The notes beneath the pieces were generated by a model, which worked only from the letters and a program-made list of their open reading frames with translations, ran no database searches and had not been told where the DNA came from. DNA of 46,548 nt, taken from positions 1 to 46,548 of the forward strand of contig QHYH01000121.1 in NCBI GenBank assembly GCA_003223215.1, given 5' to 3'. The stretch's first letter is position 1. The number at the start of each line of letters is the position of its first letter. The position numbers and the translations under genes were made by a program. This DNA is from Acidobacteriota bacterium. GTDB lineage: Bacteria; Acidobacteriota; Terriglobia; Acidiferrales; UBA7541. Positions 1-46,548 of the stretch are shown here, in pieces.

Positions 1-531
1 CGGATTCGCCAATTGCGCGAATCGCGCTCGATGACCCAGAGCCAACTGCAGTCGCGGTCGAAGGTCTCGCGCTCCTATCTGTCGAGGATCGAAAGCGGGC
101 AAATGACGCCCAGCCTCGGCACTCTCGAGAAAATCTCGGAAGCGCTGAACGTGGGGCTGAACCGTTTCTTCATTCCGGAATCGGATGGCGAAGCGCTGCT
201 CGAGGATTCGTTCATCCAGGGATTGCGGCCGTTCCTGCGGCAACTGGACTGGGAGCAGTGGCAGTCGATCCTGAAGAGGCTGCAGGCGATCAGCGATCAC
301 GTTCACACCGCGCCGGCGAACCTCCGCCCTATCGGTAATCCGGCGCGGCTTCCGCAAACCGTGCCGGCGAATGGCCAAGTAAGCGGGCCAGTCGGGACGG
401 GCCATTCGAATGGCGCGGCGCACATGCATCCGCAGGGCTACGCGCTGCGGCCTGGCGGGCCCTTCGCGGCTCAGGCGAAACCGTTCGGGGCTGCGAACAA
501 GCCGGCGTTTCCGAGGTCGCTCGGACGATAA
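1..531 (+). CDS. XRE-family HTH transcriptional regulator (5' end cut by window)
   Basis: The reading frame is open from base 1, and the residues before the first possible start (TTG at 13) already read as helix 1 of an XRE/Cro-type helix-turn-helix, so the gene begins outside the window. The visible HTH covers about the first 55 residues, with the recognition-helix motif SRSYLSRIESGQ and the usual LGTLEKISEALNV third/fourth helix. Residues 55-100 are a short acidic linker, and the last 70 residues are low-complexity, rich in Pro, Gly, Ala and His, and resemble no domain I know. Expected role: a cytoplasmic DNA-binding regulator; target and ligand are unknown. No partner gene is visible downstream, where a terminator follows. 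Confidence 0.8.
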   Translation, partial: RIRQLRESRSMTQSQLQSRSKVSRSYLSRIESGQMTPSLGTLEKISEALNVGLNRFFIPESDGEALLEDSFIQGLRPFLRQLDWEQWQSILKRLQAISDHVHTAPANLRPIGNPARLPQTVPANGQVSGPVGTGHSNGAAHMHPQGYALRPGGPFAAQAKPFGAANKPAFPRSLGR

Positions 532-558
532 TTTCTATTTTGAGATTGAAAATTTGAC

Positions 559-592
559 GCGGCGTGACCTTTCCGGTTGCGCCGCATTTTTT
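559..592 (+). terminator. Rho-independent terminator after the XRE gene
   Basis: GCGGCG (559-564) and CGCCGC (580-585) form a 6-bp GC stem around a 15-base loop and are followed at once by a T-rich run (ATTTTTTCTC). It lies 28 bases after the XRE stop codon. Confidence 0.7.
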
Positions 593-1119
593 CTCTCACC
601 GACGCCGCATCAGGAGCAAGGTGTTCGGCTTGCTTCACCTAGTCATGAGCAACAACCTTATTGATCGCCCGGCGCGTCTTCTGGATCATGGACAACTGCT
701 CCGCTCATCCGGCCAAAGAGAGTAGAGGTTCTCCGCTGCCAATGGCTCAATCCAATTGAGCTTTATTTTCTCGAGGGTCCAAAGAAAGGTACTCACGCCT
801 AACGACTTCCACTGTCACTCGCAAAGATCTTGCTACTCTTCTCACCGAAATCGAAACAAACGGTTCGCAGGCGCGGCCTGACGCCTGTCCAAATAGGTCA
901 TAGTAATTCCGAGCGGGAGCACAAAGTTACTGGTTGAGCGGACAAATCAGGATTTAGGACCGTTTTCATCACCGGGGCCAACAAACGTGGGAGAGATTTT
1001 CGGGCAGGCCGTTTGCTAGTGCGACGACAACAGCCAACCAAACTCCTGCAAGCGCACGTCAGACATGCTCCAATCGTCAAATTCTCCTTCGTCCCGCTGA
1101 CCAATCTTCGCGGTACCTC
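593..1119. other. Intergenic, no gene recognised
   Basis: Open frames here are short, lack a credible ribosome binding site and match no family. I see no RNA gene, repeat or operator in this stretch. Confidence 0.5.
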
Positions 1120-1500
1120 CTATTTGGTCTCTGGATCGATCGTCTGATCGAGATAAATCCACAGCACACGCGAAAGAAATGTCAGCATTGGGGCGAAAGG
1201 CAAGAAAAGGAGGACCGCCCAGATTGCGACATTGTCCAACCGCCAACTGGTCAGAACCCAGAGGATCACCCCAAAAGCAAAGACGAGGGCGAGGGCCAAC
1301 CCGTAACTGATGTACATGGCGCCGAGAAAATATCCTGGCTCGCGGTTGAAGTGGAGACCGCAGGCGGGGCAGCAATCATGCATCTTGGGGAAGCCCCAGT
1401 AAATGGTAGAGCGGAAGATTCTGCCGGACCGGCATCGCGGACAGAGCTGGCGGAGTATGCTGCTTAAAGCCGATGGCTGGGAACGCGTCAAGGACACCAT
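1120..1500 (-). CDS. DUF983 family membrane protein
   Basis: The protein is 126 residues. The N-terminal part carries two Cys pairs, CPRC at about residues 20-23 and CPAC at about 44-47, which look like a small zinc-ribbon or redox site; in between lies GRIFRS, and after them FNREPGYFLGAMYISYG, a stretch typical of DUF983. Two hydrophobic helices follow (about residues 60-80 and 90-108). This matches the DUF983 layout of a metal-binding head and two membrane segments. The family's function is not established; some members sit near cytochrome oxidase genes, but none is here. It is probably an inner-membrane protein. The gene stands alone, and no operon partner is seen on its strand. Confidence 0.8.
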   Translation of the reverse strand: MVSLTRSQPSALSSILRQLCPRCRSGRIFRSTIYWGFPKMHDCCPACGLHFNREPGYFLGAMYISYGLALALVFAFGVILWVLTSWRLDNVAIWAVLLFLPFAPMLTFLSRVLWIYLDQTIDPETK

Positions 1501-1689
1501 GATAGTGAATGGGCCGAAAACTGGCGCTCAGAGATTATCTCATCGGAGGCTCGAGAACGGTTACACCTGCGATTAGGCGCACTCGATCAGCACGGCAATC
1601 ACGGTCCGCTGCCAGTTGGCCCCTCGATTCATGCCCGCATTCTGCGCGAACCAAGCAACGGTTGTAAACCGGCGAGGTGGGCGTGGCGC

Positions 1690-1965
1690 GGCTCCTGGCA
1701 TCGCCGGAATCTTCCACTACACCGACGCCAGCGGAAACTCCGTGCACCACGCTTGACGCCGCAAGCCATGGAAAGGGCGGGTAGGTATTTTCGCCTGAAC
1801 GCCAACTACACCTTTGCCAAGACCCTCGAGGACGGCAAGTTCCTCGTGTTCGTCGACACGCCGCAGTCCAACGATCAACGCAGCCTCGAGCGAGCCGTTT
1901 CCAACCAAAATGTGCGCCACCGCTTCATCGCCAACTTCGTGGTAACGGACCAACCGAAGTCCGTT
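1690..1965 (+). pseudogene. Fragment of an Oar-like TonB-dependent receptor
   Basis: The stretch LNANYTFAKTLEDGKF followed by RSLERAVSNQNVRHRF is the barrel region found in acidobacterial carboxypeptidase-regulatory TonB receptors (compare YTYSKLLDD and FDVRHVAVISSTY in the complete receptor at 12.2-15.5 kb). A second piece in another frame just upstream, ending in IFHYTDASGNSVHHA, would join it with one frameshift near 1755. No start, plug, signal peptide or C-terminal strand is present. About 90 codons of a gene of more than 1000 codons remain, so this is a dead fragment. Confidence 0.6.
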
Positions 1966-2314
1966 GCAATTTTGGCGAGCGACAGTCGTCCCAGGGCACC
2001 CAGCACGGCGAACGCCACTTCTTTGGGGTCTACGGGCGTCAAACAAGAAGCTGAGCGAGACTTGCCGGAGTTGCGGCGCTGACGGTTCTCGCCACTTCAC
2101 CTCCACAGGAACAACGACAGGAACCGGGACGAACTGTGTGCCAGTGGGAATGTTGAGGTACCTGTGTGTGTTGGTTCGCTCTGAAAAGTTCAGCTTCTCG
2201 CCAGAGTACGTTCACGACACGAGAATTTGGCGAGAGAATGACGGTAGGAAACGCGATGCCCCTCTCCGACAATCGGCCAACCGAGTTTTTGGTAGGGACT
2301 CCGCACGAAAAGAG

Positions 2315-2370
2315 TTGACAAAGAGGAATTCGTCCTATATAACCTAATTGTTCTACAACCTATAGGTTAT
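2315..2370 (+). promoter_or_regulatory. Promoter and operator of the arsR-type gene
   Basis: TTGACA at 2315-2320 and TATAAC at 2338-2343 are separated by exactly 17 bases, giving a near-consensus housekeeping promoter with a start site near 2350. AACCTATAGGTT at 2357-2368 is a perfect 12-bp palindrome just after the start site. A further ATAACCT half at 2339-2345, overlapping the -10 box, is inverted relative to AGGTTAT at 2364-2370. This placement is what is expected for an autorepressing ArsR-type regulator. Confidence 0.75.
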
Positions 2371-2373
2371 GTA

Positions 2374-2745
2374 GTGTTGACTTCGAATCAAATGGATGCG
2401 ACGTTTGCGGCGCTGGCCGATTCGACCCGCCGCGCGATTTTGCTGCGACTTGCCTCGGGGGAGGCGTCGGTGAACGAACTGGCGAAGCCGTTTCGCATGA
2501 GCCAGCCGGCGGTTTCCAAGCACCTGAAAGTTCTCGAGCGGGCAGGGCTGATTTCCGTAGGGCAGGATGCGCAGCGCAGGCCGCGGCGTATTCAGCCGGC
2601 GAGATTGGCGGAAGCCAGCGCGTGGCTGGAGCGATTCCGGGAATTCTGGGAGGGCGGCTTTTGGAGGCTGGACGACCTGCTGGAAGAGATGAAATCGAGT
2701 GAGCACGCGGCAAAGCGGTGTGGGCTCAGGAGGAAAAGGCCATGA
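2374..2745 (+). CDS. ArsR/SmtB-family winged-helix repressor
   Basis: The 123-residue protein opens with DATFAALADSTRRAILLRL and continues with MSQPAVSKHLKVLERAGLI, the recognition helix and wing of ArsR regulators. It lacks the Cys metal sites of arsenic or cadmium sensors, so it belongs to the metal-independent branch that is usually paired with AHSA1/SRPBCC proteins. That partner follows here with an ATGA overlap (2742-2745), implying translational coupling. The start may be GTG 2374 or ATG 2392; neither has a good Shine-Dalgarno sequence. Autoregulation through the palindrome just upstream is likely. The C-terminal tail after about residue 105 is Lys/Arg-rich and varies in this family. 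Confidence 0.88.
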   Translation: MLTSNQMDATFAALADSTRRAILLRLASGEASVNELAKPFRMSQPAVSKHLKVLERAGLISVGQDAQRRPRRIQPARLAEASAWLERFREFWEGGFWRLDDLLEEMKSSEHAAKRCGLRRKRP

Positions 2746-3074
2746 GAAATACCGGGACTCTGCAGGTGACGATGAAAAGCGACCGCGAAGTCGTGCTGAA
2801 GCGGATTTTCGATGCGCCGCGGCGAATGGTATTTGAGGCGATGACCAAGCCGGAATTGCTCAAGCGATGGATGGGCCCACGAGGGTGGGAGCTGGTGGTC
2901 AGCGAGATAGAACTGCGCGTGGGCGGAAAGTGGAGATCAGTGCTGCGCTCTCCGGAAGGCAAAGTACTGGAGAAGTTCCTGAAAAGGCCTCCCCTGTTCG
3001 TGTGCTTGATTCAGCAAGCGCTGACGCACGGAAGCCCCGATGTCTCTTTTGCTCACAGCGTAGCCTCAAGATAG
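2742..3074 (+). pseudogene. Truncated AHSA1/SRPBCC domain protein
   Basis: The N-terminal 70 or so residues are clear AHSA1 (activator of Hsp90 ATPase-like, SRPBCC fold): SDREVVLKRIFDAPRRMVF, then AMTKPELLKRWMGP and GWELVVSEIELRVGGKWR. Family members run about 150-160 residues, but homology stops near base 2960 and the remaining 40 codons are unrelated and run into the 3' end of the opposite-strand antitoxin gene. The ligand-binding helix is missing, so the protein is unlikely to work. Its start overlaps the ArsR stop, the classic arsR-AHSA1 operon. The break marks one edge of the decayed mobile region. Confidence 0.75.
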
Positions 3075-3668
3075 GGGCGCATGATCCTCTCCACACGGCA
3101 AATGCGCGCGTAGCGCACTAGGTCCCGAAAGTCTGCCTTTTTCTTCAGTTCCCGAAATCGCCGCAGGGCTTCAACAGCGATATCCAGACCAATCTTATTG
3201 CGGTACTTGAAACAGTCGACCACCGTCTTTGCAGCTGAATAGATTCGGATGGAAACCTCGTCGATTCGAACTAGCTCAACTCCTGCGCTGAAAGCCGGCT
3301 CGGAATACCAGAACACTCGGATGGGAAGAGCATCCACCTTCGCTATCTGCCCATGGCTGGGTATGGCAAGATCAATGCTGTGGGGGACCTGTGTTGTCAT
3401 ACCATGGAGAGCCAGCGCGGATATCAGGCACACTACTGCATTGGGGGCACGCATCGCCACTGCGACCCAGTCAGGATTGGTCAGATGTGGGGCATTGGAG
3501 AGACGATAGAGTCCCCCGTCCAACACGTTCAAGCTCCCCCTGGTCACGGAGCTTGTAAAGCGTACGAGGATGAATACCCAGACGTAGTGCGTCCATCGTC
3601 CGGAGCATGCCTCCGTGCTTGCTGAAAGCATTGCGTGCTGAATCCACGGCCTTTGAAACACTCGCCAT
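3053..3668 (-). pseudogene. AbiEi-type (type IV) antitoxin, frameshifted
   Basis: Two frames join into one 204-residue protein if one base is removed from the C5 run at 3513-3517 (G5 on the coding strand). The N-terminal part, from ATG 3668, is a winged helix (RTMDALRLGIHPRTLYKLRD, then LERVGRG); the second frame continues with LYRLSNAPHLTNPDWVAVA and CLISALALHGMTTQVPHSID, the AbiEi antitoxin core, and ends with a basic C-terminal domain. The family represses its own promoter and neutralises the nucleotidyltransferase toxin AbiEii, which normally follows with a short overlap. Here the next DNA is the broken AHSA1 gene and no toxin is seen. It could be an orphan regulator, a dead gene or a sequencing indel. 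Confidence 0.7.
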
Positions 3669-3682
3669 GATGGATAAACCTC

Positions 3683-3707
3683 TCGGAAAGTATATACATA
3701 CTCCGAG
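3683..3707 (-). promoter_or_regulatory. Dyad upstream of the AbiEi-type gene, candidate operator
   Basis: CTCGGAAAGTAT on the left and ATACTCCGAG on the right form an inverted repeat apart from two extra A residues in the left arm. It lies 14-40 bases before the ATG at 3668, where AbiEi proteins are known to bind inverted repeats to repress themselves. Binding here is inferred. Confidence 0.5.
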
Positions 3708-3901
3708 CATGTTATCCACCACTAAAGGGTTCAAGCCCTACTGAGAGCACTCCAGAAATAAGCTCAATGATCGCACCTCAACTCTGCGGCGTGATTTTGC
3801 ATGATCGTCGGTGCTTGCCCGTCCTAGCTTGTTACAGCCCGGGTGCCTGGTCCCGAGCAGTGAAAGAGTGAGTTGGCGCACTGAGCACACAATGAAAAAA
3901 G

Positions 3902-4099
3902 TTAGCGTCCACGCCCAGGCTTCTCGTGTTGCTTGGCCGCGCGCAATTCCTTACCGAACACTTTCGCTGCCCAGTCCGGTATCGTCTGTGCGGCCTTACT
4001 CAACTCGCCGCCGATGAACTGGGCCACTACGCGGAAGCCGCGGCGATGCGCTGTGTTGGCCACAAACAAATGGGAGTACTGAAGCCAACCACAGTTCAT
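3902..4099 (-). other. Possible C-terminal remnant of an unknown gene
   Basis: A 50-residue stretch (start of motif RRGFRVVAQFIGGELSKAAQ, then basic end) has the composition of a real protein C-terminus and stops at 3902, but no start or family can be named. It overlaps the first codons of the integrase remnant on the other strand. It may be a leftover of the gene that once preceded the antitoxin, or simply an open frame. Confidence 0.2.
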
Positions 4100-4787
4100 C
4101 AGGAGCTCCGAGTCCTTCGGCGCATGTTGAACGTGGCGGTGCGAAAAAAAACTCCTTCAAGCCAATCCCTGTTGGGGAGTTGAATTCCCAGTGGCGGTGA
4201 GGGGCCTCTTTCGGCCTCACTACGTTACCTGGTCAGAGCAACGCCGCATTGAATCACAGGCTCCGCCACATCTTCGGAATGTCGTTCAGATCATCACGGA
4301 AACGGGACTCAGGGTGTACAAGGAGCTCACCCCGATGAGGAAGGACCAAGTGGACTTTGTGAATGCCACCGTCTGGATACCCGACTCCAAGACTCCAAAC
4401 GGTATCGCTGAAATTCCCCTGACGCCTCTGGCGCTCGAAGCCTTCAAGAGCCAGGCGCTGATCTCGGGGATCGGGCCCTTCTTGTTCCCAAGGGACAAAA
4501 ATCCGTCCGGTCACCATAAGAATCTCAAGACTGCATGGCGGAAGACACTGAAACGCGCAGGAGTTCCCTACTTCAGGATCTATGACCTGCGCTCCACCTA
4601 TGCGACGAGGCTCAGTGCAGGCGGTGTCGCCGACGAATGGGTTACACAACTCCTTCGACAGGGCGACGCAAAGGTCTTCAAGAAGTATTCGCAGATGAAA
4701 TTGCAGATGAAGCGAGAGGCCTTGGAGAAAATGAACCGCCAAGCCAACGAGATGCCGCTGGAATCTGGCACAGCCACGATTCAGTAA
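4070..4787 (+). pseudogene. Tyrosine recombinase (phage-type integrase), 5'-truncated and frameshifted
   Basis: Homology begins near 4070 with LKPTTVHQELRVLRRMLNVA, the end of the core-binding domain, so the first 80 or so residues are lost. An A8 run at 4144-4151 shifts the frame; with seven A residues the reading continues as KKLLQANPCWGVEFPVAVRG into the catalytic domain. Catalytic elements visible are TGLR (Arg I), YDLRSTYATRL (Arg II, with Tyr in place of the usual His), and KVFKKYSQM with the nucleophile Tyr; the usual LGH is LLRQGD, a variant I associate with acidobacterial integrases. It ends 99 bases before tRNA-Pro, the expected position for an integrase of an element inserted at that tRNA. 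Confidence 0.8.
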
Positions 4788-4792
4788 AAGTA

Positions 4793-4813
4793 TTTGGCAC
4801 AGTTTTGGCACAG
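4793..4813 (+). repeat. Tandem TTTGGCACAG repeat behind the integrase
   Basis: TTTGGCACAG occurs at 4793-4802 and 4804-4813, and a partial copy, CTGGCACAG, lies at 4766-4774 inside the gene end. Short direct repeats between an integrase gene and its tRNA target often are recombinase arm sites; that role is inferred. Confidence 0.4.
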
Positions 4814-4886
4814 TGAGGCAAAAGATGACGACTCGGATTAGGAGTAAAGTTGGGAAGTGCTTTAGAATGAATAAAGCAGTCATTGT

Positions 4887-4963
4887 CGGGGCGTAGCGCA
4901 GCCTGGTAGCGCGCCTGCCTTGGGCGCAGGAGGTCTCCGGTTCAAATCCGGACGCCCCGACCA
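4887..4963 (+). tRNA. tRNA-Pro (anticodon TGG)
   Basis: The acceptor stem CGGGGCG pairs with CGCCCCG, the D arm contains AGCCTGGTA, the anticodon stem CCTGC/GCAGG encloses the loop CTTGGGC with TGG at positions 34-36, and the T arm is TCCGG-TTCAAAT-CCGGA. Discriminator A and an encoded CCA end the 77-base gene. All four helices are perfect. The gene lies between two integrase remnants that converge on it, which suggests it has served as an attachment site. Confidence 0.97.
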
Positions 4964-4978
4964 CTAACTCCTGAGTTT

Positions 4979-5374
4979 TCAATTCACTCTTGTTGATGCT
5001 GTCTGCGTCGAAGCCTGAACTTGGGTCCATTTGGGTCCAAATACAAGCCTCTCGACGCTTTCTACTGCGCGACGCTGCTCTTCCGGAATCGCGTGCAAAT
5101 AAATCTCGCGCGTGATTTCCGGCGTGGAATGCCCTAGAAGCGATTGCATCGTTCCCAGTGGCGTGCCTACAGAGTCGAGCATCGTCGCGTGGCTATGTCT
5201 CAGAAGATGCCACGTGACACCAGGAAGCCCTAATTTCTTTGAAGCAGGCTTCAGGTGCTTGCGCAAGAGATTCCATCGCTCTAATGGCAAACTTATGTGC
5301 ATGAACATCAAACGAGAGATAAACTCTGTCGGCTCCGCGATTGTCGTTTTAGAGTCCGTTCCGTTTGGAGTCAC
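4979..5374 (-). pseudogene. Second tyrosine recombinase, C-terminal remnant
   Basis: The last 110 residues carry WHLLRHSHATMLDSVG (His-x-x-Arg-His box), MQSLLGHSTPEITREIYLHA (LGH and the nucleophile Tyr), and a Trp-Thr-Gln tail. The N-terminal core-binding domain and Arg I are missing; the frame becomes non-homologous upstream of about 5300, where the LLM oxidoreductase gene ends at 5401. Its catalytic motifs differ clearly from the integrase at 4070-4787 (normal HxxRH and LGH), so it comes from a different element. It reads toward tRNA-Pro from the other side and stops 16 bases after the tRNA. Confidence 0.75.
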
Positions 5375-5400
5375 GGCATTGATGCGCTTACAGGCGCGCG

Positions 5401-6453
5401 TCAGGCGCGTACAGAAGCGACGCCGAGCTCGCTCCGGACAATTGGCGCCACTTGGGTGCCGAGGATCTCTATAGCGTGCAGCATTTTGGGGTGCGGGAGC
5501 GTCGAGACACCCATTTGGAATGTGACGCGAGAAATGCCTCCGAGAACTTCATGCACATAAAGGATCTTTTTCGCGACCGTTTCAGCGTCGCCGATTAGCA
5601 GAGCGCCGGTAGGTCCGCGCAGGGCGTCAAACTGAGCGCGTGTGGCGGGTGGCCAGCCGCGTTCCTTGCCGATTTCGGTGAAAGTGTGCGCATAGCCTGG
5701 AAAGAATATTTCCGCGGCTTCGTCCGCGGTCTCCGCGAGAAAGCCGACGGAATGAAGACCTACGGTGAGTTGCTCGGGAGAATGACCGGCGCGACGCCCA
5801 GCCTCGCGATAGAGGTCTATAAGAGGCCTAAAGCGTCTGGGCTCACCGCCGATGATGGCAACCATGAGAGGAAGTCCGAGCATTCCTGCGCGAACGAAAG
5901 ATTCGGGCGTGCCGCCGACACCGACCCATATGGGGAGCGGATCCTGCAGCGGGCGAGGGTAGATTGCCTGGCCGGTAAGGGCCGCGCGGTGTTTTCCGGA
6001 CCACTGCACTTGCGTGCTTGCACGGATTTTCAGGAGAAGCTCTAGTTTTTCCGCAAAAAGCGAGTCGTAATCTTCAAGACGCAGCCCGAAGATGGGATAC
6101 GACTCAACGAACGAACCGCGACCGGCGACAATTTCGGCGCGGCCCCGCGAGATCAAGTCGAGAGTCGCGAACTCCTGAAAAACGCGAACGGGGTCGGAGG
6201 CGCTAAGAACCGTGACTGCGCTGGTGAGACGGATATTTTCCGTGCGCGTGGCGGCAGCGGAGAGGATTACAACGGGAGCTGAGTCGAGGAACTCCGCCCG
6301 GTGATGTTCGCCAATGCCGAAGACGTCGAGGCCGACCCTATCGGCAAGCTCAATCTCTTCGAGTAGATGGTGCATGCGCTCCACTGGGCTGAGCGTTAGA
6401 CCTGTGGCTGGGTCGGAAATGGCTGCTGCGAAACTGTCGATTCCAATCTGCAC
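5401..6453 (-). CDS. LLM-class flavin-dependent oxidoreductase (luciferase-like monooxygenase)
   Basis: The 350-residue protein has the luciferase-like TIM barrel: the N-terminal [18 protein letters not shown] (the EHH motif of F420/FMN enzymes), [20 protein letters not shown], and [15 protein letters not shown], a phosphate-binding loop. [20 protein letters not shown] is the usual second half. The family oxidises diverse substrates with reduced FMN or F420; the substrate here cannot be read from the sequence. Translation starts at GTG 6453. The gene lies 70 bases downstream of the marR gene on the same strand and is probably cotranscribed with it, divergent from the NmrA-DoxX-nitroreductase genes, so a common role in handling electrophiles or quinones is plausible. 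Confidence 0.9.
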
Positions 6454-6523
6454 TTACGTCACTTTTCCAAGACAACTTTCTTTGAATTGATCGCCGTATT
6501 ACGCCGTTATGTGAAAGTTGGCT

Positions 6524-6985
6524 TCAAGAGCTCGGTTTCATTCTGGTCCTCAGGCTCTCGGCGCGCTTCCCAATCTTTTTCAATGTCGTTTCAAGGGCTC
6601 GCAACTCTTTCGGGCTCGCATCGGCAAAGACTTTCCTAATTTCGGCTGCGTGTTTGCGAAAAATCGGCGCGATCAATTCCTTGCCTTTTGGAGTGAGCGA
6701 TACGATCCTGACGCGCCGATCCTCAGGGCTCTCGACCCGGCTTACCAACCCTCTATCCAGGAGGCGGTCGATGGCCACACTGATCGAGCCGGGCGTAAGG
6801 TACACCTTTGGGCCGATGGTATTCACCGGCAAAGGTCCTTTGTTCAAGAGGGCTTCAAGGATGCGGAAATCGGTATCGTCGATTCCCGTCTCCTCAAGTC
6901 CCCCATAAAGATATTTCGCGGTCGCCTGAAAGGCCTTCCCCCATACCAGCCAACAGTGAACCGGGTCTCGCGAGTTCTTGTCCAT
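6524..6985 (-). CDS. MarR-family transcriptional regulator
   Basis: The 153 residues contain the MarR winged helix: DDTDFRILEALLNKGPLPVN, LTPGSISVAIDRLLDRGLV as the recognition helix, and VESPEDRRVRIVSLTPKGKE as the wing, flanked by dimerisation helices at both ends. No Cys is placed like the OhrR or OspR redox sensor residue, so a ligand rather than peroxide is more likely to be sensed. It is divergent from the NmrA gene across a 101-base gap with a small inverted repeat, the standard arrangement for a MarR repressor controlling its own gene and the neighbouring operon. Confidence 0.92.
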   Translation of the reverse strand: MDKNSRDPVHCWLVWGKAFQATAKYLYGGLEETGIDDTDFRILEALLNKGPLPVNTIGPKVYLTPGSISVAIDRLLDRGLVSRVESPEDRRVRIVSLTPKGKELIAPIFRKHAAEIRKVFADASPKELRALETTLKKIGKRAESLRTRMKPSS

Positions 6986-7033
6986 GACGAAACTATTTTG
7001 CTCTTTTATATAACCGATGTCCAGCAGAAGGTA

Positions 7034-7047
7034 TCTATGTCAATAGA
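7034..7047. promoter_or_regulatory. Inverted repeat between marR and NmrA genes, candidate MarR operator
   Basis: TCTAT and ATAGA flank GTCA in the divergent intergenic region. Its size and place fit a MarR site, though the arms are only 5 bp. Confidence 0.35.
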
Positions 7048-7086
7048 CTTGGCATCAATAAATACTGGAAGAGGGGCACACTGCAT

Positions 7087-8010
7087 ATGGAACGCACAAA
7101 TAAGAACCTGATCGCCGTAGTCGGCGCAACAGGACAGCAGGGAGGCGCCGTAGTACGCGCCCTACAGGCAAACAAGCAATTCAAGGTACGCGCGCTGACC
7201 CGTAATCCAGACGAGCATCCCCAAGTCGGCGATGAAATCATCAAAGCAGACTTAAACCGCCCAGAAACCCTTAAACCTGCATTCGAGGGGGCGCATGGCG
7301 TATTTCTAGTCACTAATTTTTGGAAAGGAGGTACCGACGAGGTCGACCAAGCAACCGCCGCGGTACGCGCCGCCAAGGATGCGGGCGTTAAGCACTTTGT
7401 CTGGTCCACGCTGCCTGATGTGGAAGCGATCAGCGGAGGCAAGTTTTACGTTCCCCATTTCACCGGCAAGGCCAAGGTTGACCGGATAGTGAAAGAAGCC
7501 GGTTTTGCGAATCATACGTTCGTTATCGCGCCTTTCTACTATCAGAACCTTATCGGCGTTCTTGCTCCGCAAAAACAGACTGACGGATCCGTGGGCTGGG
7601 CTCTCCCGCTTGATCCGACTGTGCGGAGCATTCACATGGGCGACATCACGGAATTTGGTCACATCGTGGCCGGAGCATTCGCGCACCCCGATCAGGCCGG
7701 CCATGGCGAGTATCTGCCCCTAGTCGGCGATTTCATGCGCTTCAACGAAATCGTCGATACGCTAAATCGACAGGGTCACAACTTCTCTTTCAATCAAGTG
7801 CCAAAGGAAGTCTTCGCGGGTCTCTTTGCTGGAGCTGCCGAGATAGCAGAAATGTTCGATTATTTCCAGACGCACACGTACTTAGGTTCCGATTCGCGCG
7901 ACCAAATCGCGCTCGCCAACAAAATAGCGGGCCGGCAGCCAACCAAGTTTTCGGCGTGGGCTCGAGTGAATTTCCCGGCTCCACAGAACGCCCAGTCAGC
8001 AGCACGCTGA
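7087..8010 (+). CDS. NmrA/HSCARG-like NAD(P)-binding protein
   Basis: The 307-residue protein begins with VVGATGQQGGAVVRAL, the glycine-rich NAD(P)H loop of the NmrA-like SDR group, followed by VRALTRNPDE and the FEGAHGVFLVTNFW strand. VKHFVWSTLPDV occupies the active-site strand but the Tyr-x-x-x-Lys of true SDR enzymes is not conserved, as is usual for redox-sensing NmrA proteins. Family members bind NADPH or quinones and act as sensors or as quinone reductases. It is the first gene of a likely operon with DoxX and the nitroreductase (gaps of 96 and 27 bases), divergent from MarR. Confidence 0.88.
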   Translation: MERTNKNLIAVVGATGQQGGAVVRALQANKQFKVRALTRNPDEHPQVGDEIIKADLNRPETLKPAFEGAHGVFLVTNFWKGGTDEVDQATAAVRAAKDAGVKHFVWSTLPDVEAISGGKFYVPHFTGKAKVDRIVKEAGFANHTFVIAPFYYQNLIGVLAPQKQTDGSVGWALPLDPTVRSIHMGDITEFGHIVAGAFAHPDQAGHGEYLPLVGDFMRFNEIVDTLNRQGHNFSFNQVPKEVFAGLFAGAAEIAEMFDYFQTHTYLGSDSRDQIALANKIAGRQPTKFSAWARVNFPAPQNAQSAAR

Positions 8011-8106
8011 TTGAAAACAGAAGGAAATCGATTTTGGCCGGTGCAGACAAACTTAGTTTGCGCGGTTGCTCGTAAGCAGATTCGACAAAGCAAAAGGAGG
8101 AAGTAC

Positions 8107-8553
8107 ATGGCAACGAATTCGATCGCAATTTCCAAAGATGTGGGGGCAATAAGCTCTTGGCAGGGAGCAGTGGTCGTTTTGGGACGCTTTTTCTTCGCGC
8201 TGATTTTCCTGTCTGCTGCCCCCAATCACTTCACCAGGCAAACCATCGCCTTCTCGGCTTCTCAAGGTGTGCCCTTGGCCTCGGTCGCGGTTCCGCTTTC
8301 CGGCGTGGTGGCCATCGCCGGCGGCCTCAGCATTTTGCTGGGCTACCGCGCAAAACTTGGCGCTTGGCTCATCGTGCTGTTCCTGATTCCGGTCACGTTG
8401 ATGTTGCACAAGTTCTGGACCGTAACCGATCCCATGATGGCGCAGATTCAAATGATTCTGTTCATGAAGAACGTTTCCATGCTCGGCGGCGCCCTGCTGA
8501 TTTCTCAGTTCGGAGCCGGACCGTTCAGTCTGGACGCACGACGCTCGCGCTGA
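8107..8553 (+). CDS. DoxX family membrane protein
   Basis: ATG 8107 follows a strong AGGAGG site. The 148 residues form four membrane helices: about 22-38 (VVVLGRFFFALIFLSAAPNH), 55-75, 82-100 and 118-138. The GRFFFALIFLSA start and the final GGALLISQFG are typical of DoxX/SURF4-type proteins, which are linked to thiosulfate or thiol oxidation and membrane redox. In bacteria such small DoxX proteins often sit beside NmrA, pirin or nitroreductase genes under MarR control, as here. The function of this one is otherwise open. Confidence 0.88.
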   Translation: MATNSIAISKDVGAISSWQGAVVVLGRFFFALIFLSAAPNHFTRQTIAFSASQGVPLASVAVPLSGVVAIAGGLSILLGYRAKLGAWLIVLFLIPVTLMLHKFWTVTDPMMAQIQMILFMKNVSMLGGALLISQFGAGPFSLDARRSR

Positions 8554-8580
8554 ACGCGCCTAATAAAAGGAGAGAACCAA

Positions 8581-9207
8581 ATGCACAGTCAATCTGAACC
8601 ACGAACTCTTGCCGCCGTCAAAGCGCCGATCTCACGGGAGGCCCTCGACCAGCTATTTCGCGAAGCGCGGACGCACTCGACGTGGCTTCCAGAACCAGTG
8701 CCGGTGGAGCTTCTGCGTAAGGCGTATGAATTGGCGCGTCTTGGGCCGACCAGCGCCAATGCCTCGCCCGCCAGATTCGTTTTTCTGACCACTCCCGGCG
8801 CCAAGGCACTCCTCAAGCCGGTTTTAGCGCCAGGGAATGTCGACAAAACCATGGCCGCTCCTGTAACCGTGATCATCGCCTGGGACACGGAATTCCACGA
8901 GCATCTTCCCAAGCTCTTTCCGCAAGCGGACATTCGCTCCTACTTCGTCGGGAATAAACCTCTAATTGAGGAAAATGCCTTCCGCAACAGCTCACTCCAA
9001 GCCGCATACTTCATCCTGGCTGCACGTGCTCTGGGATTAGATTGCGGGCCGATGTCCGGTTTCGACGCAGACAAACTGAATGCGGCATTTTTTCCAGACG
9101 GCAAGTGGAAGGTCAATCTTCTCTGCAACCTGGGCTACGGAGACTCAAGCAAGCTCCACCCTCGCAATCCTCGGCTCAATTTTGAGGAAGCAGTTTTGAT
9201 TCTGTAA
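8581..9207 (+). CDS. Nitroreductase family protein, RutE/HadB-like
   Basis: The 208-residue protein aligns by memory along its length with RutE (malonic semialdehyde reductase of uracil breakdown): LARLGPTSANASPARFVFLT near residue 50, MAAPVTVIIAWDTEFHEHLP, the ENAFRNSSLQAAYFILAARA FMN-contact helix and GLDCGPMSGFD. It is an FMN enzyme using NAD(P)H. No rutABCDF genes are nearby, so a general nitro, quinone or enal reductase role in the MarR cluster is as likely as pyrimidine breakdown. Ribosome binding site GGAGAG lies 8 bases before ATG 8581, and the gap from the DoxX stop is only 27 bases. Confidence 0.9.
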   Translation: MHSQSEPRTLAAVKAPISREALDQLFREARTHSTWLPEPVPVELLRKAYELARLGPTSANASPARFVFLTTPGAKALLKPVLAPGNVDKTMAAPVTVIIAWDTEFHEHLPKLFPQADIRSYFVGNKPLIEENAFRNSSLQAAYFILAARALGLDCGPMSGFDADKLNAAFFPDGKWKVNLLCNLGYGDSSKLHPRNPRLNFEEAVLIL

Positions 9208-9210
9208 AGG

Positions 9211-9408
9211 ATGAAACTCGCGAGCAGGCAAACCATCAGCTGGGCTGAGCGTGCAGTTGCCGCAGGCGTGGATGCCCGAGCTGATGTGTGGATCGGGATG
9301 CCACATGGGTTTCCCGGAAGCATCGGAGGATTGAAGGCAGCAGCACAGGCGCTAGATGCCATCGATGCTTTCCTCGCCAAGAGGCTACAGGAGCACGCGA
9401 GCCCGTAA
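9211..9408 (+). pseudogene. C-terminal stub of an alpha/beta hydrolase (HSL-like)
   Basis: The 65 codons contain VAAGVDARADVWIGMPHGFP, which is the strand and catalytic His (MPHGF) near the end of hormone-sensitive-lipase-type hydrolases, then QALDAIDAFLAKRL, the last helix. The nucleophile elbow, oxyanion HGG motif and two thirds of the fold are absent. It begins 4 bases after the nitroreductase stop with no binding site, so it is a deletion remnant. Confidence 0.65.
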
Positions 9409-9481
9409 AGCCCGTAATTGAGATCACGGCGAAGGTTGCCGGAAACGTAATTTGTTCGTTAGAAAAGTTTTGGAGGTTGAC

Positions 9482-10371
9482 ATGAAAATCGGTGTAAGCG
9501 GCGCCAGCGGACACTTGGGCAGAGCCGTCGTTTCGGAGCTTCTGCAGCGTGCCGGCGGGCACGAGGTAGTGGCTATCACGCGCACGCCCGAAACCGTCTC
9601 TGGACCGGCTCGGGGACGATTCGGGGACTACAACGGCCCGAAAGCCTTGCGGAGGCCTATGCGGGTCTCGATCGTCTGCTCATCATCCCGACCCTGGAAC
9701 CCGGAAAGCGCGCGGCGCAGAACGTCGCCGCCATCGACGCGGCCGTGAGGGCGGGCGTCAAGCATATCGTCTTCATGTCGACCGCGGGCGCGCGGCAGGA
9801 GGAGGAGCCGGCGCTCAGCGCCTCTTACTGGCGGGGCGAGCAGCATCTTATCGCCACGGCGCCGGCCTGGAACATCCTGCGCATGAACTTCTATGCCGAA
9901 TCCTTCGTGCAGCAGGCGCAGGCGTCGCTGGACCGGGGCGTGCTGACCGGGCTGGCCGAGAACCGGGTTGCTTTCGCTGCGCGCGGTGACGTGGCGGCCG
10001 CCGCAGCCGGAATCCTGATCGGCGACGGCCATGCAGGCGCGATCTACAACGCTACCGGCCCCGAGCGCCTGTCGGGTGCGGAGCGCGCGGCCCTCATCGC
10101 CGAAATCACTGGCCGGCCGATCGCGTTCCTTGTCATTAGGGAAGAGCAACTGCGCGCCGGACTGACGCAGGCGGGTCTGCCGGCGGAAGTCGTCAACATC
10201 GTCAGCAGCATCCAGGCGAGCTTCGCGGTGGGTGCGTTCGACATCGTGACCGGCGACGTCGAGCGCCTTGGCGGCCGGCCACCAAAGCCTCTCCGCGACG
10301 TGCTTGCTGGGGCGCTGATAGGCAGGAGGTCGGCTTTTGCAAATCATTCAATCTCCATGACTTCGCTGTAG
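9482..10371 (+). pseudogene. NmrA-like NAD(P)H:quinone oxidoreductase, single-base frameshift
   Basis: ATG 9482 opens with KIGVSGASGHLGRAVVSELL, a clear NAD(P) loop of the QorB/YtfG-type NmrA group. After DYNGP the frame breaks at the AAAG at 9641-9644; adding one base restores LAEAYAGLDRLLIIPTLEPG and the rest through SSIQASFAVGAFDIVTGDVE to a 296-residue protein of normal family length. The DNA is richer in G and C at third positions than the neighbouring NmrA gene, which suggests a separate origin, perhaps a proteobacterial donor. A good binding site (GGAGG) precedes the ATG. Either a fresh pseudogene or a read error. Confidence 0.7.
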
Positions 10372-10648
10372 TGTGCGCAGGCAAGGATTCGAGAAGGCAG
10401 GAGTACCATCCAGAAATTATTGAATTGACGCAACTTAAAAAGAGCTCATGGGGTGGGTGAGGGGAAAACTGGGGGGACCTTACGCACTTTTCGTTCATCA
10501 TTCTGGTCAAAGACACAGCGATGGGTCACATGCCAGGAAGTTCAGTCCGCTTCGCCGTTCTCTCAACTGCTCACAGCAAACCACGATATTCTGTGTTCTT
10601 GAAAAAAAAACACCTGCTGACCGGAATACGAGCCGCGAGCTCGAGCCC

Positions 10649-11092
10649 TCAAATTTCCGACAAAGTCCTGAAGCCGTTCTTATCGATTTTCGGCGACCGA
10701 ATCTTCGATTCCAACGTGGACCGCGGGATGCCCAACTTGGCCGCAGCCCCCTTGGGTCCGAATATCCGGCCGCGACTTTCTTTCAGGGCGGCCTCAATCA
10801 TGTCCTTCTCTTGCTCCTCGAGTCTTCGAGGGAGATCAATTTGGTTTTTCGGTTTTGCTGTTAGAAATGGCAGTGGCTGCCGTGGCAACCAGCTTTCATC
10901 GATCGTGAAAATCTCTGTTTCGCAAAGTATCACCGAACACTCGATGACGTTCTGCAGTTCGCGGATGTTTCCTGGCCAAGGATACGACTGAAGCAACTGG
11001 AGCGTCTTCTTGTTCACGCCCCTGATGTTCTTCCTATCTTTTCGCGCGTAGCGATCGATGAAGTATTCCACCAGCAGAGTCTCGGCTTCCAC
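10649..11092 (-). pseudogene. C-terminal part of a sigma-54 (NtrC-type) activator
   Basis: The fragment contains LQSYPWPGNIRELQNVIECS, the sensor-II region of AAA+ sigma-54 activators, and ends with a Fis-type HTH (KGAAAKLGIPRSTLESKI). The Walker A, Walker B and GAFTGA elements and the sensory domain are missing because homology starts at about 11092. Family members are 450-700 residues; 147 remain. The DNA-binding domain could still be made only if a start existed, and none with a binding site is seen. The remnant shows that a sigma-54 regulator once sat next to the yceI gene. Confidence 0.75.
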
Positions 11093-11182
11093 TTGGCACT
11101 CTGCAAACGGACATCACGTCTGGCGCCAGATTTTGCCAGGCGTGTGCCCCGCTGTCGATTCGCTCAATTATGAGCTGTGCGG

Positions 11183-11788
11183 TCAGCGCTCTTTAATAAA
11201 CTGAATGTCCAAGGTGATTGTCACTGCGTCGCCCACGAGCAGGCCGCCGGCTTCCAAAGCTGCGTTCCAGGTGAGGCCAAAGTCTTTCCGGCTGATCCGC
11301 GTCGTGGCAGAAAGCCCAATTCGCGTATTTCCCCACGGGTCCTTTTGCGCCGGGCTCGGTCCTTCAACATCAAAAACCACGTTTCGGGTCACTCCGCGGA
11401 TCGTCAGGTCGCCGCTGACCTTCAGCTCCCCATCTGGGTTCTTTGATATGACCGTCGAGTTGAAGGTTAAGGCCGAATGCTTCTCCACGTGGAAGAAATC
11501 CGCGCTCTTCAGGTGCGCATCTCGTTGAGGCTCCCGGGTGTTGATAGTGCTCGCGTCGATGGAGGCCCGAATTTTGGATTTGGTGACGTCATTTTCATCA
11601 CGTTCCAGGGCGCCAGTTATTGAAGTGAATTCTCCCAACACATTCGAGATCATCATGGGTTTGACCTTGAATTGGGCTGTGGAGTGAACGCGATCGATCG
11701 CCCAGGTACTGGTGCTCGTTTTGGGTTGAATCGCGACAAGCCCAGACTTTTCGAGTTCGGGCGTTTCGCAATTGCATGTGGTGCTCAT
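11183..11788 (-). CDS. YceI family protein (polyisoprenoid-binding lipocalin-like)
   Basis: The 201 residues show the YceI beta-barrel pattern: TSTWAIDRVHSTAQFKVKPM, ALERDENDVTKSKIRASIDA, the R-D-x-H-L-K-S-x-D-F-F motif around residue 95, and ISRKDFGLTWN with EAGGLLVGDAVTITLD at the end. YceI proteins bind long isoprenoids such as quinones. Most are periplasmic; this one has no signal peptide and has a Cys-rich start (STTCNCETPE), so it is probably cytoplasmic. GGAG stands 7 bases before ATG 11788. A perfect palindrome upstream (11811-11832) points to tight control by a dimeric repressor. Confidence 0.92.
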   Translation of the reverse strand: MSTTCNCETPELEKSGLVAIQPKTSTSTWAIDRVHSTAQFKVKPMMISNVLGEFTSITGALERDENDVTKSKIRASIDASTINTREPQRDAHLKSADFFHVEKHSALTFNSTVISKNPDGELKVSGDLTIRGVTRNVVFDVEGPSPAQKDPWGNTRIGLSATTRISRKDFGLTWNAALEAGGLLVGDAVTITLDIQFIKER

Positions 11789-11810
11789 TTTATTCTCCTG
11801 TTGTTCTAAC

Positions 11811-11832
11811 TGTAGTCGTTATAACGACTACA
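11811..11832 (-). promoter_or_regulatory. Perfect 22-bp palindrome before yceI, candidate operator
   Basis: TGTAGTCGTTA is followed directly by its exact reverse complement, with no spacer, 23 bases before the yceI start. The centre contains TATAAC, a possible -10 box read toward yceI, so a bound repressor would block the promoter. The symmetry resembles MarR or TetR sites; the regulator is not adjacent. Confidence 0.7.
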
Positions 11833-12072
11833 TGACTTGTATGCATCCGCAGTGCCGAATAGTCGGGTCCGATTTGTTAGTCCTAAAGAATGAGAAGGGC
11901 CAAACTGACGAACCTCCAGAGGTTTAGCGGTTAGCGCTTTTGGCAGCCACGCGAAGCCTACACCATTTTTGAAGCCGGCTACCCCACTCGAAAAAACCTA
12001 ACCTCGTTCGCTCCGTCTACCGATGATTCTTCCCGGACGAACCTGCATAAATTCGCGCATCGGCTATGCGAA

Positions 12073-12091
12073 TTAAGTCGGCTTGACTTAA
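12073..12091 (+). promoter_or_regulatory. Inverted repeat upstream of the TonB receptor
   Basis: TTAAGTC and GACTTAA, 7-bp perfect arms, flank GGCTT about 70 bases before the receptor start at 12160. The rest of the 330-base interval between yceI and the receptor shows no gene. Operator or leader hairpin are both possible. Confidence 0.4.
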
Positions 12092-12159
12092 CGATGCGAA
12101 CCGTATTGAATTACTTCTCCGAAGGAGTCGCCCGGGTTCCGCACGTTAGAGGATTCCGA

Positions 12160-15100
12160 ATGACTATGAACTGGTTTTTTGCTTTGCAGCACAAGTTCTT
12201 CTCGAAGAAACGGCGAGGCTCAAAGCAGAGTACCCTGCGTCTCACGTTTGTAACTCTATTCATCTGCCTGGTTTCGGTGCCGCGTGCCTACGCGCAAATA
12301 TCAGCGAGTATCAAGGGCATGGTTACGGACTCCTCCGGAGCCCCGGTGCCTTCATCTAGCGTTAATGCCAAGAATATCGAGACGGGAGCGATTCGAAGCG
12401 CGACGACAGACGAAGCGGGCCGCTATCTCGTCCTGTCGTTGCCAGTCGGTAAATACGAGCTGAGCGTGAGCAAACCGGGTTTTCAGGAGGCGGTCCGAAG
12501 TGGGGTTCGGTTGGTAGTCGGGCAGGAAGCAAGCGTTGACATCACGCTGCAAGTAAGCACGGTCAAGGCCGAAGTCCGCGTCAATGAAGACGCTCCAATC
12601 GTAAACACCACCACAAAGGACATCTCGGGCATTGTTGGCGAACAACAGATCAGGGATCTCCCTCTGAACGGGCGCAGCTACGACTTACTGCTACCGCTCA
12701 ATCCTGGCGTCGTCAATTTTACTTGGATGAAAACGGGCGGTACTGGCACATCGAATTCCACCACCGGAAACAACTTCGCCGTCTCGGGCAACCGGCCGCA
12801 GCAGAATCTCTTCCTGCTCAACGGTGTGGAATACACGGGCGCTGCCGAAAACAATATGCAGCCCGGAGGAACGAGCGGGATGCTTTTAGGTGTTGACGCA
12901 GTACGCGAATTCAACGTCCTGCGCGACTCCTACGGAGCCGAGTTCGGCAAGCGTCCTGGCGGGCAGGTCGTTATCGTGACTCAATCCGGCGCGAACCAGT
13001 GGCACGGCTCCGTCTTCGAGTTCTTGCGCAACAACGCTTTCGACGCCCCGAACTTCTTCGATCGCGGGGGATCTCCGCCCTTTCAACGCAATCAGTTTGG
13101 GGGCTCCGGTGGTGGCCCTATCCAGATCGATAAGACTTTTCTGTTCGCCAACTACGAAGGCTTCCGCCAGCACCTTCACCAGACCTCCGCCGCCTTTGTG
13201 CCCGATCTCACAGCCCGTGCCGCCGCCGTTCCCAGCGTCCAGCCACTGCTCAACCTGTGGCCAACGCCCTCGGCTGCCGATCCCGATTTTCCCGGAGTCT
13301 GCACGCCTCCAACAACCCTCCCGCCGAATGCTTGCGGGATTGCCGAAGTTTTCAGTAGTCCCCTGCAAACGATTCGTGAGGATTTCGGTACCGCTCGACT
13401 CGACCATATCTTCTCGTCTCGGGATACTGCTTCCGCCATCTACACCATCGACGACGGCGAGGACTTCACTGCCACTCCTCTCAATCCTTTTAGCGCGGAC
13501 CTTGTTACCCTCCGCTCCCAAGTTGCCACGGTTGAGGAAACGCACGTCTTCTCTCCTTCGCTCATCAACACCGCGCGCTTTGGCTATTCCCGCGCCGGAT
13601 ACTTCTTCACAGGCGAACCCACTCCCGGTACGCCAGCGGTAGGGGTTCCCGGATTCCTTCTCGGCCGCCCTGTCGGAGCAGTTGTCGTCGGCGGAAGCAC
13701 AGCCTCCAACCCCACAGCACAAGTCGGCCTTGCCGGCAGCAACAACGGCAGCAATCTCACGATCGCGCGCAATCTCTACACATTAGAGGATCGCGTCACG
13801 CTGACCCACGGCCGTCACCAATTTGATTTCGGCGCCTGGCTCCAGCGTTTTCAGTCGAACGAGACCATTGCGCTCAGCCAGTTCGGCCAAGCTACGTTCA
13901 CTAGCGTGCAAATCTTTTTACAGGGCAACATTTCAAGCTTCCTCTTTGATCCTTCGCCCACTGAGATGAACTGGCGCTCCGTTTTCGGCGCCTGGTATGC
14001 CCAAGACACGGTTCGCCTCAGCCCGCGACTGACGCTATCGCTTGGCCTGCGCACTGAATCCTCCTCCGGCTGGAATGAAGCACACGGACGAGCTGCCAAC
14101 TATTTCTTCACCAACGGAGTCATCAACAGCACGGCAAATGTCGGTGATTCTATCTTCCAAAACAACAACGCGAAGTTCCTGCCGCAGCCGCGCGTTAGTG
14201 TTGCCTGGAGCCCCCTCGGTCCCGGAACCGTCTTTCGAGCTGGGTTCGGAATGTACAACGATTTGCAGGACGCACTTGGTTATCGCACCGATCAGAACGC
14301 TCCTTTTAACCCGACTTATAGCCTTGCTACCACAGTTTCAAAGCTGCCCATCGATCCGGCTGCACCTGTCCCGGCCGGTGCCAAGCTAGTTCCGGGCGGC
14401 ATTGATCCCGATATGAAAACACCCACTCTAATCTCCTACTCACTGCGCGTCCAACGTGAGCTTTCTCCTAACACGTCAGTGAGCATCGGTTATCTCGGTT
14501 CCCACGGCTATCACCAACTCATCGGCGTAGACGCAAACGAACCCTTCCCCGTCATTTGCCCGGCGGCTCCTTGCCCGACCACCTACCCGGCGACATTTCC
14601 CATTGGCATTGCAGGCACACCAGTCCCCCCGGGCACCTATTTCATCCCTCCTCCGCAGGCCAAACCCAATACGACGCTCAACAATACCTGGACCTGGTTC
14701 TCCAGAGGGGACAGCGCCTACAACGCATTGCAGATCGACGTCAATCGCCGCTTCAGCGGTGGACTCACATTACGCGGCGTCTATACCTACTCCAAGCTGC
14801 TCGACGACGGTGATTCGCTCAATGCCACAACGTCCGGTGGCGGTCCCGCTCTCGCCTCGAATCCCTTCAATCTTCATTCCGATTGGGGCCTCGGCACGTT
14901 CGACGTGCGCCATGTCGCCGTCATTTCCAGCACATACTTTTTGCCAATCGGCAGCGGCAAGCGCTACGCCAACAATTGGAACGGCTTCGCCAACAGCCTC
15001 ATCAGTGGCTGGTCCATCAACTCAATCGTGACTGTACAGGGCGGGTTTCCGTTATCGCCGCAACTCAGCTACAACCCTTCCGGGAACGGCGATACGCGCA

Positions 15101-15483
15101 ATCCTGTGCGTCCTTTTCTCAACCCAGACTTCTCCGGACCCATTATCCTTGGTAAGCCAAGCCAATGGTTCAACCCCAACGCGTTTCTCGCGCCCAGCAA
15201 CGTAGCCGCGAATCTTGGTTTTTACGGGAACGTTGGCCGCGATACTTTGATTGGCCCCGGACTTGCCACCTGGGATTTCTCGACACTTAAGGACGCCCGC
15301 ATTCGTGAGCGTCTCAGCCTTCAGTTTCGCGCGGAAATCTTCAATCTGCTGAACCGGGCGAACTTCAACACCCCCAATGGTGTTGCCTTCACGCCCTCGA
15401 GTGTCTCACCGACGGCAGGCGCCATTACCAGCACCTCCACCACATCGCGTCAGGTTCAATTCGGTCTCAAGCTGCTTTGGTGA
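12160..15483 (+). CDS. Oar-like TonB-dependent receptor with carboxypeptidase-regulatory domain
   Basis: ATG 12160 is preferred over the in-frame ATG 12094 because AGAGGA stands 7 bases before it. The 1107-residue product has a basic N-terminus, a signal peptide ending VPRAYAQ, a carboxypeptidase-regulatory Ig-like domain (about residues 48-130, with SIKGMVTDSSGAPVPSSSV), a plug (IRDLPLNGRSYDLLLPLNPG, then EFGKRPGGQVVIVTQSGANQ), and a 22-strand-type barrel with repeated SLGYLGSHGYHQL-like and VYTYSKLLDDGD segments, ending in QVQFGLKLLW with a terminal aromatic. This build is the large, expanded outer-membrane transporter family of Acidobacteriota, thought to import oligosaccharides or peptides. 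Substrate unknown. A fragment of a paralogue lies at 1.7 kb. Confidence 0.92.
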   Translation: MTMNWFFALQHKFFSKKRRGSKQSTLRLTFVTLFICLVSVPRAYAQISASIKGMVTDSSGAPVPSSSVNAKNIETGAIRSATTDEAGRYLVLSLPVGKYELSVSKPGFQEAVRSGVRLVVGQEASVDITLQVSTVKAEVRVNEDAPIVNTTTKDISGIVGEQQIRDLPLNGRSYDLLLPLNPGVVNFTWMKTGGTGTSNSTTGNNFAVSGNRPQQNLFLLNGVEYTGAAENNMQPGGTSGMLLGVDAVREFNVLRDSYGAEFGKRPGGQVVIVTQSGANQWHGSVFEFLRNNAFDAPNFFDRGGSPPFQRNQFGGSGGGPIQIDKTFLFANYEGFRQHLHQTSAAFVPDLTARAAAVPSVQPLLNLWPTPSAADPDFPGVCTPPTTLPPNACGIAEVFSSPLQTIREDFGTARLDHIFSSRDTASAIYTIDDGEDFTATPLNPFSADLVTLRSQVATVEETHVFSPSLINTARFGYSRAGYFFTGEPTPGTPAVGVPGFLLGRPVGAVVVGGSTASNPTAQVGLAGSNNGSNLTIARNLYTLEDRVTLTHGRHQFDFGAWLQRFQSNETIALSQFGQATFTSVQIFLQGNISSFLFDPSPTEMNWRSVFGAWYAQDTVRLSPRLTLSLGLRTESSSGWNEAHGRAANYFFTNGVINSTANVGDSIFQNNNAKFLPQPRVSVAWSPLGPGTVFRAGFGMYNDLQDALGYRTDQNAPFNPTYSLATTVSKLPIDPAAPVPAGAKLVPGGIDPDMKTPTLISYSLRVQRELSPNTSVSIGYLGSHGYHQLIGVDANEPFPVICPAAPCPTTYPATFPIGIAGTPVPPGTYFIPPPQAKPNTTLNNTWTWFSRGDSAYNALQIDVNRRFSGGLTLRGVYTYSKLLDDGDSLNATTSGGGPALASNPFNLHSDWGLGTFDVRHVAVISSTYFLPIGSGKRYANNWNGFANSLISGWSINSIVTVQGGFPLSPQLSYNPSGNGDTRNPVRPFLNPDFSGPIILGKPSQWFNPNAFLAPSNVAANLGFYGNVGRDTLIGPGLATWDFSTLKDARIRERLSLQFRAEIFNLLNRANFNTPNGVAFTPSSVSPTAGAITSTSTTSRQVQFGLKLLW

Positions 15484-15557
15484 AGCCAAAGCGGAACATG
15501 GTTTTGGCACTCAAGTAGTTGAGATCCTATCGGTTCAACTAGCGTGTTGAGGTTAGA

Positions 15558-15770
15558 GTGGAGAAGCTGCTGACACCCCGTGAAGCCGCCTCGACTCTCG
15601 GTCTCACCTATCCGCCGAAGGGCTGGATTTATCGGGGAACGGTTAAGTCCATAGAAACCTTAGGAGGACATCATCGCGTCCCGAAGAGTGAAATAGACCG
15701 GCTCATTCCACAAAAGCCTTTTTCTGAAGGACCCTTGCCTCAAAAATCTCCGCGAACTTACAGGGTTTGA
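15558..15770 (+). CDS. Small excisionase/MerR-like HTH protein
   Basis: A 70-residue protein from GTG 15558: LLTPREAASTLGLTYPPKGW, IYRGTVKSIETLGGHHRVPK and SEIDRLI. This is the winged HTH_17 type with the GGHHRVP wing found in excisionase-like and molybdate-operon regulators. Compared with the family, the turn reads YPPKGWIY and is one residue short, which may weaken the fold. It has a Pro-rich basic tail and no effector domain. It follows the receptor by 75 bases, but the lack of a strong binding site leaves cotranscription uncertain. Confidence 0.6.
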   Translation: MEKLLTPREAASTLGLTYPPKGWIYRGTVKSIETLGGHHRVPKSEIDRLIPQKPFSEGPLPQKSPRTYRV

Positions 15771-15940
15771 GGTTCTGGTGAGCTCGTTGCAAGCCAAGTA
15801 TCCCGACCAGCTCGGATTGCTTTAGCTTTGCGCTCCTTCGTCTTCCATGCAGAGCAGGGGGCATAAGTCCCGAGTCGTCGGAAACCCTTACCTAACCCTA
15901 TTGTGGTAAGGTGATCCTTCTACGGCTGTGAGGTGGCGAA

Positions 15941-17416
15941 TTGAGGTTGCACCGAGGGGGCCAGACGTTCAAAGAGTGGCATTGGTGGCACGGGCCGCCA
16001 TGGTCCCGGCGCAACGGGGAAATAGCTAGCGCAATAGCTGCTAAGAACGCTTCTCGCAGCCCGGCAACTGATCGCTTGATTTTTATAACGATAATCCTTT
16101 GTCTCTGCCTTGCTGCCTGCGAAAACGTTGCAACCACTCAGCCAATACAGGAGGAATCCCGCGTTGGGCGCCAGCGGAACGACGCGATCGCCATCACGAA
16201 CGTGACTCTCATAGATGTGGCGAGCGGTGCGCGGCAGACCGCGATGACGGTTTTGACTAAGGCTGGACAGATCTCCAATGTCGGCCGGGCCCTTTCCGTT
16301 CCAGAGGGAACCGCACGCGTGGACGGCACTGGAAAGTTTCTCATTCCCGGACTTTGGGACATGCACGCGCATCATCAGGCGACAGGACGGGATTCCCTAG
16401 ATTTGTATTTGGCAAATGGTGTGGTCGGCACTCGGGACATGGGGTCAGACGTTGAATTCATCCTTCCGCTCCGAGACCGCATCGACCGCGGCGAACTGCT
16501 CGGGCCCGAGATCGTTGCGGCGGGACCGATCCTCGACGATGCGCCACCAGACTGGCCGTTCCGGCGCCGCGTTTCCAACGCTCAGGACGCAGAAGCCGTC
16601 AGAGACCTCAAAAGACACGGCGTCGATTTCATCAAGGTGCACGACCATACGCCGCGCGACGCGTACTTCGCCATCGCGGACGAAGCTAGAAAGGTAGGTC
16701 TGCCGTTTGCCGGTCACGTTCCGATCGGTGTCACGGTCGAGGAGGCGGCCGACTCGGGAATCAAGAGTATCGAGCACCTGGCCAACTTTCGTGTATTCCG
16801 CGACTGTTCCGGAAACGAACCGTATAGCCCGGTCAGATGCCGGTCCCTATTCGAACGACTCGCTGCGAGAGGAGTGTGGGAAACTCCCACCATAACCTTC
16901 TCCAAACTAATCCCGGACCTATTCGTGGGCAAACCGCTGCCCCACGTCGAATTTGCCAGCGATTCGCTTCTCGAGCTCATACGCAAGAACGCGGAGGCTT
17001 CTAACCTTGACGAAGAAGGGCTGGCTTTTTTCCGCTCAAATTCCAGGACTAGCTTGGTTGCTATCCGCGACTTATTTGCGAGCGGCAATCACTTCCTAGC
17101 TGGTTGTGACGGTCTTGTGCCCGGTTTTTGTCTTCACGATGAACTGGAGGAAATGACCAGGGCGGGACTATCGCCCCTCCAGGCAATTCAGACCGCTACC
17201 ATTAATCCTGCGAAATTCCTCGGACGAGAAAAGATGCAAGGTACGATCGAGATTGGCAAGCGCGCCGATCTCGTGCTCCTCGAAGCTGACCCGTTGACGG
17301 ATATATCCAACACACGGCGCATTGACAGCGTAATGGTTCGCGGTCAGCTCTTTCTGAGACCACAAGTCGATCGAATCATTGCCGCTCACCGCGCGCATCC
17401 CCGCACCCGTAAGTAA
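15941..17416 (+). CDS. Exported amidohydrolase (imidazolonepropionase/prolidase-like), probable lipoprotein
   Basis: The C-terminal 420 residues form a complete metal-dependent amidohydrolase: IPGLWDMHAHHQ (HxH metal ligands), DFIKVHDHTPRD with the carboxylated-Lys position, PFAGHVPIG and SIEHLANF (His ligands), FLAGCDGLVPGF (Asp), and TINPAKFLGREKMQGTIEIG with KRADLVLLEADP at the end. Before it is LIFITIILCLCLAACENVAT, a lipobox with Cys after LAA, so the enzyme is likely anchored on the periplasmic side of a membrane. The start is unsure: no ATG is in frame and TTG 15941 would give an unusually long N-terminus, TTG 16075 a very short one. Substrate unknown; peptides or cyclic amides are typical. 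Confidence 0.85.
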   Translation: MRLHRGGQTFKEWHWWHGPPWSRRNGEIASAIAAKNASRSPATDRLIFITIILCLCLAACENVATTQPIQEESRVGRQRNDAIAITNVTLIDVASGARQTAMTVLTKAGQISNVGRALSVPEGTARVDGTGKFLIPGLWDMHAHHQATGRDSLDLYLANGVVGTRDMGSDVEFILPLRDRIDRGELLGPEIVAAGPILDDAPPDWPFRRRVSNAQDAEAVRDLKRHGVDFIKVHDHTPRDAYFAIADEARKVGLPFAGHVPIGVTVEEAADSGIKSIEHLANFRVFRDCSGNEPYSPVRCRSLFERLAARGVWETPTITFSKLIPDLFVGKPLPHVEFASDSLLELIRKNAEASNLDEEGLAFFRSNSRTSLVAIRDLFASGNHFLAGCDGLVPGFCLHDELEEMTRAGLSPLQAIQTATINPAKFLGREKMQGTIEIGKRADLVLLEADPLTDISNTRRIDSVMVRGQLFLRPQVDRIIAAHRAHPRTRK

Positions 17417-17542
17417 CCCTCACCCTTAGCCTCCAGCCCCTCAGTCTCACTCGTTAGCGGGCCAGCGCCGAAGTGCGCGTAAGGGACACTAAACGCGGCA
17501 TCGAGTTGGTCTTGTCCGGCTCGTTCGCACCTATGGACATTA

Positions 17543-17585
17543 CAAAGGAGAAGTGATAGCTTCCTTTGCAGTGTGCAAAGGAAGG
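17543..17585 (+). promoter_or_regulatory. padR leader: long dyad that contains the ribosome binding site, with an alternative partner
   Basis: CTTCCTTTGCA (17560-17570) and TGCAAAGGAAG (17574-17584) are perfect 11-bp arms around GTG. The right arm contains the AAAGGAAGG binding site of padR, 5 bases before ATG 17591. A third element, CAAAGGA (17543-17549), can pair with TCCTTTG (17562-17568) instead. In DNA this is a good PadR operator; in RNA it would be a hairpin that hides or frees the binding site. Confidence 0.65.
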
Positions 17586-17590
17586 ATTCC

Positions 17591-17938
17591 ATGACCGATG
17601 CAAAAAAGGCGGAAGTCCTGCAAGGGACGCTGGATCTGATGATTCTGAAGACGCTCGATGCGTTAGGGCCGCAACATGGGTTTGGGATAGCTCGGCGGAT
17701 CGAGCAGGTTAGCCGCGATGTGCTGCAGTTGAACGAGGGCACGGTGTATACGTCGTTGCTGCGGCTGATGCAGCAAGGGTGGATCACCGCGGAGTGGGGA
17801 ATCTCCGACAATAATCGCAAGGCCAAGTTTTACTCGATCACCGCGCGAGGCAAGAAGCAGCTTGCCGTGGAGACCGAGAATTGGCAGCGGATCTCCGGGG
17901 TGGTGGGGCGCCTGCTGCGATTGGAAGGAGAGAGGTAG
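17591..17938 (+). CDS. PadR-family transcriptional regulator
   Basis: The 115 residues match PadR: LQGTLDLMILKTLDALGPQH, GFGIARRIEQVSRDVLQLNE, GTVYTSLLRLMQQGWITAEW as the recognition helix and wing, then KAKFYSITARGKKQLAVETE. This short form, with one C-terminal helix for dimerisation, is the type found in front of ADOP permeases in Acidobacteriota, where it is taken to sense a compound exported or signalled by the permease. The permease gene begins 2 bases after its stop, so they form one operon. Self-regulation via the leader dyad is likely. Confidence 0.93.
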   Translation: MTDAKKAEVLQGTLDLMILKTLDALGPQHGFGIARRIEQVSRDVLQLNEGTVYTSLLRLMQQGWITAEWGISDNNRKAKFYSITARGKKQLAVETENWQRISGVVGRLLRLEGER

Positions 17939-17940
17939 CC

Positions 17941-20621
17941 ATGGACAACGTGCGGATTTCCAGGCTACGGGCGTTTGCGGCGAGGTTACGCGGACTCTTC
18001 GATGTGCAAAAGCGAGACAACGACTTTGGCGAAGAGGTGAAAGTGCATCTGCAGTTGCTGGTGGATCGCTTTGTGACGCAAGGAATGTCGCGGGAGGAGG
18101 CCGCCGAGGCGGCGCGACGTCAGTTCGGGAATACGACAATTTTGCAGGAAGACCGGAGGGAACTGAGGACCTTCGTATCGGTAGAGGATCTCGGCCGCGA
18201 CGTACGCTACGCGCTGCGCAGCCTCGCCCGAAGCCGTGCATTTGCCGCGGTAGCCATCGCGACGCTGGGATTAGCGATCGGCGCCTCGACCGCGATTTTC
18301 AGCGTGATCGAAAATGTGTTGCTGGAGCCGTTCCCTTATAAGGGTGCGAGCCGCATGGTATTTCTGCGGATTCACGATACCACCCGGGGGGAGGAAGGGG
18401 ACCGTCAGGGATACACATCAAATGAATTTCTGGAATTTGACCAGCAGAACCACGTATTTGACGCCGTCATCGCGGCTTCTGACGATCCCGTGCTCTATAA
18501 GCAAGGAGAAGGCGTCGAGTTGCTTGATGGAGCGGACGTGACGCCGGGCACATTCGAATTCTTTGGTATGCCAGCTCTACACGGTCGTGTGCTGCAACCG
18601 GCAGATTACCAGCCGGGAGCGCCGCCGGTATTCGTGATGCGGCAGAAGACGTGGATGGAGCGTTTCAACGGCGATCCGGGAGTTTTGAACAAGACTTTTG
18701 TGCTGAATGGAACAGCACGAACGCTCATCGGAATCATGCCGCCGCGCTTTGGATGGTATGGGGCGGATGTTTGGATTCCGGAGACACCCATTCCGGGAGC
18801 GGCCATCGGCGGTGCGGGGTCAACGCGGCGCTGGTTTCTACTTTCTACTGGGGCGATTGAAGCCGGGCGTCTCCAAGCCGCAAGCTGCGGCGGATGCGAC
18901 GGTTATTGCCAACCAGCTGGCGAAAATCAATGCGCAGGACTATCCCGAGCACTTCCATGTGTTGGTTAAGGCGTTGGGGGATACGGTTATAGGGCGATTC
19001 GAATCGACGCTGTACACGATTCTAGCGGCGGTTGGACTGTTGCTTCTGATCGGCTGCGGCAACGTGGCGAATCTCATGCTGGCGCGAGCGACGTCACGAG
19101 AGAAGGAATTCGCCTTACGCGCGGTGTTGGGAGCCGGGCGCGCGCGACTGGTGCGACTCCTGCTGGTCGAGAGTCTCGTGTTAGCGATCGGTGGAGCGGC
19201 GCTGGGCGTGCTGATTGCATGGGGTGGATTGAAATTGATTGTGGCTGCAATGCCACAGAATTTTATCCCAGCGGAATCCGTCATTGAGCTGAACGCGCCG
19301 GTGATGGCTTTCACGTTGGCTGTGGCTGTCTTGATCGCCCTGACTTTCGGATTGGCGCCGGCGCTGCGGGCTGCGCGGCGCGATCTAAACGATCCACTAC
19401 GCGACAGCGGCAAGGGAGTGATCGGCGGACTTCGCACTGGCCGGATGCGCGATACCGTGGTGGTCGCGGAAGTCGCTGACGCTGCTGATCGGCGCGGGGC
19501 TCTTGATGCGGAGCTTTGCAGCGCTGCGCGAGGTGCATTTTGGACTGCAGGCGGACGACGTCTTACAGACACTATTGCTGTTGCCTGAGGATCGCTATAA
19601 AACGGCGACACAAGTCCGCGGGTTTTTCCAGCCGCTGCTTGCGCGCGTGAAGACCCTTCCCGGAGTCGTGGACGCGGCTGCATCAAGCACACTGCCACCG
19701 TCCGGCGGTGAGGACAGCACGATAGAGATCTCTGGCAAGTCCCACGAGCACGAATGGCACGCACTGGTACAACAAGTGAGCGAAGGATATTTCCGGGTGC
19801 TGCGGATCCCGTTCAAGGTGGGACGGTCATTCGCTGAAGAAGAAATCAACGACGCAAGAAAAGTGGCGGTGGTGAATGAGACGTTTGTATCCGGTTTCCT
19901 TCGCGGTGACGATCCGATGGGGCGTCGAATCAAGCTGGCGGGGCTAGGGACCCCTGCGGATCCGGTGAGCGAGCCCTCGTTTGAAATCGTGGGGGTGGTG
20001 GCGGACGTGACTAATAGCGGTCTCGAGGCTCCAGTTCAACCGGAAATCTGGATACCGTATACCGTCACAGGTTCGGGAACGCAGGTTCTGATGGTACGCT
20101 CGGAGCAAACGCCAATGTCGCTGATGAATGCCGTACGTCAGGCGGTTTGGGCGACCGATGTCGGAGTGGCTCTGGCTCTTCCGGGCGCACTGGAGGATCG
20201 CATCAGTCAACGGTTGTATGCGGGCCCCCGCTTTGCCTTCCTGCCGATGGCCATTTTTGGATGCCTTGGGCTGGTTCTTGTCACCGGGGGCGTTTATAGC
20301 GTTCTGGCCTACGCGACATCGCGCAAGACGCATGAGATCGGAATACGCATCGCGTTGGGTGCGGAGCGTGCCGACGTGCTTCGCTTGGTAGTAAGGGCGG
20401 GTTTGCGCCTGGTGACCGCCGGAGTCGGAATTGGATTGCTCGTGAGCCTGCTGCTGGGGCGTACAATCGAGGCGCAGCTGGCGCGTGGTGTGAAACCGTA
20501 CGATCCGGAGACCTTAGCCGGCACGACCCTGCTGTTGATAGTAACCGCTGCGTTGGCGTGCTGGGTTCCGGCGAGAAGAGCAGCGCGAGTAGACCCGATG
20601 GTGGCCCTGCGTTATGAATAG
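17941..20621 (+). pseudogene. ADOP-type ABC transporter permease, two frameshifts
   Basis: Three frames join to an 894-codon permease of normal ADOP length. The N-terminal cytoplasmic part (FGEEVKVHLQLLVDRFVTQG, then AARRQFGN) is specific to PadR-linked acidobacterial permeases, followed by VRYALRSLARSRAFAAVAIA and the first transmembrane helix, a MacB-type periplasmic domain, four-helix FtsX units (LAAVGLLLLIGCGNVANLML and FLPMAIFGCLGLVLVTGGVY) and the closing VPARRAARVDPMVALRYE. The first break is one extra base near 18834-18838 (expected FYFLLGRLKPGV), the second a loss of two bases, probably GC, near 19475 (expected EVALTLLIGAGLLMRSF). No ATPase gene is adjacent, as usual for these orphan permeases. 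As given, the gene cannot make a full protein. Confidence 0.82.
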
Positions 20622-21015
20622 GTGAGCAGCCTGAGGGCTGGAGTGCTTCGAGACGGACGCAACCCACATCCAAGACGACCCTATATCGACTCTCTTACAC
20701 GCTCGCTAAATCCTCGTTGCCGTCGCCCGGGTTGACATTTCCAATCACGCTTTGACGGCGGAATAGCCTCATGTTGCTCATGCCTGGAGCGCAGGTACGT
20801 GACTTCGGACAAGTAGTCGGCAATACGGACGGAATGGCGCAAACCGGCTCTTCTGCAGATTAGTTCCGGCTTGCCCCTCCGTTACGACGCGCAGCCTTTT
20901 GACTGGACTTGAAAATTCCTGCAGATTTTTTCAGTCTGTCGAATGGATCCATTCTCGCCCGTCATACGGATAGGCGCGGTAAACCCGGCGAGAGTTGCGC
21001 CAGAGGAGGAAACTC
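20622..21015. other. Intergenic between ADOP permease and YCII gene
   Basis: No gene, RNA or repeat is recognised. The promoter of the YCII-sigma operon should lie here; I see no ECF-type consensus that I can name with confidence. Confidence 0.5.
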
Positions 21016-21387
21016 ATGCAGTTTGCTCTGCTCATCTACCATTCACCGGAAGAGTTTGCCATGCGCAAGAACGACTATAGCGATCCTCATCTCGGCGCCT
21101 GGCGCGCTTACTACAAGGCGCTCGTGGAGGCCAAGGTCTACGTCGGCGCTAACGCACTGGAACTGCCCGAAACAGGAACGACGGTGCGCGTCAAGGAAGG
21201 AAAGCGGCGCGTGCAAGATGGCCCCTACGCCGATACGAAGGAGCAGCTGGCAGGATTCATCATCCTCGAACTCCCTTCCGTTGACGCTGCTCTCGAATGG
21301 GCCGCGCGATGCCCGGGAGCATCCATCGGCGCAGTGGAAGTCCGGCCGCTGGCGCCTGAAGCCATGCGGCGAGGGTTCACAGGGTGA
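21016..21387 (+). CDS. YCII-related (DGPF domain) protein
   Basis: ATG 21016 follows GAGGAGGA. The 123-residue alpha/beta protein begins MQFALLIYHSPEEF, continues with VRVKEGKRRVQDGPYADTKE (the DGPF/DGPY signature) and ends ASIGAVEVRPLAP. This dimeric ferredoxin-like fold is the constant companion of ECF42 sigma factors; its biochemical role is unknown. The sigma factor start overlaps its stop codon in a GTGA arrangement (21384-21387), so the two are translationally coupled. Confidence 0.92.
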   Translation: MQFALLIYHSPEEFAMRKNDYSDPHLGAWRAYYKALVEAKVYVGANALELPETGTTVRVKEGKRRVQDGPYADTKEQLAGFIILELPSVDAALEWAARCPGASIGAVEVRPLAPEAMRRGFTG

Positions 21388-22617
21388 ATGGAAGCAATCA
21401 AGAATATACGCACCGGACCATCGAGCGTGTGGCCCGGGAATCCTACGGCCGGCTGGTGGCCTATCTTTCCGTGCACACGCACGACTTGGCCAGCGCAGAG
21501 GACGCTCTCAGCAACGCACTAGTGTCGGCGCTCAACCATTGGCCGCAGGATGGGGTGCCTAAAAATCCGGAGGCGTGGTTGCTGACAGCGGCGCGCCATT
21601 CGCTCATTGATGTGATTCGTCACCAGAAGGTGGTATTGGAGAGCGAGCCAACGCTTAAGTTCCTCACAGAGAACTCCACGGAGACTACCTTGTCCACCCA
21701 ATTTCCTGATGAACGCCTCAAACTGCTTTTCGTCTGCGCTCACCCGGCGATCGACCCCGCGATGCACACACCGCTCATGCTGCAAACGGTCTTGGGTCTG
21801 GATGCAGCACGTATTGCCCAGGCCTTTCTCATCGCACCGAAAACCATGGGGCAACGCCTTTTTCGCGCGAAGACAAAAATCCGCAGTGGTGGCATTCCGT
21901 TCGAAATCCCGCCAGAGCGTGATCTGCCGGAGCGCCTTGACGCCGTGCTCGAAGCGATCTACGCCGCTTTCGGGCTCGGCTGGGACGACATGGCGGGGGC
22001 CGACCAGCGCGGGCGCGATCTGGCCGAGGAAGCGATGTGGCTCGCGCGCGTGCTTCTGCAGTTGATGCCCGGCGAAGCCGAAGTTCAAGGCCTGCTGGCC
22101 CTCATGCTGTATTGTGAAGCGCGCCGCGCTGCGCGAAGGGACGCCAAGGGACGCTACGTTCCCCTGTCCGAGCAAAACCCGAACCAATGGTCGCTTCCTT
22201 TTAATAGAGGAGGCGGAACACCATTTGGCGGAGGCTTTCAAGCATGGCCGCGTCGGACGATTTCAAGTTGAAGCTGCCATCCAATCCGTGCATGCGGAGC
22301 GCGCGCGCACCGGTCGGACCGACTGGACAGCAATCGTGCTGTTCTACGAACAACTGCTCAGGATATCGCCGGCGCTCGGCACACGAGCCGGATACGCCGC
22401 CGCGCTTGCGGAAGCAAACGGACCGGCAGCAGGACTCGCCGTTCTCGAATCGATTGACACGGAGGCCGTGTCCCATTATCAGCCGTACTGGGCGGTTCGC
22501 GCTCACCTCCTGCAGCGCCTCGGGAAGACTCGTGAGGCCACAGACGCCTACGACCGCGCCATCGGCCTGGCCGAAGATCCCGCCGTGAGAGAGTTCCTGC
22601 TTCACAAGCGCGGCTAA
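21384..22617 (+). pseudogene. ECF42-type RNA polymerase sigma factor, single-base frameshift
   Basis: From GTG 21384 the first frame has sigma region 2 (YGRLVAYLSVHTHDLASAED with ALVSALNHWPQDGVPKNPEA), region 4 (AARIAQAFLIAPKTMGQRLF) and the long ECF42 C-terminal extension (PERLDAVLEAIYAAFGLGWD, RDAKGRYVPLSEQNPNQWS). Frame is lost at the T4 run 22199-22202; with three T residues it continues LPLIEEAEHHLAEAFKHGRV and the TPR-like tail to 22617, giving 410 residues, the family norm. ECF42 proteins lack a membrane anti-sigma factor and are thought to be controlled through the C-terminal tail, which is what the lesion removes. The rest is undamaged, so a read error is possible. Confidence 0.85.
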
Positions 22618-23397
22618 TTACAGCAGCAATTTCGTTTCATTCACCCGGTCGACCGCAAATTGTAAGAACGCCACCGCATCCGCTTGCCGCTTCATCTCGT
22701 CGCCATACGCCCATTTCTCGGCTTCTTCGATCAAATTTTGCCACTGTGGATACGCTGCTTTGGCCCACTGACCAGCGACTTGTTTGGAACGCGGCTCGCC
22801 CTCAACAACTGTGTGCAGGATGCGGCACAAATTCAAAACGAGATACGACTGATAATGGCTATTTGAGAGCCACGCGCTGTCATAAATCTTCGGCATCCAT
22901 TCTTGGAACAAATCTCTCGCGCTGGCTTGCCGCACGTCATGTATGTCAATCGGCGGTATCAGCTCGTTGAAGGCAAGCCCCTCAAGCGCAATGCCATGCT
23001 GAGACAGAAGGTAATGATTGATGATCCATTCATTGCCAGCTGGCGCCTCGGCATACAAAGTGCCAAATCCCCACCACGGTCGCGGTTTTGCAGGAGGCCT
23101 CAATTCGCGCAGGAGTTCAAGAGGAACGTAGGAGCACTCAATCCGGTCCGCCCATTGCGGACAGCGTTGCTCTATGTTTTTGTGCAATTGTTCAACTAAT
23201 CCGAGTTCATCTGGCGTCAGTGGGCTCCGAACGACCGCCTGCAAATCTATGTCGCTTCTTTCCGGCACGAAATCTCCATAGGCCAGCGAGCCGGATAGAT
23301 ACAGCCCGACAATATTTTTGCCGAGCAAGCGCTTCACTCCCTCTACCCACTCGGTCAGCATTATATTGATCGCAGGATATGGAGTTGCGTCTTTCAT
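22618..23397 (-). CDS. Nucleotidyltransferase-fold protein, aminoglycoside 3''-adenylyltransferase-like
   Basis: About 259 residues from ATG 23397 (an upstream TTG at 23412 is also open). The catalytic motif LYLSGSLAYGDFVPERSDID, with two Asp in S-D-I-D, is the polymerase-beta nucleotidyltransferase core, and the helical C-terminus (YQSYLVLNLCRILHTVVEG) is that of AadA/DUF4111 proteins, where a Glu-containing helix supplies the catalytic base. Length and layout fit an ANT(3'')-like enzyme. Environmental members are distant from the resistance enzymes and their substrate is unproven. The gene is convergent with the sigma factor, and the two stop codons touch without any terminator space. Confidence 0.78.
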   Translation of the reverse strand: MKDATPYPAINIMLTEWVEGVKRLLGKNIVGLYLSGSLAYGDFVPERSDIDLQAVVRSPLTPDELGLVEQLHKNIEQRCPQWADRIECSYVPLELLRELRPPAKPRPWWGFGTLYAEAPAGNEWIINHYLLSQHGIALEGLAFNELIPPIDIHDVRQASARDLFQEWMPKIYDSAWLSNSHYQSYLVLNLCRILHTVVEGEPRSKQVAGQWAKAAYPQWQNLIEEAEKWAYGDEMKRQADAVAFLQFAVDRVNETKLLL

Positions 23398-23605
23398 CGC
23401 CCACTCTGTCAATAGTTGTTAATCCTGACGACTACATTTTACCCGGACTGAAGGAAGGTAAGTTCTGCGTTATCAGTGGGCTTCAGCCCGCAAGCCTCGG
23501 TTTTCCCTTTTTCCGGCTGATGTAGAAATGGCCGCACTCCACCCGTCATCCATACAGAGGCGGCTTAGCGGTCACGCTTCGCCACCCGCATCGAGAGGTG
23601 AGGCG

Positions 23606-23797
23606 ATGTGCCCATTCTGTTTAGCAAGCATGGGGCTGATCGTCGCCGGCGGAACTTCCGCCGGAGGACTGACGGTTCTGGCCGTGAAATTGTCTCGCAA
23701 GAAGAACAACGCGAAAGAAATTCCCAGCTCAAACTCAAACGAGAGGAGCAACGAAAATGAAAGCAGCAACGAAAATGTCAACCAGAACAGTCGATAA
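23606..23797 (+). CDS. Small CPFC membrane protein, hypothetical
   Basis: ATG 23606, with GAGAGGTGAGG upstream, gives 63 residues: MCPFCLASMGLIVAGGTSAG at the start, one hydrophobic helix through LTVLAVKL, then a Lys-rich stop-transfer and a tail made of Asn, Ser and Glu repeats. The CPFC thiol pair at the very N-terminus followed by a single helix is a pattern I have seen in other unnamed soil-bacterial proteins. Its last 41 bases overlap the start of the DUF899 gene, so they are probably made together. A membrane partner for thiol chemistry is a guess. Confidence 0.5.
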   Translation: MCPFCLASMGLIVAGGTSAGGLTVLAVKLSRKKNNAKEIPSSNSNERSNENESSNENVNQNSR

Positions 23798-24605
23798 CCC
23801 AAAAATCGTGTCGCGGGAGGAATGGCTCGTGGCGCGCAAAAAACTCCTGGCCCGCGAAAAGCAACTCACTCGCGAGCGCGATGCCGTCGCGGCGGAGCGC
23901 CGCCAACTACCCTGGGTCAAGGTCGAAAAGAACTACGTTTTCGATTCCCCCAGCGGCAAGAAAACGCTCGCCGATCTCTTCGACGGCAAAAGCCAACTCA
24001 TCGTCTATCACCTTATGTTCGGTCCGGAGTGGCAAGAAGCCTGCCCGAGCTGCTCCTTCAACATGGACCATACGGACCCAGCCCTTATGCACTTGGCACA
24101 ACGCGACGTCTCCTTCGCGGCAGTTTCCCGCGCGCCCATTTCCAAGATCGAAGCCTTCAAGAAGCGCATGGGATGGAAGTTCAACTGGGTCTCGTCCTAC
24201 GGAAGCGACTTCAACTACGACTACCACGTCTCCTTCAGGCCGGAGCAATTGGCCAAGGGCAAGGTCGAATTCAACTTTGAGCTCATGGAATTCCCCAGCG
24301 AGGAAGCGCCCGGAATCAGCGTCTTCTACAAGGACGAAGAAGGCAACATCTTCCACACCTATTCCGCCTACGCGCGCGGGACCGAGACCACGATGAACAC
24401 CTATAACTATCTGGACTACGTTCCCAAAGGCCGTGATGAAGATGGTCTTGCCTTCACCATGTCCTGGCTCCGCCATCACGATCGCTATGACACCGGCAAG
24501 TTGGCCGACGCGAATCTTCCCTACTGGCCCGCCGATGCTGTTCGGCAAGACCACGGAACCGCGCCTGGCGCGAGTCGCAACGGATCAGACGAAGCACGCC
24601 AATAA
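23757..24605 (+). CDS. DUF899 family thioredoxin-like protein (copy 1)
   Basis: The 282 residues match DUF899 throughout: KIVSREEWLVARKKLLAREK, a coiled N-terminal helix, RRQLPWVKVEKNYVF, the thioredoxin-fold strand LIVYHLMFGPEWQEACPSCS with a CPSC pair at residues 96-99, the VSRAPISKIEAFKKRMGWKF peroxiredoxin-like strand and a C-terminal GTETTMNTYNYLDYVPKGRD. The function of the family is not firmly known; the fold and CxxC suggest a thiol-dependent redox enzyme. Start may be ATG 23757 or ATG 23775. A second, divergent DUF899 copy lies at 25950. The gene overlaps the small CPFC gene and precedes HxlR. Confidence 0.88.
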   Translation: MKAATKMSTRTVDNPKIVSREEWLVARKKLLAREKQLTRERDAVAAERRQLPWVKVEKNYVFDSPSGKKTLADLFDGKSQLIVYHLMFGPEWQEACPSCSFNMDHTDPALMHLAQRDVSFAAVSRAPISKIEAFKKRMGWKFNWVSSYGSDFNYDYHVSFRPEQLAKGKVEFNFELMEFPSEEAPGISVFYKDEEGNIFHTYSAYARGTETTMNTYNYLDYVPKGRDEDGLAFTMSWLRHHDRYDTGKLADANLPYWPADAVRQDHGTAPGASRNGSDEARQ

Positions 24606-24609
24606 GGTC

Positions 24610-24627
24610 AGGTACACCGGTGTTCCT
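24610..24627. promoter_or_regulatory. Near-perfect 18-bp palindrome between DUF899 and hxlR
   Basis: ACACCGGTGT is a perfect 10-bp core; AGG and CCT flank it after one mismatched pair on each side. It lies 5 bases after the DUF899 stop and 113 before hxlR. It lacks a T run, so an operator is more likely than a terminator. Confidence 0.4.
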
Positions 24628-24740
24628 AATTGTGGTCGGCCCGCAAGTACTGGCAAGGTGAGACGGTGCCGAGCGCGAAAAAAGACGTGAGAGGCAAATT
24701 CGAAAGGTTGTCTCACCGGTTTCGCAGGAGGCATGGTCGT

Positions 24741-25085
24741 ATGAACATGATGCAACCATCGAAAGTGGTCTCTCCGATCTTCATCGGCAGGTGGACACCC
24801 AAGATTTTGTTTTCGCTGAAAGAGAGGCCTTATCGACACGGGCAGTTGCGCCGGCATCTCGGAGCCGTCTCGCAGCGCATGCTTACCAGAACTCTTCGCA
24901 ATCTCGAAGCCACAGGATTAATCGTCAGGCGGACGAGAGCGAAGGCCATGGCTGTCGAGTATTCCTTGACCAGGCTGGGAAAGACCATCATCGCCCCGCT
25001 CCGAGGCATGTGCCGCTGGGCCAAGCGATACCACAAGAGGATGACTGCTGATGTGCACCTTCCTGAAGGCTATGAGGTGCAATGA
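24741..25085 (+). CDS. HxlR-family transcriptional regulator
   Basis: ATG 24741 is chosen because AGGAGG ends 10 bases before it; a longer open frame upstream has no such site. The 114 residues have the HxlR winged helix: IGRWTPKILFSLKERPYRHG, QLRRHLGAVSQRMLTRTLRN as the recognition helix and LEATGLIVRRTRAKAMAVEY as the wing. HxlR proteins respond to aldehydes, quinones or disulfide stress; no conserved redox Cys near the N-terminus is seen here, so the signal is open. It stands before the SDR gene by 68 bases and likely controls the SDR and neighbouring DUF899 genes. Confidence 0.9.
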   Translation: MNMMQPSKVVSPIFIGRWTPKILFSLKERPYRHGQLRRHLGAVSQRMLTRTLRNLEATGLIVRRTRAKAMAVEYSLTRLGKTIIAPLRGMCRWAKRYHKRMTADVHLPEGYEVQ

Positions 25086-25153
25086 GTGAAATGGATTAGA
25101 GCTCGGGTTTTTTGCGGTTCTGAATTCAAAACGTGAGCTAAAAGGATAATGTC

Positions 25154-25882
25154 ATGAATATCGCAAATAAGTCGGTCTTGATTACCGGCGCTAACCGCGG
25201 CATTGGTCGCGCGCTTCTCAATGAAGCACTTCGGCGCGGAGCGAAAAAAGTATATGCGGGAACACGCAGCGCTCTGCAACATCCTGACAAACGCGTGACG
25301 CCCCTAACGCTCGACGTGACCAGCACTTCCCAAATTCGGCAAGCGGCCGACGAGATAAAAACCCTCGACGTGCTTATCAACAATGCCGGCATCGCGATCT
25401 ACGACGATCTGAGCAACCTGGAGGTGATTGAACAGCACCTGGCCGTCAACCTCCTCGGATTGTTAAAAGTCACGCGGGCGTTCCTGCCAGTGCTGAAACA
25501 CTCGAAGGGAGCCATCATCAACAACCTTTCCCTGGCAGGACTCGCGCCCTTGCCGGTCATTCCCTCCTACTCCCTTTCGAAGGCGGCCGCGCTCAACCTG
25601 ACGCAGTCGCTGAGAGCGCTCTTGGCGGGCCAAGGCGTGACGGTCCATGCCGTCGTTCTGGGCCCGCTTGACACCGATATGAACCGCGGCTTCAACATAC
25701 CGAAGGTGTCGCCGGAATCCGCGGCGCGGAACATCTTCGATGGGCTGGAGAAAGGCGAAGAGGATATCTTTCCCGATCCCACGTCTCTGTCCATCGCCGA
25801 GGGTTGGCGCGCAGGTGTAAGCAAGGCGCTCGAACGCCAATTCGCAGTGTTCGCGCCGCAGGCCGCGGCAAATGCGGGATGA
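25154..25882 (+). CDS. Short-chain dehydrogenase/reductase (SDR)
   Basis: The 242-residue protein has the classical SDR set: VLITGANRGIGRALL (NADP-type glycine loop), LDVLINNAGIA (NNAG), INNLSLAGL (Ser of the active site), and SYSLSKAAALNLTQSL (Tyr-x-x-x-Lys). The catalytic tetrad is complete, so it should be an active NAD(P)-dependent carbonyl or alcohol enzyme in the cytoplasm. The C-terminal part is typical of short bacterial SDRs found with HxlR or TetR regulators. Ribosome binding site AAAGGATAA lies before ATG. A second DUF899 gene follows after 67 bases. Confidence 0.92.
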   Translation: MNIANKSVLITGANRGIGRALLNEALRRGAKKVYAGTRSALQHPDKRVTPLTLDVTSTSQIRQAADEIKTLDVLINNAGIAIYDDLSNLEVIEQHLAVNLLGLLKVTRAFLPVLKHSKGAIINNLSLAGLAPLPVIPSYSLSKAAALNLTQSLRALLAGQGVTVHAVVLGPLDTDMNRGFNIPKVSPESAARNIFDGLEKGEEDIFPDPTSLSIAEGWRAGVSKALERQFAVFAPQAAANAG

Positions 25883-25949
25883 CGTTGCACATTGTACCCG
25901 AGAGAAAGGTTCCTTAAGAACACGAGCGAGGAGGCTAAAGGAGAGAACG

Positions 25950-26693
25950 ATGAAAGACATCATGAGATATGAACTTGGAGCACCCAAAATAGTCGATCGG
26001 AGCACCTTCCAGATCGAGCTGGACGCATTGCGGGTTCGAGAGAAGGCTCACACAAGAGAAGGCGACGCCATTGCGGCCGCCCGCCGACGCCTCCCCATGG
26101 TCGAGGTGGACGGTGCCACACCGCTCGTTGGCGAACGTGGCGCGCTGACACTATTGGACGCGTTTGAGGGACGCCGGATGCTCATCGCCTACTACTTCAT
26201 GTGGCACACCGGCCACCCTGCGCCGGAGCAGTGCGAGGGGTGCACCTGGGTTACATCGCAGGTCCACGAGCTGTCCTATATGCATTCTCGCGATGTCACC
26301 TTCGCCGTGTTTTGCCAAGGCCCGTACGAGGAGAGCGCCCGCTACCGCGACTTCATGGGCTGGGAGATGCCTTGGTATTCGGCCCAGGACTCGCTCGCCA
26401 CGCTCTTGGTTGGACGCCGGGTGGGCTGGATGCACATCGTCTGCTACCTGCGACAAGGATCCAAGGTCTTCGAGACTTACTGGACGACGATACGCGGCGT
26501 CGAGGCGATGGATAACAGCTACCGGTTGCTCGACTTAACCGTCTACGGGCGGCAGGAAACGTGGGAGGACTCGCCGACCGGCTGGCCGCAAGGGGACATT
26601 ATGGACACGCTGCGTACCAATGGACGTCCCACCTCCCAGTGGTCTCGCCTGAAGGCCGGGTATTCGGACGACCTGGGAACCGACAGGAGCTGA
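25950..26693 (+). CDS. DUF899 family thioredoxin-like protein (copy 2)
   Basis: ATG 25950 follows AAAGGAGAGA at good spacing; the open frame further upstream has no binding site. The 247 residues repeat the DUF899 order: DRSTFQIELDALRVREKAHT, RRRLPMVEVDG, MLIAYYFMWHTGHPAPEQCE with a CEGC pair at residues 95-98, the VTFAVFCQGPYEESARYRDF strand and a shortened C-terminus (GVEAMDNSYRLLDLTVYGRQ). It differs strongly from copy 1, so the two are old paralogues rather than a recent duplication. It probably shares the operon with the SDR. Confidence 0.86.
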   Translation: MKDIMRYELGAPKIVDRSTFQIELDALRVREKAHTREGDAIAAARRRLPMVEVDGATPLVGERGALTLLDAFEGRRMLIAYYFMWHTGHPAPEQCEGCTWVTSQVHELSYMHSRDVTFAVFCQGPYEESARYRDFMGWEMPWYSAQDSLATLLVGRRVGWMHIVCYLRQGSKVFETYWTTIRGVEAMDNSYRLLDLTVYGRQETWEDSPTGWPQGDIMDTLRTNGRPTSQWSRLKAGYSDDLGTDRS

Positions 26694-26714
26694 ACCGCGC
26701 CTACCCATACCTCG

Positions 26715-26996
26715 ATGGGGAATTGCAGACTATTTATCACCAATCGCTCCTTCCGGGAGTCCTACGGCAACATGGGCCCTATCCTTTTCTGGCTCAATCT
26801 CGATAGCAAGGCTGAGGTGGACGAACTCTTCGCACTGTGGAAGGCCGCGCACGCGAAGATCGTTTCCGAACCTGAGGACAAACCGTGGAAGCTGCGCGAG
26901 TTTATGGCCGCCGATCTTGATGGCAACCTCATTCGTGTCTTCTATGATTTCCGGGGCGACACACAAGAGAACGACACATCGCGCAAAGTCGTCTAG
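26715..26996 (+). pseudogene. VOC/glyoxalase-superfamily protein, N-terminal half missing
   Basis: The 93 codons start inside a VOC domain: GNCRLFITNRSFRESYGNMG, FWLNLDSKAEVDELFALWKA, VSEPEDKPWKLREFMAADLD, GNLIRVFYDF. The Glu metal ligand of the second module is retained but the first beta-alpha-beta module and its His are absent; family members need about 120-130 residues. It is in the same frame as the preceding DUF899 gene, 21 bases after its stop, and has no binding site, which suggests a deletion that removed the 5' half. Confidence 0.6.
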
Positions 26997-27160
26997 CGTT
27001 TATCGGTTTACCCGCATTACGGGCAGACCAGACGCTGAAGATTCCTTGCGGCTTGCCGACGATCCGCCCCGAAATTTTACGAGTTACGAGAACGCCGTTC
27101 TCGCGAATCGGAGGAGAAAAAAAACCGGTGACCCGCGGTCGGCACCACCCAGCATTTTCT

Positions 27161-27544
27161 ATGGTAGACTTGCCCATGATTCGTCAGATCGCACCTCAGT
27201 TCTTCACCCTGGACATCCCCGGCACCCTTGCCTACTACGGAGCTAAGCTTGGCTTCAAGTGTTTGGGCACGTGGCAGGATCCGCCGGTTTACGCCATCGT
27301 TGCGCGCGACCAGCAGGCGATTCACTTCCGGTGTGCCGAACCTCCCAAAGCCAATCCCAATAAGTATTCGGACGAACTGCTCGACGCCTACGTATTCGTC
27401 GAAGATGCGGACGCGCTTTACGCTGAGTATGCAGCTCGAGGCGTGGAATTCACGCGGGGACCAGCCAACATGCCATGGCAGTCGCGTGAGTTTGTAGTGA
27501 AGGATCGCGATGGCCGACTGCTTGCCTTCGGCGCGAACTTGTAG
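27161..27544 (+). CDS. VOC family protein (bleomycin-resistance/glyoxalase type)
   Basis: The core is about 123 residues from ATG 27176 or 128 from ATG 27161; neither has a strong binding site. IAPQFFTLDIPGTLAYYGAK is the first VOC strand and helix, GTWQDPPVYAIVARDQQAIH the middle, and DAYVFVEDADALYAEYAARG with VVKDRDGRLLAFGANL the second module. His in QAIHF and a Glu at SREFVV fit the metal site of the fold. Members bind or conjugate electrophiles, or sequester drugs; which is the case here is unknown. It stands 164 bases after the truncated VOC gene and may be its functional replacement. Confidence 0.85.
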   Translation: MVDLPMIRQIAPQFFTLDIPGTLAYYGAKLGFKCLGTWQDPPVYAIVARDQQAIHFRCAEPPKANPNKYSDELLDAYVFVEDADALYAEYAARGVEFTRGPANMPWQSREFVVKDRDGRLLAFGANL

Positions 27545-27776
27545 TCTTGTCTCGGTTATCGCGCCCCAAACGCTACTCTGGACTGTGCACGACAAAGTGA
27601 GTGTCCATAAGTGGCTTCGGAAAAGGTCGCGCCCGAGTGACGAGCACCCTTCCGTAATCGGATAAGGGAAGGGTTGCCGACAATTCAGCCGCAGTCAGGT
27701 AAATAGCGCGGGGCACAGCCGCATGTAAGAGGTATGGAACATTGATGACCAGCGCAGCGTAATCTTCTTCGGGAGG

Positions 27777-28793
27777 ATGAAGAACCTTATGGCGCGCTGG
27801 AATCACTTATGTGGTCCCCTCCTGTCGCTTGCACTAGTTGCGCCGCTTTGTTCGCAGCAGTCTGTTCCTTGGCGAGACCCATCCCCGCACGCCATACAAT
27901 TTGTGACCGTGGACAAGTATGTGCGTCTGGAGGTGCTCGATTGGGGCGGTTTGGGCAGGCCCGTGATTCTCCTGCCAGGCGGCGGAGACACGGCGCACGT
28001 CTTCGATGAGTTCGCACCCAAGCTGACCGCCAACTACCGAGTGTATGGCATTACGCGGCGTGGATTCGGAGCGTCAAGCTACGCTCCGTTGAAGCACGGT
28101 GCCGATCGACTCGGACAAGACGTTCTGGCTGTTATTCGCGCTCTCAAACTTAAGAAACCTGTTTTGGTAGGCCACTCCATCGCCGGCGTCGAGCTAAGTT
28201 CGGTTGCGAGTCTGGACGCAAAGCGCATTGCAGGTGTGGTCTACCTAGAAGCTGCTTATCCATACGCATTCGACAACGGTGAGGGACCACCGATGAAGGC
28301 GTTTCAAGAGGTCCCATCACCTCAATTTCCGCGTCCGTCCGAGTTCGATCTAAGGAGCTTCAGCGCGCTGCAGAAGTGGGATGCGCAAGTCTATGGGTTT
28401 CAGCTTCCCGAGTCGGAGTTTCACCAGAAATGGGATTCGACTTCCGATGGACGAGCGAAAAACCTTCATGATTTTCCAGGCTCGCAATACCTTATGGCGG
28501 TACTGATGGGTACGAAGAAGTATGTCAAAATTCCGGTTCCGACCTTAGCCATCTTTGCCATCCCCCACGTTCCAGAAACCTGGATGACCGAGAGTACAGA
28601 TCCCGGTGTCCGCAAGGCAGCCGCAGCCTATTTCACCAACGTCGATCTTTTGGCAGAAAAGCAGGCAAAAGCGTTTCAAGACGGGGTACCTGGCGCTCGT
28701 GTGATCAGGCAACGAGGTACGCACTACATCTTCATATCAAATGAATCGGACGTGCTGCGTGAAATGGGCGCCTTTTTGGCCGGCTTGAAGTAG
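27777..28793 (+). CDS. Exported alpha/beta hydrolase
   Basis: The N-terminus is a signal peptide (CGPLLSLALVAPLCSQQ), so the 338-residue protein is likely periplasmic. It then shows the alpha/beta hydrolase sequence: VILLPGGGDTAHVFDEFAP (oxyanion loop), YRVYGITRRGFGASSYAP, the nucleophile elbow LVGHSIAGVEL with Ser134, and a late GTHYIFISN with the catalytic His. The cap region between the elbow and the end is long. Start: ATG 27777 directly abuts GGAGG; ATG 27789 has better spacing. No partner gene; substrate not readable. Similar exported hydrolases are frequent in soil Acidobacteriota. Confidence 0.88.
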   Translation: MKNLMARWNHLCGPLLSLALVAPLCSQQSVPWRDPSPHAIQFVTVDKYVRLEVLDWGGLGRPVILLPGGGDTAHVFDEFAPKLTANYRVYGITRRGFGASSYAPLKHGADRLGQDVLAVIRALKLKKPVLVGHSIAGVELSSVASLDAKRIAGVVYLEAAYPYAFDNGEGPPMKAFQEVPSPQFPRPSEFDLRSFSALQKWDAQVYGFQLPESEFHQKWDSTSDGRAKNLHDFPGSQYLMAVLMGTKKYVKIPVPTLAIFAIPHVPETWMTESTDPGVRKAAAAYFTNVDLLAEKQAKAFQDGVPGARVIRQRGTHYIFISNESDVLREMGAFLAGLK

Positions 28794-29208
28794 CCGGTTG
28801 GAAAATCCCAGCGCGAAACGCGATCCATCTGCTTACGGGAAAAACACTGGGCCATCGTCGATTTGGTGGGCAAGGGAGGTCAGGTTTGAACCGTTCCGGT
28901 TCCCGACTGGGTGAGAAAGGAACTAGACCACTGGTTTGCTGCCGCCTCTGCAACGCGGAAGCGGTCTTTACCACTTGCTCTTCAGTCAGGAAATATAACT
29001 AAAGATTCCAAGATTGAACCTCCACTCATCCTGGCAACCCGAATGGTCAGACAGAGAATCCCAAGCAATGCCTCCATCGTCCAGTGAGGCGATGATCTTT
29101 TCCCGCCGAGCTGCCCGCAAAAACTCAAAGTTAACGCCTTCGAAATTATCGAGGTCACGATCGAACGGACCGGGCGTTGCGCTAATTTTGCGAAATCCAG
29201 TTGAGAAC
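28794..29208. other. Intergenic, no gene recognised
   Basis: There is a start-less open stretch of about 60 codons on the minus strand near 29010-29209 (with FDRDLDNFEGVNFEFLRAAR) that reads like protein, but it matches no family I know and has no start. It could be an old gene end. Confidence 0.35.
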
Positions 29209-29790
29209 TTAGGCTTCGACTCGCGTGCCCAGGACTTTTAGGAATTGGGAGAGGAAATTGTGAAGGGCCGGCCAGGCGGGGCCGGAGACTAACGTGCCGT
29301 CGGTTATGGCCTGGTCCATAGGAAGGTCGACGTAGGTGCCTTTGGCGAGGTTGACCTCGACGCTGGTGCCCGGATAGGCGCTGCACTTTTTGCCTTCGAG
29401 GGCGCCAGCAGCCGCGAGGAGTTGCGCGCCGTGGCAGATTGAGGCGATAGGCTTTTTCGCCTTGTCGAAGTGGCGAACCATGTCGAGCACTTTGGGATTG
29501 AGGCGGATGTATTCCACGGCGCGGCCACCGGGAATCAGCACGCCGTCGTAGTCTTCGGCTTTGACTTCGTCGAACGTGAAATTCAGTTGGAAATTGTGGC
29601 CGAGCTTTTCGGTGTAGCTCTGATCGCCTTCGAAATCGTGGATGCAGGTACGGACGAACTGGCCGGATCTTTTTCCGGGGCAGACCGTGTGAACGGTGTG
29701 GCCGACCATCATCAGAGCCTGGTAGGCGACCATCACTTCGTAGTCTTCGACGTAGTCGCCGATGAGCATCAGGATCTTTTTCTTAGACAT
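29209..29790 (-). CDS. DJ-1/PfpI family protein
   Basis: The 193 residues start KKKILMLIGDYVEDYEVMVA and contain YDGVLIPGGRAVEYIR and the nucleophile elbow IASICHGAQLLAAAG with Cys119 and His120, the site used by PfpI-type proteases, glyoxalase III and DJ-1 deglycases. Glu at VEDYE supplies the third residue of the elbow. Length and the GPAWPALHNFLSQFLKVLG end match the class-I glutamine amidotransferase-like domain. GGAGG lies 7 bases before ATG 29790. Function is probably protection against methylglyoxal or other reactive aldehydes. The gene stands alone. Confidence 0.92.
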   Translation of the reverse strand: MSKKKILMLIGDYVEDYEVMVAYQALMMVGHTVHTVCPGKRSGQFVRTCIHDFEGDQSYTEKLGHNFQLNFTFDEVKAEDYDGVLIPGGRAVEYIRLNPKVLDMVRHFDKAKKPIASICHGAQLLAAAGALEGKKCSAYPGTSVEVNLAKGTYVDLPMDQAITDGTLVSGPAWPALHNFLSQFLKVLGTRVEA

Positions 29791-29936
29791 GTGGCCCTCC
29801 GGAGTTTTGGGAGCTTAAGGATAGCAAATGAGCGCTCAGGACGTATCTCCAAGTGACCGGTCAAGTCGACGCAGATGGAAATTTACTCACCAGCAACCCA
29901 GAAACGTGTGGGCGGTATCACTCCAGCCGGCTATCA

Positions 29937-30217
29937 ATGGTGTATACACGACTCTTCTTGGCGCGCCAGCTGTTAAGCGAAGACGGTCTTCGTGAGTATC
30001 GATGATCACGAGTTGCACCATTTGCGAATCATCATGAATGAGGTGTTCGGCGAAGAAAGTTTCGTCGAGTGCTTTATCTGGAAGAAGAGTTATGGCGGAG
30101 GTGCGAAGGAAAAGTACGCTGTCACGCAAACACGCGTATGTATTGATGTATGCAAAGGATGTACCGAGCTTGGATGACCTGTGGCTACCGCCCGACGCCG
30201 CAGCAGAAGCCCGATAA
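29937..30217 (+). pseudogene. Type III restriction-modification methyltransferase (Mod), fragment
   Basis: With two frameshifts the strand reads VYTRLFLARQLLSED, then VSIDDHELHHLRIIMNEVFG and EESFVECFIWKKSYGGGAKE, then YVLMYAKDVPSLDDLWLPPD. ISIDDHExHHLRxxMNExFGEExF is the most conserved block of N6-adenine Mod subunits just after the DPPY motif region, and EYVLMYAKD follows it. The breaks are near 29983 and 30134. DPPY, FxGxG and the target-recognition domain are absent and no Res gene is near. This is a remnant of a lost restriction-modification system. Confidence 0.75.
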
Positions 30218-30591
30218 CAAAGTGAGATGGCCGGGGACGAAACGGTTCCCGACCGCGTCCTTCTACCAAATGCTTGGTTTGGTCAGTCTCACAGAACAAA
30301 CCGCCCAGCCTTCCGTGGGCGAAACCGTGAGCTTTTCCAAACGCTGGATGCGGGAAATCCGCCCGTCCAATGCGGTGAGCGGGAACAGGAAACAGAACCA
30401 TGCCAAACCGGACTGAGGCGGCGCGGCGAAAGCCTAGCCAATCGCCACTGGGAGACTACGGTCACTGCGCCTTTTCTCGACTCCACAGACGAAGCCTTAT
30501 TGTCCTCGCCAGCCGGTTTCGGGCAAGTCGGTTGACAAGGCGAGATGCTTCTGCGATCGCGCCTCAGGGTGGCGGCGATTGGCGAGCGCGC
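30218..30591. other. Unassigned sequence after the Mod remnant
   Basis: Open frames on both strands here are Arg/Pro-rich and look like by-products of GC-rich DNA. They resemble short spurious proteins seen beside mobile elements, but I cannot name an element and find no inverted ends. Confidence 0.3.
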
Positions 30592-32403
30592 TCATCGCGG
30601 TGTGGCAGCTCTGGCGGGAATCACTGGAACCAGGAGTGCCGAGGGGTGCTCGGCGTCGTGCAAGATCGTGTTTGTGGCCGACACAAACTGGCGGCTCGTC
30701 GCTTGATCCGCGCCGGTGTTCAGGTTGCGATCAAAGCGCGGGAAATTGCTGCTGGAAACTTCCAGGCGTATGATGTGGCCCCTCCGAAAGACATTGCTTG
30801 TAGCCCACAAATCCACCGAAATTTTGTACACCTGGTCTGGATTCAACAGCTCAGGCTTCTCCTGCGAATCACGATAGCGCAAGCGCAGAATTCCGTCAGT
30901 GAGATTCATAGCGAACCCGTCGGGTGAGACGTCCACGAGCTTGGCCGTGAAATCCGTGTCCACGGCGGAAGATTTGGCCCAGAGCTCCAGTGTGACCGAT
31001 CCAGTGACTTCCATATCCTCGGCAAGTGGCTTCGTGGAATAGACAAGCACGTCGTTACGATTCTCAATGGTGCGTTGGTCACGGGGTCCCGGTTCGTAGT
31101 GCGCAGCGTCGCAGCAGAGTGAACCGCCTACGGTGGGCACAGCATTTGCGGGGTCGTAGGTGAATTTGTCCGGCGTTTCTTTCCTTGGTGGCGTGAGGGA
31201 AAGGCCGCCATCGCCCCGCAGCGAATTGGCCGAACCACCCGAGTGAAGGAAGTAGCGAGTGGATTGCGCCTCCGGTGGAGGCCAATCGCTTTCCTGGTGA
31301 TACGCGTTCGCGCCCATGACAAAAACGCGCGCGGGCCTATCGGTGGCAAACTCGTTCTGCACCCCCTTGAAGAGGTAGTCGTACCAGTCAATCAAGACAT
31401 CCGTGGAAGGGAATCTGACCGCTTCATCACCGAATTCGACATCGCCGACGTGGCGCCCGAAGCCTGCGTGCCCGCCGATTTGCACCAGCAGGTGCTGGCC
31501 GTTGCGCGCCGCGTCGCTAGCGCCATGCGCCTTAATTCCCATGTAATTTCGCAAGGTGCCACTTAGAAAAATGTCGTACCAACCGCCAATGTGAAGTGCG
31601 GGGACGCGAATGTCCGAAAAGTGCTCTTCGATAGACCACTGCTTCCAATACGCGTCGTAGTTGGGATGCGCGAGCCAATCCAGATAGTACGGCGCAAGTT
31701 GGGCTGTGGCATCGGCTCCGGCGGGAAGCGAGGCGTAATTGAACGCCGGATACTGAGTAAGCGGAAGCGTTGACGCGCCGAGCAGCGCGTTGGTGTCTTT
31801 CGCAATCAAGCGCCAGATGGTGTTCGTCGCGAGCTGGGTAGTCCAGTTCTGGTCAAACCACTGTTCAAGGGCTCCACCCTGATACGTCCAGCCGTCGTGA
31901 TAATTGCTGGCCGTGACCACGGGGCAGATTCCCGCAAGATGCGGAGGATGCGCGATCGCCGCGAGCATCTGTGTTGCGCCCACGTAGGAACCGCCCATCA
32001 TCCCGACTCTGCCATCTGAGGACGGAAGCGCCGCAACCCATTCGACAGCGTCGTAGCCATCGTCCGACTCGCGGCGAAACGGATACCACTCGCCTTCCGA
32101 TGTGTAGCGCCCGCGAACATCCTGGACGACGACCACGTAGCCATGCGTGGCGATCTGATATGCAGGAGTCACTGCCCAACTCGCGCCTTTATCGTAGGGC
32201 GTGCGCATCAGAATGACTGGGAATTTTCCGTCCGCCCTCGGCCGGTAAATGTCCGAATAGAGCGTCACGCCGTCACGCGTCTTCATCGCGACACCGTTCT
32301 GAGCGATTACGGCATAGCTTTGCTGCGCGTGAACACCATTTGTCATCGATAGAACGACTGCAGCGATCATAAGAATTGGGCGTACGATGCTCCTCTCAAA
32401 CAA
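30592..32403 (-). CDS. CocE/NonD family X-Pro-dipeptidyl-peptidase-like hydrolase, exported
   Basis: TTG 32403 is chosen as start because GAGGAGG stands 5 bases before it and the following residues make a proper signal peptide (FERSIVRPILMIAAVVLSMT, cleavage after VHAQ). The 603-residue protein has the S15/CocE fold: VAMKTRDGVTLYSDIYRPRA, MRTPYDKG, VVVVQDVRGRYTSEGEWYPF, the nucleophile GGSYVG (Ser139), a helical cap, VPALHIGGWYDIFLSGTLRN (the Asp region) and GGHAGFG (His), ending in the jelly-roll domain (VTGSVTLELWAKSSAVDTDF). Members cleave acyl or ester bonds in, for example, beta-lactam precursors, cocaine or X-Pro peptides; substrate here unknown. It is divergent from the gene at 32711. 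Confidence 0.9.
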   Translation of the reverse strand: MFERSIVRPILMIAAVVLSMTNGVHAQQSYAVIAQNGVAMKTRDGVTLYSDIYRPRADGKFPVILMRTPYDKGASWAVTPAYQIATHGYVVVVQDVRGRYTSEGEWYPFRRESDDGYDAVEWVAALPSSDGRVGMMGGSYVGATQMLAAIAHPPHLAGICPVVTASNYHDGWTYQGGALEQWFDQNWTTQLATNTIWRLIAKDTNALLGASTLPLTQYPAFNYASLPAGADATAQLAPYYLDWLAHPNYDAYWKQWSIEEHFSDIRVPALHIGGWYDIFLSGTLRNYMGIKAHGASDAARNGQHLLVQIGGHAGFGRHVGDVEFGDEAVRFPSTDVLIDWYDYLFKGVQNEFATDRPARVFVMGANAYHQESDWPPPEAQSTRYFLHSGGSANSLRGDGGLSLTPPRKETPDKFTYDPANAVPTVGGSLCCDAAHYEPGPRDQRTIENRNDVLVYSTKPLAEDMEVTGSVTLELWAKSSAVDTDFTAKLVDVSPDGFAMNLTDGILRLRYRDSQEKPELLNPDQVYKISVDLWATSNVFRRGHIIRLEVSSSNFPRFDRNLNTGADQATSRQFVSATNTILHDAEHPSALLVPVIPARAATPR

Positions 32404-32710
32404 GACCGCCTCCTCGTGCGGAACTTCGGGTGAAGTACCGCCCCCAACCAGAATCGGGATTCTATCTCGCAAAGCTGCTCGCTGTTCAGGAAACTTGAGC
32501 CGCAAATTCTCCGTGTCTCCTCGCCTCGGTTGCTGGATGCGCCAGTGATGCTGGTGCATGACTTCGACGCAAGGGGTTGGATATTGGGATCCACGCGCCG
32601 TATCGGCCGAGTCGCCGCCAAAGAGCAGCAGCCGCGTGTCAGCGCCAGTTGACGCTGTCCTTGCTGATTCATAGAATTTTCCTGAATAGTTTGCGGAGGC
32701 TCTTGCCCTC
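32404..32710. other. Divergent intergenic region
   Basis: It separates the CocE-type gene from the unknown gene at 32711 and should contain both promoters. The minus-strand frame runs on through it, but composition and the placement of the binding site argue that this part is not translated. No palindrome of note. Confidence 0.4.
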
Positions 32711-33289
32711 ATGCGTCCTGAACTGAGCGCCGGCGGGGAGCGGTCGCTGCGGAACTTTCTCGGTGAATTGGTCTGGCGTCACTTTTTCGAAGACGTGCGT
32801 TTGGAGGAGCCTCGGGTCACAACCTACGTGGCCTCTTTGCTTGCCGATTTCGCCCGTACCGAAAATCTCTATCGTATTCGAGACGCCCAGGGAAAGCGGC
32901 TAGAAGAAGTCGGAGAGATGCTCGTCGAATCTAACCCGTTGCTCGAAGCGGCTTCCTTTGACCGGGAGCGAGAGCTGCGTAAGCATGTGGGTGATTACAC
33001 CTTGTTTATGACAGGCCTCTTCCCGGAAAGTGTGGCGAAGGCCCGCCGAACGCGGCATCCTTGTCGGGATGCCTTCATCGATTTCGTGCAAGCTGGCAAA
33101 GAGTCCTATGCGATCGTCTCCTCATTCAATCAGTTCGAATACAAAGCGGAAGCGCCCCTGTTTCGAAGATTGTCTGAGAATTTTGAGCTCTGCGTGGTAG
33201 GGCTCAATCTCGTCAAGCAAGACTTGGAAGAGTTTCAGCGAGAATCGTACCAGCGGCTCAAACGGGCGGTGGACGATCTGCCGGGGTGA
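32711..33289 (+). CDS. Conserved-looking hypothetical protein
   Basis: A 192-residue, mainly helical and soluble protein with a strong acidic/basic alternation: LRNFLGELVWRHFFEDVRLE, TTYVASLLADFARTENLYRI, HVGDYTLFMTGLFPESVAKA and FNQFEYKAEAPLFRRLSENF. It ends with an acidic helix (LVKQDLEEFQRESYQRLKRA). I do not recognise a family, but the even codon quality and lack of interruptions in a decayed area indicate a real gene. There is no signal peptide or membrane segment. The FMTGLFPES and FNQFEY blocks look like conserved sites. Neighbours give no hint of its role. Confidence 0.65.
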   Translation: MRPELSAGGERSLRNFLGELVWRHFFEDVRLEEPRVTTYVASLLADFARTENLYRIRDAQGKRLEEVGEMLVESNPLLEAASFDRERELRKHVGDYTLFMTGLFPESVAKARRTRHPCRDAFIDFVQAGKESYAIVSSFNQFEYKAEAPLFRRLSENFELCVVGLNLVKQDLEEFQRESYQRLKRAVDDLPG

Positions 33290-33544
33290 GAATTGCCTAC
33301 TTGAGGTGATCGCCGCTGCTCACAGCATGGCCTGCTATGACGCTCCGGCCATCCCAACGTCAAACGTATGCACACGTCGGCCCCGCCGTAGTAAGGTTAA
33401 CGGTGTCGCCATCGGCCGCAAACGTAAAGGCCCAGGGAAATACTCGGTTTCAGCACAGGCACCCCTACCCGCGCATTTCAGCGTATGCAAAAGGTATTGG
33501 TTGGGTTGCGGGGCGCCGCGACCTGTCGGGATACCGCCATCCCG

Positions 33545-33583
33545 TTACGCCGGAGGTTGCGGGTTCGAGTTCCGTCGCTCCCG
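33545..33583 (+). other. tRNA-like 3' fragment
   Basis: GGAGGTT is followed by a T arm that can fold (GCGGG, loop TTCGAGT, TCCGT with two G-T pairs) and CGCTCCC plus G as acceptor 3' strand. No matching acceptor 5' strand (GGGAGCG) or anticodon arm precedes it and there is no CCA, so it is a remnant, such as an attachment-site copy of a tRNA end. Confidence 0.4.
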
Positions 33584-33591
33584 CGTCCGAC

Positions 33592-33632
33592 CCGGACACA
33601 TCGGCGTACCGGACACATAGGTTACACTTTTT
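33592..33632 (+). mobile_element. Putative insertion-sequence end (remnant)
   Basis: CCGGACACAT occurs twice (33592-33601 and 33609-33618), the second followed by AGGTTACACTTTTT. On the other strand this reads as GTAACCTATGTGTCCGG, the sort of terminal repeat I associate with IS21- or IS481-like elements. No transposase and no opposite end were found in the window. Confidence 0.4.
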
Positions 33633-33700
33633 CCTTTTTTCGAGGGAGTGATGCCGTGCAAGGAGTGTTCGGTGATGGACGAATGGCTGCCTGGCCTAGC

Positions 33701-33808
33701 TTGCCAGACGGCGTTGAGATAGCCCATAGAAATCGCTACCGGCTTGCCGGAATAAGCGCGCTGGGCGATGTCGACGAAAACGCCGTAGCGAAGCTGCTGT
33801 AGTGACAA
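33701..33808 (-). pseudogene. Fragment of an NAD-dependent epimerase/dehydratase
   Basis: Thirty-six codons read LQQLRYGVFVDIAQRAYSGK and PVAISMGYLNAVWQ, a block typical of the RYGVLxDIAxxVxxGxPVDLxxGxxNVIWQGDANA region of an epimerase family found with OYE and DapA-like genes. The rest of the gene is lost, and the fragment joins the putative insertion-sequence end on its 3' side. It is divergent from the OYE operon, so it was perhaps a pathway gene cut by the mobile element. Confidence 0.5.
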
Positions 33809-34057
33809 ATTGCGATACGGCGAAGTCGTTTATAAAAGAGGATTCTGCAGGCCCGAGGATTTGAGTACTCGCGGCCGCTCGCGAGAATGTTTCGCGGGCG
33901 AAAATGAGTATGCGGGCCGGCCTGAGCTGGTTTGCGCGATTCTGGGACCGGAATTTGGATAGGAGATGGTTGAAGTGAAACGGGCGAACAGTCCCCGCCA
34001 GCTATTCGCGCATGCGTTTGTCGCGGTCGCTGGACCGGCCGCAGAACGGAAAGCTGA

Positions 34058-35524
34058 ATGAGCGCGCTCCCGATTGTTCGGTTAGGTACGGTGAAACAGG
34101 TCGAGCGTTTTCAGGAGCATGTTCGTTCTTTGGGATTAACGATTCCTTGCGATCGCGAGTTGCTGACGGGAATGAACTCGCCGCTGCGTGCGCCGCTGAA
34201 CCGCGGAGGAGTCAGGATTGGCAACCGAATCACCGTCCAACCGATGGAGGGCTGGGACGGCACTCCGGATGGAAATCCTAGCGAGCACACGATTGAAAGA
34301 TGGAAGAAGTTCGGTCGAAGCGGCGCGAAATTGATTTGGGGAGGCGAAGCCGTTGCGGTTTCGCATGAAGGGCGCGCGAATCCGAACCAACTGGTGATCG
34401 CAGCGCATACGCAAGGAGGACTGTCGGGGCTGCGAAGGATATTGATTGAAGAACACCGCCGCAGGGCCGGTTCAGAGGATGGACTGGTCATCGGGCTGCA
34501 ACTGACGCATTCGGGGCGATACTGCCGGCCGAATCATCACACAAAACCCGAGCCGCGCATTTTGTATCACCATCCGGTTCTGGATAAGAGACTCGGCATC
34601 TCCAGCGGCTACCCGCTGCTGAAGGATGCCGAGATAGAAACGGTCATCGCGGATTTTCATCGAGCGGCGAAACTCGCGCAGGATTTGGGATTCGATTTTG
34701 TCGACATCAAGCATTGCCACGGTTATTTGGGGCATGAATTTCTCAGCGCGCACACGCGAGAGGGAAAATACGGCGGCAGCTTTGAAAATCGGACGCGCTT
34801 TTTGAGGGAAGTCGTCGCGGGCATTCGTGCGAATGCGCCGGGGCTGGAGATCGGAGTGCGGCTTTCGGCGTTTGACACTGTTGCCTACCGCCCTGATCCG
34901 TCGAAGTCGGTGAACGGCAAGCCGGGGCCGGGAATTCCGGAAGCGCTTGACCATTTAATTCCCTACCGGTGGGGATTCGGCGTCGACACAAATCGTCCGA
35001 CAGAGATGGATCTCACCGAGACGGTTCGGTTTTTGTTTCTGCTCGAGGAACTGAAAATTCCTCTTGTGAATATCACGGCGGGGAGTCCTTATTACAATCC
35101 ACACATTCAGCGGCCGGCGCTCTATCCGCCGTCGGATGGGTATCAGCCGGCAGAAGATCCGCTGGTTGGCGTCGCGCGACAGATGAGCGCCGCGCGCGAG
35201 TTGAAAGGGCGTTTTCCGAATCTCATTTTTGTCGGCACAGCGTACAGCTACTTGCAGGATTTCCTGCCGAACGTGGCCCAGGCGGCGGTGCGCCAAGGGT
35301 GGATCGATGCGGTGGGGATCGGGAGAGCGATTTTGACGTATCCGGAAATCCTTCTTGATGCGAGCGAGGGAAAACCGATCGAGCGCAAACGAGTTTGCAG
35401 AACGTTCAGCGATTGCACGACGGCGCCGCGGAAGGGATTGCCTTCAGGATGCTATCCGCTGGACAGCTATTACAAAAATTCGGAGTTCGCGGAAAAACTG
35501 AAATTGGCGAAGGCAAAAACATGA
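34058..35524 (+). CDS. Old yellow enzyme-type NADH:flavin oxidoreductase
   Basis: The 488-residue protein carries the OYE barrel: [20 protein letters not shown] (FMN phosphate loop, usual Cys/Thr site replaced by Gly-Trp), [32 protein letters not shown] (HSG), [20 protein letters not shown] and [15 protein letters not shown] (the strictly conserved His-x-His and NR motifs), then [11 protein letters not shown] and [14 protein letters not shown]. The C-terminal [20 protein letters not shown] contains two Cys but no 4Fe-4S CxxC set, so it lacks the iron-sulfur/FAD half of the multidomain enzymes. It begins the operon: its stop overlaps the DapA-like start. A reductase or dehydrogenase for an enal, enone or cyclic substrate is expected. 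Confidence 0.9.
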
Positions 35525-36498
35525 AAATCGAGTCTATTGTCAGGCGCAAACAGCCGGGCCGGAAGATGCAAGGAATTGCGGCGGCCCTTTTGCCGTTTGA
35601 AGCGAACGGGCGGGTTGCCGTGGAAGCGTTTCAAAACCATCTGGGCGCGACGCATCGCGCTGGCCTGATGAACGCGGTGAACATGGACACGGGGTACGTG
35701 AACTTCCTGAGTGAAGAAGAGAAACGGGACGTGCTGCGGTGGGCGCGGGAGGCGCTTGGCGCCGGTGTGCCGTTCGTGGCGGGCGCGTATATCGAGTGCC
35801 AGGATGGAGAGGTGGTCGCGCTCTATCGCAAGCAGATCGATGCGATCGTGGCCCATGGCGGAATTCCGATTCTGTTCCAGACGAGCCGGCTGCACGGCAA
35901 AACGCCGGCGGAAAAGGCGGCGGTTTATGCGGCGGCCAGCCACGGTTATTCGCACCTGCTGGCTTTCGAGCTGGGGAAAATGTTTGCGCCGAACGGAGAG
36001 ATTTTTGAGGAAGAGACCATCCGGCGGCTGATCGATATTCCGGAGATCAAGGGGATGAAACACTCTTCCTTGGACCGGCTGACGGAGCTGCGAAGGCTTG
36101 AGCTTCGCGATGCGCAGCGGCCGGACTTTCGCATTTATACAGGAAACGATCTGGGCATCGACATGATCGAGTACGGATCCGATTATTTGCTCGGGCTGGC
36201 CACGTTTGCACCGGAGAAGTTTGCGGAGCGGGACCGCCTCTGGGCCGAAGGGGATCCCGCGTACTATGCGCTGTCGGATGCCCTGCAACATCTGGGAAAC
36301 ATTGCGTTTCGCGATCCCGTTCAGGCGTACAAACATTCGACGGCGGTGTTTCTTCATCTCACGGGAAGAATTCCGACGAGTCTGACGCATCCGAAAAACG
36401 CGAAGCGGCCAGAATGGGAGGCGGAGATTCTTCGAGATTGCGCGCGTCGCGTGGGAGCGAAGGCGAATCCACAAACGAGCGGAGCGGTCCATCTATGA
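35521..36498 (+). CDS. DapA/NAL-family (dihydrodipicolinate synthase-like) aldolase or lyase
   Basis: ATG 35521 overlaps the OYE stop in ATGA. The 325-residue protein is a (beta/alpha)8 barrel of the class-I DapA group: [40 protein letters not shown] (in place of the usual GTTGE loop), [22 protein letters not shown] with the Schiff-base Lys180, and [20 protein letters not shown]. Tyr in the usual YNxP turn is missing ([11 protein letters not shown]), so it is not a lysine-biosynthesis enzyme but one of the diverged 2-keto-acid or sugar-acid aldolases or dehydratases. Position between an oxidoreductase and a transporter points to breakdown of an imported acid. Confidence 0.85.
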
Positions 36499-37763
36499 AA
36501 GAGGATGAATCGCTGATGGCAATCGCCGAAACCGGCCGGATCTTTTACGGTTGGTGGGTGGTTGCGGCGGCGTTTCTGAATCTTTTTTTCGTAGTCGGAA
36601 TTATCTTTTATGGCTTTCCGGTTTTTTATGCTTCGTTTGTGGAATCCTTGGGGTTTAGTCGCGCACAGGTCACGCAGGGATTTTTTCTGGGATTCTTGAT
36701 TATCGGACTGCCCTTTGGGTTGCTCGCGGGGGCGGTAATTGACCGTGTCGGGGCTCGATGGGTGATTGTTACAGGCGCGGGAATCGTGGGGATTTCGCTG
36801 CTGCTGATGGCGAAGATGACAAAGTTGTGGCACTACGAGGCGCTTTGCGCGCTGGAAGTGCTGGGCTACGTATTTGCGGGGCCGATTGCGAATCAGGTAC
36901 TGGTGTCGCGGTGGTTTTGTGCGCGACGCGGGCGAGCAATGGGTTTCGCATATCTGGGACTTGGTTCGGGCGGAGTGGTTGCACCGCTGCTAGTGAACTA
37001 TTTGATTCGAACGTATGGCTGGCGCCATGCACTGGAAATCGTCGCGCTTACGCTGATGGCAGTGGTACTTCCCGTGGGAATCTGGATTACCCGGTCAACT
37101 CCGGAAAAGTCCGGCCTGCTGCCCGATGGAGCGTCCTCGAGTGACTCCACGAGCATAGCGACAGCGGCCATGACTTCGAGCAGCGTGGCGGAAGCCGTAG
37201 GGACGAGAAATTTCTGGCTGATTCTGCTAGGATCGACATCAGCGATCGGCGCCGTTGGAGCGGTGATTCAGCACTTCATCTTATTTTTGAAAGATCAAGG
37301 CTATTCGGCCACGGTGGCATCACGCTTTTCCGCCGGACTGCTGACGGCGAGCCTGGCGGGAAGAATTCTTGTCGGCTACGCGGTGGATCATGTACGGAAG
37401 AAGAATGCCATGGCATTTTTCTATTTCTTAATGGGAGCGTCGGTGCTTTTGCTCGGAATGTCAAGGCAGCCAGCAGTGGCCTGGACGTTCGCATTCATTT
37501 TCGGATTTTCGATGGGGGCAGACTATATGCTTGTTCCGTTGGTTACGGCGGAAAGCTTCGGGACGGCCGCGCTCGGCAAGCTGCTTGCGTTGATCATCAT
37601 GGGATATTCGCTTGGGCAATGGGGACTGCCGTGGATTGTTGGGAGGCTGTTTGATGCGAGGCACACCTACAATTTGGCGTGGAAGATTACGGCTCTCGCC
37701 GGGATGCTTGGCGGGCTGGCGATTTACGCTGTCTCATCGAGAGAAGAAAAAATCCGGGCTTAA
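36495..37763 (+). CDS. MFS transporter (monocarboxylate/oxalate-type)
   Basis: ATG 36495 overlaps the previous stop in ATGA. The 422-residue protein has twelve membrane helices in two six-helix halves. RIFYGWWVVAAAFLNLFFVV at the start, the loop LLAGAVIDRVGARWVIVTGA (motif A: D-R-x-G-x-R), FAGPIANQVLVSRWFCARRG (W-F-x-x-R-R-G) and the second-half GRILVGYAVDHVRKKNA (D-x-x-x-K-K) are typical of the MCT/OFA-type MFS group, which imports monocarboxylates, tartrate or oxalate. The central loop is Ser/Thr-rich. Being the last gene of the operon, it likely supplies the substrate of the DapA-like and OYE enzymes. Confidence 0.9.
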   Translation: MKEDESLMAIAETGRIFYGWWVVAAAFLNLFFVVGIIFYGFPVFYASFVESLGFSRAQVTQGFFLGFLIIGLPFGLLAGAVIDRVGARWVIVTGAGIVGISLLLMAKMTKLWHYEALCALEVLGYVFAGPIANQVLVSRWFCARRGRAMGFAYLGLGSGGVVAPLLVNYLIRTYGWRHALEIVALTLMAVVLPVGIWITRSTPEKSGLLPDGASSSDSTSIATAAMTSSSVAEAVGTRNFWLILLGSTSAIGAVGAVIQHFILFLKDQGYSATVASRFSAGLLTASLAGRILVGYAVDHVRKKNAMAFFYFLMGASVLLLGMSRQPAVAWTFAFIFGFSMGADYMLVPLVTAESFGTAALGKLLALIIMGYSLGQWGLPWIVGRLFDARHTYNLAWKITALAGMLGGLAIYAVSSREEKIRA

Positions 37764-38428
37764 AGCCAATCCTGTCCGAGGGTTGTCCTGAAAGGGTTGT
37801 GTCTAACTCGGTTCCTGCTTGCAGCCCCCGCGCGTCCGCGGTCTGGCTCAGGGAGCTGAAGTTTGTCAACGCCCGCTTGGTTACAAGTCGGCCACGATTA
37901 GCTAGCTCATGAGTTAGGCAAGTATCCACCAAGCGAGCTGAGCCTTCGGGCGCCGGGAAGGGTTTGTCCCGCATTCCCCTATGGGGAAAATCCGGGGACT
38001 CTGCGCATGCGAGCCACACTCTGGTACTGCGTGCAACAGCCAAATTGTTTGCGAAGTCTTTCGTTTCCAAAAAGAACGTTGCAAAGGAAGGGCTTCCAGA
38101 AGATAAGCGTCTGGCTTGGGCGCGGGCAGTTGGCCGGCTCGGGTGCTAAAATTTTGGCTTTGCAATCATCCAGAAGAAGCCCCAGAGTGTGCGGCCACGT
38201 CCCCTTTCAGGACACGCAATTCGTGCTCAGTATGGCAAATAGGTGTGGCCACGATTCAAGCAAACTAGCAACATCGGGAACACGAAGACATGCGGTTTAT
38301 CGAGACCTTTCTGCCCCGGAAATAGATAGCAATCTCTGCGGGAACCTTGCTATATGAGTTTGATCCACACGACTTGCAGGACATGGACGGTCCTCTTCGA
38401 GCCATTCATCGAGGCCGAGGAGCAGGGT
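37764..38428. other. Long intergenic region, no gene recognised
   Basis: Between the MFS gene and the receiver-only gene (which ends at 38429 on the other strand). Frames here are broken and match nothing. A minus-strand frame that follows the receiver stop contains HVLQ, which could be a trace of a MEDS domain like that of the paralogue at 44 kb, but this is weak. Confidence 0.45.
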
Positions 38429-38836
38429 TCAAGCGGATATGGGCGCTACTCTGCCACTGAGAAACTTTTCGCCACGAAGAACAGCGGCGAGAGCAGGCAG
38501 TAGCTCCCCGTTCATCGCTGACTTGAGAATATATCCGCAAGCCCCATTGCTAAAAGCTGCCTTCACCACCTCCGGGTCGTCGTTCAGAGATACAAAAACT
38601 ACTTTCGACCCAGAAGCCACAACCGATATCCGCCGGACGGCCTCTATTCCATTCAGCTTCGGCAAGCCGATATCCAGGAGAATCAAGTCCGGTTGGCAGC
38701 GCCGGGCTTTCTGAACGGCGTCCAGTCCATCTGCAGCTTGCCCGACGACCCGAAACTGCGTTCCTCGCAACATCCCGCAAACGCATTCCCGAAAGCTCGC
38801 AAAGTCATCGACAACCAAGACTCTAAAGCTTTGCAT
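38429..38836 (-). CDS. Receiver-only response regulator
   Basis: From ATG 38836 (preceded by GCGGAG) the 135 residues are a single REC domain: SFRVLVVDDFASFRECVCGM with Asp10-Asp11, DLILLDIGLPKLNG with the phosphoacceptor Asp55, VVFVSLND with Ser83, and CGYILKSAMNGEL with Lys105. All key residues are present, so it should be phosphorylated. The style is that of NarL/FixJ receivers, yet no HTH follows; the chain ends after SGRVAPISA. It may act like CheY or be the truncated copy of a longer REC protein, since the gene at 44004 is a paralogue with a MEDS domain after the same point. Confidence 0.88.
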   Translation of the reverse strand: MQSFRVLVVDDFASFRECVCGMLRGTQFRVVGQAADGLDAVQKARRCQPDLILLDIGLPKLNGIEAVRRISVVASGSKVVFVSLNDDPEVVKAAFSNGACGYILKSAMNGELLPALAAVLRGEKFLSGRVAPISA

Positions 38837-38881
38837 CTCCGCTTGACGATAGCGAAGAATGCGGGGTCTTGCAAGGGCCTG

Positions 38882-38893
38882 TATCATGTGATA
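38882..38893 (-). promoter_or_regulatory. Shared palindrome upstream of the receiver-only gene
   Basis: TATCACATGATA (read toward the gene), inverted arms TATCA and TGATA, lies 45 bases before ATG 38836. The same 12 bases stand 42 bases before the paralogous gene at 44004, and flanking bases are also alike. It is in the 67-base gap shared with the divergent gene at 38904. Confidence 0.5.
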
Positions 38894-38903
38894 TACGACC
38901 GAA

Positions 38904-39266
38904 ATGAGTGATCGAGCAGCTCTGATCATAAGCTGTTCCCGTCAGCAGACAGCAACCATCCATCAACGCGCAGAGCTCGAGAGATGGACCGTAAGCGGTT
39001 ATGTGTTGCGTATTCTCATGAGATGGTTGGACCTCGAGGAAAGACTGGCTGTCATCCAGCAAGAGGGTGACCGACCTCTGACTGCGCTCCAGCCCGTTCG
39101 GCCTTCCGGCAAGAGAACTACGATGCTTGTACGGTGCTCAAAGGAAGAGGCGCACCGCATCAGAGCAGGCGCAAAGCGAAGATGTACGACCATAAGTTGG
39201 TTTGTGATTCACGCCCTGGCTCTCTCTTGGGGCGCGGAAAACCGCATAGAATTCCGCAATAAGTAA
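38904..39266 (+). CDS. Tandem ribbon-helix-helix-like protein, hypothetical
   Basis: A 120-residue protein with two similar halves. First: ALIISCSRQQTATIHQRAEL, RWTVSGYVLRILMRWLD. Second: TTMLVRCSKEEAHRIRAGAK, RRCTTISWFVIHALALSW. Each half has a strand with Cys-Ser, a helix starting with a polar residue, Thr-x-S-x-x-V and a final helix ending in Leu-x-x-x-W, the shape of a ribbon-helix-helix or DUF1778-type DNA-binding unit. Two such units in one chain would form a monomeric version of the normal dimer. No toxin-like gene follows. It is divergent from the receiver gene and may regulate it. The start has no strong binding site. Confidence 0.6.
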   Translation: MSDRAALIISCSRQQTATIHQRAELERWTVSGYVLRILMRWLDLEERLAVIQQEGDRPLTALQPVRPSGKRTTMLVRCSKEEAHRIRAGAKRRCTTISWFVIHALALSWGAENRIEFRNK

Positions 39267-39375
39267 GCGACCGGACCGCGCTGGATAACGGACTCAAGTT
39301 GCCGCCCTAAAGGAACGGCGCCGCGATCCTCGCCACTTGATCAAGCGATTCAAACCCTAGACCTTGCGAGGGCGG

Positions 39376-41997
39376 CTAGGCGGATTCGGCAGCGGCGAAC
39401 GAGGAGATGTCGATGATGGTGATAATGGCGCCATCAATTTTGTTTTCGACGGTACGATAAGGCAGAATGCGCAACTGGTAACGCGCACCCTTGCGATCCG
39501 TAATCACGCGATCCACCTGGCGAAGACTGGCCATGACCTCGAGGACCAGAGACTGCAATTCGGGGATTTCGATAGTGGGGTTAATGTTGGTCAGCGGGCG
39601 GCCGACATCTGCCGGAATAAGGCCCAGGAGTTTTTGGGCCTGAGGCGTGAAGCGGCGTATGCTGAGGTCGCTGCTGATGATAACCACCGCGAAATCGATG
39701 CTGGCGAAGAGGTTGGTCAGGTCGTTATTGATTTGAGTGACTTCCTGATTCCGGCTGCGCAGCTCATCATTGACGGTGCTCAATTCTTCGTTGGCGGACT
39801 GAAGTTCCTCCTTGGCGGTTTCCACCTCTTCGTTGGTGCTCTGAAGTTCTTCGTTGCTGGAAAGGATTTCCTCATTGGCGGATTGTAGCTCTTCGTTGGT
39901 AGCTTCCTGCGTTTCGATCACGGAGTGGAGATATTCCTTGGTGGCAGCGAGCACTTCCTCGAGCGTGGCAATTCTTCCGGAGACGGCAGATTTCGACTCG
40001 CCCCGTTTTGACGTGCGCGCCGCGCGGAGGTGCGGGGCAGCAAGGGACTCTTCAAAAACGATCATAAAGTAAAGCTCTTTGAGATTGCCTGTGCGGATGG
40101 GAACTACTTCAAAGTTCGCGAAGCGAATGGAGTTGGGAGCGGCGTTCCCGTTCCCGTTCTTGATTTGAATGTTTTGTTTGCGGACGCTGACATGGTGCTT
40201 CTTGGCTTTGGTCAGTGCGTTGCGCAGGTCCAGGAGAAGGCGCTCGCGGGCCATCTTGAGGATGCTGAGACTCGCGCGTCCGGGGGCAAGCTTGAGATAG
40301 CGGTCGACATTGCCGCGAGTATGGATGATTTCGAGGTCTTCGTTGATGAAAACGGTCGCGGGGCTGTATTGGCTAAGCAGGCGCCGATCAAATTCTTTCT
40401 GGGCTTCGAGATAGCTCCAGCTGGTGTCGGGTTGCTTGGAGGGCACTCGGAAAGCGCCGTATCCATGGCGCTCCCCGGGCGTGCTGCAAGAAAAAGTGGC
40501 GGGCTGACGGACGCCCGTAGATTTTTTGAGAAAAATCTTGTACGTGCGGTCCTCGGCGGAGAAGAGATTAGTAGCGGTGCCAACACCTTCGGAAGTTCCT
40601 AGAAGGAGATAGCCGTCCGGGCGTGTGGCGTAGTGAAACATGGCGATGACTCTGTTTTGAAGGACGGGTTCGAGATAGATGAGGAGATTGCGGCAACAGA
40701 CAAGATCCATCTGTGAAAACGGAGGATCATTGAGGACGTTGTGCTGGGCAAAGATGCACATGTCCCGGATGGTCTTGCTGATGCGATAGTCACCCTCCCC
40801 TTTGGTAAAAAAACGGCGAAGGCGCTCCGGGGAGACATCGCCCTGAATGTTTTCGGGGTAAAGGCCGCTGCGAGCCTTGGCGATACTGGATTCGCTGATA
40901 TCGGTCCCAAAAAACTGAATGTGAGTCTCGGGGGCCTTGTCGCCGACAGCCTCGAGAAGGGCAATCGCGACGGAATAGGTTTCTTCGCCAGAGGCGCATC
41001 CGGGAGTCCAAACACGCAGGCTGCCTTCGGCAGCGCGGTTCTTCATGATGGCAGGGAAAACTTTGGCCTTGAGGACCTCGAACACCTTAGGATTACGGAA
41101 GAAGCTGGTGACGTTGATGAGCATGTCCTGGTAGAGGGCCTTGATCTCCGCGGGATTGCTCTGAAGGTATTTGAAGTACTCGTCGATTTTTTCGATTTTG
41201 TGAACCACCATGCGGCGGCGAATGCGGCGAACGATCGTGGTCTGGCGGTAGTGCGTGAAATCGACGCCGGTCGATTTGCGCAGCAGATTGAAGACCAGAT
41301 TAAGACCAGTGTTTTCCGCCGGGGCTAGTTCGGGGCCTTGGTCGCGGACAAGATAAGGGTGACGGGCGATGCGAGTAAGTTCGCGGGCGATAGCTTTGGG
41401 CGGGAGGACGTAGTCTACGCAACCGGCGGCGACGGCGCTGCCGGGCATGCTGTCGTACTTGGCGGATTGTTCGTCTTGCGCGAAGGTTACGCCACCATGG
41501 GCTTGAATCTCGCCGAGGCCGGCGGTTCCGTCGGTGCCCGAGCCGGATAAGAGGACGCCAATGGCATGATTGCCTTGCCCCTCGGCGAGAGCGCGCATGA
41601 AATGGTCGATGGACATGTGAAGGCCGCGACCTTCGCCGCGTGGCGCGAGCTGCAGGGTGTGATTGGAAATGGACATGGTGGCGTTGGGCGGAATGACGTA
41701 AACGTGATTGGGTTCGACGGTCATCCCGTTGGTGACTTCCTTGACGTGCATGGCGGTTTTTTTGGAAAGAAGTTCGGTGAGCATGCTGTGATGCTCGGGG
41801 TCGAGATGCTGGACGAGAACGAAGGCCATGCCGGTATCGGTAGCCAGGTTGCTGATGAGTTCGGTGAAAGCTTCGATTCCGCCCGCGGAAGCGCCAACAG
41901 CGGCGATCAACAGGTCGCTCTTGCGATCAGGGAGCGGGGAAGAATCTCCGCTGGAAGAATCGAGTGGGTGGTTCCGCCCCGACGATTTTGATTTCAT
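39376..41997 (-). CDS. CheB-CheR-PAS fusion (methylesterase/methyltransferase hybrid)
   Basis: The 873-residue protein combines a CheB methylesterase domain (GASAGGIEAFTEL with Ser37, VQHLDPEHHSML with His, SGSGTDGTAGLGEI with Asp), a CheR methyltransferase domain from about residue 230 (RKSTGVDFTHYRQTTIVRRI, WTPGCASGEETYSVAIALLE as the SAM site, FFGTDISE), a coiled coil of repeated EELQSANEE/ELQSTNEE units near 680-760, and a C-terminal PAS domain (SIDFAVVIISSDLSIRRFTP). No receiver is at the N-terminus. Such fusions often lack a chemotaxis operon and serve two-component signalling; many carry a C-terminal kinase, which is absent here. GGAGAG precedes ATG 41997. Adjacent receiver and HD-GYP genes suggest shared signalling. 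Confidence 0.95.
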   Translation of the reverse strand: MKSKSSGRNHPLDSSSGDSSPLPDRKSDLLIAAVGASAGGIEAFTELISNLATDTGMAFVLVQHLDPEHHSMLTELLSKKTAMHVKEVTNGMTVEPNHVYVIPPNATMSISNHTLQLAPRGEGRGLHMSIDHFMRALAEGQGNHAIGVLLSGSGTDGTAGLGEIQAHGGVTFAQDEQSAKYDSMPGSAVAAGCVDYVLPPKAIARELTRIARHPYLVRDQGPELAPAENTGLNLVFNLLRKSTGVDFTHYRQTTIVRRIRRRMVVHKIEKIDEYFKYLQSNPAEIKALYQDMLINVTSFFRNPKVFEVLKAKVFPAIMKNRAAEGSLRVWTPGCASGEETYSVAIALLEAVGDKAPETHIQFFGTDISESSIAKARSGLYPENIQGDVSPERLRRFFTKGEGDYRISKTIRDMCIFAQHNVLNDPPFSQMDLVCCRNLLIYLEPVLQNRVIAMFHYATRPDGYLLLGTSEGVGTATNLFSAEDRTYKIFLKKSTGVRQPATFSCSTPGERHGYGAFRVPSKQPDTSWSYLEAQKEFDRRLLSQYSPATVFINEDLEIIHTRGNVDRYLKLAPGRASLSILKMARERLLLDLRNALTKAKKHHVSVRKQNIQIKNGNGNAAPNSIRFANFEVVPIRTGNLKELYFMIVFEESLAAPHLRAARTSKRGESKSAVSGRIATLEEVLAATKEYLHSVIETQEATNEELQSANEEILSSNEELQSTNEEVETAKEELQSANEELSTVNDELRSRNQEVTQINNDLTNLFASIDFAVVIISSDLSIRRFTPQAQKLLGLIPADVGRPLTNINPTIEIPELQSLVLEVMASLRQVDRVITDRKGARYQLRILPYRTVENKIDGAIITIIDISSFAAAESA

Positions 41998-42102
41998 CTT
42001 CTCTCCGAGTCGTTAGAACGGCTGGGTATTCACCCGGCAGGGTGGAGAGCGTGTCGTGGAGTGCCGCCACGCGAGAAATAACGGTATCGCAACCGCTTAC
42101 GC

Positions 42103-42360
42103 CTAGGCTTCGGCTGCCAGGAGACCACCCAGCGATTCTAGTCTTTCCACTAACCAGATAACAACCTGATCCTCCGGCGACGAAGGGCCTGGAGCCTCGG
42201 TTTCGAAACCACTCCCGTCCGTGGCCACAGTATCATCATGGCGATGGGCAGCGTGGTACTCGGCCTCGAGGATGTCAGCGGCCCAAGGAGCGAAATAATC
42301 GATGAGCCGCAGATCCTTCTTGCCGGGCTGGGTTACGGTCCGATTGCGAGTCGAGAGCAT
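42103..42360 (-). CDS. Small hypothetical protein
   Basis: An 85-residue frame upstream of the CheB-CheR gene on the same strand. The first part (KKDLRLIDYFAPWAADILEA, then EYHAAHRHDD) and the last helix (EDQVVIWLVERLESLGGLLA) look like a folded, soluble protein, with an acidic Gly/Pro linker in between. It matches no family I know and the binding site before ATG is poor. The 105-base gap to the CheB-CheR gene would allow cotranscription. Could also be a chance frame. Confidence 0.35.
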   Translation of the reverse strand: MLSTRNRTVTQPGKKDLRLIDYFAPWAADILEAEYHAAHRHDDTVATDGSGFETEAPGPSSPEDQVVIWLVERLESLGGLLAAEA

Positions 42361-42692
42361 GCCCCAGATGCGTCCCGACGAAGCCCGCGAAGACGACAGC
42401 TAAGAATTGAATAGCACGTAACACGAAGAGAAGTTTGGGATGGGGGTCACCGTGGTCGGCGCTTAGGGGCCCTGGCACGCCGCCGGGAGAGGATCGTAGC
42501 GCTCTGTTGATATGCTGCTCCAAGAAAGGTACGCCGCCGCGCCAAGCTCGACCGGCGTGCGTGATACGAGCAGCTATGTATTACTTATAGTCTTGGAATA
42601 CATCACCTTCTACGAGCGACTTCTTGCCCGGCTTCAGAGAATTCAACCGCTCGATCGGGTTCGTAATGCAAGCAGCGACGAATAAGGTTCCG
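42361..42692. other. Intergenic, no gene recognised
   Basis: A minus-strand frame (up to 42523) has one hydrophobic stretch, but its ends are low-complexity and it overlaps the small hypothetical gene. I see no RNA gene or repeat. Confidence 0.35.
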
Positions 42693-43682
42693 CTAAGCGC
42701 AGAAAGAGGTTTGCTTGGAGCGCCCCCTTACGGGTAAATAATCACCGGACCGGCACATCCGCGAGACCTTACAGACGAGTGAAGCATCCAGCCATCCATA
42801 CGCGGCTTCCTGACGAAGGATCTCGAGCGCCTCCTCGGAAGAAAGCGCCTCCCTGTAAGGCCGATCGTTCGTCAGTGCGTCATAAACGTCCGCCACTTGC
42901 AAAATGCGCGCTTTCAGAGGGATTTCCTCCCCATACAGGCCGTCGGGATATCCGCTGCCATCCATGCGCTCATGATGATGCCGGATCAGAGGAAGGATGG
43001 GACGCAGGCACTTGAGCGGCGCGCAGATCCTTTCTCCTGTGACCGGATGCTGGCGCACAATCTCAGTTTCTTCCGCGTTCAGGCGCGCTGGCTTCAGGAG
43101 GATGTGGTCTGGCACCGCCAGCTTTCCGATGTCGTGCAGCAGGCAGCCGAGGCGTAATTCCTGCAAATCATCTTCGGACAGACCGAGCTTCTCGCCGAGT
43201 TGCACGGCATGTTCCGCAAGGCGATCAGAATGTCCATCCGTGCGCGAATGCCTGGCTTCAATGTTATGCGCCAGAGAAAGAATCACCGACTTTGCCTGCT
43301 CATCCAGGTAGGATTTGAGCCGCAAGAGAGATTCGATGTGGCCTGGTCCATCCCCCAGAGAAGGCGGCGTGTCCCAGAAATCCGCAGCGCTTTCTTCGCG
43401 TCTTTCGATCAATTCCGCCGAAGTGAGCCTCGAGGAAATCAAAACAACAGGCGCCGGTTGATTGAGGGCATCCTGCTTTGGACGCCTGGACAATTCCGCA
43501 CCACGGACCCGGGGTAGATGATCGTCGAGAGGAACCAAGTCGGGTTGCAAACGCAGGCATATCTGCCGCGCGGATTCGGCATTGTCGGCTATGACAACGT
43601 CGAAATTCTGATTCTCCAGGAGGGCTTTCCAATTTTCTCGTTCCGGCGAAGCCACGTCCACGAGCAAGATGATGGGGTTCAT
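42693..43682 (-). CDS. HD-GYP domain response regulator with degenerate receiver
   Basis: The 329-residue protein has an N-terminal receiver (residues 1-120) and an HD-GYP phosphodiesterase (130-320). In the receiver the acceptor Asp53 (DLVPLDDHLP) is kept, but the acidic pair is reduced to one Asp (LLVDVAS) and the conserved Lys is replaced (DFWDTPP), so normal phospho-switching is doubtful. The catalytic half is intact: SLAHNIEARHSRTDGHSDRL, LLHDIGKLAVPDH (HD 183-184), LIRHHHERMDGSGYPDGLYG (HHE and GYP) and VADVYDALTNDRPYREALS. It should hydrolyse cyclic di-GMP. No diguanylate cyclase is in the window. Confidence 0.93.
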   Translation of the reverse strand: MNPIILLVDVASPERENWKALLENQNFDVVIADNAESARQICLRLQPDLVPLDDHLPRVRGAELSRRPKQDALNQPAPVVLISSRLTSAELIERREESAADFWDTPPSLGDGPGHIESLLRLKSYLDEQAKSVILSLAHNIEARHSRTDGHSDRLAEHAVQLGEKLGLSEDDLQELRLGCLLHDIGKLAVPDHILLKPARLNAEETEIVRQHPVTGERICAPLKCLRPILPLIRHHHERMDGSGYPDGLYGEEIPLKARILQVADVYDALTNDRPYREALSSEEALEILRQEAAYGWLDASLVCKVSRMCRSGDYLPVRGRSKQTSFCA

Positions 43683-43949
43683 TGAGCGCCTCTGCTCAAT
43701 CTACGGTCTTGTCCAAAGGTTGGACTGGTTACGACCTCCACTCCCTGCTTCCGAGGGCTCATACCTCCTCTTTTTGGGCACTGCGAGGACTGGAGTAGCT
43801 GCCAGGCTCGGTCTCAATGCTCACTAACGGCCAAAGACTCGCCCTTCTAAGTGCCCCAAATCTCGCGTGTTACTCGGTATGTGGGAAATGGCTGCGCCTG
43901 CAGGCGGCCCGAATTTCCACGAAGGCAGTAAACTTTACTTGGTGCAGCA

Positions 43950-43961
43950 TATCACATGATA
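43950..43961 (+). promoter_or_regulatory. Second copy of the receiver-gene palindrome
   Basis: TATCACATGATA, identical to the copy at 38882-38893, 42 bases before ATG 44004. The following bases (CCCCGCGTTTTTTCGTATCG) also resemble those before the receiver-only gene, so the promoter region was duplicated with the gene. Confidence 0.5.
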
Positions 43962-44003
43962 GAATTTGCATAGCCCCGCGTTTTTTCGTATCGTCTGCCG
44001 GAG

Positions 44004-44878
44004 ATGCCAGGCCTTACCGTTTTGGTTGTCGATGAATTTGTGGGCTTTCGGTAATGCGTTTGCGGGATGTTGCCACCAACGCAGTTTCGCGTGGATCGGC
44101 CAACCGTCGGATGGATGGGACGCCGTCCAGATGGCCAAGGACCTGCGACCGGATTTAATTCTGCTTGGTCTTGGTTTGCCGAAGTTGCATGGATTAGAAA
44201 CCGCTAAGCGGATACGAACGCTGGCACCCCACGAAACTTTTGTTTGTTAGCCAGACCTCTTCCCCCGATGTGGTACGAGAAGCCCTTAGCCTAGGTGCAT
44301 TGGTCTACGTTGATAAGACGCATACGTCGACTGACTTGCTGCCCGCTATCGAAGCGGTCCTTAGGGCTGAGCAATTTGTTAGCGAGAGCCTAGAGTCTAG
44401 CGGAAGAACGGATGCCCCCCGCCGGCACGAGGTACAATTTTATTCATGTGATTCGGGTCTTCTAGAAAGCTTTGCTCGCGTCCTCGCGACGGCCCTGGAG
44501 TCCGGTGGTGCAGCTATCGTGCTGGCTACGAAGTCACACCGAGAAGGCCTTGTTCAGAGATTGCAGGCGGAGGGCTTCGCCGTAGATGTCGCGATGCGAC
44601 AAGGGACCTATATATCACGGGATGCCGCCGACACGCTCTCGACGATGATGGTGAATGGTGTGCCTGACGGCGCTCGGTTTCTTGAGGGCCTCACTGGCGT
44701 CATCGCGTCAGCCGCCAAAGCAAAATGCGTAGGCCTCTTGCGCGCTAGGGAATATCAATGCCGCGATTCGACTCGCAAAGGTTGGCAACGATCTGGTCAA
44801 AACACACAATGTAGATATCCTGTGTGTCAGGTATTCCAGAGCATCTGTCGAGAGCACACAGCCGTTTACTCCCGCTGA
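44004..44878 (+). pseudogene. Broken REC-MEDS signalling gene
   Basis: Read across frames, this is a paralogue of the receiver-only gene followed by a MEDS (DcmR-type) sensory domain. The receiver starts LTVLVVDEFVGFR and then has TAA (44052-44054) where the paralogue has GAA for Glu; frames shift near 44097 and 44238 (pieces: GQPSDGWDAVQMAKDLRPDL and FVSQTSSPDVVREALSLGAL). The phosphoacceptor Asp is Gly (LILLGLGLPKL). The MEDS part reads RRHEVQFYSCDSGLLESFAR, GGAAIVLATKSHREGLVQRL and YISRDAADTLSTMMVNGVPD, but more frames are lost after 44750 (ICREHTAVYSR at the end). It is certainly non-functional. Confidence 0.8.
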
Positions 44879-45118
44879 GAACGGTGCCTGCTCGAATGCC
44901 GGTAGCTACTGACGCAAGAGAACCGAAAGTCGGCATTGGACCAAGCGCTAGGGAGAAACCGCTCCAGGAAGCCTGGTGTCACATTCGGCGCTTGCAAGAT
45001 CCTCTTGACCGCGCCTGTCGAGAAGTGCGGTCCTGCGATCCGGCCATGCCGCGAGGATATCCAAGAAACAAGTCGTGATACATTGCATCGAGCAAATCGT
45101 TCTGCCGAAGGATTTCAG

Positions 45119-46153
45119 ATGAACAGACGGACCTTTATGAACGCCGCTGCGGGCGCCACGACGACGTTGGCATGCAAGTCTTTATCGCTGGCGCGCCAGC
45201 AAGACAGGAAGACGGCCGTTGTCTATCCTGACCCGGCCGTTGAAATCGTCGATCCAGGCTTCGCCAAATACAAGGTTGGTAACGCCGCGGTCGAACGACT
45301 GTACACGGGTGCGCGTTGGGCCGAAGGACCGGTGTGGTATGGGGACGGGCGTTTTCTCCTCTTCAGCGACATTCCCAACAATCGCATGCTGCGATGGCTG
45401 GAGGACACCGGAGAGGTCAGCGTTTTCCGCAGCCCGTCGCACTACAGCAATGGCAATTATCGGGACCGGCAGGGCAGGCTTTTAACTTGCGAGCACGATT
45501 CGCGCCGCCTCACGCGAACCGAACATGACGGCACCATTACGGTGCTGATGGATCGCTTTCAAGGCAAGCAACTGAACGCCCCGAACGATCTTGCAGTCCA
45601 TTCCGACGGTGCGATCTGGTTCACCGATCCGGGCTACGGCATCATGTCTAATTACGAAGGACACAAAGCGTCCTTTGAACTGCCGGCTAACGTATATCGC
45701 CTGGACCCGAAGACGCGCGAGGCAACGCCTGTTGCGAGCGACATGGACAAGCCTAACGGAATCTGTTTCTCTCCTGACGAGAAAAAACTCTATATCGTGG
45801 ACACCGGCCAGCCGAAGCACGCGGGGGATCCTCATCCCATCCGCGTGTACGACGTCGAGGATGGCGTGCGGCTGAAGAACGGCCGCATGTTTGTAAACAT
45901 GTCGCCTGGGTCATCGGACGGTGTTCGTTGTGATGTGGACGGCAACGTTTGGTCCGCTGCCGGGTGGGCTGGCGAGGGTTTTAACGGAGTGCACGTGTTC
46001 GCGCCCGATGGCAAGCTCATCGGCAGAATTCATATCCCGGAAACCTGCGCAAATCTTTGTTTCGGGGGCGCCAAGAAAAACCGCCTGTTCATGGCTGCCA
46101 GTCAGTCTCTCTACGCACTCTACGTCAACACCGAGGGCGCGCAAACGCCCTGA
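45119..46153 (+). CDS. SMP-30/gluconolactonase family protein, exported
   Basis: ATG 45119 with AAGGAT upstream gives 344 residues. The N-terminus NRRTFMNAAAGATTTLACKS is a twin-arginine-like signal with Cys in the right place for a lipoprotein; the frame before it has no coding character. The rest is a six-bladed propeller: ARWAEGPVWYGDGRFLLFSD (metal Glu), LTCEHDSRRLTRTEHDGTIT, LNAPNDLAVHSDGAIWFTDP (Asn and Asp metal ligands), MDKPNGICFSPDEKKLYIVD and MSPGSSDGVRCDVDGNVWSA. Gluconolactonases hydrolyse sugar lactones in the periplasm; exact substrate not known. It stands alone after the broken signalling gene. Confidence 0.92.
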   Translation: MNRRTFMNAAAGATTTLACKSLSLARQQDRKTAVVYPDPAVEIVDPGFAKYKVGNAAVERLYTGARWAEGPVWYGDGRFLLFSDIPNNRMLRWLEDTGEVSVFRSPSHYSNGNYRDRQGRLLTCEHDSRRLTRTEHDGTITVLMDRFQGKQLNAPNDLAVHSDGAIWFTDPGYGIMSNYEGHKASFELPANVYRLDPKTREATPVASDMDKPNGICFSPDEKKLYIVDTGQPKHAGDPHPIRVYDVEDGVRLKNGRMFVNMSPGSSDGVRCDVDGNVWSAAGWAGEGFNGVHVFAPDGKLIGRIHIPETCANLCFGGAKKNRLFMAASQSLYALYVNTEGAQTP

Positions 46154-46307
46154 CAAGCATGTTGTCGACGTCGGAACGTTTGCGCTGAACGTCGATGAAT
46201 CAGTCGACAAGTGCATATCACATAGCAAGAAGCCGGACGAACCAACTGTCGCTGCACGCGAAGCGTTGACGGGAGCACAGGCAGGCAGGGCATGGAGGCC
46301 GCATTCT

Positions 46308-46548
46308 CTAATCCGGTGAGGCGACAGGTTCGTGAGTCAGCAGTTGCCGGGGGAGGTACGTTGCCAAAGCCACGGTGAAGATTTCCGCTCCTTCCGGGGT
46401 GAGGTGGATCTCATCCGGTTGATAATAATAGGTGGAGAGCACGGCCGGATCCACGGGAACCAGCGATTCCACACCCTCCCTTTGTGAAGCAAGTGTCATT
46501 CGCCGGACGGCATCTTCCGAAGAAGGAGTTGGCGGGACAAGGATGATG
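46308..46548 (-). CDS. SGNH/GDSL-like hydrolase, 3' end (5' part outside window)
   Basis: The minus-strand frame is open from the window edge to a stop at 46308. The visible 80 residues run IILVPPTPSSEDAVRRMTLA, then YYYQPDEIHLTPEGAEIFTV and ALATYLPRQLL. The D-E-I-H-L-T-P-E-G block is the catalytic Asp-x-x-His of SGNH hydrolases, close to the C-terminus as expected. The nucleophile GDS lies outside the window. It could be a lipase-like esterase or an acyl-sugar hydrolase. It converges on the SMP-30 gene with a 154-base gap that shows nothing else. Confidence 0.7.
   Translation of the reverse strand, partial: IILVPPTPSSEDAVRRMTLASQREGVESLVPVDPAVLSTYYYQPDEIHLTPEGAEIFTVALATYLPRQLLTHEPVASPD

Follow-up and report, generated by a model that had tools for sequence, protein, structure and literature searches.

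The leader of a padR gene in an Acidobacteriota genome raises the question of whether a long inverted repeat that runs into the ribosome binding site works in the DNA, as an operator, or in the RNA, as a switch of translation. We examined this leader within a window of 46,548 bases, the whole stretch of DNA that was analysed. The gene (17591..17938, + strand) encodes a 115-aa protein that scores 139 bits against TIGR03433 padR_acidobact (cut-off 101.8) and 65.4 bits against PF03551 (cut-off 27), and that matches 41 distinct sequences of solved structures at E 0.01 or better, the best of them named PadR-like. Upstream of it lie two perfect 11-bp arms, CTTCCTTTGCA (17560-17570) and TGCAAAGGAAG (17574-17584), which enclose the loop GTG and are followed by GATTCC and then the padR ATG at 17591. 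An earlier sequence-only reading had described these arms, the loop and the 6-base distance to the ATG correctly; it had also taken the right arm for the Shine-Dalgarno sequence, and the Shine-Dalgarno sequence assigned here, AAAGGAAGG (17577..17585, + strand), does overlap that arm. No other perfect 11-bp inverted repeat with a loop of 3-8 bases is present in the window. Two of ten first-order Markov copies of the window contained one such repeat and eight contained none; taken alone, the repeat is only mildly unlikely, and its weight comes from relatives rather than from the repeat itself.

The sequence-only reading counted three pairing elements, namely the two arms and a CAAAGGA at 17543-17549 that can pair with the middle strand of the repeat. 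All three are present, but the count is incomplete, since a fourth half-site, CCTATGG (17530-17536), had been overlooked and completes an upstream dyad, CCTATGG-acatt-ACAAAGG. The leader contains two 19-bp dyads of the pattern CCTNTKG-N5-CMANAGG, with centres 33 bp apart. The upstream predicted PadR operator, op1 (17530..17548, + strand; second half-site ACAAAGG at 17542-17548), has 5/7 arm pairs and is centred on 17539. The downstream predicted operator, op2 (CCTTTGC-agtgt-GCAAAGG, 17563..17581, + strand; half-sites at 17563-17569 and 17575-17581), has 7/7 arm pairs and is centred on 17572; the perfect repeat reaches beyond it on both sides, and the Shine-Dalgarno sequence overlaps its right half-site. 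Within op1, CCTATGGACATT is invariant in the orthologues L070 and L071 (90-91% identical). Judged from such comparisons, the repeat is very probably the downstream member of a pair of DNA operators through which PadR represses its own promoter, with its last half-site doubling as the Shine-Dalgarno sequence. We prefer a DNA operator to an RNA switch because the predicted transcription start lies inside the repeat and because relatives keep both sites while the start codon moves.

The evidence for two operators comes from padR leaders at large. A first set was drawn from 69 PadR places of the window's own genome and 49 relatives among the matches listed from 61 genomes, the window itself being excluded. 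Starts were set for 67 own-genome places and the 49 relatives, giving 116 leaders (L045 and L055 were assigned the nearest ATG, and L061 and L063 were dropped), of which 114 were long enough upstream to score (L022 and L079 were too short). The score measures likeness among the four half-sites, with a threshold of 27. When dyad spacings of 20-55 bp were compared, a peak appeared at 33 bp, where 37/116 leaders scored at least 27, with 9 leaders at 32 bp, 10 at 34 bp and 0-3 at the others. Allowing 32-34 bp, 55/114 leaders reached the threshold (16 of the 67 own-genome leaders and 39 of the 49 from relatives), against a mean of 0.4 and a maximum of 3 in 20 shuffled rounds, a comparison that overstates independence because the leaders are related by descent; 18 of the 55 remain at <75% identity. 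The other 59/114 leaders fall below the threshold and count against the two-operator reading. In the tests of spacing, threshold and same-strand covariation, leaders were selected partly on the resemblance of op1 to op2, and the spacing peak is weaker when this resemblance plays no part in the selection (21 leaders at 33 bp, 11 at 39 bp). With leaders chosen by symmetry and the -35 slot alone, the likeness of op1 to op2 was 20.12/28 within leaders versus 16.72 across leaders (sd 0.31, n=64).

A second set, built from related loci of named genomes, covered 80 of 144 and yielded 78 scored leaders; L165, where no start was found, and L209, with 9 bases upstream, were not scored. Here 56/78 leaders scored at least 27 with both dyads ending at or before the start codon, one of them (L199) in another register, and the new part, once the 13 places already in the first set were removed, gave 44/65. 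Terracidiphilus gabretensis S55 (L161) and Granulicella aggregans (L162) are two named relatives that carry this module. We also searched with a pattern consisting of op1, the gap and the left half of op2, allowing up to two mismatches. It found 43 matches in 19/36 genomes of the genus, where the reversed control pattern found 0; the 43 matches represent 39 places, the remaining 4 being the same place read again through the palindrome. The 30 loci inspected from these matches correspond to 29 distinct places, and in 28 of them a padR frame follows, at +57 to +97. Among 200 genomes of the class, 34 had a match and 4 a match to the control. The part of the sequence-only reading that placed an operator in the DNA is strongly supported by these comparisons.

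Alignment of the 55 high-scoring leaders places the promoter relative to the dyads. The -35 slot, TGGACA (17534..17539, + strand), lies inside op1, and the -10 slot, TAGCTT (17557..17562, + strand), follows after 17 bp and abuts op2. The window's copy is weak against the consensus (-35, 5/6; -10, 3/6 to TATAAT, counted by hand), and a plain consensus scan of 17350-17700 returned no promoter, so the assignment of both slots rests on comparison. Over the 55 leaders the -35 slot reads T 55, T 38/G 17, G 53, A 39, C 39, A 38. The hexamer directly upstream of op2, taken as the -10 slot, has T 36, A 45, T 27, C 20, C 27 and T 53. The best -10 lies at a 17-bp spacer in 33/37 leaders with 33-bp dyad spacing, at 16 bp in 7/9 leaders with 32-bp spacing, and at 17 bp (6) or 18 bp (3) in 9 leaders with 34-bp spacing. 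In the 18 leaders at <75% identity, the -35 slot is unchanged and the -10 slot is weaker (first T 7/18, A 12, last T 16). The sequences show that two dyads occur before padR genes, and that the distances between the dyads and from them to the -35 and -10 slots are fixed; we infer the start point, binding by the adjacent PadR, and repression. The -10 slot, together with relatives that have their ATG at the centre of op2, predicts a transcription start at about 17569-17571 (+ strand), inside op2, and with such a start the left arm would be absent from the message.

We consider these relatives the best available evidence on the start point; they belong to a series in which the start codon moves and the operators stay. 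In L072, L073 and L099 (PadR 86, 84 and 82% identical), op2 ends 39, 30 and 40 nt before the ATG. Six other relatives (L174, L176, L179, L192, L194 and L202) have their ATG at the centre of op2, where the window has 17571, and codons 2-4 (Ser/Pro-Lys-Gly/Glu) contain the right half-site; once op2 is allowed to cover the ATG, their leaders score 28-34. The distance from the -10-like hexamer to the ATG, read by eye, is 7 nt in L174, L176, L179 and L192 and 9 nt in L194 and L202. Such short distances point to a start at the position corresponding to 17571 or immediately upstream of it, and the six genes are probably leaderless. Inside the six genes, upstream of the conserved LQGT motif, there is no later start codon except GTG/CTG at the motif itself. 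Further in-frame starts lie upstream in three of the six (L176, ATG at 4 and 8 codons; L179, GTG at 18; L194, ATG at 13), and these codons, which would precede the predicted start, slightly lower our confidence in the two-operator reading. L168, L169, L178, L184 and L196 likewise have an AAAG-containing half-site after the ATG but score low, and L231 (score 28), whose GTG falls in the middle of a dyad of different letters, was excluded from the six. In 44/55 leaders the right half-site of op2 is Shine-Dalgarno-like and ends 3-14 nt before the start codon. The overlap of the Shine-Dalgarno sequence with op2 is real and common, but it is a consequence of the layout. With the start codon moving in this way, leaderless and Shine-Dalgarno-led forms of one gene are available in nature for comparison.

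The sequence-only reading had further proposed that the element acts as a translational switch, in which the leader RNA would alternate between a hairpin that masks the Shine-Dalgarno sequence and an upstream pairing, with padR translation under the control of PadR or of a signal; we now hold this to be very unlikely. The RNA of 17530-17620 does fold well below shuffles (MFE -29.1 kcal/mol, z -3.39, 0/200 shuffles as stable), and its MFE structure pairs the right half of op1 with the left half of op2 and the left half of op1 with the right half of op2, bearing out the predicted upstream pairing of CAAAGGA. However, the left arm lies outside the predicted message, and RNA from 17569 shows no structure beyond shuffles (z 0.29; 115/200 as stable). 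The right arm being the Shine-Dalgarno sequence, the window's op2 hairpin of -14.3 kcal/mol, tied third strongest of 55, the 7/7 op2 arm pairs kept in L071, and the one compensated pair in L075, which also has 7/7, all fit a switch, but a DNA dyad predicts the strong hairpin, its retention and the compensation too. Pairing is kept less well in other homologues: L072, L073 and L099 retain the two dyads with 5/7, 4/7 and 5/7 op2 arm pairs and hairpins of only -3.2, -3.8 and -1.6 kcal/mol, far from the ATG, and L074 has 4/7. The arms of L072, L073 and L099 vary without full compensation.

Counts of symmetry over all 55 leaders, treated without correction for descent, point the same way: op2 is no more symmetric than op1, although op1 lies upstream of the predicted start (mean arm pairs 5.25/7 in op2 and 5.51/7 in op1; perfect in 6 and 11 leaders). 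RNA stability points in the opposite direction, op2 being slightly more stable than op1 (medians -7.5 and -5.6 kcal/mol), with 7/55 op2 hairpins weaker than -4. G-T mismatches are not enriched, making up 16/96 non-Watson-Crick cells in op2 and 11/82 in op1. In the 37 leaders with 33-bp spacing, again without correction for descent, same-strand half-sites covary at four positions (z 3.2-5.2) as strongly as inverted ones do, and since same-strand half-sites are unable to pair in RNA, this covariation is explained by protein binding and not by RNA pairing. No Rfam family reached its gathering score in 17300-17800, where the single weak match (RF02195, 16.5 bits against 40 required) looks like chance. 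A switch in RNA was rejected as the main reading on dyad symmetry, the RNA from 17569, the mismatches and the covariation.

An unlikely alternative, to which we would give slightly more room, is that the repeat insulates padR from read-through, such that transcripts arriving from the upstream gene mask the Shine-Dalgarno sequence and only those from the padR promoter are translated. Layouts of this kind are found in phage T4 lysozyme and IS10. The upstream amidohydrolase gene (15941-17416) is co-directional with padR, a scan of 17350-17700 found no terminator, and the MFE structure of the longer RNA 17420-17640 also pairs the Shine-Dalgarno sequence. Yet this long RNA is only mildly below shuffles (z -1.42, 13/200 as stable), and leaders with a co-directional upstream gene do not have stronger op2 hairpins than the others classed (median -4.3, n=11, versus -6.0, n=15; p 0.36), a coarse test in that 28/54 leaders, the window included, were unclassed or too short. 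Chance overlap of a repeat with the Shine-Dalgarno sequence, which the two repeat-bearing Markov copies might seem to allow, is scarcely credible, being contradicted by the fixed-spacing two-dyad module before padR in the genus, the class and the named genomes.

Under the preferred reading of two DNA operators, one PadR dimer would sit on op1 over the -35 slot and another on op2 over the start, about three helical turns apart, and the two bound dimers together would exclude RNA polymerase until some ligand releases PadR. Transcription would then begin inside op2, and the message would keep only the right half-site, which would serve as the padR Shine-Dalgarno sequence. What appeared to be an RNA switch would thereby become a readable DNA control part, from which the targets of individual PadR proteins in Acidobacteriota could be predicted.

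The ADOP permease gene (17941..20621, + strand), which begins 2 nt after the padR stop codon, is broken in frame twice; its pieces, in three frames, align to consecutive segments of TIGR03434. Compared with G025, 7 nt are duplicated in tandem near 18835 in the window copy and 8 nt are deleted near 19473; padR and both dyads are intact beside it. In G017 the ADOP gene is broken at other places. Stop-to-stop frames after padR measure 969 aa in G025, 896 aa in G018 and 935 aa in G060, the G018 frame being only 38% identical to that of G025. The window's ADOP gene is either decaying or affected by assembly errors. Joint control of PadR and the permease, as put forward by the sequence-only reading, is plausible for the family, but the frame that would be controlled here is broken by the two indels.

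The recognition-helix segment of the window's PadR is NEGTVYTSLLR, and across leaders the helix varies together with the half-site. NEGTVYTS/AS occurs with CCT(T/A)TGG, NQGTLYPA with CCTGTTG, NQGTIYAS with CCTGTGG, NAGSLFLA with CCTCTTG, and NYGTLYPA with CCTATTG (two leaders); some leaders are mixed. Over 98 distinct leaders, residue 49 is associated with half-site base 4, Q with G in 220/264 half-sites, E with T/A in 83/88, A with C in 21/28 and Y with A in 7/8. Only 5 changes of residue 49 are needed on the PadR tree, so the independent evidence for this association is thin. The association bears on the putative binding of op1 and op2 by the adjacent PadR. We are evenly divided on whether many Acidobacteriota PadR self-repressors share one promoter part, with specificity set mainly by residue 49 (base 4) and residues 54-55 (base 6). 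If they do, which we rate no higher and no lower, dyads 32-34 bp apart would hold the -35, the -10 and the start, with the DNA part fixed and the start codon free; the half-site would be the Shine-Dalgarno sequence in most, codons 2-4 in the probably leaderless relatives and plain leader elsewhere, a generalization that we would accept or reject with equal readiness. PadR groups with different half-sites would then act side by side without cross-talk, and the helix-to-half-site table makes such a code directly testable. The window's own genome (8.8 Mb) shows a very large paralogue expansion, with 54 matches over the TIGR03433 cut-off. A looser pattern (up to three mismatches), run on this genome for targets in trans, had no power, giving 55 matches against 63 for the reversed control; the 8 matches with at most two mismatches comprise 6 at padR leaders, two of these being the same site matched on either strand, and 2 elsewhere.

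PadR proteins bind ATGT-N8/10-ACAT inverted repeats (PMC3506622, PMC5428041), and relatives bind such repeats in the promoters of their own genes as well as over -10/-35 elements (PMC3506622, PMC5428041, PMC4534193). Like them, the window has an inverted repeat at the regulator's own promoter, with one dyad covering the -35 slot and the other the predicted start. The core of op2, CTTT-N9-AAAG, is comparable to ATGT-N8/10-ACAT, but the ATGT/ACAT letters are absent from op1 and op2, whose half-sites are CCTNTKG-like (CCTATGG, CCTTTGC). LmrR of Lactococcus lactis, in the accessible text, binds its own lmrR promoter and the lmrCD promoter, with footprints to the putative -10/-35 of lmrCD, and the lmrCD operator carries two LmrR dimers (PMC5428041, PMC4534193). 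The window's protein shares with LmrR the PadR fold and inverted repeats at its own promoter, and is likewise a predicted self-repressor. In contrast, the two LmrR dimers share one repeat of the ATGT-N8/10-ACAT motif, as those excerpts have it, whereas the window has two full dyads 33 bp apart that contain the -35 and the predicted start, with CCTNTKG half-sites, the last of which is the Shine-Dalgarno sequence. In Bacillus cereus, bcPadR1 (BC4206) binds its own promoter region, and a degenerate ATGT-N10-ATAA lies in the BC4206-4207 promoter (PMC3506622, in the part consulted). The location of the repeat in the regulator's own promoter region is the same, but that repeat is single and degenerate, and no two-dyad promoter is described in that part of the paper. 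The locus resembles padR_acidobact (TIGR03433)/ADOP (TIGR03434) pairs in having a PadR above the cut-off with an ADOP gene next to it, and differs in that its ADOP gene is frame-broken. Such pairs are numerous in Acidobacteriota, and our search of the open PMC literature found no paper describing their operators.

Several single loci extend these observations. L138 (from 1500, G027), the exception among the inspected pattern matches, has a zero-mismatch module followed, near the contig end, by another frame in place of padR, which we take to resemble a transposase start. L229, from a record titled Deltaproteobacteria MAG, has a module whose dyads are identical to each other, CCTCTTGacatcCCACAGG, ahead of a PadR with 61% identity, reflecting either transfer or a mislabelled bin. 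Other PadR branches (L008, L036, L058 and L062; L010, L012 and L018) have different promoter repeats, for example TCTACAAT...TTGTAGAT and TTACCGAG...CTCGGTTACCGAG, which suggests other operator types within the same family. In G017 (L151, 1579, + strand), a second padR module with CCTCTTG half-sites is divergent from the orthologue of the window module, at a distance of about 40 bp.
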